Of a stretch of 45,826 bases of DNA, positions 1-45,826 are shown piece after piece. The position numbers and the translations under genes are program-made. Source of the DNA: Bacteroidota bacterium (GTDB lineage Bacteria > Bacteroidota > Bacteroidia > Flavobacteriales_F > PHOS-HE28); contig JAFEAI010000265.1 of the NCBI GenBank assembly GCA_018266475.1, positions 1 through 45,826 on the forward strand, in the 5' to 3' direction. A model generated the notes under the pieces. That model made no database searches and was not told where the DNA came from. It saw only the letters and a program-made list of their open reading frames with translations. Positions within the stretch are counted from its first letter, which is position 1, and each line of letters starts with the position of its first letter.

Positions 1-111
1 GCCACCTCCATGAACCTGTTTTTTCCACAATTCAATTGGTAGAACTACCCCGCACTACAGGTATTCCCTCGCATACCACCTCGGTAGTTTCGGGCCTTCA
101 AGCCACTACCC

Positions 112-1995
112 ATGATCCGAAAGGCCCTGTTCTGGCCGGTCCTTTGCATGCCCGCCTTGCTGTTGGGCCAAGCTCCTGGAGGGGTAAGCAGCGGCCTTGC
201 CGTTTGGTACAAGGCGAACATCACTTCTTCCGTGATAGGCTACCCCGGCGCGGTAAGCGCGTGGAACACATCCGGGGGTTCTGCAACAGGATTCAACCTG
301 GCACAGGCAACCGCCGCCCGCAGGCCAGGATACCTCGCCGGAAACGTGAACTACAAGCAATACAACTACAATCCGCGGGTTCACTTCATGTCGGCCAACA
401 GCACGAGCCTGGAGAACACCGGCACATCGCCAAACCTGTATGGCACCGCAGGCAGCATATTCCTGGTGACCAACCAAAAACCGCTTGCCACGGATGGCAG
501 CGGCCTTACCTATTCCTCGTCGTCATCCCAACGGATCCAGATCAAGCCGTCATTCCGGATCCAGACATCCACGGGCACGCTCGGCTATACCGCCGACTTC
601 CCCAGCCCCACGGAATATGGCAACACGGAAGCCTCGTTGCTGTATGTGTCGGGCCTCGGCGCCTCAGCTGCACAGCGGCTCAATTCCGTTCCGATCGCGT
701 GCAACAATTGCGGCCTTGCGCTGTACAACCCGTATGTGTCAACCGGGCTCTATACGGGCCGCAACGGCACCGGCGGCGAGTATGTGGATTGCGACATGGG
801 CGAGGTCATTTTCTACAGCGCCGCGCTCACCACGGCCCAACTGAACCAGGTGGAATCCTATCTCGCCATCAAGTACGGCATCACAAGGGGAGGAAACACC
901 GGCACTTCCACAACCTACAACTATGTAAATTCAGCAGGTGCCGCTGTTTGGAACAAAACGACCAACGCCGGCTACAACAACGACATTGCCGGCATTGGCC
1001 GCGATGATGCCAGCGGCCTGGTGCAAAAGCAATCCATCAGCGTGAACAACAATGAGCCCGTGTCCATCGGCCTCATCAGCATTGATGCGAGCAATGCCGC
1101 CAATGCGAACAACTTCGCAACAGACAAATCCTTTCTCCTGTGGGGCAATGACGGGGGTGCCAACACCACGGTCTACAACGACCCCATCTGCTTCGCATCA
1201 CTGCCCGCAGGTGTACAGGCCCGCATCAAGCGGCGGTGGAAATGCCAGGTCACCGCCTTCACCCAACAGGCCACGGTCGGGTTTGAATCCGCGATGCTGG
1301 CCAACTACCTGCCCTTGTCCAATTTGCGGTTGCTTGTGGATGATGACGGCGGCTACTGGACAAACGCCACGGTGTATGCCGGAGCGGTCATGGACGGCTC
1401 CCGCATCGAGTTCGCAGGCGTGACCTTCTCCGCAGCCAAGCCCTTCTTCACCCTGGCCACGGCCAATTACGTCTCCACGCCTCTGCCTGTGGAGTTGCTT
1501 CGGTTTGATGCCTCAGCATGCGGCAGCAGCGTGTGCCTTGCATGGAGCACCGCGAGCGAGCGGGACAATGACCGGTTCGAGGTGGAACGCTCGGCAGATG
1601 CATTGGATTTCCCGCCCATTGGATCAGTGCCCGGTGCAGGCAACTCCACGATGTACCGGAACTACGGCTACATCGATCGATCACCGCTCCAGGGTACCGG
1701 TTACTACCGGTTGCGGCAAGTGGATGCCAATGGCGACTTCACCTTCTCTGAAGTCCGCCCCGTTACCTTCTACCATAATGACCCGCCCGTGCTCTTCCCG
1801 AATCCGGTACACGATGAATTGCGCATTCTTGGGTATGATGCCGTACGGCAAGGTCCCGTGGAATTGTACAACATGCTGGGAGAGCGCGTTCCACTGGAAG
1901 GCCCGGCTTCAGGGGTCTTCGGCATAGGCCACTTGCCAAGCGGGCTCTACACTGCGGTGATCGACGGCCGCATGGTGCGGTTCGTAAAGGAGTAA
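112..1995 (+). CDS. Secreted T9SS type A sorting-domain protein with LamG-like region
   Basis: A 627-residue exported protein, predicted to reach the cell surface or medium through the type IX secretion system. A signal peptide covers about residues 1-20 (hydrophobic ALFWPVLCMPALLLG, then QAP). The region at about 25-260 has the pattern of Bacteroidota LamG/DUF8202-like adhesin domains, including GEVIFYSAALTTAQLNQVE followed by YLAIKYGIT, a very common motif in these proteins. The last 70 residues form a type A sorting domain: the LFPNPVHDELRI strand, a VELYNMLGERV strand, then LPSGLYTAVI and a basic end (VRFVKE). The ATG at 112 is chosen because it begins the signal peptide. Ligand or substrate is unknown. 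Family placement is good, function is not assigned. Confidence 0.85.
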   Translation: MIRKALFWPVLCMPALLLGQAPGGVSSGLAVWYKANITSSVIGYPGAVSAWNTSGGSATGFNLAQATAARRPGYLAGNVNYKQYNYNPRVHFMSANSTSLENTGTSPNLYGTAGSIFLVTNQKPLATDGSGLTYSSSSSQRIQIKPSFRIQTSTGTLGYTADFPSPTEYGNTEASLLYVSGLGASAAQRLNSVPIACNNCGLALYNPYVSTGLYTGRNGTGGEYVDCDMGEVIFYSAALTTAQLNQVESYLAIKYGITRGGNTGTSTTYNYVNSAGAAVWNKTTNAGYNNDIAGIGRDDASGLVQKQSISVNNNEPVSIGLISIDASNAANANNFATDKSFLLWGNDGGANTTVYNDPICFASLPAGVQARIKRRWKCQVTAFTQQATVGFESAMLANYLPLSNLRLLVDDDGGYWTNATVYAGAVMDGSRIEFAGVTFSAAKPFFTLATANYVSTPLPVELLRFDASACGSSVCLAWSTASERDNDRFEVERSADALDFPPIGSVPGAGNSTMYRNYGYIDRSPLQGTGYYRLRQVDANGDFTFSEVRPVTFYHNDPPVLFPNPVHDELRILGYDAVRQGPVELYNMLGERVPLEGPASGVFGIGHLPSGLYTAVIDGRMVRFVKE

Positions 1996-2159
1996 GATCC
2001 GTTCGTTTGCATTGCTGTACGGCACGGCACGCCGGCCATGGCATCGCTGCGCAAACCCGCACCGCCCCGTTGGCATTGGGCCGCGCGGATTTCGAATGGT
2101 GCATGTTCCATGAACGGTGAAATCCATGGCCGGCCTCTCCACTTGTGTTTGGGCATGGC
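1996..2159. other. Intergenic gap between convergent genes
   Basis: These 164 bases separate the 3' ends of two convergent sorting-domain genes. No gene and no convincing terminator hairpin with a T-run is visible. Confidence 0.5.
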
Positions 2160-3779
2160 TCAATCCTGGATCACCACACGGCTGTGGTATTCTTGCCCGC
2201 CCCCGGTAATGCGAACATTGTACATGCCGGGCAGCAGCTTTCCGGTGGTATGCAGCTCCAGCCGGCCGTGCATGGGGCGGGCATCCGTGTGCAGCACCAC
2301 CCTGCCTGCGGCATCGCACATTGTAATGGCCACTTCAGATGCGCTTGGGTCCACCTCCATGGTGAAGTTGCCATTCCCGGGATTGGGATAGATCACAATA
2401 CCATCCCGTTGCGGGCCGATCGTTGTTACCCCCATGCCACTGCCCTGGCCCTCCACCACGCAGAGGTCATACCCCGGGTCGCCATACGCGTACTGCGCGC
2501 GGAAGTCGTACACGCGGAAGTAATAGGTGTTGCCCACGGTAAGCCCTGTTGCGACCAAATCATCCGCAATGCCAGGCCCCCCCACATCGCCGCAGGCGAT
2601 GGAGGTGAGCGCACCACATGTGCCCGAGAACAGCTCCATCACAATGTCCATGTTTCCGTGCGGCGCACCGCCTACGGTCATGTCCGCGGCCGTGGCGACG
2701 AAACTGTACCATACATCGTCGTTCGCATTTCCCATGAATCCGCCGCAATTGACCGCGGGCGTGCTTTGCGTGGCGCAGGTGTTGGTAAAGAACTCCGGCG
2801 TGCAGGCGGTATGCGCGGTGATGGGGATCGCACCGGCGCACTCATCGTTCGGGGCTTCATTGGTGCCACAGACCGTGGCTGAAACGTGCATGGTGTAGGC
2901 CGCTGGGTTGTTGAAGGTGGCTGCGATGGGATAGTAGTAGGTGCCGGGTGCGAGGTTGGCAAAGCACAGTGTGAAGTTGCCGTCGGCACAAGCTGTACTG
3001 TCATAGGATCCGGGATAGAACGCGCTTCCGCCCGGGCATGCAGTATAGAGCAACAACCAGAAATCCAGGATCTTCGGCGCGGTGCCGCAGAAGCTGATCT
3101 TCACGTCTGCACAGGTACCCAGCGTGAATGCCTCCCAGACCGAAGGAAAACCGAGCCCTTCGCTGTCCGTGGCACCGGTGCAATTGCCGGTGAAGGTGGC
3201 GCTGCCGCCGACCGCGACCGTTTGCACCACGGCGTTGGCGCAGAGGTCGTTGGCAGGTGCCGGGGTGCTGACCTGGCCGGACACGCACAACGTGAAATCG
3301 CCGCCAGGGCCGAAATTGGTGTTCGACCACACGCGGATCCAGTTGTTCGCGTTCGGGATCACGGGCACGTTCACCTGGGTGGCCGGGTTGATCAGGCACG
3401 CGGTCTCGTTTCCATCGCATGCCGTGTACACGCCAAGGTTCCAGTCCTGGGCGTTGGCGTCGGCGGGTATCAGCAATACCGATACCGTATCCGTGTTGCC
3501 GGGATTGAACACATACCAAACATCAATGAAGGTGCCCGCTTCATCGCAGCCTGGCTGAGGCCCGTCCTGGGTGGCGTCCGCGTTGGTGCCGCTTACGGGC
3601 GCGCTGCAATCAGCGGTAACGGTGAGGGCTTGGGCGTTGGCACAATCATCGTTCGCCGGGGCACTTCCACGCGCACCGCCGGGATGGGCATGCCGTTCAG
3701 GCTTCAGATGCTCCCGGACACGTTGGGCAGAGGCGGGCAACGCGATCAGCAGGGGAAGGAAGATCAGCAGGCGTTTCAT
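2160..3779 (-). CDS. Secreted T9SS type A sorting-domain protein with three PPC-like repeats
   Basis: A 539-residue exported protein. The start is taken at the ATG at 3779 because it opens a clean signal peptide (KRLLIFLPLLIALPASAQ). In-frame ATGs upstream would only add a hydrophilic extension. The body contains three repeats of about 120-140 residues, each opening with a Cys-containing motif (ANDDCANAQALTV, PANDLCANAVVQTV, APNDECAGAIPITA). This is typical of the pre-peptidase C-terminal type beta domains found on secreted Bacteroidota proteins. The C-terminus is a type A sorting domain (IVIYPNPGNGNFTMEV ... LLPGMYNVRI ... SRVVIQD). No catalytic domain is visible, so a binding or adhesive surface role is likely. 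Confidence 0.85.
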   Translation of the reverse strand: MKRLLIFLPLLIALPASAQRVREHLKPERHAHPGGARGSAPANDDCANAQALTVTADCSAPVSGTNADATQDGPQPGCDEAGTFIDVWYVFNPGNTDTVSVLLIPADANAQDWNLGVYTACDGNETACLINPATQVNVPVIPNANNWIRVWSNTNFGPGGDFTLCVSGQVSTPAPANDLCANAVVQTVAVGGSATFTGNCTGATDSEGLGFPSVWEAFTLGTCADVKISFCGTAPKILDFWLLLYTACPGGSAFYPGSYDSTACADGNFTLCFANLAPGTYYYPIAATFNNPAAYTMHVSATVCGTNEAPNDECAGAIPITAHTACTPEFFTNTCATQSTPAVNCGGFMGNANDDVWYSFVATAADMTVGGAPHGNMDIVMELFSGTCGALTSIACGDVGGPGIADDLVATGLTVGNTYYFRVYDFRAQYAYGDPGYDLCVVEGQGSGMGVTTIGPQRDGIVIYPNPGNGNFTMEVDPSASEVAITMCDAAGRVVLHTDARPMHGRLELHTTGKLLPGMYNVRITGGGQEYHSRVVIQD

Positions 3780-3881
3780 GGTCATGGTCAGTTGTTGCTC
3801 CATTGGCATGGCAAACGTTCGTCGCCGCATCTCTTCCTGAAACCCCATGTTCGGGTGGGTGGTGGACCCCTCAGCGGCAAG

Positions 3882-3889
3882 TACATTTG
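3882..3889 (+). promoter_or_regulatory. Candidate -7 box (TACATTTG) for the first cyclase gene
   Basis: A perfect match to the Bacteroidota -7 consensus TAnnTTTG, 77 nt before the ATG at 3967. No clear -33 element is seen. Confidence 0.45.
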
Positions 3890-3966
3890 ACCGTCCACCC
3901 CTTTATGGGGTTCCGATTCCCGAGCGGGCCGCCAAACCTTGCCCCTCCTTTGAGAGGAAACGTACC

Positions 3967-6159
3967 ATGGGCCACCTGCGCACACTTCTGCTGGTCGTTG
4001 CTGGCTGGCTGGTTGCATGCAGCACCTGCATCGCACAAGCGGATACACCTACCACAGACGGTGCCGTGCAGGCCCGCATGGATTCCCTGCTCCGGCAATT
4101 GCGTGTTCAACGGGACGATACCAACAAGGTGCTTACGTTGCTGGCCTTGGCGGACCTGCCTGTGGCGGCGCCGAAAGCGGTGCCGGTGGCCAACCGCACC
4201 GTTCATGCGGAATACATACCAACGGCCCTCGATCTTTCCCGCAAATTGGGATGGAAGCGCGGCGAAGTGCTGGCCATCTTCCTTTCTTCCCTCGAAAGCG
4301 AGCAAAATGCGGACATGGTCGCCGCACGATCGCGGCTCGACGAGGCGATCCTACTGAGCCCTGACCTTATCCCGCACGAACGCGGCGAGGTGCTGCAACG
4401 GGGTGCCTTGTTCTATGCGGTGTACGAGCTGGACCTGGACCTTGCCGACTCGCTGGCGAAAGCCTCGCTGGCCTGCTTCGACGAGCGGACCGCTCCGTTG
4501 CAGGTGGCCGCGAGCCTTGAGGTGCAAGCGCGCGTGCTGCTTTTCAAACAGGACTGGGTGCCGGCCATTGTGGCGTATTACCGTACCATCGATTTCAGTG
4601 AAAAACACCACGCCTGGCAAGCCCTCGCGATCGCGTATGAAAAGACGGCCATGATCATGGACCAGCTTGGAGACGTGGACAAAGCGTGCCAGTACTACGA
4701 GCGCTCCACACGGCTGAGCGATTCGCTCGGCTTCCACTTCAGGGCATACATGGGCTACGCCAATTTGGCCAGAACACTCAACGAGAACGGGCGGGCGGGC
4801 GAAGCCCTGGCGGCAGCTCGCAAGGCCACCGCCATTGCGCGCGTGATCGCATTACCCGTCGACTATGCCGGCTCCGGCACCTTGGAGGAAGCGCGGGCCC
4901 GCCTGGCGCTTGGCGAGGTGGCCGCTGCTGGAAACCTGCTGGACAGCATCGCACGTGCAGGACTGACCGGAGACATTCCGTCGATGATCCTGCGAGGAGA
5001 GATCGCGCTGAGGCGTGGGCGGTGGCAAGAGGCCATACGGCAATGCCGGGGCGCATTGCCCGGCGGGGCTCGCCATTACGATCATTTGCGCCAGGAGAAG
5101 CAAGCCTGCGATTGCCTGGTGCGGGCGTATCAGGGAGCCGGGGCGGCAGGTGAGGCGTTGAAGTGGAGCCTGCGCGCACAACAACTGGCCGATACGTTGC
5201 ATGACATGGCCTCGGCGAACGCGGTGACACGCATGGCGGCCGATCGCGAGTACGGTAAGCGCATGCTCTCCGATAGCCTGGCCCATGTGGCGGAAACGAG
5301 CCGCATCGAGGCCGAGGCGCTTTACACGGTGAACAAGGAACGCACACGTCGGAACTTCATGCTCATCTTCTCGCTGTGCCTCCTTGCGGTCGCACTGGTC
5401 ATCCTGCGCCAACGCATGCGCATCGCCAAGGAACAGAAGCGCAGTGAAGAACTGCTCCTGAACATCCTGCCGGCGGAAGTCGCCGAGGAACTGAAGAACA
5501 CGGGTTCCTCCGAGGCCCGTCACATCGAACAGACCACCATCCTCTTCACCGATTTCAAGGGCTTCACCGAACTGAGCGAGGTGCTCACGCCGCAGGAACT
5601 CGTTGCGGAGTTGGACACGTGCTTCAAAGCCTTTGATGCCATCATCACTGCGCGCGGCATCGAGAAGATCAAGACCATCGGCGATGCCTACATGGCCGCC
5701 GGCGGACTGGCACGCGACAAGCACGGCAGCGTGGCCGATGTGGTGGAAGCAGCCTTGGACATGCAGGAGTTCATACAGGGGCGCAAAGCCGGACGCGAGG
5801 CACAAGGGCTGCCCGCCTTCGAGATGCGCGTGGGCATCCACACCGGCCCGGTGGTGGCGGGCATCGTAGGCGTGAAGAAATTCCAGTACGACATCTGGGG
5901 CGATACGGTGAATACGGCTTCGCGAATGGAGAGCAGCGGCGAAGTGGGCCGGGTGAACATCAGCGGGGCGACATACCGCTTGGTGAATGGCGAAGAGCGA
6001 ATGGCGAATGGAACGGACAAGGACGGTATTCACCATTCGCCACTCACCAACTCCCATTCACTCGCATTCACCTTCACCCCGCGCGGCAAAGTACAGGCCA
6101 AGGGCAAGGGGGAATTGGAGATGTACTTTGTCGAACGACGGGCCTCCCCGCACGGGTAG
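3967..6159 (+). CDS. TPR-containing class III adenylate/guanylate cyclase, membrane-anchored
   Basis: A 730-residue signalling enzyme predicted to make a cyclic nucleotide, probably cAMP. It has an N-terminal export signal (HLRTLLLVVAGWLVACS), a long periplasmic helical-repeat (TPR-like) region at about 60-440, one membrane helix at about 462-482 (FMLIFSLCLLAVALVIL), the conserved linker LLNILPAEVAEELK and a class III cyclase domain from about 520. The metal-binding aspartates are D529 (ILFTDFKGF) and D573 (KTIGDAYMA). The Lys of EKIKTIGD and the Asp of YDIWGDTVN are the purine-recognising pair typical of adenylate cyclases, and the transition-state Asn and Arg are present in VNTASRM. The ATG at 3967 is used because upstream codons precede the signal peptide. 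Near the C-terminus about 25 extra residues encoded by a palindromic element interrupt the domain (see 5982-6072). Confidence 0.9.
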   Translation: MGHLRTLLLVVAGWLVACSTCIAQADTPTTDGAVQARMDSLLRQLRVQRDDTNKVLTLLALADLPVAAPKAVPVANRTVHAEYIPTALDLSRKLGWKRGEVLAIFLSSLESEQNADMVAARSRLDEAILLSPDLIPHERGEVLQRGALFYAVYELDLDLADSLAKASLACFDERTAPLQVAASLEVQARVLLFKQDWVPAIVAYYRTIDFSEKHHAWQALAIAYEKTAMIMDQLGDVDKACQYYERSTRLSDSLGFHFRAYMGYANLARTLNENGRAGEALAAARKATAIARVIALPVDYAGSGTLEEARARLALGEVAAAGNLLDSIARAGLTGDIPSMILRGEIALRRGRWQEAIRQCRGALPGGARHYDHLRQEKQACDCLVRAYQGAGAAGEALKWSLRAQQLADTLHDMASANAVTRMAADREYGKRMLSDSLAHVAETSRIEAEALYTVNKERTRRNFMLIFSLCLLAVALVILRQRMRIAKEQKRSEELLLNILPAEVAEELKNTGSSEARHIEQTTILFTDFKGFTELSEVLTPQELVAELDTCFKAFDAIITARGIEKIKTIGDAYMAAGGLARDKHGSVADVVEAALDMQEFIQGRKAGREAQGLPAFEMRVGIHTGPVVAGIVGVKKFQYDIWGDTVNTASRMESSGEVGRVNISGATYRLVNGEERMANGTDKDGIHHSPLTNSHSLAFTFTPRGKVQAKGKGELEMYFVERRASPHG
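5982..6072 (+). repeat. In-frame palindromic element, copy 1 (inside cyclase gene)
   Basis: A 91-nt imperfect palindrome bounded by GGTGAATG and CATTCACC. The left half has GAATGGCGA-type units and the right half their inverted counterparts (CCATTCGCC, CCCATTCAC). It is read through in frame, adding residues that start NGEERMANGTDKDG where other class III cyclases have only a short turn before FTFTPRGK. A nearly identical copy lies at 11808-11898 at the same place in a second cyclase gene. Confidence 0.8.
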
Positions 6160-6316
6160 CTCCGTTCGGACAAACTCCGCTGCCCGGTTTTCCAAATTAC
6201 ACCGCTGTGCTTGGATCTCTTTCCCGGCTCGTTGGCTATTGACCGCCAGCCATTCAAGGCCGGTGCCGTATCCGGCTTTCCGCGGCCGAACAACCTGGGC
6301 AGCACCGCTGCATCCC

Positions 6317-6832
6317 TCAGCCCTCCGGCTCCTGCATCAGCATGCAAGCCAATGCCATGTGAATGTATGGTGCCTGGCGGGCCGGGCCGGATACCTTGCG
6401 TACCACCTGGGCCTTTGCCCGGAGGGCGGCGTTGGGCATGTGCATGTATTGGTCCAGCAGCACCTGTTGGCCGCCCAGCAGCCCCTCATAGCGGCCCCTG
6501 AGCACCTGGCCGCTGCATTTCATGATCCCGCCCACCCGCTCCAGCCGCGTGCCCGCCGCAGCAAGCAGGCATGGTTTATATACGGCACCGCGCCCGCAAT
6601 GGGCCACCGGCTGATGGTCTACCAAAAGCAATGCACGGTCGTCCGTCACGTACAGGGCCAGCGATCCACGCTCCAGCTCCAGGAGCGGATCCGGTTCTGT
6701 CATCGGCCCCAGGCAATGCCGAAGTGCTTCCGCCCAGTGGGAGCTCACCCTCAGGTAAGCACTGCCCCGCATGCGGTACCGATGGCCTGCATGTGCATTG
6801 GTGCAGGGTCCGTGCAAGGTGATGTGTTGCAT
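6317..6832 (-). CDS. Hypothetical protein
   Basis: A 171-residue soluble protein that I do not recognise. The ATG at 6832 (MQHITLHGPCTN) is preferred over the longer reading from 6868, whose first twelve residues look like non-coding sequence. Composition is protein-like, with a hydrophobic beta segment (RGSLALYVTDDRALLLVDHQ) and a helical C-terminal third. No signal peptide or membrane helix is seen. It stands alone on the minus strand between two plus-strand genes, convergent with the cyclase. It is probably real, because the opposite strand has no comparable product. Confidence 0.5.
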   Translation of the reverse strand: MQHITLHGPCTNAHAGHRYRMRGSAYLRVSSHWAEALRHCLGPMTEPDPLLELERGSLALYVTDDRALLLVDHQPVAHCGRGAVYKPCLLAAAGTRLERVGGIMKCSGQVLRGRYEGLLGGQQVLLDQYMHMPNAALRAKAQVVRKVSGPARQAPYIHMALACMLMQEPEG

Positions 6833-6935
6833 GCCGTGGTTGCCGGAAATGGACCTCCGACCGCGCAAACCTCGAACTGCACATAAACCACTGCAACCAC
6901 ATGTTCATGGGGTATTTGGGGCCTCCAGGAGTGGG

Positions 6936-6943
6936 TAAACTTG
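6936..6943 (+). promoter_or_regulatory. Candidate -7 box (TAAACTTG) for the rhodanese gene
   Basis: Seven of eight bases match TAnnTTTG. The box ends 30 nt before the ATG at 6974. Confidence 0.35.
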
Positions 6944-6973
6944 CAGTGCCGGAATCTTCAACATCCAGGCACA

Positions 6974-7384
6974 ATGCGCCACCTGTTCCCCATGGCACTG
7001 CTGCTATTGGCATTGATCCCCTGCCGGGCGCAATCCGGCAGCGGGCGTGAGCCCATCAGGGAGATCACCCCGCAGGAGCTTTCCATGGAGCTCGCGCAAC
7101 CTTCACGGGCGGGGCTGTCGGTGCGGGTGATCGACGTGAACGAGCCGGACAGCTATGCCGAGGCGCATGTGCCCGGTGCGATCCTCCTGGTGTATGATGC
7201 CATCAGGGCGGCGGACCTCCCGGCTGACAAATCCAGCCCGTTGGTGTTCTACTGCTGGAGCGCGGAATGCCCTGCGGCTGAAACGGCAGCGCAAAGCGCG
7301 CTCAAACTGGGCTACACCGATGTGTCGTGCATGAAGACGGGCATCACCGGCTGGCGGGATGCCGGCCTGCCCACCGAACCATAA
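6974..7384 (+). CDS. Exported rhodanese-like domain protein
   Basis: A 136-residue single-domain rhodanese (sulfurtransferase fold). A signal peptide (LFPMALLLLALIPCRAQ) places it in the periplasm. The fold is indicated by the VRVIDVNEPDSYAEAHVPGA strand-helix unit and by the active-site loop VFYCWSAECPAA with the persulfide-accepting Cys of FYCWS, followed by AAQSALKLGYTDV and ITGWRDAGLP. The ATG at 6974 starts the signal peptide. It is followed after 5 nt by the GldL-like membrane gene, so the two probably form one transcript. The sulfur donor and acceptor are unknown. Confidence 0.85.
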   Translation: MRHLFPMALLLLALIPCRAQSGSGREPIREITPQELSMELAQPSRAGLSVRVIDVNEPDSYAEAHVPGAILLVYDAIRAADLPADKSSPLVFYCWSAECPAAETAAQSALKLGYTDVSCMKTGITGWRDAGLPTEP

Positions 7385-7389
7385 CCGCC

Positions 7390-7857
7390 ATGTTCCAAGC
7401 AAGACCCGAACTCCACCCCGCTGCACGCACAGTGGAACTGGTGTGCATTGCCACCGTGATCACCGCCTGTGCGTTCAAGATCATGCACTGGCCTGGTGCC
7501 GCGGTGCTCATCATAGTGGGCGGATGCAGCTTGGCGCTGTTCTACTTCCCCTTCGGCTACCGCACCCTGCCTGCGCCCAAGCAAACGGACCAGTTGCTGT
7601 GGCTCACCCTGCTGGCTGGCAAAGCATTGGCCTTGGTGATGATAGGAATGGTGTTCTTCATTCAGCACTGGCCCTATGGCGGTTTTTTTCTGCTTGCCGG
7701 CACTATCGCCTGCGGCGCGGTGGCCCTTGTTGCGGCCTGGGTGCGCTACAAGCACCAGCGCCTGGACATGTACTGCGATGGCCTGCTGGCGCGCTGTGTG
7801 ATCCTCGGCCTGCTCGCGTGGTTCATCTGGGCTACTTTTCAGGGGCTACCGCGGTAA
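7390..7857 (+). CDS. Small four-helix membrane protein with duplicated GldL-like motif
   Basis: A 155-residue inner-membrane protein with about four to five hydrophobic helices. The first pair carries FKIMHWPGA, the signature of the N-terminal membrane hairpin of GldL, the type IX secretion/gliding motor protein. A second, diverged copy (FFIQHWPYGG) lies about 75 residues later, so the protein looks like an internal duplication of that hairpin. It lacks the long cytoplasmic or periplasmic tail of true GldL and has no gldK, gldM or gldN neighbours, so it is a GldL-like relative and not GldL itself. The start 5 nt after the rhodanese stop indicates co-transcription. Confidence 0.7.
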   Translation: MFQARPELHPAARTVELVCIATVITACAFKIMHWPGAAVLIIVGGCSLALFYFPFGYRTLPAPKQTDQLLWLTLLAGKALALVMIGMVFFIQHWPYGGFFLLAGTIACGAVALVAAWVRYKHQRLDMYCDGLLARCVILGLLAWFIWATFQGLPR

Positions 7858-7937
7858 TGCGGCGCTTCCACGGGAGGAGTGGCATCAAGAACAATGTGAC
7901 CGCAGGATGGGAGTGATCGATGCTTCCCGAAAACCCA

Positions 7938-7988
7938 CCTCCGTGTCCTCTCCCGCAAGCGGGATGAAACACGTGCCTCTGTGGTGAA
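7938..7988. repeat. Partial dispersed repeat with perfect hairpin
   Basis: Contains CCTCCGTGTCCTC and CGTGCCTCTGTGGTGAAC, both related to the arms of the palindrome at 27057-27142, but split by a perfect hairpin TCCCGC-AA-GCGGGA (7951-7964). It lies just beyond the 3' end of the histidine kinase gene and of the convergent membrane-protein gene, so the hairpin could also serve as a bidirectional terminator. Confidence 0.5.
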
Positions 7989-7995
7989 CCGAAGA

Positions 7996-9933
7996 TCAAA
8001 GCGGCACCACCAGTTCGATCGTCGTTCCCTGCGGCTGTACGGCACCGATGCGCAGTTCGGCCTTCATCTCCACCGCGCGTGCCCGCATATTGCGCAGGCC
8101 GTTCCCTCCAGGATTGCCGTTGCCGTTCGTGGCCGTTTGCATGCCCTTGCCGTTGTCGGTGATCACCATGCGCAGGCTGGATGCCTCGTGCTTCAGGCAC
8201 ACCGTCACCTCGGTGGCCTCGGCATGTCTCGCCGCGTTGTTCACCGCCTCCTTGAAGATCAGGTAGAGATTGCTCTTCACCAAGGGCGGCACGGTGGCCC
8301 GCAGGTCGCCGGTACTTTCAAAGCGGTAGTCGATATCCTTGGGTTCCAATATGGCAGCACCGAATTCGCGCATCCGGGTAAGCAGATCCTCCATGGAATC
8401 GCGGCCGGGGTTCACGCTCCATACGATGTCGCTCATGTTGCGCATCAGGCGCTGGGTGCGCTCGCTGATGCCAATGAGCGACGCCGCTGCGCCCGCTTCG
8501 TCGCCCACCTCGGCCTTGCGTTGGGCCACGGAACTGAGGATGTTGATGCTGCTGAGCGTGGCGCCGATGTCGTCGTGCAGGTCGCGGCTCAGGCGGGAGC
8601 GCACTTGTTCCAACTGGATGCGGCGGTTGAGCCGTGCGCGTGCGAACATCAACGCGCCGAAAAGGGCCACGAAGCCGATCATCATCACCAGGGCCACACG
8701 CTGCATGCGGTGTTCCTTGTCCATCGCGCCGGCCATGGCGCGTTCCTGCTCCAAGGCTTGTGCGGCATGCACTTCCTGTTGTTCTCGGTCGGCCTTGGCG
8801 CTGGCTTGTTCCACGGCGAGGCGTTCCCGGCCGGTCTTGTTCATGGCGAGCACATCTGCGCGCTCCTGTTCGAAGTGCAGGGCACTACGCAGGTCGCCCA
8901 GCGCGGCATGGGCATCGGCGGCGGCGGAGAGGTAGGCGAGCTGCTGCGGAAGGCAGTCGGGACAGAGGGCCGCTTGTTCCGACATGGGTCTAAGCACGGC
9001 CAGGGCTTGGTGCGGTCGATCCAGCCGCAGACAGGCGCGTGCGCGCAGCACCATGGTCTCCATGCGCGATTCGGGAAAACCGGCCACGAGAGCACCATGT
9101 TCCGGGTCGTGGGCCTGGACCATGGCATCCACGCGGCCGCTTTGTGCCAATGCGTTGGGCAAGCTGTCTTCGGCCGGGTCCAACAGCCCCGCGAGGTGCA
9201 GCAGCCACCGCGCATTGATCGCAGCCCGGTCGTCGCCGCGTTGCAGGGTGAGCGGGTCAGTGGATTCCTGTTGCAGGAGCAGGGCGCACCACCGCACCGA
9301 GTCGGCATTGCCCAAGGCGGCATAACAGCGTCCGAGCGTGGCGGTGATGGATCCGCGCAGGTCCACGCGCGGTTCCAGGGCACGGGCTTGGGCGAGGTGC
9401 ATGGCGGCCAACGCCGGTTCGTCCAGATCAAGGTAGAGGGTGCCGATGCGTTTGCGCACCGATGCCATGCCCACGGTATCACGACCTTCCTGGAAGCGCG
9501 CCAGCAGCGGCTCGAACGCGGCAATGGCCAGGCGTGGTGTACCGGCGTTCTGGATCGAGCGGGCCACCACGTACTCGTACCAATTGCGCATCACCGGTGC
9601 GCCGGAGTAGAGGGCCAGTTCATTGAACCGCTTCATCGTGGCCGGTTGCGGCGCGTCGTGGCCGATCAGTTGGCTCGCGAAGCCGTCCGTAACGCGATCC
9701 GGGTGAAGGCGGGCGAGCGCCGTGTCGTCGAAGAAGCGAAGCACGCTGTCGCAAAAGGCGGTGTCGTGGAGCACGAAGGCATCGCGCAGCCTTGCTGAAA
9801 CCGCAGCGTAGCTCGCGCTGTCGAACATGGGCGATCGCGGACCAGCGGATATGCCCGTTGAGGGATCGGGTGCCGCGCATTGCGCAAGCACCAACGCTGC
9901 AACCAAGGAAAGGACCAAGCCCGATCGGCTCAT
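7996..9933 (-). CDS. TPR-containing sensor histidine kinase (HisKA_3/NarX-like)
   Basis: A 645-residue two-component sensor. It starts with an export signal or lipoprotein-like leader (SGLVLSLVAALVLAQC), then a long helical-repeat TPR-like periplasmic region (about 40-380), one membrane helix at about 412-430 (ALVMMIGFVALFGALMFA), and a HisKA_3 dimerisation domain with phospho-acceptor His453 in SRDLHDDIGATLSSIN. The HATPase domain follows (N-box KEAVNNAARHAEA, G1 TDNGKGM, G2 NGLRNMRARA). ATG 9933 is preferred to the GTG one codon upstream. It follows the response-regulator gene by 19 nt on the same strand and is its likely partner. The stimulus is unknown. The TPR-TM-catalytic layout resembles the nearby cyclase at 3967. 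Confidence 0.9.
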   Translation of the reverse strand: MSRSGLVLSLVAALVLAQCAAPDPSTGISAGPRSPMFDSASYAAVSARLRDAFVLHDTAFCDSVLRFFDDTALARLHPDRVTDGFASQLIGHDAPQPATMKRFNELALYSGAPVMRNWYEYVVARSIQNAGTPRLAIAAFEPLLARFQEGRDTVGMASVRKRIGTLYLDLDEPALAAMHLAQARALEPRVDLRGSITATLGRCYAALGNADSVRWCALLLQQESTDPLTLQRGDDRAAINARWLLHLAGLLDPAEDSLPNALAQSGRVDAMVQAHDPEHGALVAGFPESRMETMVLRARACLRLDRPHQALAVLRPMSEQAALCPDCLPQQLAYLSAAADAHAALGDLRSALHFEQERADVLAMNKTGRERLAVEQASAKADREQQEVHAAQALEQERAMAGAMDKEHRMQRVALVMMIGFVALFGALMFARARLNRRIQLEQVRSRLSRDLHDDIGATLSSINILSSVAQRKAEVGDEAGAAASLIGISERTQRLMRNMSDIVWSVNPGRDSMEDLLTRMREFGAAILEPKDIDYRFESTGDLRATVPPLVKSNLYLIFKEAVNNAARHAEATEVTVCLKHEASSLRMVITDNGKGMQTATNGNGNPGGNGLRNMRARAVEMKAELRIGAVQPQGTTIELVVPL

Positions 9934-9952
9934 CACTGAAAGGTAGGGAGCT

Positions 9953-10585
9953 TCACACCATCCGGTTCTGCAAGGCCTTGGCCACGGCCTCGCTCTTGCT
10001 GTTCACGTGCAGCTTGCCGTAAATGTTCTTGATGTGGAAGCGCAGGGTCTCCACGCCGATGTCCAGCTGGGCGGCGGCCATCTTGTAGCTGTGTCCGCGC
10101 ACCAGCAACGAAAGCACATCGTGCTCGCGGGCGGTGAGCTTCTGCAGGTCGTCGCTGTGCTTGAAGGGTTGGGCGAAAAGGCTGAGCACCTTCCGCGCAA
10201 TGGTCGGCGTCATGGGTGCGCCGCCGGCCATGGCTTCGCGGATGCCCTCCAGGATCTTGTCCGGCGCGGTTTGCTTCAGCAGGTAGCCGCTGGCGCCATG
10301 GCACACGGCCTGGAACACGTTCTCATTGTCCTCCATCACGGTGAACATCACCACCATCACACCACTGCCCGCCGCGCGGATGGCGCGCAAGCCTTGCAGG
10401 CCGTTCTCCACCGGCATGTCGATGTCCATGAGCACCACATCGGGCTGGTGGTACAGTACATGGCGCTCCGCTTTCTGCGCATTGGCGTAGTGGGCCACCA
10501 ACCGGATGTCTTCGGTGTCCTTCATCAGCTCGGCCAGGCTTTCGGCCAGGTCGGTATTGTCTTCAAAGAGCAGTACGCGGATCAT
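9953..10585 (-). CDS. NarL/FixJ-family response regulator
   Basis: A 210-residue DNA-binding response regulator. The receiver domain (1-120) has the acidic pair in FEDN, phospho-acceptor D54 in VVLMDIDMP, the switch Thr in VVMFTVME and the conserved Lys in YLLKQTAPDK. The C-terminal LuxR-type helix-turn-helix is clear: LTAREHDVLSLLVRG, then a recognition helix region VETLRFHIKNIYGKL. It is the first gene of a two-gene operon with the histidine kinase at 7996-9933. The target genes are unknown; the divergent cyclase gene at 10732 is an obvious candidate, but this is inference. Confidence 0.93.
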   Translation of the reverse strand: MIRVLLFEDNTDLAESLAELMKDTEDIRLVAHYANAQKAERHVLYHQPDVVLMDIDMPVENGLQGLRAIRAAGSGVMVVMFTVMEDNENVFQAVCHGASGYLLKQTAPDKILEGIREAMAGGAPMTPTIARKVLSLFAQPFKHSDDLQKLTAREHDVLSLLVRGHSYKMAAAQLDIGVETLRFHIKNIYGKLHVNSKSEAVAKALQNRMV

Positions 10586-10731
10586 GGGCGCTGTGTCTGG
10601 AAGCGGTTACCGGATGCAAAGGAAGGTAGGCCGTGGGTCACAATAGCCCCCCTCTTCGTGTGGGGCATTACTTTTAGGCAGGTTCGGAAGTTTGTACGCC
10701 CGATGGAGCGGGGTACAGGCATAAGCAAGCT

Positions 10732-11973
10732 ATGGCCCTGCGCATGGAACAGGGTGATGACCATACAACCGCGATCGCGGTGGAAGCCGAGGTACTGGCC
10801 GTGTACGACCAGTTCTGGCAGAGCTATGCCCGGCGTGACCTCGACGGGCGCTTCGCGGTGGCGGCAGACGACATCACTTTCTTCGGCACGGCGCTGCACG
10901 AACGGGCAGTGGGCAAGGCGCAATACCGCGCGTTCAACGAGAAAGGCGTGGAGCAGTACCCCCACGCCTTCACCATCGAGCATATCTGGAAGGAAGTTCG
11001 CATCTGGCACGAAACCGCCTGGGTGGAGGGCGATACATACTGGATCATGGGCGATGGCCCCGACGCGGACCGCAACATCGTACGGCAAACCACGGTGCTG
11101 AAACGGATGGATGGGCGATGGTTGGTGGCCCATGTACATGGCAGTGATCCGGATTACCGCCTACGGGAAGGTGAATACATGACCTACGGCGACATCCACA
11201 CGCGCAACAAGGACCTGGAGCGCGAGGTGATGCAGCGCACCGATGAACTCCGCGCCGAGAAAAAGCGCAGTGATGTGCTCCTGCTGAACATCCTGCCGGA
11301 GGAAGTGGCCGAGGAGCTAAAAGCCAAAGGCGAAGCAGCCGCGAAGCTCATCGACAACGCCACCATCCTCTTCACCGACTTCAAGGGCTTCACCACCCTC
11401 AGCGAGCGCATGGGCCCGCAGGAACTGGTGCGCGACCTCAACGAATGCTTCAGCGCCTTCGACCGCATCTGTGAAAGGCATGGCATCGAAAAGATCAAAA
11501 CCATCGGCGATGCCTACATGGCCGCCGGGGGATTGCCCACGCCCAACACCACGCACGCCGTGGATGCCATCAATGCCGCGTTGGAAATGCGCGACTTCAT
11601 CGCCGAAGGCAAGGCGAAGAAAGCCGCGGCCGGGCTGCCGTACTTCGAGGTCCGCATCGGCGTACATACAGGCCCGGTGGTGGCCGGTATCGTGGGCGTG
11701 AAGAAATTCCAGTACGACATCTGGGGCGATACGGTGAATACGGCTTCACGCATGGAATCGTCCGGCGAGGTGGGACAGGTGAACATCAGCGGAGCGACAT
11801 ACCGCTTGGTGAATGGCGAAGAGCGAATGGCGAATGGAACGGACAAGGACGGTATTCACCATTCGCCACTCACCAACTCCCATTCACCCGCATTCACCTT
11901 CACCCCGCGCGGGAAAGTGCAGGCCAAGGGCAAGGGGGAATTGGAGATGTACTTCGTGGAGCGAAGGCAGTAG
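10732..11973 (+). CDS. SnoaL-like/class III adenylate cyclase fusion
   Basis: A 413-residue soluble signalling enzyme. The N-terminal 15-145 is a SnoaL/DUF4440-like alpha+beta barrel (AVYDQFWQSYARRDLDGRF, later VLKRMDGRWLVAHVHGS), presumably a small-ligand sensor. A coiled-coil linker (about 155-190) and LLNILPEEVAEELK lead to the cyclase domain. The catalytic aspartates are D216 (ILFTDFKGF) and D260 (KTIGDAYMA), and the adenine-type Lys and Asp (EKIKTIGD, YDIWGDTVN) and VNTASRM are present. There is no signal peptide or membrane helix, so it should act in the cytoplasm, unlike the paralogue at 3967. It carries the same palindromic insertion near its C-terminus (11808-11898). It is divergent from the response-regulator operon. 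Confidence 0.9.
   Translation: MALRMEQGDDHTTAIAVEAEVLAVYDQFWQSYARRDLDGRFAVAADDITFFGTALHERAVGKAQYRAFNEKGVEQYPHAFTIEHIWKEVRIWHETAWVEGDTYWIMGDGPDADRNIVRQTTVLKRMDGRWLVAHVHGSDPDYRLREGEYMTYGDIHTRNKDLEREVMQRTDELRAEKKRSDVLLLNILPEEVAEELKAKGEAAAKLIDNATILFTDFKGFTTLSERMGPQELVRDLNECFSAFDRICERHGIEKIKTIGDAYMAAGGLPTPNTTHAVDAINAALEMRDFIAEGKAKKAAAGLPYFEVRIGVHTGPVVAGIVGVKKFQYDIWGDTVNTASRMESSGEVGQVNISGATYRLVNGEERMANGTDKDGIHHSPLTNSHSPAFTFTPRGKVQAKGKGELEMYFVERRQ
11808..11898 (+). repeat. In-frame palindromic element, copy 2 (inside second cyclase gene)
   Basis: A 91-nt element bounded by GGTGAATG and CATTCACC, differing from the copy at 5982-6072 by one substitution. A 94-nt block (11794-11887 against 5968-6061) is identical in the two genes, while cyclase codons further upstream have diverged at many third positions. 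Confidence 0.8.
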
Positions 11974-12080
11974 CCGGCCTGCGCCAGTCCTCCAACGGAA
12001 AAATGCCGGACCGGCTTGCGGCACGGTGCGTTCTGCACCAAACAAGGCTGAACCGACCACCACCGTGGATGCTCCTGTGC

Positions 12081-12088
12081 TTCCTTTG
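12081..12088 (+). promoter_or_regulatory. -7-like box (TTCCTTTG) abutting a start codon
   Basis: Seven of eight bases match TAnnTTTG. The box ends 3 nt before the ATG at 12092, a spacing shared with several genes in this window. Confidence 0.3.
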
Positions 12089-12091
12089 TGC

Positions 12092-12976
12092 ATGCCCTTG
12101 CCCCGGCCCTTGGAGGAACAATTGGAAGATCTCCTATCCCGCCAACATGGATCCGCCGTGCGTGTGATGCAGGCATTCCCGGTGTACGGAGGCAGCATCA
12201 ACGAGGCGTACCGGTTGGAAACAAGCGCAGGGGCCTTCTTCGTGAAGGTGAACGCCGCGGACCGGTTCCCCAGCTTGTTCCGCTCCGAGGCGCATGGCCT
12301 GCAACTGCTGCGCAACGCCGCCGCACTGCGCGTGCCCGAAGTATTGGCCCACGGTGAAGCAGGCGGCAGCACCTTCCTGTTGATGGAATACATCGCCCCG
12401 GGGGGGGAGGACCGCGATTTCCAAGGCCGTTTTGGGCGGTTGCTGGCCAAGCTGCACCGGCAGGGCGGCACCTCCTTCGGACTGGACCGCGACAACTACA
12501 TCGGCGCACTTCCGCAGGTGAACACCCCTTGCCCGGACTGGTCGGAATTCTTCATGAAGTGCCGCCTTGAGCCCTTGGTGAAGATGGCCCGCGACCACGG
12601 CCGCATCCACGCGGGCGACGTACTGCGCTTCGAGCGGCTTTACGGCCGGCTGCCCGCCTTGTTCCCCACGGAAAAACCGGCACTGCTGCACGGCGACCTT
12701 TGGAAAAACAACTACCTCGCCGCTGTTGGCGGGCAGCCCGTATTGATCGACCCGGCCGTGTACTATGGCCACCGGGAAATGGACCTGGCCATGACGCTCC
12801 TGTTCGGCGGCTTCCACCGCGACTTTTACGAAGCCTACCAGGAAGAACTGCCCTTGCAGCCGGACTGGAGGCAGCGCACCGGCCTTTGCAACCTGTACCC
12901 TTTGCTTGTACACCTCAACCTGTTCGGCGGAAGTTATGCCGGGCGGGTGGGCACCGTGCTGCGCGAATACACGTAG
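12092..12976 (+). CDS. Fructosamine kinase family protein
   Basis: A 294-residue kinase of the fructosamine/ketosamine-3-kinase family, which phosphorylates glycated (Amadori) amines so that they decompose; it has an aminoglycoside-phosphotransferase-like fold. Visible motifs are GGSINEAYRLET (nucleotide loop), FFVKVNA (ATP Lys), LLMEYIAP (hinge), the catalytic loop LLHGDLWKNNYLA and the metal-binding LIDPAVYYGHREMDLAM. Length is normal for the family. The ATG at 12092 gives the family's usual N-terminus; the reading frame open further upstream runs through the previous gene's repeat. Its stop is only 4 nt from the stop of the convergent PBP1A gene. Confidence 0.92.
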   Translation: MPLPRPLEEQLEDLLSRQHGSAVRVMQAFPVYGGSINEAYRLETSAGAFFVKVNAADRFPSLFRSEAHGLQLLRNAAALRVPEVLAHGEAGGSTFLLMEYIAPGGEDRDFQGRFGRLLAKLHRQGGTSFGLDRDNYIGALPQVNTPCPDWSEFFMKCRLEPLVKMARDHGRIHAGDVLRFERLYGRLPALFPTEKPALLHGDLWKNNYLAAVGGQPVLIDPAVYYGHREMDLAMTLLFGGFHRDFYEAYQEELPLQPDWRQRTGLCNLYPLLVHLNLFGGSYAGRVGTVLREYT

Positions 12977-12980
12977 GATC

Positions 12981-15419
12981 CTATTCCCAGGTAGGGGCCT
13001 CGCGGGTCTCCTGCCAGTTGGTGCCCCCACCGCCGCGCCCGAAGCAGTTCATGTCCACATCGCCAATGCCCTCCGGCTTGGTGAAGTCGCCCGTGCTGAT
13101 GCGGATGGTGCTGTCGGCATACACCTTGTTCATGAAGTAGCCGTAAATGGGCAGGGCCATGTTGGCGCCCTGGCCCAGGTCGGTGCGGCTGAAGCGCACG
13201 CTGCGGTCCTCGGCGCCGGTCCACACGCCGGTCACCAGGTCCGGGGTGATGCCGATGAACCATCCGTCGCTGTTGTTCTGCGTGGTGCCCGTTTTGCCGG
13301 CCGTGGGGTACTTGATGTTGCCGTATTTGGCGCGGTTGCCCCAGCCTGTGCGCAGCCGCATGCCGGTGCCCGTGGTCTTGCCGGTGCTGGGGTTGTAGGC
13401 GCCGTCCACCACGCCCTTCAGCATTTCCAACATGATGTAGGAGGTGCGCGGGTCCATGGCCTCCTCGGTCTTGGGCATCATGTCGAAGAGGGTATTGCCG
13501 TTTTTGTCCTCGATCCGCGTGAAGACCACGGGCCTGATGTACACCCCGTCATTGGCGAAGGTGGAGAAGGCGCCGGTCATTTCCTGCAGGGTGAGGTCGG
13601 CCACGCCTAAGCAAAGCGAGGGCACGGGGTCCAGCGGGCTTTCCACGCCCATGTGGCGGGCCAGGGTGGTAACGGCCTGCGGGCCGTACTGCTTCATGAT
13701 CCATGCGGTGATGGTGTTCATGGAGTTGGCCAGTGCATATTTCAGGGTCACCATGCCGCCGTATTTGTTGTCGCTGTTCTGCGGACACCAGTCGGGCTGG
13801 CCCGGGGGCATGTTGAAGCAGGTTTTTTGGTTGGGCAGTTCCATGCAGGGCTTCATGCCCTCGCGGATGGCGGTGGCGTACACAAAGGGCTTGAAGGTGG
13901 AGCCCACCTGGCGGCGGGCCTGCCCCACGTGGTCATACTGGAAGTGCTTGTAGTCGATGCCGCCCACCCATGCCTTCACGAAGCCGGTGTGGGGGTCCAT
14001 GCTCAGCAGCCCGCTTTGCAGGAATCCCTTGTAGTAGCGGATGCTGTCGTTGGGCGTCATGGTGGTGTCCAGGTCGCCGTGCCAGCTGAACACGGTCATC
14101 TTCACCGGCGTGTTGAAGTTGCGCTCAATGCCCTTTTCGTCCAGCACCGGCCACCAGGTATCGCAACCGCCTTTTTCGGGGTCGCAGTGGAACATCACCT
14201 TCCCATCGTGCTTTTCCTTGGTGATGTATGCGGCGGGCCGCTGGCAATTGGGGCACAATTTGCCGACGAGGCTCTTGTAGCGGTCGCTGCGCTTGCGCGC
14301 GGTTTCCATGATGCCCTGCACTTCCTCGGCGCTCACGCGGAAGTCGAAGGGACTGTTCTTCTTCTTGGCGAGGTCCTTGGTGAATTCGGGCTGCAGTTCC
14401 GTGGAAAGGTGCTCCCGCATGGCCCATTCGGCATAGCGCTGCATGCGGCGGTCCACGGTGGTGTAGATCTTCAGGCCGTCGGTATAAATGTCGTAGGGGG
14501 AGCCGTCGGGCTTGGCGATCTTGAGCTTTCCGGTTTCCGGGTCCTTTTCACTGAAGATCCGTTGCAGGTCCGCCCGCAGGTTTTCGCGCAGGTAGGGCGC
14601 GGGGCCCTCGGTGTGGTCCACGCGCTGGAAATCCAGGCCGAGCGGCAGCACCTTGAGGGAATCGTACTGCGCCTTGGTGATGGCTCCCTTCTTCACCATT
14701 TGCGCCAGCACCACCGCGCGGCGCTTCAAGGTGGCGTCCGGCCGCCGCAGGGGGTTGAAGAGCGCGGGGTTCTTGCACATGCCCACCAGCATGGCGGCCT
14801 GTTCGATGTGCAGGGAATCCGGCGTGGTGTTGAAGTAGACGCGCGCTGCGGAATTGATGCCCACCGCCTGGTTGATCCAGTCGAAGCGGTTGAGGTACAT
14901 GGCGATGATCTCCTCCTTGGTGTATTCACGCTCCAGGCGTGCGCTGATGATCCACTCCTGGAATTTCTGGAACACGCGGCCGGTAAAATCACGGCTGGCG
15001 TCATGGAAGAGCATTTTTGCCAGCTGCTGGGTGATGGTGCTTGCGCCGCCCTTCCTGCCCAAGTATGCGGCGGCGCGCAGGGTGCCGCGCACGTCCACCC
15101 CGCTGTGGGCGAAGAACCGTTCATCCTCGGTGGCCACCAGGGCGTCCACCACGTGCGGGCTGATGCGTGCGTACTCCACGGGAATGCGGTTCTCCTTGTA
15201 GTACTGGCCCATCAGGGAGCCGTCGCTGAAGAGCACGGCGGTGGCCAGGTCGCTGCGGGGGTTTTGCAGCTCGGTGGTGCCGGGCAGGTCCTTGCTGGCC
15301 GCGGCCAGCAGCAGCATGGCCAGCACCCCGGCCACGGGGCCCAGCACCAGCATCCACCACAGGGCATACCAGCGCCCCGCCCCGCCTTTTCCGCCCTTGT
15401 TCTTTTTGTTCGTTGCCAT
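12981..15419 (-). CDS. Bifunctional penicillin-binding protein 1A with Cys4 insertion
   Basis: An 812-residue class A PBP that polymerises and cross-links peptidoglycan. It has a short cytoplasmic basic tail, a membrane helix at about 18-42, a GT51 glycosyltransferase domain (E98 in VATEDERFF, then GGASTITQQLAKM and RKFQEW-like QKFQEWIISARLE), and a transpeptidase domain with Ser507 in GSTFK, the SxN motif in ANSMNT and KTGT in AGKTGTTQNN. Between the two domains, at about residues 385-425, lies a small Cys4 module (CPNC ... C412 ... C419) resembling a zinc ribbon. ATG 15419 is chosen over a GTG four codons upstream. It follows gldH by 12 nt in the order ricT, gldH, PBP1A, which I recall as a common Flavobacteriia arrangement. 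Confidence 0.93.
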   Translation of the reverse strand: MATNKKNKGGKGGAGRWYALWWMLVLGPVAGVLAMLLLAAASKDLPGTTELQNPRSDLATAVLFSDGSLMGQYYKENRIPVEYARISPHVVDALVATEDERFFAHSGVDVRGTLRAAAYLGRKGGASTITQQLAKMLFHDASRDFTGRVFQKFQEWIISARLEREYTKEEIIAMYLNRFDWINQAVGINSAARVYFNTTPDSLHIEQAAMLVGMCKNPALFNPLRRPDATLKRRAVVLAQMVKKGAITKAQYDSLKVLPLGLDFQRVDHTEGPAPYLRENLRADLQRIFSEKDPETGKLKIAKPDGSPYDIYTDGLKIYTTVDRRMQRYAEWAMREHLSTELQPEFTKDLAKKKNSPFDFRVSAEEVQGIMETARKRSDRYKSLVGKLCPNCQRPAAYITKEKHDGKVMFHCDPEKGGCDTWWPVLDEKGIERNFNTPVKMTVFSWHGDLDTTMTPNDSIRYYKGFLQSGLLSMDPHTGFVKAWVGGIDYKHFQYDHVGQARRQVGSTFKPFVYATAIREGMKPCMELPNQKTCFNMPPGQPDWCPQNSDNKYGGMVTLKYALANSMNTITAWIMKQYGPQAVTTLARHMGVESPLDPVPSLCLGVADLTLQEMTGAFSTFANDGVYIRPVVFTRIEDKNGNTLFDMMPKTEEAMDPRTSYIMLEMLKGVVDGAYNPSTGKTTGTGMRLRTGWGNRAKYGNIKYPTAGKTGTTQNNSDGWFIGITPDLVTGVWTGAEDRSVRFSRTDLGQGANMALPIYGYFMNKVYADSTIRISTGDFTKPEGIGDVDMNCFGRGGGGTNWQETREAPTWE

Positions 15420-15431
15420 GCCTTGCCGCAC

Positions 15432-15920
15432 TTATCGCCGTACCGTAGCCTTCTCCACGCTGATGCCCGCGTCGATGATCCCGGGCAGGTCATCGGTGCG
15501 CATGGCCTGTTCCAGGGTAAGGGTATAACGGCCCGCGCGGGGGAATCTGTTGTTCATGCGGTACAGCACATGGGCCTTCACGCGGTCGCTGAAGATGAAG
15601 CCGGCCCCTTTCCCGTACCACCGCCCCTGGGGATCGGCCAGGACGCACTCCACCGTGTCGGTGTAGAGGCGGCCAGCCGGGCCGTCCAGGGTGGTGAAGA
15701 GATAGATGTTGCTGAACGGATAATCCCCGGTATGCCGCAGGTCCAGGAAGATGTTGCGCTCGGCCAGGGTATCGTTCACGTCAAAGGTGAACTGCGGTTT
15801 CCAGGAGCGGTTCCATGTGCCTCCGGGCACCATGGCATCCTCCTGGAAGACCACATTGCCGCCGCAGCCGGCCAGCAACGTGCAGCCGGCCAACAGGGCT
15901 GTACGTACCGCTGTTTTCAC
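15432..15920 (-). CDS. gldH: Gliding motility lipoprotein GldH
   Basis: A 162-residue predicted lipoprotein: signal TALLAGCTLLAGC with lipobox LLAGC, then a beta-rich GldH domain (FQEDAMVPGGTWNR, NIFLDLRHTGDYPFSNIYLF, CVLADPQGRWYGKG, YTLTLEQAMRTDDLPGI). GldH is needed for gliding and surface-protein traffic in Flavobacterium. The start codon is GTG and overlaps the ricT stop by 4 nt, which implies translational coupling. PBP1A follows. Neighbour order and length support the assignment, although the protein has no enzymatic motifs. Confidence 0.85.
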   Translation of the reverse strand: MKTAVRTALLAGCTLLAGCGGNVVFQEDAMVPGGTWNRSWKPQFTFDVNDTLAERNIFLDLRHTGDYPFSNIYLFTTLDGPAGRLYTDTVECVLADPQGRWYGKGAGFIFSDRVKAHVLYRMNNRFPRAGRYTLTLEQAMRTDDLPGIIDAGISVEKATVRR

Positions 15921-17272
15921 GCTGTTTCGGGCTTTGGGCCGGGGGCGGCATTCCCGGCGGGCCTGGGGCCTTTGCGCCTTCTGCCCCTGCCGTCGCGGTT
16001 GCGGCGCTCCCCGGGGTTGGCGGCTGCGCCATCCGCCCCCTTGCCTGCTGCGGGCGCGGCCGTGCGCTGGCCTCCTTGGCGCGGTGCATTGGCGGCTTGC
16101 GTGCCGTGATCCTTTTTCCGCCCCTTGTCGCGGTTGCGGCGTTTGCCGCCGCTCTTGATCTTCTTGTCGAAGCGGGCGAGGTCTTCACCGCCATCGATCA
16201 CATTGCCATAATCGGTGGAAGCGGTGTCCTCTTGCGGCTCCGGTTGCACATCGGCCAGGTGCAGGTCCACTTCAGGCTCCTCGCCTTGTTTGTTCCGTGC
16301 CAGGATGTCGCGCACCATTTCCGCCGGGAATGCCGCCATGGCCACGGGTTCGCCGGGTTTTTTGAACAAGTACCACATCAGGCCCTTGAAGATGTCGGTC
16401 TTCATGTGGAAGCCTGTGCCCTGGCGGGTTTTCAGCTTTGCGTTGGGCGACGGGTAGCTTTTGATGGCCTCGATGTACATGTCCAGCTCGTAGTTCAGGC
16501 AGCACTTGAGCTTGCCGCACAGGCCGGTGAGCTTTTGCGGGTTGAGGGCCAGTTGCTGGTAGCGGGCGGCGCTGGTGCTTACGCTGCGCAGATCGGTGAG
16601 CCAGGTACTGCTGCAGAGTTCTCGTCCTGCGGGGCCCAGGCCGCCCAAGCGTGCCGCCTCCTGCCTGGCGCCAAGCTGCCTCATGTCCACGCGCACGCGG
16701 AACTGCTGGGCAAGCCTGCGCACCACATCGCGGAAATCCACCCGCTCCTCGGTGGTGAAGTAGATGGTGACCCGGCTGCCGTCGCCTTGGTATTCGGCAT
16801 CGCTCACCTTGATGTCCAACCCGGCCTCGCGGCAGGCGCGGCGCGCCTCGAACAGCGCCTGGTCCTCGCGCTTGCGGGCCGCGTGCCAATTGTCCAGGTC
16901 CGCCTGGGTGGCCCTGCGGACCACTTTGCGCAGCTCATAGGTGTCGGCGCCGGCGCCCTTTCGCTTCATCTGCTCGCGGGCCAGCTCGCCGGCCAGGGCC
17001 ACCACGCCCACGTCATGGCCCGATGATGCTTCCACCACGATGGCATCGCCATCGGCGAGCGCAAGGCCGTTGGCAGTGCGGTAGAAGGCCTTGCGCGTGT
17101 TCTTGAAGCGCACCTCCACGGCATCAAACACCGGCACGCCGTTGGGCAGGGGCACCCCCGCCAGCCAATCGGTCACCTCCACCTTGTTGCACCCTCCGGG
17201 GCCGCACGGGCCCTTGCTGGCGCAACCGCCCCCCTTGCCCTCCGTATTGCTACTGCACGCTGTACACGACAT
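15917..17272 (-). CDS. ricT: PSP1/RicT-family protein with Cys-rich N-terminus and basic tail
   Basis: A 451-residue PSP1 C-terminal domain protein, the RicT/YaaT family, whose Bacillus member is an Fe-S-cofactored regulator of RNA processing. The N-terminus holds Cys pairs (SCTACSSN, GCASKGPCGPGGCNK) before VTDWL. The PSP1 core includes IVVEASSGHDVGVVALAGE, YFTTEERVDFRDVVRRL, VRVDMRQLGARQEAARLGG and LCGKLKCCLNYEL. The last ~110 residues are low-complexity, rich in Lys, Arg, Gly, Ala and Pro, and look RNA-binding and disordered. ATG 17272 is chosen because the Cys motif begins there and a -7 box abuts it; the reading frame continues upstream into holB in the wrong frame. It overlaps gldH by 4 nt. 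Confidence 0.88.
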   Translation of the reverse strand: MSCTACSSNTEGKGGGCASKGPCGPGGCNKVEVTDWLAGVPLPNGVPVFDAVEVRFKNTRKAFYRTANGLALADGDAIVVEASSGHDVGVVALAGELAREQMKRKGAGADTYELRKVVRRATQADLDNWHAARKREDQALFEARRACREAGLDIKVSDAEYQGDGSRVTIYFTTEERVDFRDVVRRLAQQFRVRVDMRQLGARQEAARLGGLGPAGRELCSSTWLTDLRSVSTSAARYQQLALNPQKLTGLCGKLKCCLNYELDMYIEAIKSYPSPNAKLKTRQGTGFHMKTDIFKGLMWYLFKKPGEPVAMAAFPAEMVRDILARNKQGEEPEVDLHLADVQPEPQEDTASTDYGNVIDGGEDLARFDKKIKSGGKRRNRDKGRKKDHGTQAANAPRQGGQRTAAPAAGKGADGAAANPGERRNRDGRGRRRKGPRPAGNAAPGPKPETA

Positions 17273-17277
17273 TGGCG

Positions 17278-17285
17278 CGAAGATA
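17278..17285 (-). promoter_or_regulatory. -7-like box (TATCTTCG) abutting the ricT start
   Basis: Read on the minus strand, TATCTTCG matches TAnnTTTG at seven of eight bases and ends 5 nt before the ricT ATG. Confidence 0.4.
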
Positions 17286-17342
17286 ACGGCAGGCGCTTCC
17301 GCGCTGCCGCGACCGGTGTGAAGGATCGTCACGCGGGCCGCC

Positions 17343-18473
17343 TCAGGCTGCTGCGGATTTCCTGCGCAGCAGGCCGCCCAGCCGGTAGCTGATGTCCAGG
17401 AAGAGCACCTTGGGATTGGCGTTGCGCTCCAGGTGGCCGTGTGCCGTCTCCAGCTCCGTGCGGATCCCCTCCAGGTTGCCCGGGCCCAGCAAGGTGCTGA
17501 ACTTGGCCACAAACTCCAGTTCCTCGCCCGAAACGGTGATCAGCTGGGGCAGGTCCTGCCATTGCAGCATGCACTGCCGCATCAGGAAGAGGGCGTAGGT
17601 CATCAGGCCCTTCTGCTGTTCGCGGCCCATTTTGGCAAAGTAGTCGGCAAAGCCCACCAGGTCGTCCGTTTTTCCGGCGTAGCAACCCCGCAACCAATCG
17701 CGGAAGAAGATGAAGACCTCTTCCTCGCGGCCCTCTGCCATGGCATAGGCCTCCAGCAGGTCGCCCTCGCTGCGCACGGCAATGGCGCGGGATGTGGCGG
17801 GTGACACCTCGGGAAAACGCTCCTGCAGGGCGGCGGCCACCTCGCCGGGGTCCGGCGCGGCCACCTTCACCAGCTGGGTGCGGCTGAGGATGGTGGGCAG
17901 CATGCGGTCGTTGGCATGGCCCACCAGCAGGAACACCGTGCGGGGCTCGGGTTCCTCCAGCACCTTCAGGATCTTGTTCGCCATGGCCGGGTCCATCATC
18001 TCGGGCAGCCAGATGAGCATCACCTTCCAGCCGCCTGAGAAGGACTTCAGGCTGAGCTTGCGCACCACCTCCCCGGCAATGTCCACGCCCATGCGCAGTT
18101 GCTTGTTCTCCCCCTTCAGGCGGTCGCGCCACAGCTCGGCGTCCAAATACGGCTCCTCCAGCACCGCATTGCGCCACTCGGCCACGAAAGGTTCGCAGGT
18201 GCGGGCTTTCTCCGCAAGGAAAATGGGGAACACCAGGTTCAGGTCCGGGTGGGCCAGCTTGGCCATCATGCGGCAGGCATTGCACTGGCCGCAGCTGTCG
18301 CCCTCGCCCGGGTGCTCACAGAAAAGGTAGGTGGCGTACGCCAGCGCCAAGGGCAGCACGCCGCTGCCGCGCGGGCCGATGTAGAACTGCGCATGCGGCA
18401 CGCGGCCTTCGCGGATGTTGCCGATCAGGCGCGCCTTCAGCGCCGCATGGCCGATGATCTTGTTGAACTGCAC
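17343..18473 (-). CDS. holB: DNA polymerase III subunit delta'
   Basis: A 376-residue clamp-loader subunit of AAA+ fold. Visible are [27 protein letters not shown] (split here as [10 protein letters not shown] and PHAQFYIGP), a degenerate P-loop [15 protein letters not shown] as expected for an ATPase-inactive delta', zinc-binding cysteines in [13 protein letters not shown], and the sensor-like [14 protein letters not shown] and [13 protein letters not shown]. The start codon is GTG, placed 4 nt after a TAAACTTG box; the family N-terminus ([12 protein letters not shown]) begins there. It is divergent from pgk, and the two promoters face each other across about 70 nt. Confidence 0.9.
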
Positions 18474-18477
18474 GCTG

Positions 18478-18485
18478 CAAGTTTA
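18478..18485 (-). promoter_or_regulatory. -7-like box (TAAACTTG) abutting the holB start
   Basis: Read on the minus strand, it ends 4 nt before the GTG start at 18473. Seven of eight bases match TAnnTTTG. Confidence 0.4.
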
Positions 18486-18532
18486 CGCCGGGGTGGACCG
18501 ATGGCGGCCCGGCACCGGTGATCCGTTCGGGG

Positions 18533-18540
18533 TACTTTCG
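18533..18540 (+). promoter_or_regulatory. -7-like box (TACTTTCG) abutting the pgk start
   Basis: Seven of eight bases match TAnnTTTG. It is followed by CGCC and the ATG, so a transcript from this box would have essentially no leader. Confidence 0.4.
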
Positions 18541-18544
18541 CGCC

Positions 18545-19738
18545 ATGCAAACCATGGACAGCTTCAACTTCAAGGGGCACAAGGCGCTGGTGCGCGTGGA
18601 CCTCAACGTGCCGCTGGACGGACAGTTCCGCGTAACCGACGACACGCGGGCGCGGGCGATCGTGCCCACCGTGCGGAAGATCCTCGGCGACGGGGGCAGC
18701 GCCATCCTGATGAGCCACTTGGGCCGCCCCAAGGGAAAGGCGAACCCCGCCATGAGCCTGCGCCCGGTGGCCAAGCATTTGGAAGGCCTGCTGGGCACGC
18801 CCGTGCAGTTTGCCGCCGACTGCATCGGCCCCGAGGCCGTCAGCAAGGCCGCAGCATTGAAGCCGGGCGAGGTGCTCCTGCTGGAAAACCTGCGCTTCCA
18901 CCCCGAGGAGGAGCAGGGTGACGAGGCCTTCAGCAAGGCCTTGGCCGCCCTGGGCGACGTGTACGTGAACGATGCCTTCGGCACCGCGCACCGGGCGCAT
19001 GCCAGCACCACCATCGTGGCCAAGTTCTTCCCGCAGGCGAAAATGTTCGGCTACCTGGTGGCCAGCGAGCTGGACAGCCTGGCCAAGGTGCTCACCAAGC
19101 CGGAACGCCCGCTGCTGGCCATTGTGGGCGGCGCCAAGGTGAGCAGCAAGATCGAAGTGCTGCGCAACCTGCTGGGCAAGTGCGACGAGGTGATCATCGG
19201 CGGGGGCATGGCCTTCACCTTCATCAAGGTGCAAGGCGGCAGCGTGGGTGCATCCTTGGTGGAGAACGACCACCTGGAAACAGCGAAGATCATTTTGGCC
19301 GCCGCCGCGAACAAGGGCGTGAGACTGCACCTGCCCACGGACGCCGTGGTGGCCGATGCCTTTGCCAATACCGCCAACACCGACATTTGCGCCGCCGACG
19401 CCATCCCCGACGGTTGGATGGGCTTGGACATCGGCCCCGCCACCATCAAGGACTTCAGCCAGGCCGTGAAGCGCGCCCGGACGATCCTGTGGAACGGCCC
19501 CATGGGCGTGTTTGAAATGCCCAGCTTCCAGAAAGGCAGCCTGGCCGTGGCACAGGCCATCGCCGATGCCGGTGCGCACGGCGCCTTCTCCTTGGTGGGC
19601 GGCGGCGACAGCGTGGCAGCGGTGAACCAGTTCGGCCTGGCCGACAAGATCGGCTACGTGAGCACCGGTGGGGGTGCCATGCTGGAATACCTCGAAGGCC
19701 GCGTACTGCCCGGCATTGCCGCCGTGCAGGAAGGCTGA
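18545..19738 (+). CDS. pgk: Phosphoglycerate kinase
   Basis: A 397-residue glycolytic enzyme that transfers phosphate between 1,3-bisphosphoglycerate and ADP in the cytoplasm. Motifs are all present: [13 protein letters not shown] (substrate loop), [62 protein letters not shown] and [13 protein letters not shown] followed by [13 protein letters not shown] at the C-terminus. Length is normal. The ATG at 18545 gives the standard N-terminus ([16 protein letters not shown]). Its 3' end runs directly into the REP-like array at 19752. Confidence 0.98.
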
Positions 19739-19751
19739 AATCATTGTTGGC

Positions 19752-19823
19752 CATTGTTGGCGCGGATCTGCGATCCGTGCCACTCGTGGCTATGGCCCGA
19801 ACTTCTTGCTGACTTTCCGGCTC
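19752..19823. repeat. 72-bp perfect direct repeat, left copy
   Basis: Identical over 72 bp to 20760-20831. It contains one REP-like palindrome (19759-19781) followed by sequence equal to the 3' end of the toxin gene at 20798-21094, including the codons for the final KFGP. Here that fragment is not attached to any gene, so it is a broken remnant of a toxin 3' end. Confidence 0.9.
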
Positions 19824-20030
19824 CTGACTTCTGCCATTAGTATGACATCGCGAGTTTCAGGATCAATTCAGTCGTGGAGGGGGGTACGGGAGAGCGTGCC
19901 CCTCATTGTTGGCGCCATTGTTGGCGCGGATCTGCGATCCGTGCCACTCCGTGCCACTCATTGTTGGCGCGGATCTGCGATCCGTGCCATTCATTCCACT
20001 CATTGCTGAGGCGGATCTGCGATCCGTGCC
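19759..20030. repeat. REP-like palindrome array, four copies
   Basis: Copies at 19759-19781, 19923-19945, 19966-19988 and 20008-20030. Each has arms GGCGCGGATC and GATCCGTGCC around a TGC loop (last copy begins GAGGCGGATC), usually preceded by ATTGTT and followed by ACTC. The 363-nt gap between pgk and the first toxin gene holds only these repeats and the 72-bp repeat; no gene is seen. Confidence 0.9.
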
Positions 20031-20101
20031 AACACTTCATGGAACATCCGCGCTATCGGAGGCCCGCTCCTGGCCACGCCGCGCCACGCATGCGCTTTGG
20101 G

Positions 20102-20392
20102 CTATGGCCCGAACTTCGAATGTGGTTTCCTGCGGGTGTGCCTCACCTGGTAGATCAGCACCAGTTGCCCGCGCACTTCATACACCACGCGGTAAGGGAA
20201 CTTGTGGACCATCGCATGGCGGAAGTCCCCTTTACGCTTCTGCCCCGACGGGTTCATCGCCAGGCTCTGGTAGCATTCGTTCAAAGCGTGTTGGAAGCGA
20301 TGTCCCAAACCAGGTTTTTCACCTTCGTAGTAAGCCAAGATCTCTCCGACCTCTTGGGTGGCCTCGGGCAGAACCTGTACTGTGTAGCTCAT
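20102..20392 (-). CDS. RelE/ParE-family toxin, module 1
   Basis: A 96-residue basic protein of the RelE/ParE type II toxin superfamily, which usually acts as an mRNA interferase or gyrase poison. The fold pattern is clear: VQVLPEATQEVGEILAYYE, GHRFQHALNECYQSLAMNP, FRHAMVHKFPYRVVYEV, then QLVLIYQVRHTRRKP. It overlaps the antitoxin gene by 4 nt (ATGA), the usual arrangement. It shares layout and the final KFGP with the toxin at 20798. Which target it attacks cannot be told from the sequence. Confidence 0.85.
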   Translation of the reverse strand: MSYTVQVLPEATQEVGEILAYYEGEKPGLGHRFQHALNECYQSLAMNPSGQKRKGDFRHAMVHKFPYRVVYEVRGQLVLIYQVRHTRRKPHSKFGP

Positions 20393-20637
20393 CGCTTGAA
20401 CCCTTCCCGTGCATGGCGCATGGATTCCTCCACGCTGTGGGGCTTGCTCTCGCCGCTCAGGTAGCGGGCGCGGCGGCGCTCCAACTCGGCCAGGTCCTCA
20501 TCCGTGAAGTCCTCGTCGGCCTTCTGGGCCTCTTGCACGTTCCGTTGAAGCAGAATGTGAATCGCTTTGAGCACGCTGGTATCATCCAACAGGTCGATCA
20601 AGGATTTGAGGTCCTTCTTCAGTTGCAGCGTGGTCAT
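20389..20637 (-). CDS. Antitoxin, module 1
   Basis: An 82-residue acidic, helical protein directly upstream of and overlapping the toxin gene. It begins TTLQLKKDLKSLIDLLDD and ends with a motif (SVEESMRHAREGF) similar to the end of antitoxin 2 (TREESMAEIRRMI). The ATG at 20637 is chosen because the longer reading would translate REP repeats. No recognised DNA-binding fold is visible; the call rests on gene pairing and size. Confidence 0.75.
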   Translation of the reverse strand: MTTLQLKKDLKSLIDLLDDTSVLKAIHILLQRNVQEAQKADEDFTDEDLAELERRRARYLSGESKPHSVEESMRHAREGFKR

Positions 20638-20687
20638 GGTGATTGGTTCTATTAGCAAAGTTAGGCACACCGCTACCATGAATTGTT

Positions 20688-20789
20688 GGCGCGGATCTGC
20701 GATCCGTGCCACCCACTCATCCTGTTGGCGCGGATCTGCGATCCGTGCCACTCATCCCTCATTGTTGGCGCGGATCTGCGATCCGTGCC
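20688..20789. repeat. REP-like palindrome array, three copies
   Basis: Copies at 20688-20710, 20727-20749 and 20767-20789, identical to the consensus of the 19759 array. They fill the gap between antitoxin 1 (upstream side) and the 3' end of toxin 2. Confidence 0.9.
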
Positions 20790-20831
20790 ACTCGTGGCTA
20801 TGGCCCGAACTTCTTGCTGACTTTCCGGCTC
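20760..20831. repeat. 72-bp perfect direct repeat, right copy
   Basis: Identical to 19752-19823. Here the second half is the real 3' end of the module 2 toxin gene, so this is probably the parental copy. Together the two copies bracket toxin-antitoxin module 1. Confidence 0.9.
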
Positions 20832-21094
20832 GTGTGGCGCACTTGAACGACAGAAACAAGTTGCCCTTCCACTTTGTAGACCAGCCGGTACTTCATGCGG
20901 TCCAGCATCACATGGCGGAACGGGTCCTTGCGGATCTGGCAACCGTAGGGATTGGCCAGGATGAGGTCATAGCATTCGTTCAATGCGTTGAGGAAACGGA
21001 CACCCGATCCCTTGCCCTGTTTCTTTTCACGATACAAGTAGATGGTTGCTACCTCCTGGTTGACACGGGGAGCGATGTCCAACCGGTACTTCAT
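20798..21094 (-). CDS. RelE/ParE-family toxin, module 2
   Basis: A 98-residue basic RelE/ParE-superfamily protein (YRLDIAPRVNQEVATIYLY, GVRFLNALNECYDLILANP, FRHVMLDRMKYRLVYKV, QLVSVVQVRHTSRKVSKKFGP split at VRHT). It is related to toxin 1 by layout and by NALNECY and FRHxM motifs, so the two modules probably derive from one another or from a common source. It overlaps its antitoxin by 4 nt. Its 3' end is duplicated at about 19790-19823. Confidence 0.85.
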   Translation of the reverse strand: MKYRLDIAPRVNQEVATIYLYREKKQGKGSGVRFLNALNECYDLILANPYGCQIRKDPFRHVMLDRMKYRLVYKVEGQLVSVVQVRHTSRKVSKKFGP

Positions 21095-21345
21095 GTGCCC
21101 TCTGCGTCGATCATCCGGCGGATCTCCGCCATGGACTCCTCCCGGGTGTGGAACTTGATCTCCCCGCGATCACGCTTGGCAAGCTCCTCTTGGAACTGTG
21201 CATATTCCTCATCGCTGATGTCGCCCTCGTCCTCTTCGATCACGACCTCCTTTTTGAAGAACGCGACCACACGCTTCAACATTCCTTCATCCATGATCGC
21301 GAAGAGTTGTTGCGCCAGTTGGATCTTCGTTGCTTCAATGTTCAT
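21091..21345 (-). CDS. Antitoxin, module 2
   Basis: An 84-residue acidic helical protein (NIEATKIQLAQQLFAIMDE, EEDEGDISDEEYAQFQEEL, FHTREESMAEIRRM). It lies immediately upstream of toxin 2, with which it shares a 4-nt overlap. The ATG at 21345 is preferred, as upstream codons would read through REP repeats. The role is inferred from the pairing. Confidence 0.75.
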   Translation of the reverse strand: MNIEATKIQLAQQLFAIMDEGMLKRVVAFFKKEVVIEEDEGDISDEEYAQFQEELAKRDRGEIKFHTREESMAEIRRMIDAEGT

Positions 21346-21389
21346 GGCTTGGTTGCATTCGTCCGGTAAAGTTAGGGTTCTCCTTTGCT

Positions 21390-21448
21390 GGCGCGGACCT
21401 GTAATCCGTGCCACTCATCCCTGTTGGCGCGGATCTGCGATCCGTGCC
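21390..21448. repeat. REP-like palindrome array, two copies
   Basis: Copies at 21390-21412 (diverged: GGCGCGGACC and AATCCGTGCC arms) and 21426-21448 (consensus). They separate antitoxin 2 from the promoter of the divergent secreted coiled-coil gene. Confidence 0.85.
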
Positions 21449-21495
21449 ACTCATCGAACCAGGGGCTGCCATCGGCCTGTGCAACCCGTGCGCGC

Positions 21496-21503
21496 TACCT
21501 TTG
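21496..21503 (+). promoter_or_regulatory. -7 box (TACCTTTG) for the coiled-coil gene
   Basis: A perfect TAnnTTTG match ending 24 nt before the ATG at 21528. Confidence 0.5.
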
Positions 21504-21527
21504 CAAAAACCCATTTTCACCCTCGCC

Positions 21528-22427
21528 ATGCACCGCCATTTCAAGCTGATCGCATCCCTGCTTCTCCTCACCATCGGCACCGTGGCCCCGGCCCAGGACA
21601 AGCTGAAGGACGGCACCACCTTGGCATGGACCAAGGACATCACCGTGGGGCAGGCCCAACTGAAGAACGACAGCGTGAGCCTTCCCGCACTCACGGTACC
21701 GGTGTACGAATCCAAGGCGGGTGACGTGTGGGGATTGTTGAAGAAGGAGCTTCCGGGCGCTTCGTTCAAGAAGCAGGGCAGTTTGATGAAGGCTGCCGGG
21801 GTGAGCCTGTCCCCCGCGCAGGCCGCGCCTGCGGACGTGCTGGCCCAGGTGGTGCAGGACAAGAAACAGGGCATGAGCACGCTCACCTTCGCTTTCCTGA
21901 AGGCGGGCACCAATGAACCCATGGACGCGGCCCAGCTGGAGCCGGTCATGCGGGAACTGGGCGTAAAGCTGAACAAGGCCGTGGTGCAGGGCCAACTGAG
22001 CCAATGGGAGAAGGCGCTGGGCAAGGCCGGCAGCAAGGCCGAAGGGGCGGCCAAGGACCAGGCGAAAGCGCAGTCGCGCATGACCAAGGCCCAATCGGAG
22101 CTGGAGAAGATCACCCGTGAAAAGAGCAAGCTGCAGAACGAGCGTGCGGTGCTGCAAAAAGAAGTGGACCTGTACAACCAGAAGTGGACCCTGAGCCAAG
22201 ACCCCAAGGACCTGAAGAAGCTGGCCAAGGCGCGGGACAGGATCACCAAGAACGACAACCAGATGGCCAAGTCGATGGACAGCGAAGCCAAGGTGCAGCG
22301 CGACATATCAAAAAGCAGCTCCGCCGTGCCCGACGCGCAAAAGGCCAAGGACCAGAAAACCGCGGCCCAAGCCGATGTGCAACGCACCGTGGACGCCCTG
22401 CGGAACAAATTGAACAGCATCCGTTAA
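21528..22427 (+). CDS. Secreted coiled-coil protein of unknown function
   Basis: A 299-residue exported protein. The signal peptide is FKLIASLLLLTIGTVAPAQ. Residues 25-160 are an unrecognised globular region (TLAWTKDITVGQAQLKND, then DVWGLLKKELPGASFKKQG). Residues 165-299 are strongly helical and charged, with heptad patterning typical of a coiled coil (SELEKITREKSKLQNERAV, QRTVDALRNKLNSIR). The ATG at 21528 follows a perfect -7 box and opens the signal peptide. No known family is recognised; an envelope-structural or scaffold role is possible but unproven. Confidence 0.7.
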   Translation: MHRHFKLIASLLLLTIGTVAPAQDKLKDGTTLAWTKDITVGQAQLKNDSVSLPALTVPVYESKAGDVWGLLKKELPGASFKKQGSLMKAAGVSLSPAQAAPADVLAQVVQDKKQGMSTLTFAFLKAGTNEPMDAAQLEPVMRELGVKLNKAVVQGQLSQWEKALGKAGSKAEGAAKDQAKAQSRMTKAQSELEKITREKSKLQNERAVLQKEVDLYNQKWTLSQDPKDLKKLAKARDRITKNDNQMAKSMDSEAKVQRDISKSSSAVPDAQKAKDQKTAAQADVQRTVDALRNKLNSIR

Positions 22428-22464
22428 CCACTGCGGCACATGTCCGTCCGATCCACTTCACGCC

Positions 22465-22788
22465 ATGGGCACCTTTGAGCTGTATACCGACAAGGCCGGC
22501 GAGTTCCGGTTCCGCCTGAAGGCCGGCAACAACGAGATCATTCTGGCGAGCGAGGGCTACACCACAAAGGCATCGGCGCAGCAGGGGATTGAAAGCGTGA
22601 AGAAGAACGCGCCGGACGATGCGCGGTATGAATGCAAGACCACCAAGGCTGGCGCGTCGTTCAACCTGTTGGCGGCAAACGGGCAGGTGGTGGGCAGCAG
22701 CCAAGTGTACGGGTCGGAGCAGGCGCGGGACCGCGGCATTGAGAGCGTGAAGAAGAACGCGCCCACGGCGGCGGTAAAGGAGGTGTGA
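22465..22788 (+). CDS. YegP/DUF1508 family protein
   Basis: A 107-residue protein made of two tandem DUF1508 repeats: FELYTDKAGEFRFRLKAGNN ... ILASEGYTTKASAQQGIESV, and YECKTTKAGASFNLLAANGQ ... VGSSQVYGSEQARDRGIESV. This is the normal two-repeat YegP layout. It is small, cytoplasmic and widely distributed, but its biochemical function is not established. It lies 37 nt after the coiled-coil gene and may be co-transcribed with it. Confidence 0.9.
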   Translation: MGTFELYTDKAGEFRFRLKAGNNEIILASEGYTTKASAQQGIESVKKNAPDDARYECKTTKAGASFNLLAANGQVVGSSQVYGSEQARDRGIESVKKNAPTAAVKEV

Positions 22789-22801
22789 CACCGCCTTTGG
22801 C

Positions 22802-24925
22802 CTATTCGGCGGCGCTGGCGGCAAGCCTTCCCTGCTTGCGCAATTTCCGCAACAGGCTGTCCTTGGCCTCAATGCGGGCGTTTCCGTGCAGCACCAGTTG
22901 TGCGCCGGGCTTCACGTCCAGTTTGGCGCTTGGCTCCAGCTTCAGCACCGCGCCCGGCATCAGGTGTACTGCGGAACCGTTCAGCAGCACAAGTTTCGCC
23001 TTGCTTTCCAGCACCATGCGCGCCCCTTCGGCCAAGGTGAACCTGGTGGGCGGGCTGAACCAATGGCCGCCGCCGTTCCTGCCCTGCTGCACCAGGCGCG
23101 TGGGGGTTCCTGAGCGATCTATCCGCAGGGTCTTCCCCGATGCCAGCGTCAAGGCCGTGCCCTTGTAGCCGTTCAGCGGAGGCAGCACAATGCTGTCCGC
23201 GCACCAGCGGACATCCGCACCAAGGCGCGTATCGCCGCTGCGCACGTGCAGCACCATGGTGCCGTCCGGGCGCTGCTCCAGCAGCTCCACACCGATCCCG
23301 TTGAGGTACACGGTGCGGTTGTCCGGCTTGCGGCCCTTGTTCATTTCGCGGTTCATGTTGGCCGCCAGCGTAAGCATGTTCGCGCTGGAAGGATTGGTGC
23401 CCATGGCGATGCGGTTGTTCCCCCCCGGGGTGAACGCCTGCCGCGAGCTGCCCATGAATCCGCCATCGTCGATGGTGCGTCCGTTCCACACGCCGATGCG
23501 CGGCACCAGGGCCTCCTTGCGCGTAAGGTTGCCGTCGCCATCCCTGTCGAACAGGGGGAACTCCTGCTCCTGCGTGCCTGAAAGAGGGTTGGCCCAGGCC
23601 TCCTTCACCAGAAAGGGCGTGGTGGGCGCGGGCCACAGGCACTTGAAGGGGATGGTGTCGCCGCGCAGGCGCCAATCGTAGTTGCCGTTGGCCAGCACGG
23701 GCCGCAAGTAATCGGCATGGCCTCCATAGATGTCGCTGCCCTCCTTCTTGTCCTTGTCCACCTGCATCAGGGCGTAGATGCCGGGCACTGCAGGTTGCAC
23801 GCAATCCATGTATTGGTACTGGAACTGGTCGGTGGGGCATCCGTTGCGGGCGGTGCCCTGGTGGTTTTCCAGCCACAGCCACTGCGGGTATTCGTCGGCC
23901 TGCAGAAAGGGCATCCGGATGCGCAGGGCATCGCCGGTGGTGATGAAGTCGGCGAGCACGAAGATGCCGGTGTCCCCGGCAATGGGGTCAATATCCCCGT
24001 TCACCAACGCACCGGCGGCATTGTGGGCGCGGGCGCGGAACGTGTTTCCTTCCGGCAGCCACCCCAAGCGGTCGCGGTCCCAGCCGCTGGCCGTGAGCAG
24101 TGAGCTGTTGGCGGCGCCCATCAGGCTCCATCCGCCCTGCACGGGGATGAAATAGCCGGTGAAGATGGGCGCGTTGCCGCCGCCGCTGTGGAAGTTGTTG
24201 CCGCCGAGCAGCAGGTGGTTGAACTCGTGCTTGAGGATGCCGAAGGGCAGTCCGTTCATGGCGCCGAAGCGGCTTTGCGTGTCGCTGGGATGGCCGAAGA
24301 GCAGGCCGGAGCTTCCCGCGTCGGTGCTGCCCTGCCCGTGGGTGAGGGTGAAGCTGTTCCGCCAGATCACCATCACGTGGTCATAGCTGTGCGGGTTGTC
24401 GGGCTTGTTCACCTTGGGCAGGCCGGGCTGCCCCCCGGCGGTCCATTGGTCGAAATCAGGCACGGACAACCGGTGTGCGGTGCGCAATTCCCCAAGCTGC
24501 TTGTTGGCCTGCTCCCAGGCCATGGCGCTCCAGTCGCCCATGCTGCGCTGCTCGCTTTCGCGCACGGTGACCAACTGCTCCACGTAATCGCCCAGCACGG
24601 TGTAGCGGCCCATGCTCATGTCATGGTAGTAGCGGGTCACCATGGCCTTGGGGTGCTCCGATGCAAAGGGGTCGAACAGGTCGTCCTTCCATAGGGGAAG
24701 TTGGCCCTTGTGCCAATTGGAGGTGCCCTCCGGCATGGGGTCCTTGGCGGGGTTCTTGTCGTACTCCACCTCGGCGAAGATCACCAGCACGCGGAGGGTG
24801 CCTTGCGGGCTGAGGTACCATCCGTTGGCGCTGTGCTGGACCTGTGGCGGCGGGGGTGCCTGCGGCTGTGCGGAAGCAGCTGCCGCGAGCGAAAAGGCCA
24901 AGCTGAGGCAAAGGGTCCTGGTCAT
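22802..24925 (-). CDS. Secreted M6-like metalloprotease with C-terminal beta-solenoid-like repeats
   Basis: A 707-residue exported protein with signal peptide TRTLCLSLAFSLAAAASAQ. The central part has the HExxH zinc motif (H233, E234, H237 in ILKHEFNHLLLGGNNFHSG), as in immune-inhibitor-A/M6-type peptidases, with a third ligand candidate in the following loop. The N-terminal LRVLVIFAEVEYDKNP and YYHDMSMGRYTVLGDYVE segments fit the same family. The final ~90 residues are short repeats (KAKLVLLNGSAVHLMPGAV, LKLEPSAKLDVKPGAQLV) resembling a right-handed beta-helix edge. No type IX sorting domain is present, so it may be periplasmic or released in another way. The ATG at 24925 begins the signal peptide. 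Confidence 0.78.
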   Translation of the reverse strand: MTRTLCLSLAFSLAAAASAQPQAPPPPQVQHSANGWYLSPQGTLRVLVIFAEVEYDKNPAKDPMPEGTSNWHKGQLPLWKDDLFDPFASEHPKAMVTRYYHDMSMGRYTVLGDYVEQLVTVRESEQRSMGDWSAMAWEQANKQLGELRTAHRLSVPDFDQWTAGGQPGLPKVNKPDNPHSYDHVMVIWRNSFTLTHGQGSTDAGSSGLLFGHPSDTQSRFGAMNGLPFGILKHEFNHLLLGGNNFHSGGGNAPIFTGYFIPVQGGWSLMGAANSSLLTASGWDRDRLGWLPEGNTFRARAHNAAGALVNGDIDPIAGDTGIFVLADFITTGDALRIRMPFLQADEYPQWLWLENHQGTARNGCPTDQFQYQYMDCVQPAVPGIYALMQVDKDKKEGSDIYGGHADYLRPVLANGNYDWRLRGDTIPFKCLWPAPTTPFLVKEAWANPLSGTQEQEFPLFDRDGDGNLTRKEALVPRIGVWNGRTIDDGGFMGSSRQAFTPGGNNRIAMGTNPSSANMLTLAANMNREMNKGRKPDNRTVYLNGIGVELLEQRPDGTMVLHVRSGDTRLGADVRWCADSIVLPPLNGYKGTALTLASGKTLRIDRSGTPTRLVQQGRNGGGHWFSPPTRFTLAEGARMVLESKAKLVLLNGSAVHLMPGAVLKLEPSAKLDVKPGAQLVLHGNARIEAKDSLLRKLRKQGRLAASAAE

Positions 24926-24986
24926 GGGGTAGTGTGGCGGTTCTATCTGCGCTTGGGCAGCGGCATGCCCCCTCACGCGGGGATGG

Positions 24987-25307
24987 TCACATAAAACCAA
25001 GTTCCACCTGCGCGGCCTCGCTCATCATGTCGCGGGTCCAAGGCGGCTCAAAAGTGAGGTCCACCTTGGCGCCATTGGCGCCCGTGGTCTGGGCCACCTT
25101 TTCCTCCACCTCCCCGGGCAAGGAGCCGGCCACGGGGCAGGACGGGCTGGTGAGGGTCATCTTCACGTACACGCTGGCATCATCATTTACCACCACGTCG
25201 TAGATCAGGCCCAGCTCGTAGATGTCCACGGGAATCTCCGGGTCGTAGATCGTCTTGAGCGTCATGACCACGCGCTCTTCCAGTTGCAGTTTTTCTTCGG
25301 GGGTCAT
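24987..25307 (-). CDS. SUF-associated DUF59/MIP18-family protein (SufT-like)
   Basis: A 106-residue DUF59 protein: VVMTLKTIYDPEIPVDIYEL, GLIYDVVVND, and the conserved Cys loop LTSPSCPVAGSLPGEVEEKV. This family (SufT/PaaD/CIA2-like) assists Fe-S cluster maturation or delivery. It is the last gene of the suf cluster, 85 nt after sufE. The intervening hairpin (25349-25371) may adjust its expression. The family is certain; the precise role is inferred from position. Confidence 0.9.
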   Translation of the reverse strand: MTPEEKLQLEERVVMTLKTIYDPEIPVDIYELGLIYDVVVNDDASVYVKMTLTSPSCPVAGSLPGEVEEKVAQTTGANGAKVDLTFEPPWTRDMMSEAAQVELGFM

Positions 25308-25348
25308 TTCCAGGCGCCGCAGGTGCGGCTTTGGTGTCTTGGGTCCAA

Positions 25349-25371
25349 TGTCCTATGCAGGGCATGGGACA
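25349..25371. repeat. Hairpin between sufE and the DUF59 gene
   Basis: Arms TGTCCTATGC and GCATGGGACA form a 10-bp stem with one G-T pair and an AGG loop. There is no T-run after it, so it is more likely an mRNA-processing or attenuating structure than a terminator. Confidence 0.4.
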
Positions 25372-25392
25372 AGTTCGTAGCTCCGATGCACT

Positions 25393-25812
25393 TCATTCCG
25401 AAAAGGCCAGCGCATAGCGTTTCATCTGGTCGATCATGGCGCTGAGGCCGTTGGCGCGGTTGGGGCTGAGGTGCTGGCGCAGCCCGATGCGGTCGATGAA
25501 TTCCGTGGAGGTGCCGAGGATCTCCTGCGGTGTGCGATCGTTGTACACGCGCACCAGCAGGGCCACGATGCCCTTGGTGATCAACGCATCGCTGTCGGCG
25601 GTGAAGTGGATGCGGCCATCCTTGTGCGCGGCATGCAGCCACACCCTGCTTTGGCACCCGCGCACGAGGTTGCCGTCCGTTCTTTGCTCCGGTGCGATAA
25701 GCGGAAGGTCGCGGCCCAGTTCGATCAGCTGTTCATACCGGTCCTGCCAATCGCCGAGCATGGCGAACTCGTCCACCACTTCCTGTTGGGCCTGTGCCAA
25801 TGTGGTGCTCAT
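25393..25812 (-). CDS. sufE: SufE family cysteine desulfuration protein
   Basis: A 139-residue SufE. It takes persulfide from SufS and passes it to the SufBCD scaffold. The acceptor is Cys53 in LVRGCQSRVW. Family features include EFAMLGDWQDRYEQLIELG at the N-terminus, ADSDALITKGIVALLVRVYN and the C-terminal LSPNRANGLSAMIDQMK. It overlaps the sufS stop end by 4 nt (25809-25812), as expected for coupled translation of the two partners. Confidence 0.95.
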   Translation of the reverse strand: MSTTLAQAQQEVVDEFAMLGDWQDRYEQLIELGRDLPLIAPEQRTDGNLVRGCQSRVWLHAAHKDGRIHFTADSDALITKGIVALLVRVYNDRTPQEILGTSTEFIDRIGLRQHLSPNRANGLSAMIDQMKRYALAFSE

Positions 25813-27047
25813 CCCCTCAGCATCTTCACGGCCTTCTTCGTTGCGGCGATCATCGCATCCACTTCGTCGATCGTGTTGAACGGTGCGAAGCTGGCCCGCG
25901 TGGTGCCGCTGATGCCGAAGCGGTCCATCAAGGGCTGCGTGCAGTGGTGGCCCGTGCGCACGGCTATGCCCTGCTGGTCCAGCAAGGTACCGAGGTCGTA
26001 GTGGTGAACGCCATCGATCAGGAAGCTGATCACGCCCACTTTCTCCTTCGCGGTTCCGATGATGCGGAGGCCCTCGATGGAAAGCAGCTCCTTGGTGGCG
26101 TACACAAGGAGCGCATGCTCATGCGCGGCCATCGCTTCAAGGTGGTGATCCTTCATCCAGCGCACCGCTTCGCCCAGGCCGATGATGCCGGCGATGTGCG
26201 GCGTGCCGGCCTCGAACTTGAAGGGCAGCTTGGCGTAGGTGGTCCTTTCAAAGGTGACGCGGTCGATCATCTCGCCGCCACCCTGCCATGGCGGCATGCG
26301 CTCCAGCAGCTCCTCCCTTCCGTACAGCACGCCGATGCCGGTGGGCGCATACATCTTGTGGCCACTGAAGGCATAGAGGTCGCAGCCCAGGTCCTGCACG
26401 TCCACCAGCAGGTGCGGAATGGCCTGTGCGCCGTCCACCACGGTGGTGATGCCCCGCTTGCGGGCCGCTGCCACCAGGTCCTTCACGGGGTTGATGGTGC
26501 CCATCGTATTGCTCACGTGGCTGATCGCCAGGATCCGGGTCCTGGCGGAGAAGGGCACCTGGGCCAGGTCCCATGTTCCATCCTCCGTGACCGGGATCAC
26601 CTTCAGCACCGCGCCATGGCGTTCGCAGGCCAGTTGCCAGGGAACGATGTTGGCGTGGTGCTCCATGGCGCTGATCAGCACCTCGTCGCCTTGCTTCAGC
26701 AACAAGGGGGCCAGGCTGCCTGCCGCCAGATTGAGGCTGGCCGTAGTGCCTGCGGTAAAGACCACTTCATGCGCGTGCTTCGCATTGATGTGCCTGCGCA
26801 CCGCTTCCCGCGCGGCTTCCTGCGCTTCGGTGGCCAGGTTGCTCAAGGTGTGTACGCCCCGATGCACGTTGGCGTTGATGGTGGCGTAGTATGCGCTCAC
26901 GGCCTTGATCACCCGGCGCGGCTTCTGGCTGGTGGCGGCGTTATCGAAATAGATCAACGGCTTGCCGTGTACCAGCTCCCTGAGGATGGGGAACTGCGCA
27001 CGGATCTCCTCGATGCGGTATGCCGGGTCCAACGTGGCGGGTTTCAT
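25809..27047 (-). CDS. sufS: SufS-type cysteine desulfurase
   Basis: A 412-residue PLP-dependent group II cysteine desulfurase that releases sulfur from cysteine for Fe-S assembly. PLP-binding Lys231 lies in AFSGHKMYAPTGIGVLYG, with catalytic Cys369 in VRTGHHCTQPLMDRFG. The N-terminal IYFDNAATSQKP and VFTAGTTASLNLAA, and SHVSNTMGTINPVK are typical. The ATG at 27047 is chosen because the longer reading enters the palindrome at 27057-27142. It lies downstream of sufD and is coupled to sufE. Confidence 0.96.
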   Translation of the reverse strand: MKPATLDPAYRIEEIRAQFPILRELVHGKPLIYFDNAATSQKPRRVIKAVSAYYATINANVHRGVHTLSNLATEAQEAAREAVRRHINAKHAHEVVFTAGTTASLNLAAGSLAPLLLKQGDEVLISAMEHHANIVPWQLACERHGAVLKVIPVTEDGTWDLAQVPFSARTRILAISHVSNTMGTINPVKDLVAAARKRGITTVVDGAQAIPHLLVDVQDLGCDLYAFSGHKMYAPTGIGVLYGREELLERMPPWQGGGEMIDRVTFERTTYAKLPFKFEAGTPHIAGIIGLGEAVRWMKDHHLEAMAAHEHALLVYATKELLSIEGLRIIGTAKEKVGVISFLIDGVHHYDLGTLLDQQGIAVRTGHHCTQPLMDRFGISGTTRASFAPFNTIDEVDAMIAATKKAVKMLRG

Positions 27048-27056
27048 GGAGTGTGG

Positions 27057-27142
27057 TTCACCACAGCGGCACGGGGGACACGGCGGGGGATGACGAACGC
27101 ATCCCATGCGCTCCTCCGTGCCCTCCGTGCCTCTGTGGTGAA
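27057..27142. repeat. Large imperfect palindrome between sufD and sufS
   Basis: Left arm TTCACCACAGCGGCACGG..., right arm ...CCGTGCCTCTGTGGTGAA. The arms pair over about 27 positions with a few mismatches, then again over GGGATG/CATCCC around a short loop. It lies in the 99-nt gap between two operon genes and would form a strong hairpin in the mRNA. A diverged partial copy is at 7938-7988. Confidence 0.75.
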
Positions 27143-27146
27143 TTGC

Positions 27147-28427
27147 TCATAATGCTTCAAGCTTCGCGTCGATCATCGCTTCCAGGTGCTTCCGCCAATC
27201 GGCGTTCGCGATCCGGTCCAGCACATCGGCCATGAAGGCGTGCGCCATCAAGCGCCGTGCTTCCGCCTCGCTCACCCCGCGTGAACGCAGGTAGAAGATC
27301 GCCTGCTTGTCCATGCGGCCGATGGTACACCCGTGGCTGCACTTCACGTCGTCGGCATAGATCTCCAGTTCGGGCTTGGAGTACACGCGCGCATCATCGC
27401 CTTGCAGGATGTTGGCATTGCGTTGGTAGGCGCGCGTGCGCTGGGCATCGGGCTTCACGAACACCTTGCCGTTGAACACGCCCGTGGCCTTTCCGGAGAC
27501 GATGCCCTTGTAGAGCTCGTCACTGGTGCAGTCCGGCACGGCGTGGTCGATGAAGGTATGGTTGTCGCAGTGGGCGCTGCCGTCCAGCAGGTAGGCGCCG
27601 TTCAGTTCGGCATGGGCCCCGGGGCCTGCAAGCGCGATGTTCAGCTCATTGCGCACCAGGGATCCGTACAGCGTGGTGGTATCGATGCTGAAGCGGCCCT
27701 TCGCCCCGATCCCCACCCCGTCGAGGTGGATGTCCGCCGGGCCGTTGGGCTCGTTCTGCAACAGGTGCAGGGCCAGGTCCGCACCTTCGCCCACTACGCA
27801 TTCGCGCACGCCGTTCACAAGGGATGCGGTGGTTTCCCCGATGGCGATGTGCTCATCGATCAGTTCCAGCGTGGCGCCTTCATGCAGCATGATGAGGTCG
27901 CGCGGCTGGATCAACATCGCTTCGCCGTGATCCCGGCCCGCCGTGACGCGCAGCACATGGATGGGCCTGGTGGTCCGTGCGCCCTTTACCGCCAGGACGA
28001 TCAGGCCGTCGGTGGGCGCAGCCATGTTCATCGCGGTGAAGAGGCGGTCGCCGATGGGGGCGACCTGTCCGTAGTGCGTCTTCAGCGGGCCGTGGGAGAG
28101 ATGGTTCCGGATGCTGTCGATCACCACGCCCTTGTCCGCCTTCAGGTCGTCGCTGAGGTCGGCGCGGAAATGGCCGTTGACGAAGACCACGCGGGTGGCG
28201 GGAAACGGCAGGCGGGCGGGCAACTGCACCGGAACCTGCCCGTCCGGCTTCGTGCAGGTCCGGTTGAACAGCCTGGCAACCGGCGTGTATTTCCATTGCT
28301 CGGTGCGGCGGCCCGGAATGGGCAGTTCCATGGCGCGGGCAAGGGCTTCCGGTGCATTCGGCCAGCTGCTTCCCTCCAGCAGCGGCATCACCGTTGCCTT
28401 CGGGTCGGTCATTGTTGCGGTGGTCAT
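27147..28427 (-). CDS. sufD: Fe-S cluster assembly protein SufD
   Basis: A 426-residue SufD, part of the SufBCD scaffold. It shows the beta-helix core (VHLDGVGIGAKG-like DIHLDGVGIGAKGRFSIDT, NAHLAGP-like ALAGPGAHAELNG) and the C-terminal family signature VKCSHGCTIGRMDKQAIFYLR, then GVSEAEARRLMAHAF. ATG 28427 is preferred because the 26 residues available upstream (ATG 28505, which overlaps sufC by 4 nt) are encoded by palindromic repeat sequence. The 28505 start remains possible because of that ATGA overlap. Confidence 0.93.
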   Translation of the reverse strand: MTTATMTDPKATVMPLLEGSSWPNAPEALARAMELPIPGRRTEQWKYTPVARLFNRTCTKPDGQVPVQLPARLPFPATRVVFVNGHFRADLSDDLKADKGVVIDSIRNHLSHGPLKTHYGQVAPIGDRLFTAMNMAAPTDGLIVLAVKGARTTRPIHVLRVTAGRDHGEAMLIQPRDLIMLHEGATLELIDEHIAIGETTASLVNGVRECVVGEGADLALHLLQNEPNGPADIHLDGVGIGAKGRFSIDTTTLYGSLVRNELNIALAGPGAHAELNGAYLLDGSAHCDNHTFIDHAVPDCTSDELYKGIVSGKATGVFNGKVFVKPDAQRTRAYQRNANILQGDDARVYSKPELEIYADDVKCSHGCTIGRMDKQAIFYLRSRGVSEAEARRLMAHAFMADVLDRIANADWRKHLEAMIDAKLEAL

Positions 28428-28441
28428 GGTTGCACGGTCTT

Positions 28442-28501
28442 GTCGATCCGGTGGATCGACGGTACACTTCAGGTCATCTGATCGCCTGGTCCCCTGATCG
28501 C

Positions 28502-28503
<2 letters not shown>
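28442..28503. repeat. Palindromic repeat sequence at the sufC-sufD junction
   Basis: Contains a perfect palindrome GTCGATCC-GGT-GGATCGAC (28442-28460) and two GATCGC/TGATCGC units around CCTGGTCCCC. It looks like another dispersed-repeat fragment, not coding sequence. Confidence 0.45.
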
Positions 28504-29248
<745 letters not shown>

Positions 29249-29276
29249 GTTCCTGCAACGCCGTTTTCCGGCTTAT

Positions 29277-29291
29277 TTAGATTGATTCTAA
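29277..29291. promoter_or_regulatory. Candidate Fur/PerR-family operator upstream of sufC
   Basis: TTAGATTGATTCTAA has inverted TTAGA/TCTAA half-sites in a 7-1-7 arrangement typical of Fur-family boxes. It lies between the -7 box at 29307-29314 and the sufC ATG, close to the expected transcription start, where a repressor would block initiation. It is AT-rich against a GC-rich background. Regulation by iron or oxidative stress is inference. Confidence 0.45.
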
Positions 29292-29306
29292 TTACAAATG
29301 CACCGG

Positions 29307-29314
29307 CAAAGGTA
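29307..29314 (-). promoter_or_regulatory. -7 box (TACCTTTG) of the suf operon promoter
   Basis: A perfect TAnnTTTG on the minus strand, with a TTGTTG segment 17 nt further upstream as a reasonable -33 element. The leader to the sufC ATG is about 55 nt. Confidence 0.6.
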
Positions 29315-29462
29315 ACCCCTGCGGACTTGGGCAACAAGCCCGCGCAATGCGCCGGAACGGGAAGAGCGTTCCCCGGGCGCGCTCCGCCGCGTGGTGACGA
29401 AGCTGCGGAAGGCCGCCGGAAGATGTGCTGCGGCCCTGCACCCGCGCCAATCCGCCGATGCC

Positions 29463-29470
29463 GACCTTCG
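29463..29470 (+). promoter_or_regulatory. -7-like box (GACCTTCG) abutting a start codon
   Basis: A weaker match (six of eight) to TAnnTTTG, ending 4 nt before the ATG at 29475. Confidence 0.25.
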
Positions 29471-29474
29471 CCCC

Positions 29475-30545
29475 ATGGAAATGCACAAGATCGACTGGGG
29501 CAAGGTGCGCCTGGACTACCCGGGGCTGGTTGGGCAAACGTACCTGGACACGGGGTCCATGGGGTTGATGGCGCGCAGCACCGTGGAGGCCGCGCACGCC
29601 GAGCACGAGCGCTTGGTGCAAGAAGGCTCCACGCGCGGCATTTACTGGATGATGGAAGGCCTCCCGCAGATCGCCAGGGAAGTGGCTGCGCACATCTACG
29701 GAGATGCTGCGGGCACCATCCTGTTCCAAAGCTTCACGGCGGGCCTTTCGCGCATTGCACCCCTGCTGAAGCACCGGCCCAAGGTGCTGTTGGTGGGCGG
29801 CGATTACCCCACGCTGCACGGGCCGTTCCATTGGAACGGCTTCCAGGTGGCAATGGTGCAACCGGCGGCGGACGGCAGCATCCCCATGGATCTGCTGGCT
29901 GCGGCCATGGCAAAGGAACGCCCGCAAGTAGTGGGCATCAGCCATGTGCAATGGACCACCGGCCACACCATCGACCTAAAGGCCTTTGGCGAGCTCTGCC
30001 GCGCGCATGGCGCCTGGTCCGTGGTGGACATTACGCAAAGCTGGTGCTGCGTGCCGGTGGACCTGCGCACGGCACCCATCGACATCATCGGCGGCAGCGG
30101 CTACAAATGGCCCTTGGCCGGGTTCGGCAACGGCTTTTTCCACCTTTCCCCGGAGGTGCGCTCGGAACTGGCCAAACGCAACGGCTTCGACCCCGTGAAA
30201 GCCCTTTCCGAGGGCCACTTGGACCCGGTGGCACAGGTGCGCTTGCGCGACGGACTGAAGCGCCATGCGGACCTGGGCATGCAGGCCGTGTGGGAGCGCG
30301 TGCAGTATGTCACCGCGTATGCCGTGCAGGAACTGCAGCGTGCCGGGGTGCGCATCCTCAACGGCACCGATGCCGGCACCCGCGCAGGCATCCTGATCAT
30401 CGAGGGCGGCAGGGAGCGGCAGGCGGTTATGCATGCGGCGGGATTACCGGCGCAACTGCGCGGCGCGGGCATCCGCCTCGGCATCCACTTCTACAACAAC
30501 GAACAGGAGGTGGACCGCCTGGCCGAGGTGTTGCGCGGCACTTGA
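29475..30545 (+). CDS. Class V aminotransferase family protein
   Basis: A 356-residue fold-type I PLP enzyme of the class V aminotransferase/cysteine desulfurase/kynureninase group. It shows TYLDTGSMGLMARST at the N-terminus, the PLP-contacting WSVVDITQSWCCVPVDL (Asp that pairs with the pyridine nitrogen) and PLP Lys211 in GGSGYKWPLAGFGNGFF. The C-terminal domain includes LRGAGIRLGIHFYNNEQEVD, as in desulfurase-like members. No catalytic Cys loop of SufS/IscS type is seen, so kynureninase-like or amino-acid lyase chemistry is as likely as sulfur transfer. It is divergent from the suf operon. The substrate is unknown. Confidence 0.82.
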   Translation: MEMHKIDWGKVRLDYPGLVGQTYLDTGSMGLMARSTVEAAHAEHERLVQEGSTRGIYWMMEGLPQIAREVAAHIYGDAAGTILFQSFTAGLSRIAPLLKHRPKVLLVGGDYPTLHGPFHWNGFQVAMVQPAADGSIPMDLLAAAMAKERPQVVGISHVQWTTGHTIDLKAFGELCRAHGAWSVVDITQSWCCVPVDLRTAPIDIIGGSGYKWPLAGFGNGFFHLSPEVRSELAKRNGFDPVKALSEGHLDPVAQVRLRDGLKRHADLGMQAVWERVQYVTAYAVQELQRAGVRILNGTDAGTRAGILIIEGGRERQAVMHAAGLPAQLRGAGIRLGIHFYNNEQEVDRLAEVLRGT

Positions 30546-30611
30546 GCACGGCCTCCTCCGCGCAGGCCGCCAACGGGTTCATGAAGCACCGCGCACGCAC
30601 GCGGCTCGCGC

Positions 30612-31856
30612 TCACACCGCGGCCAGCGCCTGCTCCAGGTCGGCGATCAGGTCCTGCGGGTGCTCCACGCCCACGCTCAGGCGCACCAGCCCCCCGGTGA
30701 TGCCCAGCTTCTCGCGCTCGCCGGGGTCCACCCCCACGTGCGTCATGGTGGCGGGATGCTCCGCCAGCGATTCGGTGCTGCCCAAGCTCACGGCCAGCTT
30801 CACCAGCTTCAGCGCGTTCAGGAAGCGGAAGGCCTCGGCCTCCCCGCCCTTCACGTCGAAGGAAAGCATGGCGCCCGCGCTGAAGCACTGCGCCTTGTAG
30901 ATGGCCTGCTGCGCCGGATCGTCGATAAAGCCCAAGTAATGCACCTTCTTCACCTTGGGGTGCCCCTTCAGGAAGGAAGCCACCTCGGTGGCGTTCAGCG
31001 CCTGCCGCTCCATCCGCACCTTCAGCGTTTCCAGGCTGCGCAGCAGCAGCCAGCCGGTCCAGGGGCCGGCCATGCAGCCCAGGAAGCTGCGCAGGCCCTT
31101 CACGCGGGCCACCAGTTCCTTGCTGCCCAAGCAGGCGCCGGCGATCACATCGCTGTGGCCGCCGATGTACTTGGTGGCCGAGTACAGCACCAGGTCCGCA
31201 CCCTGCTCCATGGGGTGCTGCCACAAGGGCCCCATGTAGGTGTTGTCCACGGCCAGCAGCACCGGCCTTTCCGCCGTGCTGAAAGCCTTGGCCAGGCGGC
31301 TGCAGGCGGCAATGTCGATCAGGATGTTGGTGGGGTTGGCCGGGGTTTCCACATAGATCATCTTCAGGCGGTCCGCCTTGCCGCTCTTGCGCACGATCTC
31401 CTCCAGGCGGTCCTGCTCCCACGGGTAAAAGCCCAGCACCTCCACGCCAAGGCGCGTGAGGATATGCTTGATGAAATGGTCGGTGCCGCCGTAGATCGGG
31501 TTGCTGAACAGCAGCAGGTCGCCCGGCGAAAGGAATTCCAGCAGCATGGTGGTGATGGCGCCCATGCCGCTCTCGAACACCGCGCAATCCCCGGCATTTT
31601 CCCAAAGGCCCAGGCGGTTTTCCAGGATCTCCAGGTCGGGATTGTTCAACCGGCTGTAGATCAGGCCCAGCTCCTCCTGTTCACCCTGCTCGCGCAGCCC
31701 GTAGGCCACCTCAAAGAAGGCCTTGCCGTCCTCCGCCTTTTGGAACACGAAGGTGCTGGTCTGGAAGATCGGGCATTTCACGGCGCCTTGCGACAGCTCG
31801 GGCTTGTAGCCGTAGCTCATCATCAGGCTTTCGGGGCGAAGTTTGCGTGGGTCCAT
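30612..31856 (-). CDS. Transsulfuration-family PLP enzyme (cystathionine gamma-synthase/methionine gamma-lyase-like)
   Basis: A 414-residue Cys/Met-metabolism PLP enzyme. Key features are the QTSTFVF and YSRLNNPDLEILENRL phosphate-binding region, FESGMGAITTMLLEFL, IYVETPANPTNILIDI, LAVDNTYMGP, PLP Lys229 in YSATKYIGGHSDVIAG, and the C-terminal SLGSTESLAEHPATMTH and LVRLSVGVEHPQDLIADL. It could act in methionine/cysteine interconversion or in alpha,gamma-elimination; the sequence does not decide. ATG 31856 is preceded by TAGCTTCG at 4 nt. It is convergent with the aminotransferase gene. Confidence 0.93.
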   Translation of the reverse strand: MDPRKLRPESLMMSYGYKPELSQGAVKCPIFQTSTFVFQKAEDGKAFFEVAYGLREQGEQEELGLIYSRLNNPDLEILENRLGLWENAGDCAVFESGMGAITTMLLEFLSPGDLLLFSNPIYGGTDHFIKHILTRLGVEVLGFYPWEQDRLEEIVRKSGKADRLKMIYVETPANPTNILIDIAACSRLAKAFSTAERPVLLAVDNTYMGPLWQHPMEQGADLVLYSATKYIGGHSDVIAGACLGSKELVARVKGLRSFLGCMAGPWTGWLLLRSLETLKVRMERQALNATEVASFLKGHPKVKKVHYLGFIDDPAQQAIYKAQCFSAGAMLSFDVKGGEAEAFRFLNALKLVKLAVSLGSTESLAEHPATMTHVGVDPGEREKLGITGGLVRLSVGVEHPQDLIADLEQALAAV

Positions 31857-31860
31857 GGCG

Positions 31861-31868
31861 CGAAGCTA
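31861..31868 (-). promoter_or_regulatory. -7-like box (TAGCTTCG) abutting a start codon
   Basis: Read on the minus strand, followed by CGCC and the ATG at 31856, exactly the arrangement seen before pgk. Confidence 0.4.
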
Positions 31869-31900
31869 CCGGTTTGCCGGTTGAACGCGGGACGCGGGGC

Positions 31901-32100
31901 AGGGCAAACGGGCCTAACGCGCCCTGCAGGCGCGTCTTCCAATAGAATTCAAAACCACGGATGGACGCAGATGAACACGGATCACGGATCCACCTACCAA
32001 GCAAAACAACCTTCCCTATCTGTGTTCATCCGTGTGGATCCGTGGTTCAAGTCCGAATGTGAATGCGCCGCCAGGTGCCTGAATAAGACCCAATGGCCTT
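31901..32100. mobile_element. MITE-like palindromic element, copy 1
   Basis: A 200-bp element with left end AGGGCAAACGGGCCTAACGC and right end (read inward on the minus strand) AAGGCCATTGGGTCTTATTC. Next inside are the GC arms GCGCCCTGCAGGCGCG and GCGCCGCCAGGTGC. The centre is a palindrome between ACCACGGATGGACGCAG (from 31954) and CCGTGTGGATCCGTGGT (to 32046). It is flanked by GGGACGCGGGGC (31889-31900) and GGGACGCGCGGG (32101-32112), a 10/12 direct repeat. No transposase ORF. It fills the gap between the transsulfuration gene and cvpA; no gene is seen there. Confidence 0.75.
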
Positions 32101-32183
32101 GGGACGCGCGGGAAAACCGCCTTCGTGGAGGATGCTTCAGCCCAGGAACCCGATCCGCACGCAGCGCAGGGGTCCCGCAACGG

Positions 32184-32696
32184 TCAGTGGCTCCATTCCT
32201 TCGCCGCCTCCACCACATCGCGCACCCAGCGCGTATCGCCCAGGGCCGGTACGATCATCGGCGCAAATGCGCGCAAGGGGCCGTACAGCGCCGAACCCTT
32301 CATCGCCTCCTGCGGCACCAGTCCCGAAACCTCCGCCCGCGCCAGCAGGAGGTTCAGCGCCACGCTAAGCACAAAGGCCGCCCGCAGCGCACCGAAGAGC
32401 AGCCCCGCCACCTTGTTCGGCAAGCCTAACTGCGCCAGGTCCATCGCCTTGGTAACCACCCGCGCCAGCAGATGTACCAGCACCAGCACGCCGATGAAGG
32501 TGACGATGAAGGAGGCCACCTCATGCTGCGGGTCCAGCCCCAGCCATGCCGCCACCCGCGCATTGTAGCGCGAGGCCGCCCAAATGCCCAGCACCAGCGC
32601 CACCAGTGAGGCCAGCTCCACCACAAAGCCGCGAAAAAAGCCCCGCACCGCCGCAGCGGCCAACAGCACCAGCAGCGTCCAGTCCAGCCAGTTCAT
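32184..32696 (-). CDS. CvpA family membrane protein
   Basis: A 170-residue inner-membrane protein of the CvpA/colicin V production family, with four hydrophobic helices (WTLLVLLAAAAVRGFFRGF, VVELASLVALVLGIWAAS, FIVTFIGVLVLVHLLARVV, LLFGALRAAFVLSVALNLLL) and the usual RGFFRGF loop after helix 1. ATG 32696 begins the family's N-terminus (NWLDWTLL); a TTG three codons upstream is less likely. The cellular role of the family is poorly defined. Confidence 0.88.
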   Translation of the reverse strand: MNWLDWTLLVLLAAAAVRGFFRGFVVELASLVALVLGIWAASRYNARVAAWLGLDPQHEVASFIVTFIGVLVLVHLLARVVTKAMDLAQLGLPNKVAGLLFGALRAAFVLSVALNLLLARAEVSGLVPQEAMKGSALYGPLRAFAPMIVPALGDTRWVRDVVEAAKEWSH

Positions 32697-32702
32697 CCCG
32701 GG

Positions 32703-32710
32703 CAAGTGTA
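32703..32710 (-). promoter_or_regulatory. -7-like box (TACACTTG) near the cvpA start
   Basis: Read on the minus strand; seven of eight bases match TAnnTTTG. It ends 6 nt before the ATG at 32696. Confidence 0.35.
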
Positions 32711-32790
32711 CGGCTCACCCCGGGTTCAACCCACGGCCGGCATGCCCATTGGTCCCTTGCACCCTCGGCCTGGGCGTGGCCGAAGGCACC

Positions 32791-33013
32791 AGGGCTATCG
32801 CCTCTTGCGCGCCCTGCGGTCGCGACTTTTCCGATTTTCCAACCACGGATGGACGCAGATAAACACGGATAAGTGCGCGATGTAGGAGGTGGGCCACAGC
32901 TTTGCGCCCGATGCCCGGAGAGGCCCGCGATCCGTGTCCATCCGTGTGGATCCGTGGTTCGTACAAGTATTGGATATGCGCCGCCAGGCGCAGTGTTAAG
33001 AGGCGATAGCCCT
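32791..33013. mobile_element. MITE-like palindromic element, copy 2 (best preserved ends)
   Basis: A 223-bp element with perfect 16-bp terminal inverted repeats, AGGGCTATCGCCTCTT at 32791-32806 and its complement at 32998-33013. Subterminal GC arms GCGCCCTGCGG and CCGCCAGGCGC follow, then the inner palindrome from ACCACGGATGGACGCAG (32842) to TGTGGATCCGTGGT (ends 32959). It is flanked on both sides, with no gap, by the identical 12-mer GCCGAAGGCACC (32779-32790 and 33014-33025). No coding capacity. It occupies most of the gap between cvpA and the gene at 33051. Confidence 0.85.
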
Positions 33014-33037
33014 GCCGAAGGCACCCATTGCCCCATC

Positions 33038-33045
33038 TATCTTCG
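33038..33045 (+). promoter_or_regulatory. -7-like box (TATCTTCG) abutting a start codon
   Basis: Ends 5 nt before the ATG at 33051. Seven of eight bases match TAnnTTTG. It lies just outside the mobile-element insertion. Confidence 0.4.
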
Positions 33046-33050
33046 TCCCC

Positions 33051-33398
33051 ATGGACTTGATCTTTGAGGCCCGCTGGCGCAGCCTGATGAAGCGCCTGGA
33101 GGACCGCTTCGGCATGCCGATGGACATGGATTCGCTGCTGTTCCTGATCGGGGTGCAGGAGCTGGGCCAAGGCGGGCGCGACTTCAAGAAGGATGAAAAG
33201 GTGGGCCTCATGCACATCGCCGTGTCCACCCTGCTGATCCCCTACGGCTACTACCGCAAGGTGGGCCTGGATGCCGACGGCTGGCCCCATTTCGAGCGCG
33301 ACAACCACCTGCCGCCGCTAAAGCCGAAGGAACAGGAGCACCTGATCAAGGAAGCGGCACTGAAGTACTTCGAGGGAGTTTTCGCGGAGCCGCGCTGA
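33051..33398 (+). CDS. Conserved small hypothetical protein
   Basis: A 115-residue soluble protein, helical at both ends (DLIFEARWRSLMKRLEDRFG; EQEHLIKEAALKYFEGVF). A central segment (DSLLFLIGVQELGQGGRDF, then KVGLMHIAVSTLLIPYGYY) looks strongly constrained. I recall similar short proteins in other Flavobacteriales but cannot assign a family name or role. Codon use and composition match neighbouring genes. The MITE-like element ends 37 nt upstream of the start and its flanking repeat 12 nt closer. Confidence 0.7.
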   Translation: MDLIFEARWRSLMKRLEDRFGMPMDMDSLLFLIGVQELGQGGRDFKKDEKVGLMHIAVSTLLIPYGYYRKVGLDADGWPHFERDNHLPPLKPKEQEHLIKEAALKYFEGVFAEPR

Positions 33399-33461
33399 CC
33401 GCCCGGCCTTGTCGCCCGCCAATGGCCTGGCAACGTTCATTCCCGGCACGGAACCATTCCG

Positions 33462-34033
33462 TCATTTTCCACCTGCCGCGCGATCGGCGTACCTCAGTAC
33501 CACTCCCCCGCTTTCCAGTTGCTGCGAGGAAACCAAGGCCAACCGGTGCGCACCGGTGCCCTGCCTGAACAGCGGCCGCCCACTTCCCAGAATAACGGGC
33601 GCAATGCCAATGCGGTATTCATCGAAAAGGCCGCCTTTCAGAAAAGCTTCCGAAAGGTCGGCGCTGCCGAACACATACATATCCCCGCCTCCTTCGCCCT
33701 TCAACCGCCGCATTTCCTTCACGGCATCGCCTGCCACTATCCGGGTATGTTCCACACGGCGGTTTTAAGCGTGTTGGAAAAAACAAGTTTGGGAATGCGG
33801 TTCATGTACCCTGCCACCTCCCCTTCGGCATCCCCCGCATTGGCCCAATAAGCCGCCATGCCCTCGTAGGTCACCCTGCCAAACACCAGGCAGTCCGCCG
33901 TTCGCAATTGCTCCAGGCTCAGGTTCTCCAGCTGCTTGCACCAGATCGCCTCGTGAAAGGAGAGGTCCCAGCTTTTCGTGCCCTCGAAAAACCCGTCGAG
34001 GGTGACGATGTTCCACATGATCAGCTTCCTCAT
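33462..34033 (-). pseudogene. DHFR/RibD C-terminal-domain family protein, frameshifted
   Basis: Two overlapping fragments together make one ~190-residue dihydrofolate-reductase-fold protein. The N-terminal part (34033 to about 33753) reads RKLIMWNIVTLDGFFEGTK ... TADCLVFGRVTYEGM ... IPKLVFSNTLKTAVW. The C-terminal part (from about 33755 to 33462) reads EHTRIVAGDAVKEMRRLKG ... DMYVFGSADLSEAFLKGGL ... IGIAPVILGSGRPLF. A single missing base in the G pair around 33752-33753 shifts the frame after TAVW; restoring one G gives a continuous reading. Either a true pseudogene or a sequencing/assembly indel. An intact protein would be a reductase of unknown substrate. Confidence 0.8.
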
Positions 34034-34192
34034 TCGTTGCGCGGTCCGGGAATTTCAACCAACGTGCAGCACCCTGCGGACGTGCCGTGAAGAAAGCCGC
34101 AAAGCGCATTCGGAACGGGGCGGAACCCGTTGCCGCTTCCGGGCAGCGGGCAGCTCCCTGCATGTTGCCAAGAGCAAGCCCTGCCGCCGCAA

Positions 34193-34576
34193 CTAATGCG
34201 CCCGCTTCACCACCACGGTCTCGGCGTTGTTCTGCTCCTCCTCAATGCGGATGATGCCCTGGCCGGTGAGCGAATCCTTGCGGGCAAGGATGTCCAGCAC
34301 CGCAAAGCCAGCTTGGCCCCGCTTGTAGAACTCGGAATAATCAAACTCTACCTTGCCGTCCGATCCGGTGGTGCCCTCCTTGGTGAGGCGGGAGAAATCA
34401 GCTTGCAGGGGCACCGTGGGGTTGGCGTACAGCTTCACGTAGGCCCCGGCCACGGCGTGGCTGGCACTGTCCAGCACGGTGATGGTGGCCTTGGTGGCCT
34501 TCTCCTTGTTGCATGCGCCAAAGCCGGTGCCCAAGGCGATCAGGAGCACGGCGGCAAAAAGGGCCTTCAGGGGCAT
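34193..34576 (-). CDS. Small lipoprotein with Ig-like/carboxypeptidase-regulatory-like domain
   Basis: A 127-residue predicted lipoprotein: signal LKALFAAVLLIALGTGFGAC with lipid-attachment Cys in GFGAC followed by NKEK. The rest is a beta-rich domain (KATITVLDSASHAVAGAYVK, GSDGKVEFDYSEFYKRG, FAVLDILARKDSLTGQG), with the pattern of carboxypeptidase-regulatory-like beta-sandwiches. Function is unknown. It is divergent from the cyclophilin gene, and its promoter is inside the shared 79-nt gap. Confidence 0.75.
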   Translation of the reverse strand: MPLKALFAAVLLIALGTGFGACNKEKATKATITVLDSASHAVAGAYVKLYANPTVPLQADFSRLTKEGTTGSDGKVEFDYSEFYKRGQAGFAVLDILARKDSLTGQGIIRIEEEQNNAETVVVKRAH

Positions 34577-34592
34577 GGGCGGTAGTGTTGGT

Positions 34593-34600
34593 TATTTTTG
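34593..34600 (+). promoter_or_regulatory. -7 box (TATTTTTG) for the cyclophilin gene
   Basis: A perfect TAnnTTTG on the plus strand, 55 nt before the ATG at 34656, in the divergent gap. Confidence 0.45.
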
Positions 34601-34635
34601 GCCGCTTCACGGCGGCCTTCCGGCGCGAAGGAAGC

Positions 34636-34643
34636 CAAAAGTA
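34636..34643 (-). promoter_or_regulatory. -7 box (TACTTTTG) for the lipoprotein gene
   Basis: A perfect TAnnTTTG on the minus strand, 59 nt before the ATG at 34576. The two divergent promoters overlap, so their transcripts would share about 40 bp. Confidence 0.45.
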
Positions 34644-34655
34644 CAACAACGGGCG

Positions 34656-35366
34656 ATGCGCGCAAGATCCCGCCTGCAATGGATGCCGGCAACCCTGCTG
34701 CTGCTGGCGGCCAGCCCCGGCGCATGGGCGCAGGGCAAGGAAAAGCCGGTGCGGCACCTGGTGGAGATAAACACCACCGCCGGGCGCATGGTGGTGGAGC
34801 TCTTCAACGAAACACCCCTGCACCGCGACAATTTCCTGAAGCTGGCCCGCGAGCACTACCTGGACAGCACGCTCTTCCACCGCGTGATCCAAGGCTTCAT
34901 GATCCAGGGCGGCGACCCGGACAGCAAGAAGGCCGATGACCGCAGCATCCCCTTGGGCGACGGCGGCCCGCCCTACTCGCTGCCGGCGGAGATCCGCCCG
35001 GAGCTCTTCCACCGCAAAGGCGCACTGGCCGCAGCGCGGGAAGGCGATGATGTGAACCCGCAGCGGCGCAGCAGCGGCAGCCAGTTCTACATTGTGCAGG
35101 GGCGCACCTGGTCCGCCGCAGACCTGCAGCAATTGCGCGAGCGCGTGAACGCCCGGCTGCCGGACAGCCTGCAGGTACACTACACCGCAGCCCAGGTGGA
35201 AACCTACGGCACCCTCGGGGGCACGCCCCACCTGGACGGCAACTATACCGTGTTCGGCCAGCTGGTGGAGGGCATGGACGTGCTGGACCGTATAGCCGCC
35301 CAACCCTGCGATGCCAAGGACCGCCCGCTCACCGACGTGCGCATGTGGGTGCGCGTGATCCAGTAG
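34656..35366 (+). CDS. Exported cyclophilin-type peptidyl-prolyl isomerase
   Basis: A 236-residue PPIase with a signal peptide (LQWMPATLLLLAASPGAWAQ), so it assists folding in the periplasm. The cyclophilin core is VEINTTAGRMVVELFNETP, then DSTLFHRVIQGFMIQGGDP (catalytic Arg in FHRVI), SSGSQFYIVQG and NYTVFGQLVEGMDVLDRIA. An insertion of about 40 residues after IVQG (WSAADLQQLRERVNARLP) is common in Bacteroidota homologues. The first ATG of the signal peptide, 34656, is used. Confidence 0.93.
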   Translation: MRARSRLQWMPATLLLLAASPGAWAQGKEKPVRHLVEINTTAGRMVVELFNETPLHRDNFLKLAREHYLDSTLFHRVIQGFMIQGGDPDSKKADDRSIPLGDGGPPYSLPAEIRPELFHRKGALAAAREGDDVNPQRRSSGSQFYIVQGRTWSAADLQQLRERVNARLPDSLQVHYTAAQVETYGTLGGTPHLDGNYTVFGQLVEGMDVLDRIAAQPCDAKDRPLTDVRMWVRVIQ

Positions 35367-35408
35367 CCCTTGGCCCCCATACCCGCACAAGCACACGCAC
35401 CTGCAAGG

Positions 35409-36449
35409 ATGAACCTGAACGAACGAGTGGAGGCCGTGGAGGCGGAAATAGCCGCAGCCCAGGGCGGCGGCGCCGAAGCGGCGGAGGCCTTCCGCATAGC
35501 CATGCTGGGCCGCAACGGCAAGGTGACCGCGCTGCTGGAAGAGCTGAAACAAGTGCCGCCGGAAGAAAAGCGCCTGTGGGGCCAGCGGATGAACCAGTTG
35601 AAGAACGCGGCGCGCACCCGCTGGGAAGAACTGAAGGCCGCAGCAGGGGCCGCAGCAGGCACCTCCGCCGGCCCGGCCGTTGACCGTACGCGCCCCGCGC
35701 TCACCGGGCCCGCGGGCAGCCTGCATCCCATCAGCCTGGTGCGCCAGCGCATCATACACGTGTTCGAGCGCATCGGCTACACGGTGAGCCAAGGCCCCGA
35801 GGTGGAGGACGACCGGCACAACTTCGGCGCGCTCAACTTTCCGCCGGACCATCCCGCGCGCGACATGCAGGACACCTTCTTTGTGGAAGGCCCCGGCGGC
35901 ATGGCCCTGCGCACCCACACCAGCAGCGTGCAGGTGCGCGTGATGGAGAGCGGAAAACCGCCCATCCGCACCATCAGCCCCGGCCGCGTGTACCGCAACG
36001 AGGCCATCAGCGCACGCGCCCACTGCATGTTCCACCAGGTGGAAGGGCTGTACGTGGACAAGGGCGTGAGCTTCGCCGAGCTCAAGGGCACCCTGCACCA
36101 TTTCGCCAAGAGCCTCTTCGGCCCGGAAGTGAAGATCCGCATGCGGCCCAGCTACTTCCCCTTCACCGAGCCCAGCGCCGAGGTGGACATGAGCTGCACC
36201 ATCTGCGGCGGCAAGGGCTGCGCCGTGTGCAAGCACAGCGGCTGGGTGGAGATCATGGGCTGCGGCATGGTGGACCCCGCCGTGCTCACCAACTGCGGCA
36301 TCGATCCCGAAGCCTTCAGCGGCTTCGCCTTCGGCATGGGCGTGGAGCGCATCGCCCAACTGCTGTACCGCGTGCCCGACCTGCGGCTGTACTGGGAGAA
36401 CGACGTGCGCTTCCTGGAGCAATTCTCCGACGGCGCCTTCCGTGCCTGA
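35409..36449 (+). CDS. pheS: Phenylalanyl-tRNA synthetase alpha subunit
   Basis: A 346-residue PheRS alpha chain that charges tRNA-Phe as an alpha2-beta2 enzyme. The N-terminal coiled-coil arm (about 1-95, LNERVEAVEAEIAAAQ) is followed by a catalytic core with GSLHPISLVRQRIIHVFERI, LRTHTSSVQVRVM, the motif 2 loop CMFHQVEGLYVDKG, SYFPFTEPSAEVDM and the motif 3 helix GFAFGMGVERIAQLLY. Length is normal. The ATG at 35409 gives the expected N-terminus. pheT is not adjacent; the next gene starts 6 nt after the stop. Confidence 0.97.
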   Translation: MNLNERVEAVEAEIAAAQGGGAEAAEAFRIAMLGRNGKVTALLEELKQVPPEEKRLWGQRMNQLKNAARTRWEELKAAAGAAAGTSAGPAVDRTRPALTGPAGSLHPISLVRQRIIHVFERIGYTVSQGPEVEDDRHNFGALNFPPDHPARDMQDTFFVEGPGGMALRTHTSSVQVRVMESGKPPIRTISPGRVYRNEAISARAHCMFHQVEGLYVDKGVSFAELKGTLHHFAKSLFGPEVKIRMRPSYFPFTEPSAEVDMSCTICGGKGCAVCKHSGWVEIMGCGMVDPAVLTNCGIDPEAFSGFAFGMGVERIAQLLYRVPDLRLYWENDVRFLEQFSDGAFRA

Positions 36450-36455
36450 GCGGCC

Positions 36456-37748
36456 ATGGAAGCGCAGCTGCGGGCGGACGTGTGCATCATCGGCGGCGGC
36501 CCGGGCGGCTGCGCCACCGCGCTGCAACTGGCCAAGCACGGCGCCGATGTGCTGCTGCTGGAGAAAGCCGTCTTCCCCCGCGACAAGGTGTGCGGCGATG
36601 CGCTCAGCGGCAAGGTGGTGCGCAGCCTGGAGCGCCTGGATCCCGCGCTGGCGGCGGAACTGCGCGCACAGCCCGGGCTGATGCCCAGCTGGGGCGTCAC
36701 CTTTACCGCGCCCAATGGCAAGGCCCTGCGCGTGCCTTTCAGCCGGCAAACCGGCATGGGCGAGGCGCCCGGGGCCATCCTGCCCCGCCTGGATTTCGAC
36801 CGCTTCATGCTGCAGGCCGTTAAGCGCAGCGGAATCGTGAAGGTGCTGGAAGGCACGCAGGCAAAGGCGTTCCGGCGGATCGGGGCCGGATGGGAAGTGG
36901 ATCTTACCACCCGTGCCGCCCCTATTGCCGAAGGCCCGGCCCCGCCAACTACGGGCCCTGAACCACGAACCTCCGTAACCGCCAAGCTCATCATCGATGC
37001 CTCCGGCGCCAACTCCGGTTTCTCCAGGCAGGTGGCGGGCCTCCCCATGCACCCGCGCCACCACTGCGCCGGGGTGCGCGCCTATTTCAGCGGCGTATCC
37101 GGCCTGGACCCGCAGGGCTTCATCGAGCTGATCTTCCTGAAGGAGCTGCTTCCGGGCTACCTGTGGATCTTCCCCCTGCCCGGCGGGCGCGCCAACGTGG
37201 GCCTGGGGCTGCGCAGCGACATGGTGCGCAAGCGCAAGGCCGACCTCAAGCGCCTGTTCACGGAGCTGCTCGCCACGCACCCCCAACTGCGCGGGCGCTT
37301 CGCCGCGGCACAGGCCGAAGGGCCGGTGCAGGGCATGGGGCTGCCGCTGGCCAGCAAGCGTTGGCCCCTCAGCGGCGACGGCTTCCTGCTGGTGGGCGAC
37401 GCGGGCCACCTGATCGACCCCTTCACCGGGGAGGGCATCAGCCACGCCATGATCAGCGGCATGCACGCCGCCGATGTGGCCGCCCAGGCCCTGCGCGAAG
37501 GGCGCACCGATGCGGAGTTCCTGCGTGCCTACGATGCCCGCGTATGGAAACGGTTGGGCAAGGAGCTGGCCATCAGCACGCGCCTGCAACAATTGGCCGC
37601 CCACCCGCGCCTGTTCAACTTCACGGTGAACAAGGCCGCCGGCAACCCTGCCCTTGCCGATGCCATCAGCAGCATGTTCAACAACCTTGACATGCGGGAG
37701 CAATTGAAGAAGCCTGGCTTCTACCTGAAGCTGCTGCTGGGGCGGTGA
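36456..37748 (+). CDS. FAD-dependent oxidoreductase, geranylgeranyl-reductase-like
   Basis: A 430-residue flavoprotein of the GGR/FixC-like group. The dinucleotide-binding motif is VCIIGGGPGGCATALQLAK with LLLEKAVFPRDKVCGDALSG, the family CxxxxSG-type loop. The middle strand is LIIDASGANSGFSR and the FAD C-terminal motif is GFLLVGDAGHLIDPFTGEGI. A segment YLWIFPLPGGRANVGLG is characteristic of GGR-like members that reduce lipid-like substrates. Residues around 155-170 (PIAEGPAPPTTGPEP) form an unusual Pro-rich loop. The 6-nt spacing to pheS suggests one transcript. The substrate is unknown. Confidence 0.88.
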   Translation: MEAQLRADVCIIGGGPGGCATALQLAKHGADVLLLEKAVFPRDKVCGDALSGKVVRSLERLDPALAAELRAQPGLMPSWGVTFTAPNGKALRVPFSRQTGMGEAPGAILPRLDFDRFMLQAVKRSGIVKVLEGTQAKAFRRIGAGWEVDLTTRAAPIAEGPAPPTTGPEPRTSVTAKLIIDASGANSGFSRQVAGLPMHPRHHCAGVRAYFSGVSGLDPQGFIELIFLKELLPGYLWIFPLPGGRANVGLGLRSDMVRKRKADLKRLFTELLATHPQLRGRFAAAQAEGPVQGMGLPLASKRWPLSGDGFLLVGDAGHLIDPFTGEGISHAMISGMHAADVAAQALREGRTDAEFLRAYDARVWKRLGKELAISTRLQQLAAHPRLFNFTVNKAAGNPALADAISSMFNNLDMREQLKKPGFYLKLLLGR

Positions 37749-37793
37749 AAGACCGCCAAACCGACTGCTCCAGGCCGTTTGGCCGCGCGGAGC
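37741..37793 (+). terminator. Two hairpins at the 3' end of the oxidoreductase gene
   Basis: GGCGGT-GAAAG-ACCGCC (37741-37757) overlaps the stop codon; GCTCC...GGAGC (37767-37793) encloses GGCC-GTTT-GGCC. No T-run follows, so the call as a terminator is tentative. The remaining ~220 nt to 38013 shift from GC-rich to AT-rich and hold no gene that I can see. Confidence 0.35.
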
Positions 37794-38013
37794 ACCCTAA
37801 AAACCGGCTGCTCGCCCATCACCCGGTCAGGTACCGACATGCCTCGTCGTTCTGTGTCCACCCTCCTGTTGTTGGCCTGCCCTTAAGCACGCAACGGTTG
37901 GCAGCTTGCCTAATGCGAAGCTTTCGGAACACCACCTGTCGAGTTGTGAAAATGCCTATTTTTTTCTCTACCGCTCCATTTATCACCACCACCATAGTTT
38001 GGGCAAGGTGCTT

Positions 38014-38385
38014 TTAGCATCCATTTTTTATTTCCGTAAATTTATCAACAAGGTCCTTCGGGAACATATTTAATTTTCGCAATCCTTTAAATAATGTTGT
38101 GTAATTAATTATTGGGCTATAAAAAGCATTATTATAAGCTTTATTCAGTATCGTCTTTCCTTGCCTGTTCAATAGCCATTTTGGGTACATTAAAACTATT
38201 CCATTAACAAATTCCACTCGGATCTTATCATTTTCCGTAGATGGATCAAAATCTGTAAAACATTTTTGTAATTCAGGTTCAACTTTTGCAATTATAGTAT
38301 CTGCCACTTTTTGCAAGGTATGGGCTGGGAGGTATTTTAATTTATATTCTTCACCTACCGATAAATCTAACCCGGGAATATGTGG
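38014..38385 (-). pseudogene. C-terminal fragment of the ATPase/TOPRIM protein
   Basis: The open frame continues the gene at 38367-39752 after a one-base shift. Its first codons read PHIPGLDLSVGEEYKLKYL directly after the upstream frame's DKEK, followed by about 100 helical residues (TLQKVADTIIAKVEPELQK, YPKWLLNRQGKTILNKAYNN, LFKGLRKLNMFPKDLVDKF). It has no ATG near its beginning, so it is part of the upstream gene and not an independent one. AT-rich, like the rest of the island. Confidence 0.75.
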
Positions 38386-39752
38386 GTTTTTTCTTTATCG
38401 ATTAACGCAGCGTAAACAAGGATTGGGTCTGCTAAATAGTTTTCAATACTATATCGGCCTATCTTGTATATACCATCAGCGACGACATTACCATTGTCTG
38501 CATCTATTAGTCCTTGAACAATACTTATTAAACCCGATTTTTGTAATTTATTTACCCAATTCCGAACAACATTCTTTCCGCCTGAACTGCCTTCCGTAGA
38601 TGCAGGGATAAATACTAAAGGAATCGTAGCATCAATCTGATTTTCGGTAGTAAGTCGGTTGTACACATATGAGTAAAAAGAAGCATCAGCGTTATCTTCA
38701 ACTAATATGTATTTCGTTCCTTCTCCAACGTACACTAATCCTGCAGTCAACAGAGAAACGGAATGGTTTTTTGAAAGAGATTTTCTAATACGTGGGCGAT
38801 CTGTTGACATTTCATAAATTGAGTCATTAGGTGCAAGAATAACTGTTGACGGAGAATGTGTTGTCATTATCACTTGAACGCCAAACTTATCCACGAGGAC
38901 ATTTTTAATGACGTTCAAGAATTGTTGCGACATTGACGGATGTAAATGGGCATCAGGTTCATCAAGCAACAATAGCTTTGGAAACACCTTTTTCTCCTGA
39001 GAATTGTACAAATAAAATATAAGGGATATCAGCACTTTCTCTCCAGAAGATAAATCATTAAAATTCACTTCTTCCTTTAAAATTCGATGTGTTAGCTTTA
39101 ATTGAAACCCATCCCTAATTCCATTGTTTGATGGGTCATTGATATCAAATGGTAGTTTAGATTCCCTAATAATCTCCCGTAGCACGACCCATGGTTTTTC
39201 ACCAATAGCTATTTTTATATCTTCTTCTGTTTCCTTTTTTGCTTGAAGTTCAATCTCAGATAATCGGTAATTATAAAATGCTTCTCCTATTTTTTGACTA
39301 ATTTCACTTTCTTGCTCAATTAATATATCAGGAAAGTATCTGTAAAATTCTTCTTTGGTAATAGTATCTTGTTGTTTGCCCGTTTTCCTAAGAATTTCTT
39401 GACATGCCGAAAACATTTTTATTTGTCCATCCTGATTTTGACGATATCTTCCATTTATAAAGTTATTATAGTAGCTATCCATTTGATTTTGAATGGTAGA
39501 AAGATTGACATGACCAGTATTTTGTAACTGCCATTCGCCTCTCAGAAAAGTAACTTCTCCTGGTTTGAAGCTTTTACCTGTAATTGATACCCTCTCAGTC
39601 GTTCCTTGTTTATTTATTACAGTGTTGTGAATTAGGTCTAACAGTTGCGATTTCCCTGTACCATTGGGTCCTGTTATAACTACGAAGTCTGGTATTTCAA
39701 TCCAGTTAAAGCTGGTTATAGCTTTATATTTTCCGGTAAATTTTATTTCCAT
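38367..39752 (-). CDS. ABC-type ATPase with TOPRIM/DUF4435-like nuclease domain, C-terminus frameshifted
   Basis: A 461-residue frame, about 580 if joined to the fragment at 38014-38385. The ATPase is of SMC/Rad50/OLD type: Walker A VITGPNGTGKSQLLDL, signature FNDLSSGEKVLISLIF, Walker B LLLLDEPDAHLHPSM, H-loop VIMTTHSPS, with a long helical insertion between. After it comes a TOPRIM-like module: the acidic motif YILVEDNADASFYSYVY, then GLIDADNGN and the DUF4435-type IGRYSIENYLADP. This ATPase-TOPRIM layout occurs in OLD nucleases and in the AriA/AriB (PARIS) anti-phage system. The gene is far more AT-rich than its surroundings. The frame ends at a run of six A (38387-38392, coding strand). 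Confidence 0.82.
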   Translation of the reverse strand: MEIKFTGKYKAITSFNWIEIPDFVVITGPNGTGKSQLLDLIHNTVINKQGTTERVSITGKSFKPGEVTFLRGEWQLQNTGHVNLSTIQNQMDSYYNNFINGRYRQNQDGQIKMFSACQEILRKTGKQQDTITKEEFYRYFPDILIEQESEISQKIGEAFYNYRLSEIELQAKKETEEDIKIAIGEKPWVVLREIIRESKLPFDINDPSNNGIRDGFQLKLTHRILKEEVNFNDLSSGEKVLISLIFYLYNSQEKKVFPKLLLLDEPDAHLHPSMSQQFLNVIKNVLVDKFGVQVIMTTHSPSTVILAPNDSIYEMSTDRPRIRKSLSKNHSVSLLTAGLVYVGEGTKYILVEDNADASFYSYVYNRLTTENQIDATIPLVFIPASTEGSSGGKNVVRNWVNKLQKSGLISIVQGLIDADNGNVVADGIYKIGRYSIENYLADPILVYAALIDKEKTHIFPG

Positions 39753-40017
39753 AGTGGTCTGTTTTAAAATGGGTGCTAACTCCTAATACACGCAACAATC
39801 TGCGTAAAGCCGGAATCGGCAATCCCCGATGCACAGTGTGTTGGCTGCCTTACGGTATGCTTGGTGCAATGCGCCAAGCCAAGCAAGGCACTTTGCACGC
39901 TGAACCAGCGGACCAGGAGAGGCGAAGCCTGCATTGGGGTGATCGGTAGGGATGGGGTTGGAGGACCGAATATAATGCCCATGTGACATTCGGATCGGTC
40001 CAAAGGACGATCCGAGC
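39753..40017. other. Gap upstream of the ATPase gene, with a strong hairpin
   Basis: No gene is seen. A near-perfect hairpin, TCGGATCGGTCC-AAA-GGACGATCCGA, covers 39990-40015, directly beside MITE-like copy 3 (part of it is that element's flanking direct repeat). The AT-rich composition ends near 39770. CACGCAAC at 39789-39796 also occurs at 37888-37895 on the other side of the AT-rich island. Confidence 0.5.
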
Positions 40018-40197
40018 GGGACCATCGGGTTTAACGCGCCCTGCGGGCGCGCCTTCCAAGAGAATTCAACCACAGATGGCATGCACGGATCACGGACCCA
40101 CCTAACCTGCCATATCTGTGTTCATCCGTGTGAATCCGTGGTTCAAAAACAGTGTGTGAATGCGCCGCCAGGCGCATGGATAAGGCCAGATAACCCT
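40018..40197. mobile_element. MITE-like palindromic element, copy 3
   Basis: A 180-bp element with left end GGGACCATCGGGTTTAACGC and right end (inward, minus strand) AGGGTTATCTGGCCTTATCC. GC arms GCGCCCTGCGGGCGCG and GCGCCGCCAGGCGC flank a centre from ACCACAGATGG to CCGTGTGAATCCGTGGT. The flanks are GACGATCCGAGC (40006-40017) and ACCGATCCGAGC (40198-40209), a 10/12 direct repeat. Shorter inner palindrome than copies 1 and 2. No transposase. Confidence 0.75.
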
Positions 40198-40376
40198 ACC
40201 GATCCGAGCGCCTACCGTGGTAAATGCCGAGTGTACCGGCAAGTGGTCGGAACGGTGCAGGTCCGGACCCTATTGCTTCTCCCAGCGATATAACCCTGGG
40301 AGGAATTCCCCTGCTGCACGCTTTGCCTGGAAGTGGCCGCCGGAAAGTCCGCAGGGCCTAACGGGAGCACCCTGCC
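40198..40376. other. Gap downstream of pyk
   Basis: No gene seen. A small hairpin, TCCCAG...CTGGGA at about 40276-40297, lies beyond the pyk stop and may help end its transcript; there is no clear T-run. Confidence 0.35.
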
Positions 40377-41807
40377 TCACACCTCGCTAAGCCGGATCAT
40401 GTTGGCCATGCCCTGCTCGGCGATGGGCATGCTGGCGATGTTGGCCACCAGGTCTCCTTTCTGGGCCAACTTCTTGCTGCGCAGGATGTGCTTGATGTCG
40501 GCGATGGTGTGGTCGGTGCTCACGGTCTTGTCATAGTACTCAGCGCGCACGCCCCACACCAGGTTCAGCAGGTTGAGGATGCGCTTGTTGCTGGTGAAGG
40601 CGAAAATGTGCGCCTTGGGCCGCATGCTGCTGATCTTGAACGCGGTGTATCCGCTGTGGGTCATGGTGACGATGGCCTTGATGTCGATGGCGGCGGCCAT
40701 GCGCACGCTGGCCATGCAGATGGTATCGGAAACCATGCGGTCGCTGCGGTCCAGCGGCGGCTCGGTAACGTTGTACATCAGCTCGCTGCCCTCCATTTCC
40801 ACCAGGATGCGGTTCATGGCCTTCACCACCTCCACGGGGTATTTGCCCACGCTGGTCTCGGCGCTGAGCATCACTGCATCGGCATGGTCCAGCACGGCGT
40901 TGGCCACATCGTTCACCTCGGCGCGGGTGGGCGTGCTGTTCTGGATCATGCTCTCCATCATCTGCGTGGCCACGATCACCGGGCGGTTGCGCAACAGGCA
41001 CCGGCGGATGATATCCTTCTGCAGCAGGGGCACCTGCTCCATGGGCAGCTCCACGCCCAGGTCGCCGCGGGCCACCATCAGGGCGTCCGATTCCTCAATG
41101 ATGGCATCGATCTGGCCGATGGCCTCTGGCTTTTCGATCTTGGCGATCACGCGGGCGGTGCCGCCCCCTGCCCGGATCAGCTCCTTGAGCTCCACCAGGT
41201 CATGCGCATTGCGCACAAAGCTTAGGCCCACCCAGTCCACGCCCTGCGAAAGCGCGAAGTGCAGGTCCTCCTTGTCCTTGTCCGTAAGGCAGGGCAGGCT
41301 TACCTTGGTGTTGGGCAGGTTGATGCCCTTGTTGCTGCTGAGCACGCCGCCGCTCACCACGGTGGTGGTCACGTTCTTCACGCCATCGGTGTGCTTCACG
41401 CGCAGGCGCAGCTTGCCGTCGTCCAGCAGTACGGATTCACCCTCCTTCACATCGTGCGGAAACTGCGTATAGCTGGTGCTCACCCGTCCGGGCACACCCT
41501 TGATCGGCTCGGTGGTGATCACCAGGTCGGCGCCCTCCTTGAGCTCGATGGGTCCGTCGGCCATTTCACCCACGCGCAGCTTGGGCCCCTGCAGGTCGGC
41601 CAGGATGGCGGTGTTCAGGCCCAGCTCATCGTTCAGCGAGCGGATGGTGGCGATCACCTCCTTGTAGAAATCGTATTTGCCGTGGCTGAAGTTGAGGCGG
41701 CACACGTCCACGCCGTGGATCAGCAGTTCACGCAGCACCTCGCGGCTGCTGCTGGCGGGGCCAAGGGTGGCCACGATCTTCGTTTTCGGGTCCTTTCCGG
41801 TGTTCAT
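40377..41807 (-). CDS. pyk: Pyruvate kinase
   Basis: A 476-residue glycolytic enzyme making pyruvate and ATP from phosphoenolpyruvate and ADP. Motifs: TKIVATLGPASSSREVLREL, VDVCRLNFSHGKYDFY, AILADLQGPKLRVG, GVDWVGLSFVRNAHDLVEL, the signature VIAKIEKPEAIGQIDAI with the catalytic Lys, ALMVARGDLGVELP, VIVATQMMESMI and AVMLSAETSVGKYPVEVV. ATG 41807 overlaps the upstream gene's stop by 4 nt. Together with the IPExxxVDY, rnc, fabF and acpP genes it forms a block that I recall as conserved in Bacteroidota. Confidence 0.98.
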   Translation of the reverse strand: MNTGKDPKTKIVATLGPASSSREVLRELLIHGVDVCRLNFSHGKYDFYKEVIATIRSLNDELGLNTAILADLQGPKLRVGEMADGPIELKEGADLVITTEPIKGVPGRVSTSYTQFPHDVKEGESVLLDDGKLRLRVKHTDGVKNVTTTVVSGGVLSSNKGINLPNTKVSLPCLTDKDKEDLHFALSQGVDWVGLSFVRNAHDLVELKELIRAGGGTARVIAKIEKPEAIGQIDAIIEESDALMVARGDLGVELPMEQVPLLQKDIIRRCLLRNRPVIVATQMMESMIQNSTPTRAEVNDVANAVLDHADAVMLSAETSVGKYPVEVVKAMNRILVEMEGSELMYNVTEPPLDRSDRMVSDTICMASVRMAAAIDIKAIVTMTHSGYTAFKISSMRPKAHIFAFTSNKRILNLLNLVWGVRAEYYDKTVSTDHTIADIKHILRSKKLAQKGDLVANIASMPIAEQGMANMIRLSEV

Positions 41808-42217
41808 TCCAAAAGTTTGTATCCGTCCTTCACCGCATCTACCGCCAAGGGGAAGGCCGTAAGCACGAATTCCGCGCGCTTCACACGATCCAGCACCTCT
41901 GCGGCACCCAGGGGGCTTTCCTGGTCCACCACAAGGAAAAAATCCGCCTGTTGCCGCTGCGGCACCAGCATGCCGCCGGGCGCGCGGTTGCTCACCAAGG
42001 TGATGCCTGCCTGCGCCTCTTCGTCGAAATGGTCGAAGACCGGAAAATGCACGGTGCGCCCGTCCCCGTGGTCCACAATGTCGTTCCGGCGCCGGGCCAT
42101 GGCGATGCCCAAGCTGTTGTTCAGCGCCCAGCACAGCCGGTAGTCGTTCACGTGGCTGCTGATGGCGATCAGATGCACCTCGGGCTGCTGGACGTTTTGG
42201 AGCTTGTGCTTGGTCAT
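41804..42217 (-). CDS. IPExxxVDY family protein
   Basis: A 137-residue protein of the IPExxxVDY family, restricted to Bacteroidota and of unknown function. It shows EVHLIAISSHVNDYRLCWAL followed by LGIAMARRRNDIV, a central HFPVFDHFDEEAQAGITLVS and the C-terminal FVLTAFPLAVDAVKDGYKLL. The name-giving motif is degenerate here; the assignment uses overall pattern and the rnc-to-pyk position. ATG 42217 is chosen because a perfect -7 box lies 17 nt upstream. It overlaps pyk by 4 nt. Confidence 0.8.
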   Translation of the reverse strand: MTKHKLQNVQQPEVHLIAISSHVNDYRLCWALNNSLGIAMARRRNDIVDHGDGRTVHFPVFDHFDEEAQAGITLVSNRAPGGMLVPQRQQADFFLVVDQESPLGAAEVLDRVKRAEFVLTAFPLAVDAVKDGYKLLE

Positions 42218-42234
42218 TGGGGCGAACCGGCTGC

Positions 42235-42242
42235 CAAAGGTA
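42235..42242 (-). promoter_or_regulatory. -7 box (TACCTTTG) for the IPExxxVDY-pyk operon
   Basis: A perfect TAnnTTTG on the minus strand, ending 17 nt before the ATG at 42217, within the 204-nt gap after rnc. Confidence 0.55.
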
Positions 42243-42421
42243 GGGGCCACCAGCGGCGATCACGCTCCGCAACCGGCGATCGCGCGCAGCCGGGGGAGGA
42301 ACCGGTGGCGCGCATTGGTTCGCGCAACCAACTGGTGGGAACGGTGCGAAGCCGAGGTCGGATGCCACTGATTGCCCTAACGGCATGGCCCCGGGCCCGG
42401 CCGCTCCGTGGCGCGGGAGGG

Positions 42422-43270
42422 TCACTGCTGCTTGCTGCCGGGCCGGTTGCCGTCTGCGGGAGCGCGCTTGCCGTAGTTCCTGCGCGGGGCGGGCCGCCGC
42501 CGTGGCGGGCCGTCATTGCTCCGCCTTGCCTCCTGGCCGTCCGGGCCGTCGCTCTCCCTGGCCGGTATGCGGAGCTTTTGCGAGGCTTCGCGGGCGGCCT
42601 CCTGCTCCGCCCTCTTTTTACTGTGGCCCGTGCCGCTGCCGCAGGGCTTGCCCTCCACCTGCACCTGCGCCGTGTAGTGCTTGCCGCGGCTGCCGTGCTC
42701 CTCGGCCACAATGAACTCCACCTTTTTATGCTGCTTTTGGCCCCATTCCAGCAGGCGGCTCTTGCTGTCGCGGTCCTCCTGTTCCACCTCTTTCAGGTCA
42801 AAGTGGGTGGCGATCAGGTTAAGCATCACATCCCGCGTGCGGTCGAAGCCCTTGTCGATGAACAGGGCGCCAAAAAGCGCTTCCATGGCGTTGCCCTGCA
42901 CGGAGGAGTGCTGCCCGCCGCCGATGTTCACCTCCAGCACGCGCTCGATCTCCACCTTCCTGGCCAGGATGCCCAGTTGGTGGCGGCTTACCAGCTTGCT
43001 CCGCATGCGGGTAAGGAAGCCTTCGCCTTTATCGGGGTATTGCCGGTAAACGAACTGGCCCACCACCGTGTCCAGCACGGCATCGCCCAGGAACTCCAGG
43101 CGCTCATTGTCCGGCAGGTTGCGGCCTTCGCCGATGGCGCTGCGGTGGCGCAATGCCTGCCGGTACAGGGGCAGGTTCCTGGGGGTGATGCCCAGGGTCT
43201 TGCGGCACCATGCACGGATCCGCCGGTCCTCCGGTGATGCGGCCTTGGGAAAGAGGAAGGAGAAGACCAG
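42422..43270 (-). CDS. rnc: Ribonuclease III
   Basis: A dsRNA endonuclease for rRNA and mRNA processing. The catalytic signature is NERLEFLGDAVLDTVVGQFV, with the second acidic site in NAMEALFGALFIDKG. The dsRBD runs from SRLLEWGQKQHKKVEFIV to HSKKRAEQEAAREASQKL. A basic disordered tail (PPRRRPAPRRNYGKRAP) follows. The N-terminal helix expected of the family (RRIRAWCRKTLGITPRNL ... LYRQALRHRSAIG) is encoded only if translation starts between the fabF stop and 43210, where no ATG, GTG or TTG is in frame. The CTG at 43270, one codon after the fabF stop, is the best available start; a TTG at 43153 would remove a needed helix. Confidence 0.9.
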   Translation of the reverse strand: MVFSFLFPKAASPEDRRIRAWCRKTLGITPRNLPLYRQALRHRSAIGEGRNLPDNERLEFLGDAVLDTVVGQFVYRQYPDKGEGFLTRMRSKLVSRHQLGILARKVEIERVLEVNIGGGQHSSVQGNAMEALFGALFIDKGFDRTRDVMLNLIATHFDLKEVEQEDRDSKSRLLEWGQKQHKKVEFIVAEEHGSRGKHYTAQVQVEGKPCGSGTGHSKKRAEQEAAREASQKLRIPARESDGPDGQEARRSNDGPPRRRPAPRRNYGKRAPADGNRPGSKQQ

Positions 43271-43273
43271 CGC

Positions 43274-44527
43274 TTAGCGGTACTTGCGGAAGACCACCGA
43301 CGTGTTGTGCCCGCCGAAGCCGAAGGTGTTGCTCATGGCTGCGTTCACCGTGCGCTTCTGCGCCTTGTTGAAGGTGAAGTTCAGCTTGGGGTCGATCTCG
43401 GGGTCGTCCGTGAAATGGTTGATCGTGGGCGGCACAATATCATGGCACACGGCCATGATGCTGGCAATGGCCTCCACCGCGCCGGCAGCACCAAGCAGGT
43501 GCCCGGTCATGCTTTTGGAGGCGCTGATGTTGAGCTTGTAGGCCTCCTCGCCGAAGAGGCGCTGGATGGCCTTCACCTCCTGCGGGTCGCCGATGGGGGT
43601 GCTGGTGCCGTGGGTGTTGATGTAGTCGATCTCCCCGGGCTTCATGCCCGCATCCTGCAGGGCATGCTTCATGCACAGGAAGGCGCCCAGCCCCTCCGGG
43701 TGGGGGGCGGTGATGTGGTAGGCATCGCTGCTCATGCCGCCGCCCACCACCTCGCAGTAGATCTTGGCGCCGCGGGCCTTGGCATGCTCCAGCTCCTCCA
43801 GCACGATGATGCCTCCGCCCTCGCCCAGCACAAAGCCGTCACGGTCCTTGTCGTATGGCCTGCTGGCCGTGGTGGGGTCGTCGTTGCGCACGCTCATGGC
43901 GTGCATGGCGTTGAACCCGCCCACGCCGGCCTCATGGATGGAGGCCTCGCTGCCGCCGGTGACCATCACGTCCACGGTGCCCAAGCGGATGTAGTTGAAG
44001 GAATCGATCAGGGCGTTGTTGGAACTGGCGCAGGCGCTCACGGTTACGTAGCTGGGGCCGCGCAGCCCATGGCGCATGCTCAACAGCCCCGAGGAGCTGT
44101 CGGCGATCATCTTGGGGATGAAGAACGGGTTGAAGCGCGGCGTACCGTCGCCCCTGCCGAAGTTGATGCACTCCTCCTGGAAGGTGAGCAGGCCGCCAAT
44201 GCCCGAGCCCAGCACCACGCCGGCGCGTTCGCGCTCGGCATCGGTCTTCAGCTCCAGCCCGGCATCGCGCATGGCCTCGTCGCCGGCGGCCACCGCGTAC
44301 TGGGACACGGGGTCCATCTTGCGGGCCTCCTTGCGGTCCATGAAGGCGGTGGGGTCGAACCCCTTCACCTCGCAGGCAAACTGCGTCTTGAACTTCGATG
44401 CGTCGAAGTGGGTGATGGGCGCGGCACCGCTCACGCCGTTCACAAGCCCTTCCCAATAGGCTTGGAGCGTGTTGCCTAAGGGCGTCAGGGCGCCCAGACC
44501 GGTGACCACCACTCGCCTGAGCTGCAT
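43274..44527 (-). CDS. fabF: Beta-ketoacyl-ACP synthase II
   Basis: A 417-residue condensing enzyme of fatty acid elongation, acting on acyl-ACP and malonyl-ACP. Nucleophile Cys166 in TVSACASSNNALIDSF, catalytic histidines in DYINTHGTSTPIGDPQE and SKSMTGHLLGAAGAVEAI, and the glycine-rich end NTFGFGGHNTSVVFRKY. The N-terminus VVVTGLGALTPLGNTLQ is typical. It lies 9 nt after acpP and directly before rnc, and is probably co-transcribed with both. Confidence 0.98.
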   Translation of the reverse strand: MQLRRVVVTGLGALTPLGNTLQAYWEGLVNGVSGAAPITHFDASKFKTQFACEVKGFDPTAFMDRKEARKMDPVSQYAVAAGDEAMRDAGLELKTDAERERAGVVLGSGIGGLLTFQEECINFGRGDGTPRFNPFFIPKMIADSSSGLLSMRHGLRGPSYVTVSACASSNNALIDSFNYIRLGTVDVMVTGGSEASIHEAGVGGFNAMHAMSVRNDDPTTASRPYDKDRDGFVLGEGGGIIVLEELEHAKARGAKIYCEVVGGGMSSDAYHITAPHPEGLGAFLCMKHALQDAGMKPGEIDYINTHGTSTPIGDPQEVKAIQRLFGEEAYKLNISASKSMTGHLLGAAGAVEAIASIMAVCHDIVPPTINHFTDDPEIDPKLNFTFNKAQKRTVNAAMSNTFGFGGHNTSVVFRKYR

Positions 44528-44536
44528 GGTGCGGGG

Positions 44537-44773
44537 TTACTTCGCGTTCTTCTCCACGTAATCCACGGCCTGGCCCACGGTCTGGATCTTCTCCGCCTGG
44601 TCGTCCGGGATGGCGATGTTGAACTCCTTCTCGAACTCCATGATGAGCTCGACGGTATCCAGGCTGTCGGCGCCAAGGTCATTGGTGAAGCTCGCCTCAG
44701 GCGTTACCTCGGCCTGATCCACTCCGAGCTTGTCCACAATGATTGCGATGACCCTTGACTTGATGTCGGACAT
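44537..44773 (-). CDS. acpP: Acyl carrier protein
   Basis: A 78-residue acidic four-helix carrier of growing fatty acyl chains. The phosphopantetheine attachment Ser37 is in [36 protein letters not shown] and [19 protein letters not shown] match typical ACPs. ATG 44773 gives the standard length; the longer open frame upstream is not protein-like. Confidence 0.98.
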
Positions 44774-44801
44774 ATCCGTTGGTTGTTGGTTGAACAGGCT
44801 G

Positions 44802-44809
44802 CAAAGGAA
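44802..44809 (-). promoter_or_regulatory. -7-like box (TTCCTTTG) for the acpP operon
   Basis: Seven of eight bases match TAnnTTTG on the minus strand, 28 nt before the acpP ATG. Confidence 0.35.
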
Positions 44810-44933
44810 AGACATTTTCCATTTCCGCAAGCCCCTGCCCCCGAAAAGGCCCGCATCCTTTCCATCCACCTGAAGCCCAACGGGAAAAGAACGCCCGCGC
44901 ACACCCCGTTGCCGGGCATGGCCCCGCAAAGCG

Positions 44934-44941
44934 CACCTTTG
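44934..44941 (+). promoter_or_regulatory. -7-like box (CACCTTTG) abutting the purN start
   Basis: Seven of eight bases match; followed by CGGC and the ATG at 44946. Confidence 0.35.
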
Positions 44942-44945
44942 CGGC

Positions 44946-45539
44946 ATGGTGCGCATCGCCATCCTTGCTTCCGGCTCCGGCTCCAATGCCCGGCAGCTCA
45001 TGGCGCATTTCTCCGGCTCCCCGCTTGCGCAGGTGGCCCTTGTGGGCTGCGACCAGCCCGGCGCGGGGGTGCTGCAACGGGCGTGGGACATGGGCGTGCC
45101 CAGCCTCCTCTTCAGCCCTGCAGAGCTCAGGGACGGCACCCTGCAGCACGAACTGGCCTCCGCAGGCATCGGCCTGCTGCTGCTGGCAGGCTTCATGCGC
45201 CTACTACCCCCGGAACTCGTGCGTGCATGGCCCGGGCGGATCCTGAACATCCACCCTTCCCTGCTGCCCAAGTACGGCGGCAAAGGCATGTACGGCCACC
45301 GTGTACACCAGGCCGTGCTGGCCGCAGGCGAAAAGGAAAGCGGCATCACCATCCACTTGGTGAACGAGCGCTATGATGAAGGAAAGGTGCTCTTCCAGGC
45401 CAAATGCCCGGTGCTGCCCGGGGACGATGCCGACACGCTGGCCGCCCGCATCCATGCCCTGGAGCATGCGCACTATCCGTCCGCGGTGGAAGGCTACCTG
45501 AAGGAGCTGCCTCCCGCCCCACCTTTGCCCCATGTTTGA
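44946..45539 (+). CDS. purN: Phosphoribosylglycinamide formyltransferase
   Basis: A 197-residue GART enzyme of purine synthesis that transfers the formyl group from 10-formyltetrahydrofolate to GAR. Visible: [16 protein letters not shown] (phosphate loop), [16 protein letters not shown], the catalytic Asn-His in [19 protein letters not shown], and [19 protein letters not shown] with the expected Asp. It is divergent from acpP. The 3' end overlaps the next gene by 8 nt. Confidence 0.96.
45520..45527 (+). promoter_or_regulatory. -7-like box (CACCTTTG) abutting the marC-like start
   Basis: The same octamer as before purN, followed by CCCC and the ATG at 45532. It lies inside the purN coding region, so the match may be coincidental. 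Confidence 0.2.
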
Positions 45540-45826
45540 CCTGGCCCATGTCGGCAAGGCCTTCCTGGTCCTTTTCGCCGTGATCGACATCATCGGGGGC
45601 ATTCCCGTGATCCTGCAAGTGCGGGAGAAGGCGGGCAAGATCTACCCGGCGCGCGCCACGCTGGTGAGCCTGGGCATCATGGTGGTGTTCCTGTACTTGG
45701 GCGAGACCATCCTTTCGGTGGTGGGCATTGATGTGCGGTCATTTGCCGTGGCCGGCTCCCTGGTGCTCTTCTTCATCGCCCTGGAAATGACCCTCGGCAT
45801 CCGCCTCTTCAAGGAAGACACCTCGG
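45532..45826 (+). CDS. MarC family integral membrane protein (partial)
   Basis: The first 98 codons of a membrane protein cut by the window end. It has three hydrophobic helices (HVGKAFLVLFAVIDIIGGIP, LVSLGIMVVFLYLGETIL, FAVAGSLVLFFIALEMTLG), with the FAVIDIIGGIP and RSFAVAGSLVLF segments characteristic of the MarC/UPF0056 family. The family has several helices in total and an uncertain function. The ATG at 45532 overlaps purN by 8 nt. Confidence 0.85.
   Translation, partial: MFDLAHVGKAFLVLFAVIDIIGGIPVILQVREKAGKIYPARATLVSLGIMVVFLYLGETILSVVGIDVRSFAVAGSLVLFFIALEMTLGIRLFKEDTS

Follow-up and report, generated by a model that had tools for sequence, protein, structure and literature searches.

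MITEs with IS-type ends are textbook mobile elements. In BrickBuilt, a MITE of Porphyromonas gingivalis, the ends enclose a trapped minisatellite (PMC4596501). The term ISAs1 is absent from the main text of a review of bacterial MITEs (PMC10969869), and the open-access papers searched contained no account of an ISAs1 MITE. The element analysed here lies at positions 32790–33014 of the window, the whole 45,826-nucleotide stretch of DNA under study, and resembles bacterial Type I MITEs (PMC10969869; PMC3542288) in combining terminal inverted repeats (TIRs) of an autonomous IS type with a target duplication and no transposase. On sequence grounds it is assigned, with a probability of roughly 0.92, to a non-autonomous ISAs1-family MITE with a palindrome trapped between its ends.

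Limits, ends and layout of the element

The element begins at C 32790, ends at G 33014 (225 bp, no strand assigned) and is a short unit bounded by perfect 17-bp TIRs and devoid of a transposase, as is typical of a MITE. The original prediction had described perfect 16-bp inverted ends, and AGGGCTATCGCCTCTT at 32791–32806 is indeed exactly inverted at 32998–33013; a one-base extension of this match yields the perfect 17-bp TIR CAGGGCTATCGCCTCTT, with the left TIR at 32790–32806 on the forward strand and the right TIR, which reads CAGGGCTATCGCCTCTTAA inwards, at 32998–33014 on the reverse strand. The left TIR shares 16 of 17 bases, and the right TIR 18 of 19, with the TIR of congeneric ISAs1, CAGGGCTATCGCGTCTTAA. 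A perfect 12-bp flanking duplication had also been proposed, and GCCGAAGGCACC does occur at both 32779–32790 and 33014–33025, but the target-site duplication itself is the 10-mer CCGAAGGCAC (32780–32789 and 33015–33024, both forward strand), the outer G and the outer C of the 12-mer each belonging to the end of the element on one side and matching by coincidence on the other. When the window was scanned for perfect inverted repeats of 16 bp spaced 60–600 bp apart, the element and just one other pair (15944–16337) emerged, the latter located within an ORF and with flanks that do not match; the combination of TIRs and an abutting repeat is therefore not chance background.

Inwards of the TIRs lie two GC-rich subterminal segments that are kept across copies, GCGCGCCCTGCGGTCGCG on the left (32807–32824, forward strand) and GCGCCGCCAGGCGC on the right (32978–32991, forward strand), and the element has an orientation because the two differ. 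The centre is occupied by the palindrome that the original prediction had recognised, its left arm of iterated CACGGATGG/A units (32841–32870, forward strand), a type of arm also seen without TIRs, pairing with the right arm (32930–32959, reverse strand) at 80% complementarity. In single-stranded form the element folds as a single long hairpin (−61.5 kcal/mol, z −6.6). It sits between two divergently read ORFs, the first (32184–32705, reverse strand) matching colicin V production/MarP models weakly, below cut-off, and the other (33051–33398, 115 aa) having no NCBIfam match. An Rfam search of 31600–33400 gave no match to a known structured RNA. Elsewhere in the window, two tandem arrays of a 39–42-bp unit containing GGCGCGGATCTGCGATCCGTGCC are found about 650 bp apart, at 19916–20031 and 20682–20793.

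Dispersed copies, nested insertions and the 10-bp duplication

The genome from which the window derives is a Flavobacteriales-type draft of 3.57 Mb in 283 contigs, 97.9% complete. It holds three near-identical copies (90–96% along their whole length) and some 30 diverged copies with both ends present, whose two outer parts show homology at 75–82% and whose middle is shorter. These roughly 30 copies have a common layout of TIR, GC-rich segment, arm AACCACGGATGGACACGGATGAACACGGAT, short middle, inverse arm, a different GC-rich segment and TIR, and an alignment of copies from two genomes retains it in full. Two diverged copies lie in the window itself, both on the forward strand: one of 202 bp at 31900–32101, with flanks GGACGCGGGG and GGACGCGCGG, and one of 182 bp with a shortened middle at 40017–40198, with flanks ACGATCCGAG and CCGATCCGAG, the flanks being 9/10 identical in each case. 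The range from near-identical to decayed copies suggests repeated activity over time. Two contigs, C136 (right end, L011) and C202 (left end, L043), both stop inside a MITE of this type with the common flanking 10-mer CATTCGGACT and are thus probably neighbours in the genome. Matches in a 58-genome sample are confined to the same genus, where 26 of 34 congeners match, many by arms alone, and no match comes from the 23 genomes that represent other genera in the class. Relatives carrying the ends include the Flavobacteriales/Bacteroidetes MAGs ACE_NR_BACT18, SJ6 and SZAS-77.

The length of the target duplication emerges from all copies together. When ends were paired by TIR alone, with the flanks not consulted (112 automatic pairs, all loci across genomes), flank identity reached 57.7% at 10 bp, where shuffled flanks gave 28.2% (sd 1.4%); it was 36.5% at 9 bp, 33.8% at 11 bp and at background for every other length. 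This sharp peak sets the duplication at 10 bp. A flank match of at least 8/10 was displayed by 48 of the 112 pairs and by 52 of 12,432 mismatched pairs. With stricter pairing in the home genome (36 TIR-bounded elements), the comparison with shuffled flank pairs that the original prediction had called for gives 72.2% identity at 10 bp versus 29.6% (sd 2.7%). Copies without a flanking repeat had been named there as evidence against the claim; most copies do have one, 24 of the 36 reaching 8/10 and 28 when duplications of 9 or 11 bp, which fit a few copies better, are allowed, while the eight calls without a recognisable duplication include some mis-paired ends of nested copies. As nested or mis-paired ends were left in both sets, these figures are conservative. 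The family therefore comprises multiple dispersed copies with target-site duplications.

Three copies are lodged inside another MITE type bearing the same kind of ends, the CACAGAGGCACAG-type, whose uninterrupted sister copies represent the empty sites: two copies of the present type on contigs C168 (flanks GGCACATATT/GGCACATGTT) and C138 (flanks CCGCCTCCGT/CCGCTTCCGT) and a 255-bp element on C67, flanked twice by CTCCTTCCAG. Removal of the insert and one 10-mer produces a junction-spanning alignment to the sister copies at 93–94%, so that at these three nested insertions a member of the family entered a previously intact site. Insertion with a 10-bp duplication is thereby shown at the level of the family and not of the locus 32790–33014 itself, where relatives keep the gene order and do not have the element, the intergenic DNA being too diverged for a single 10-mer to be read. 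The strong folding of the interior by itself (z −6.6) could suit a pre-existing repeat pair or cruciform that was never inserted and whose repeats arose by chance or local duplication, but such an origin is virtually untenable given that dozens of copies occupy unrelated sites and most of them have a 10-mer of their own, and is refuted by the nested pairs of filled and empty sites. The claim of a transposable MITE is thus borne out by a multi-copy family with defined ends, a constant 10-bp duplication and empty sites at nested insertions.

An ISAs1-family transposase as the probable enzyme

The home genome encodes two DDE_Tnp_1 proteins, of which the one on contig C219 belongs to the ISAs1 family (NF033564, 340 bits). 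This is the sole ISAs1 of the assembly, and its TIR reads differently, CAGGGCAAACGCATC, while its left end has decayed; no autonomous ISAs1 with the matching TIR (CAGGGCTATCGCSTCTTAA) was found in the 283 contigs of this 97.9% complete assembly. In draft assemblies, multi-copy IS tend to go missing. A search of 45 congeneric genomes with the C219 ISAs1 found ISAs1 copies in few of them, three equally scoring ones in genome G004 and one in G065, also recovered via PF13808, with transposases scoring 371 and 367 bits, respectively, against NF033564 (transpos_ISAs1, cut-off 70). The three G004 copies measure 1216 bp, have CAGGGCTATCGCGTCTTAA perfect at both ends and are all flanked by perfect 10-bp duplications (GGCCTTGGGG, GCGATGGGCC and GGCGCGATCC). 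The single G065 copy (1218 bp) has the same TIR and flanks without a clear 10-bp duplication. G004 also carries a pair of nearly identical 245-bp MITEs, and the 18-bp TIRs of both match those of its ISAs1 exactly. An autonomous copy with matching ends in the same genome, which would support derivation from ISAs1 and is not strictly required for a MITE, is found for these 245-bp MITEs only.

The end sequence (18/19 bases shared with the G004 and G065 ISAs1) and the duplication length (10 bp for the MITEs and for all three G004 ISAs1 copies) thus agree independently, making an ISAs1-family transposase the most likely mobilising enzyme. By BLAST, the MITE resembles the ISAs1 copy in the TIRs only and is therefore not a simple internal deletion of the congeneric ISAs1. 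The restriction of this likeness to the TIRs, together with the lack of a TIR-matched ISAs1 in the home assembly, could point to a different family of DDE transposases whose CAGGG ends are similar and whose match to ISAs1 is convergent. Such convergence is nevertheless very unlikely in view of the 18 of 19 TIR bases and equal duplication shared with intact congeneric ISAs1 and the identity of MITE and IS TIRs within G004, and the only other DDE_Tnp_1 gene of the home genome (C79, L089) is without such ends.

The original prediction had also envisaged a transposase or RAYT gene with matching ends. The transposase with matching ends is that of ISAs1 in congeneric genomes, not a RAYT. Spread of the element as a REP/BIME-type palindrome by a RAYT (Y1 transposase) would accord with its palindromic interior and with the five Y1_Tnp (PF01797) matches in the home genome, but the Y1_Tnp loci contain neither a copy of the interior arm nor a convincing TIR, and the REP/RAYT arrangement, a palindrome flanking a Y1 transposase gene with no target duplication, was not encountered. 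Target duplications are not expected of Y1/RAYT elements. The constant 10-bp duplication speaks strongly against this origin, as does the match of the ends to ISAs1, leaving it highly improbable.

With an ISAs1-family enzyme, a DDE transposase supplied in trans would bind the CAGGGCYATCG... ends, move the 225-bp unit and insert it at a staggered cut, repair of which would generate the 10-bp target duplication. The interior, with no transposase, would be a dispersed palindrome of iterated CACGGATG units trapped by ISAs1-type ends and multiplied with them.

Interiors under one set of ends and comparison with known systems

The TIR-bounded elements of the home and congeneric genomes enclose at least five unrelated interiors. 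Type a, that of the element at 32790–33014, consists of CACGGATG palindromes; type b is a GC-rich multi-hairpin unit of 339–341 bp, often at contig ends; type c consists of CCACAGAGGCACAGAG palindromes, type d of CAACTGACAACTGAC-type repeats and type e, from G004, of GACCCC...GGGGTC hairpins. Types a, b and c come with duplications of about 10 bp, as does type d in its one complete copy (8/10). The type-b MITE, with the same kind of TIRs and mostly with 10-bp duplications, is frequently cut by contig ends (home-genome loci L056–L060, L068, L069, L071–L073, L075, L076, L080, L082 and L084–L087) and probably causes assembly breaks. In the MITE arms, small GC-rich palindromes of about 18–35 nt (CCCCGGTgaatACCGGGG, CCTGCCGGCCGGCAGG and TTCGCCGAAGGCTTCGCGAAGG types) take the place of the GGAT in single CACGGAT units or interrupt it, as if they were tiny insertions themselves; they are found in G004 (L145 278–532, L150 277–507, L151 282–521, L152 260–500, L154 290–550 and L155 273–496) and in the home genome (L026 and L050).

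The type-a palindrome is not confined to these ends. It occurs without them elsewhere in the home genome, in congeners that match by arm only and in 27 stretches of viral-labelled contigs, and the 14 palindromes read from the latter have no convincing TIR within 250 bp. The suggestion that this interior is scattered across many genomes is supported in part only, by those viral-labelled stretches; a strict pattern for the palindrome matched none of 197 other sampled genomes of the phylum. A literature search on the palindrome sequence returned nothing related, as judged by title. Since the palindrome also occurs naked in unrelated contigs, we conclude that the element is a composite MITE whose palindrome was probably captured by ISAs1 ends and not born inside the MITE; its presence in those contigs also makes the reverse, palindromes escaping from MITEs, less likely.

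Repeats of the CACGGATG and CAACTGACAACT types also surround small stand-alone genes of the PD-(D/E)XK_3 and 23S-rRNA-intervening-protein families. On contig C10 (L044 1587–2269) type-a arms border a PD-(D/E)XK_3 (PF13366) gene whose probable start codon falls within an arm (MDTDEHGS...) and which is adjoined by a tandem array of units of about 150 bp carrying a type-a arm. On contig C162 (L035 1320–2050) a 23S_rRNA_IVP (PF05635) gene has arrays of CAACTGACAACTGACAAC, the type-d interior repeat, on both sides. The PD-(D/E)XK_3 gene was considered as the palindrome's own mobility gene and rejected: arms surround one of four such genes only (that on C10), the other repeat type occurs at one of five 23S-IVP genes, and neither gene family is present in the 27 viral-labelled stretches with arms.

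A type of palindrome known otherwise just from scattered repeats can now be assigned to a defined mobile element with ends, a 10-bp duplication and a probable enzyme, and one IS family probably multiplies several unrelated palindromes within the same genome. The spread of such repeats becomes testable by transposition assay, and the element family probably accounts for some contig breaks in these draft genomes. The same ends around at least five unrelated palindromic interiors raise the possibility, which we regard as doubtful, that the ISAs1 machinery of the genus is a general carrier for palindromic repeats; trapping by IS ends would then be one route multiplying the dispersed palindromes of environmental bacteria, and long palindromic interiors might be selected for.

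The element belongs to a known kind, with several interiors present under one set of ends in these genomes. The element resembles ISAs1-family IS (NCBIfam NF033564) in its TIR (18/19) and in the 10-bp target duplication of congeneric ISAs1 copies. In contrast to them it has no transposase gene, measures 225 bp instead of 1216–1218 bp and has an unrelated interior. Like BrickBuilt (PMC4596501), it is multi-copy, with IS-type TIRs surrounding a trapped, unrelated repeat that is multiplied along with the element. The two differ in their ends, IS5-type in BrickBuilt and ISAs1-type here, and in the trapped repeat, a 23-nt tandem repeat in BrickBuilt and a palindrome of iterated CACGGATG units in the present element, whose repeat, unlike that of BrickBuilt, also occurs outside the MITE and whose ends enclose several unrelated interiors.
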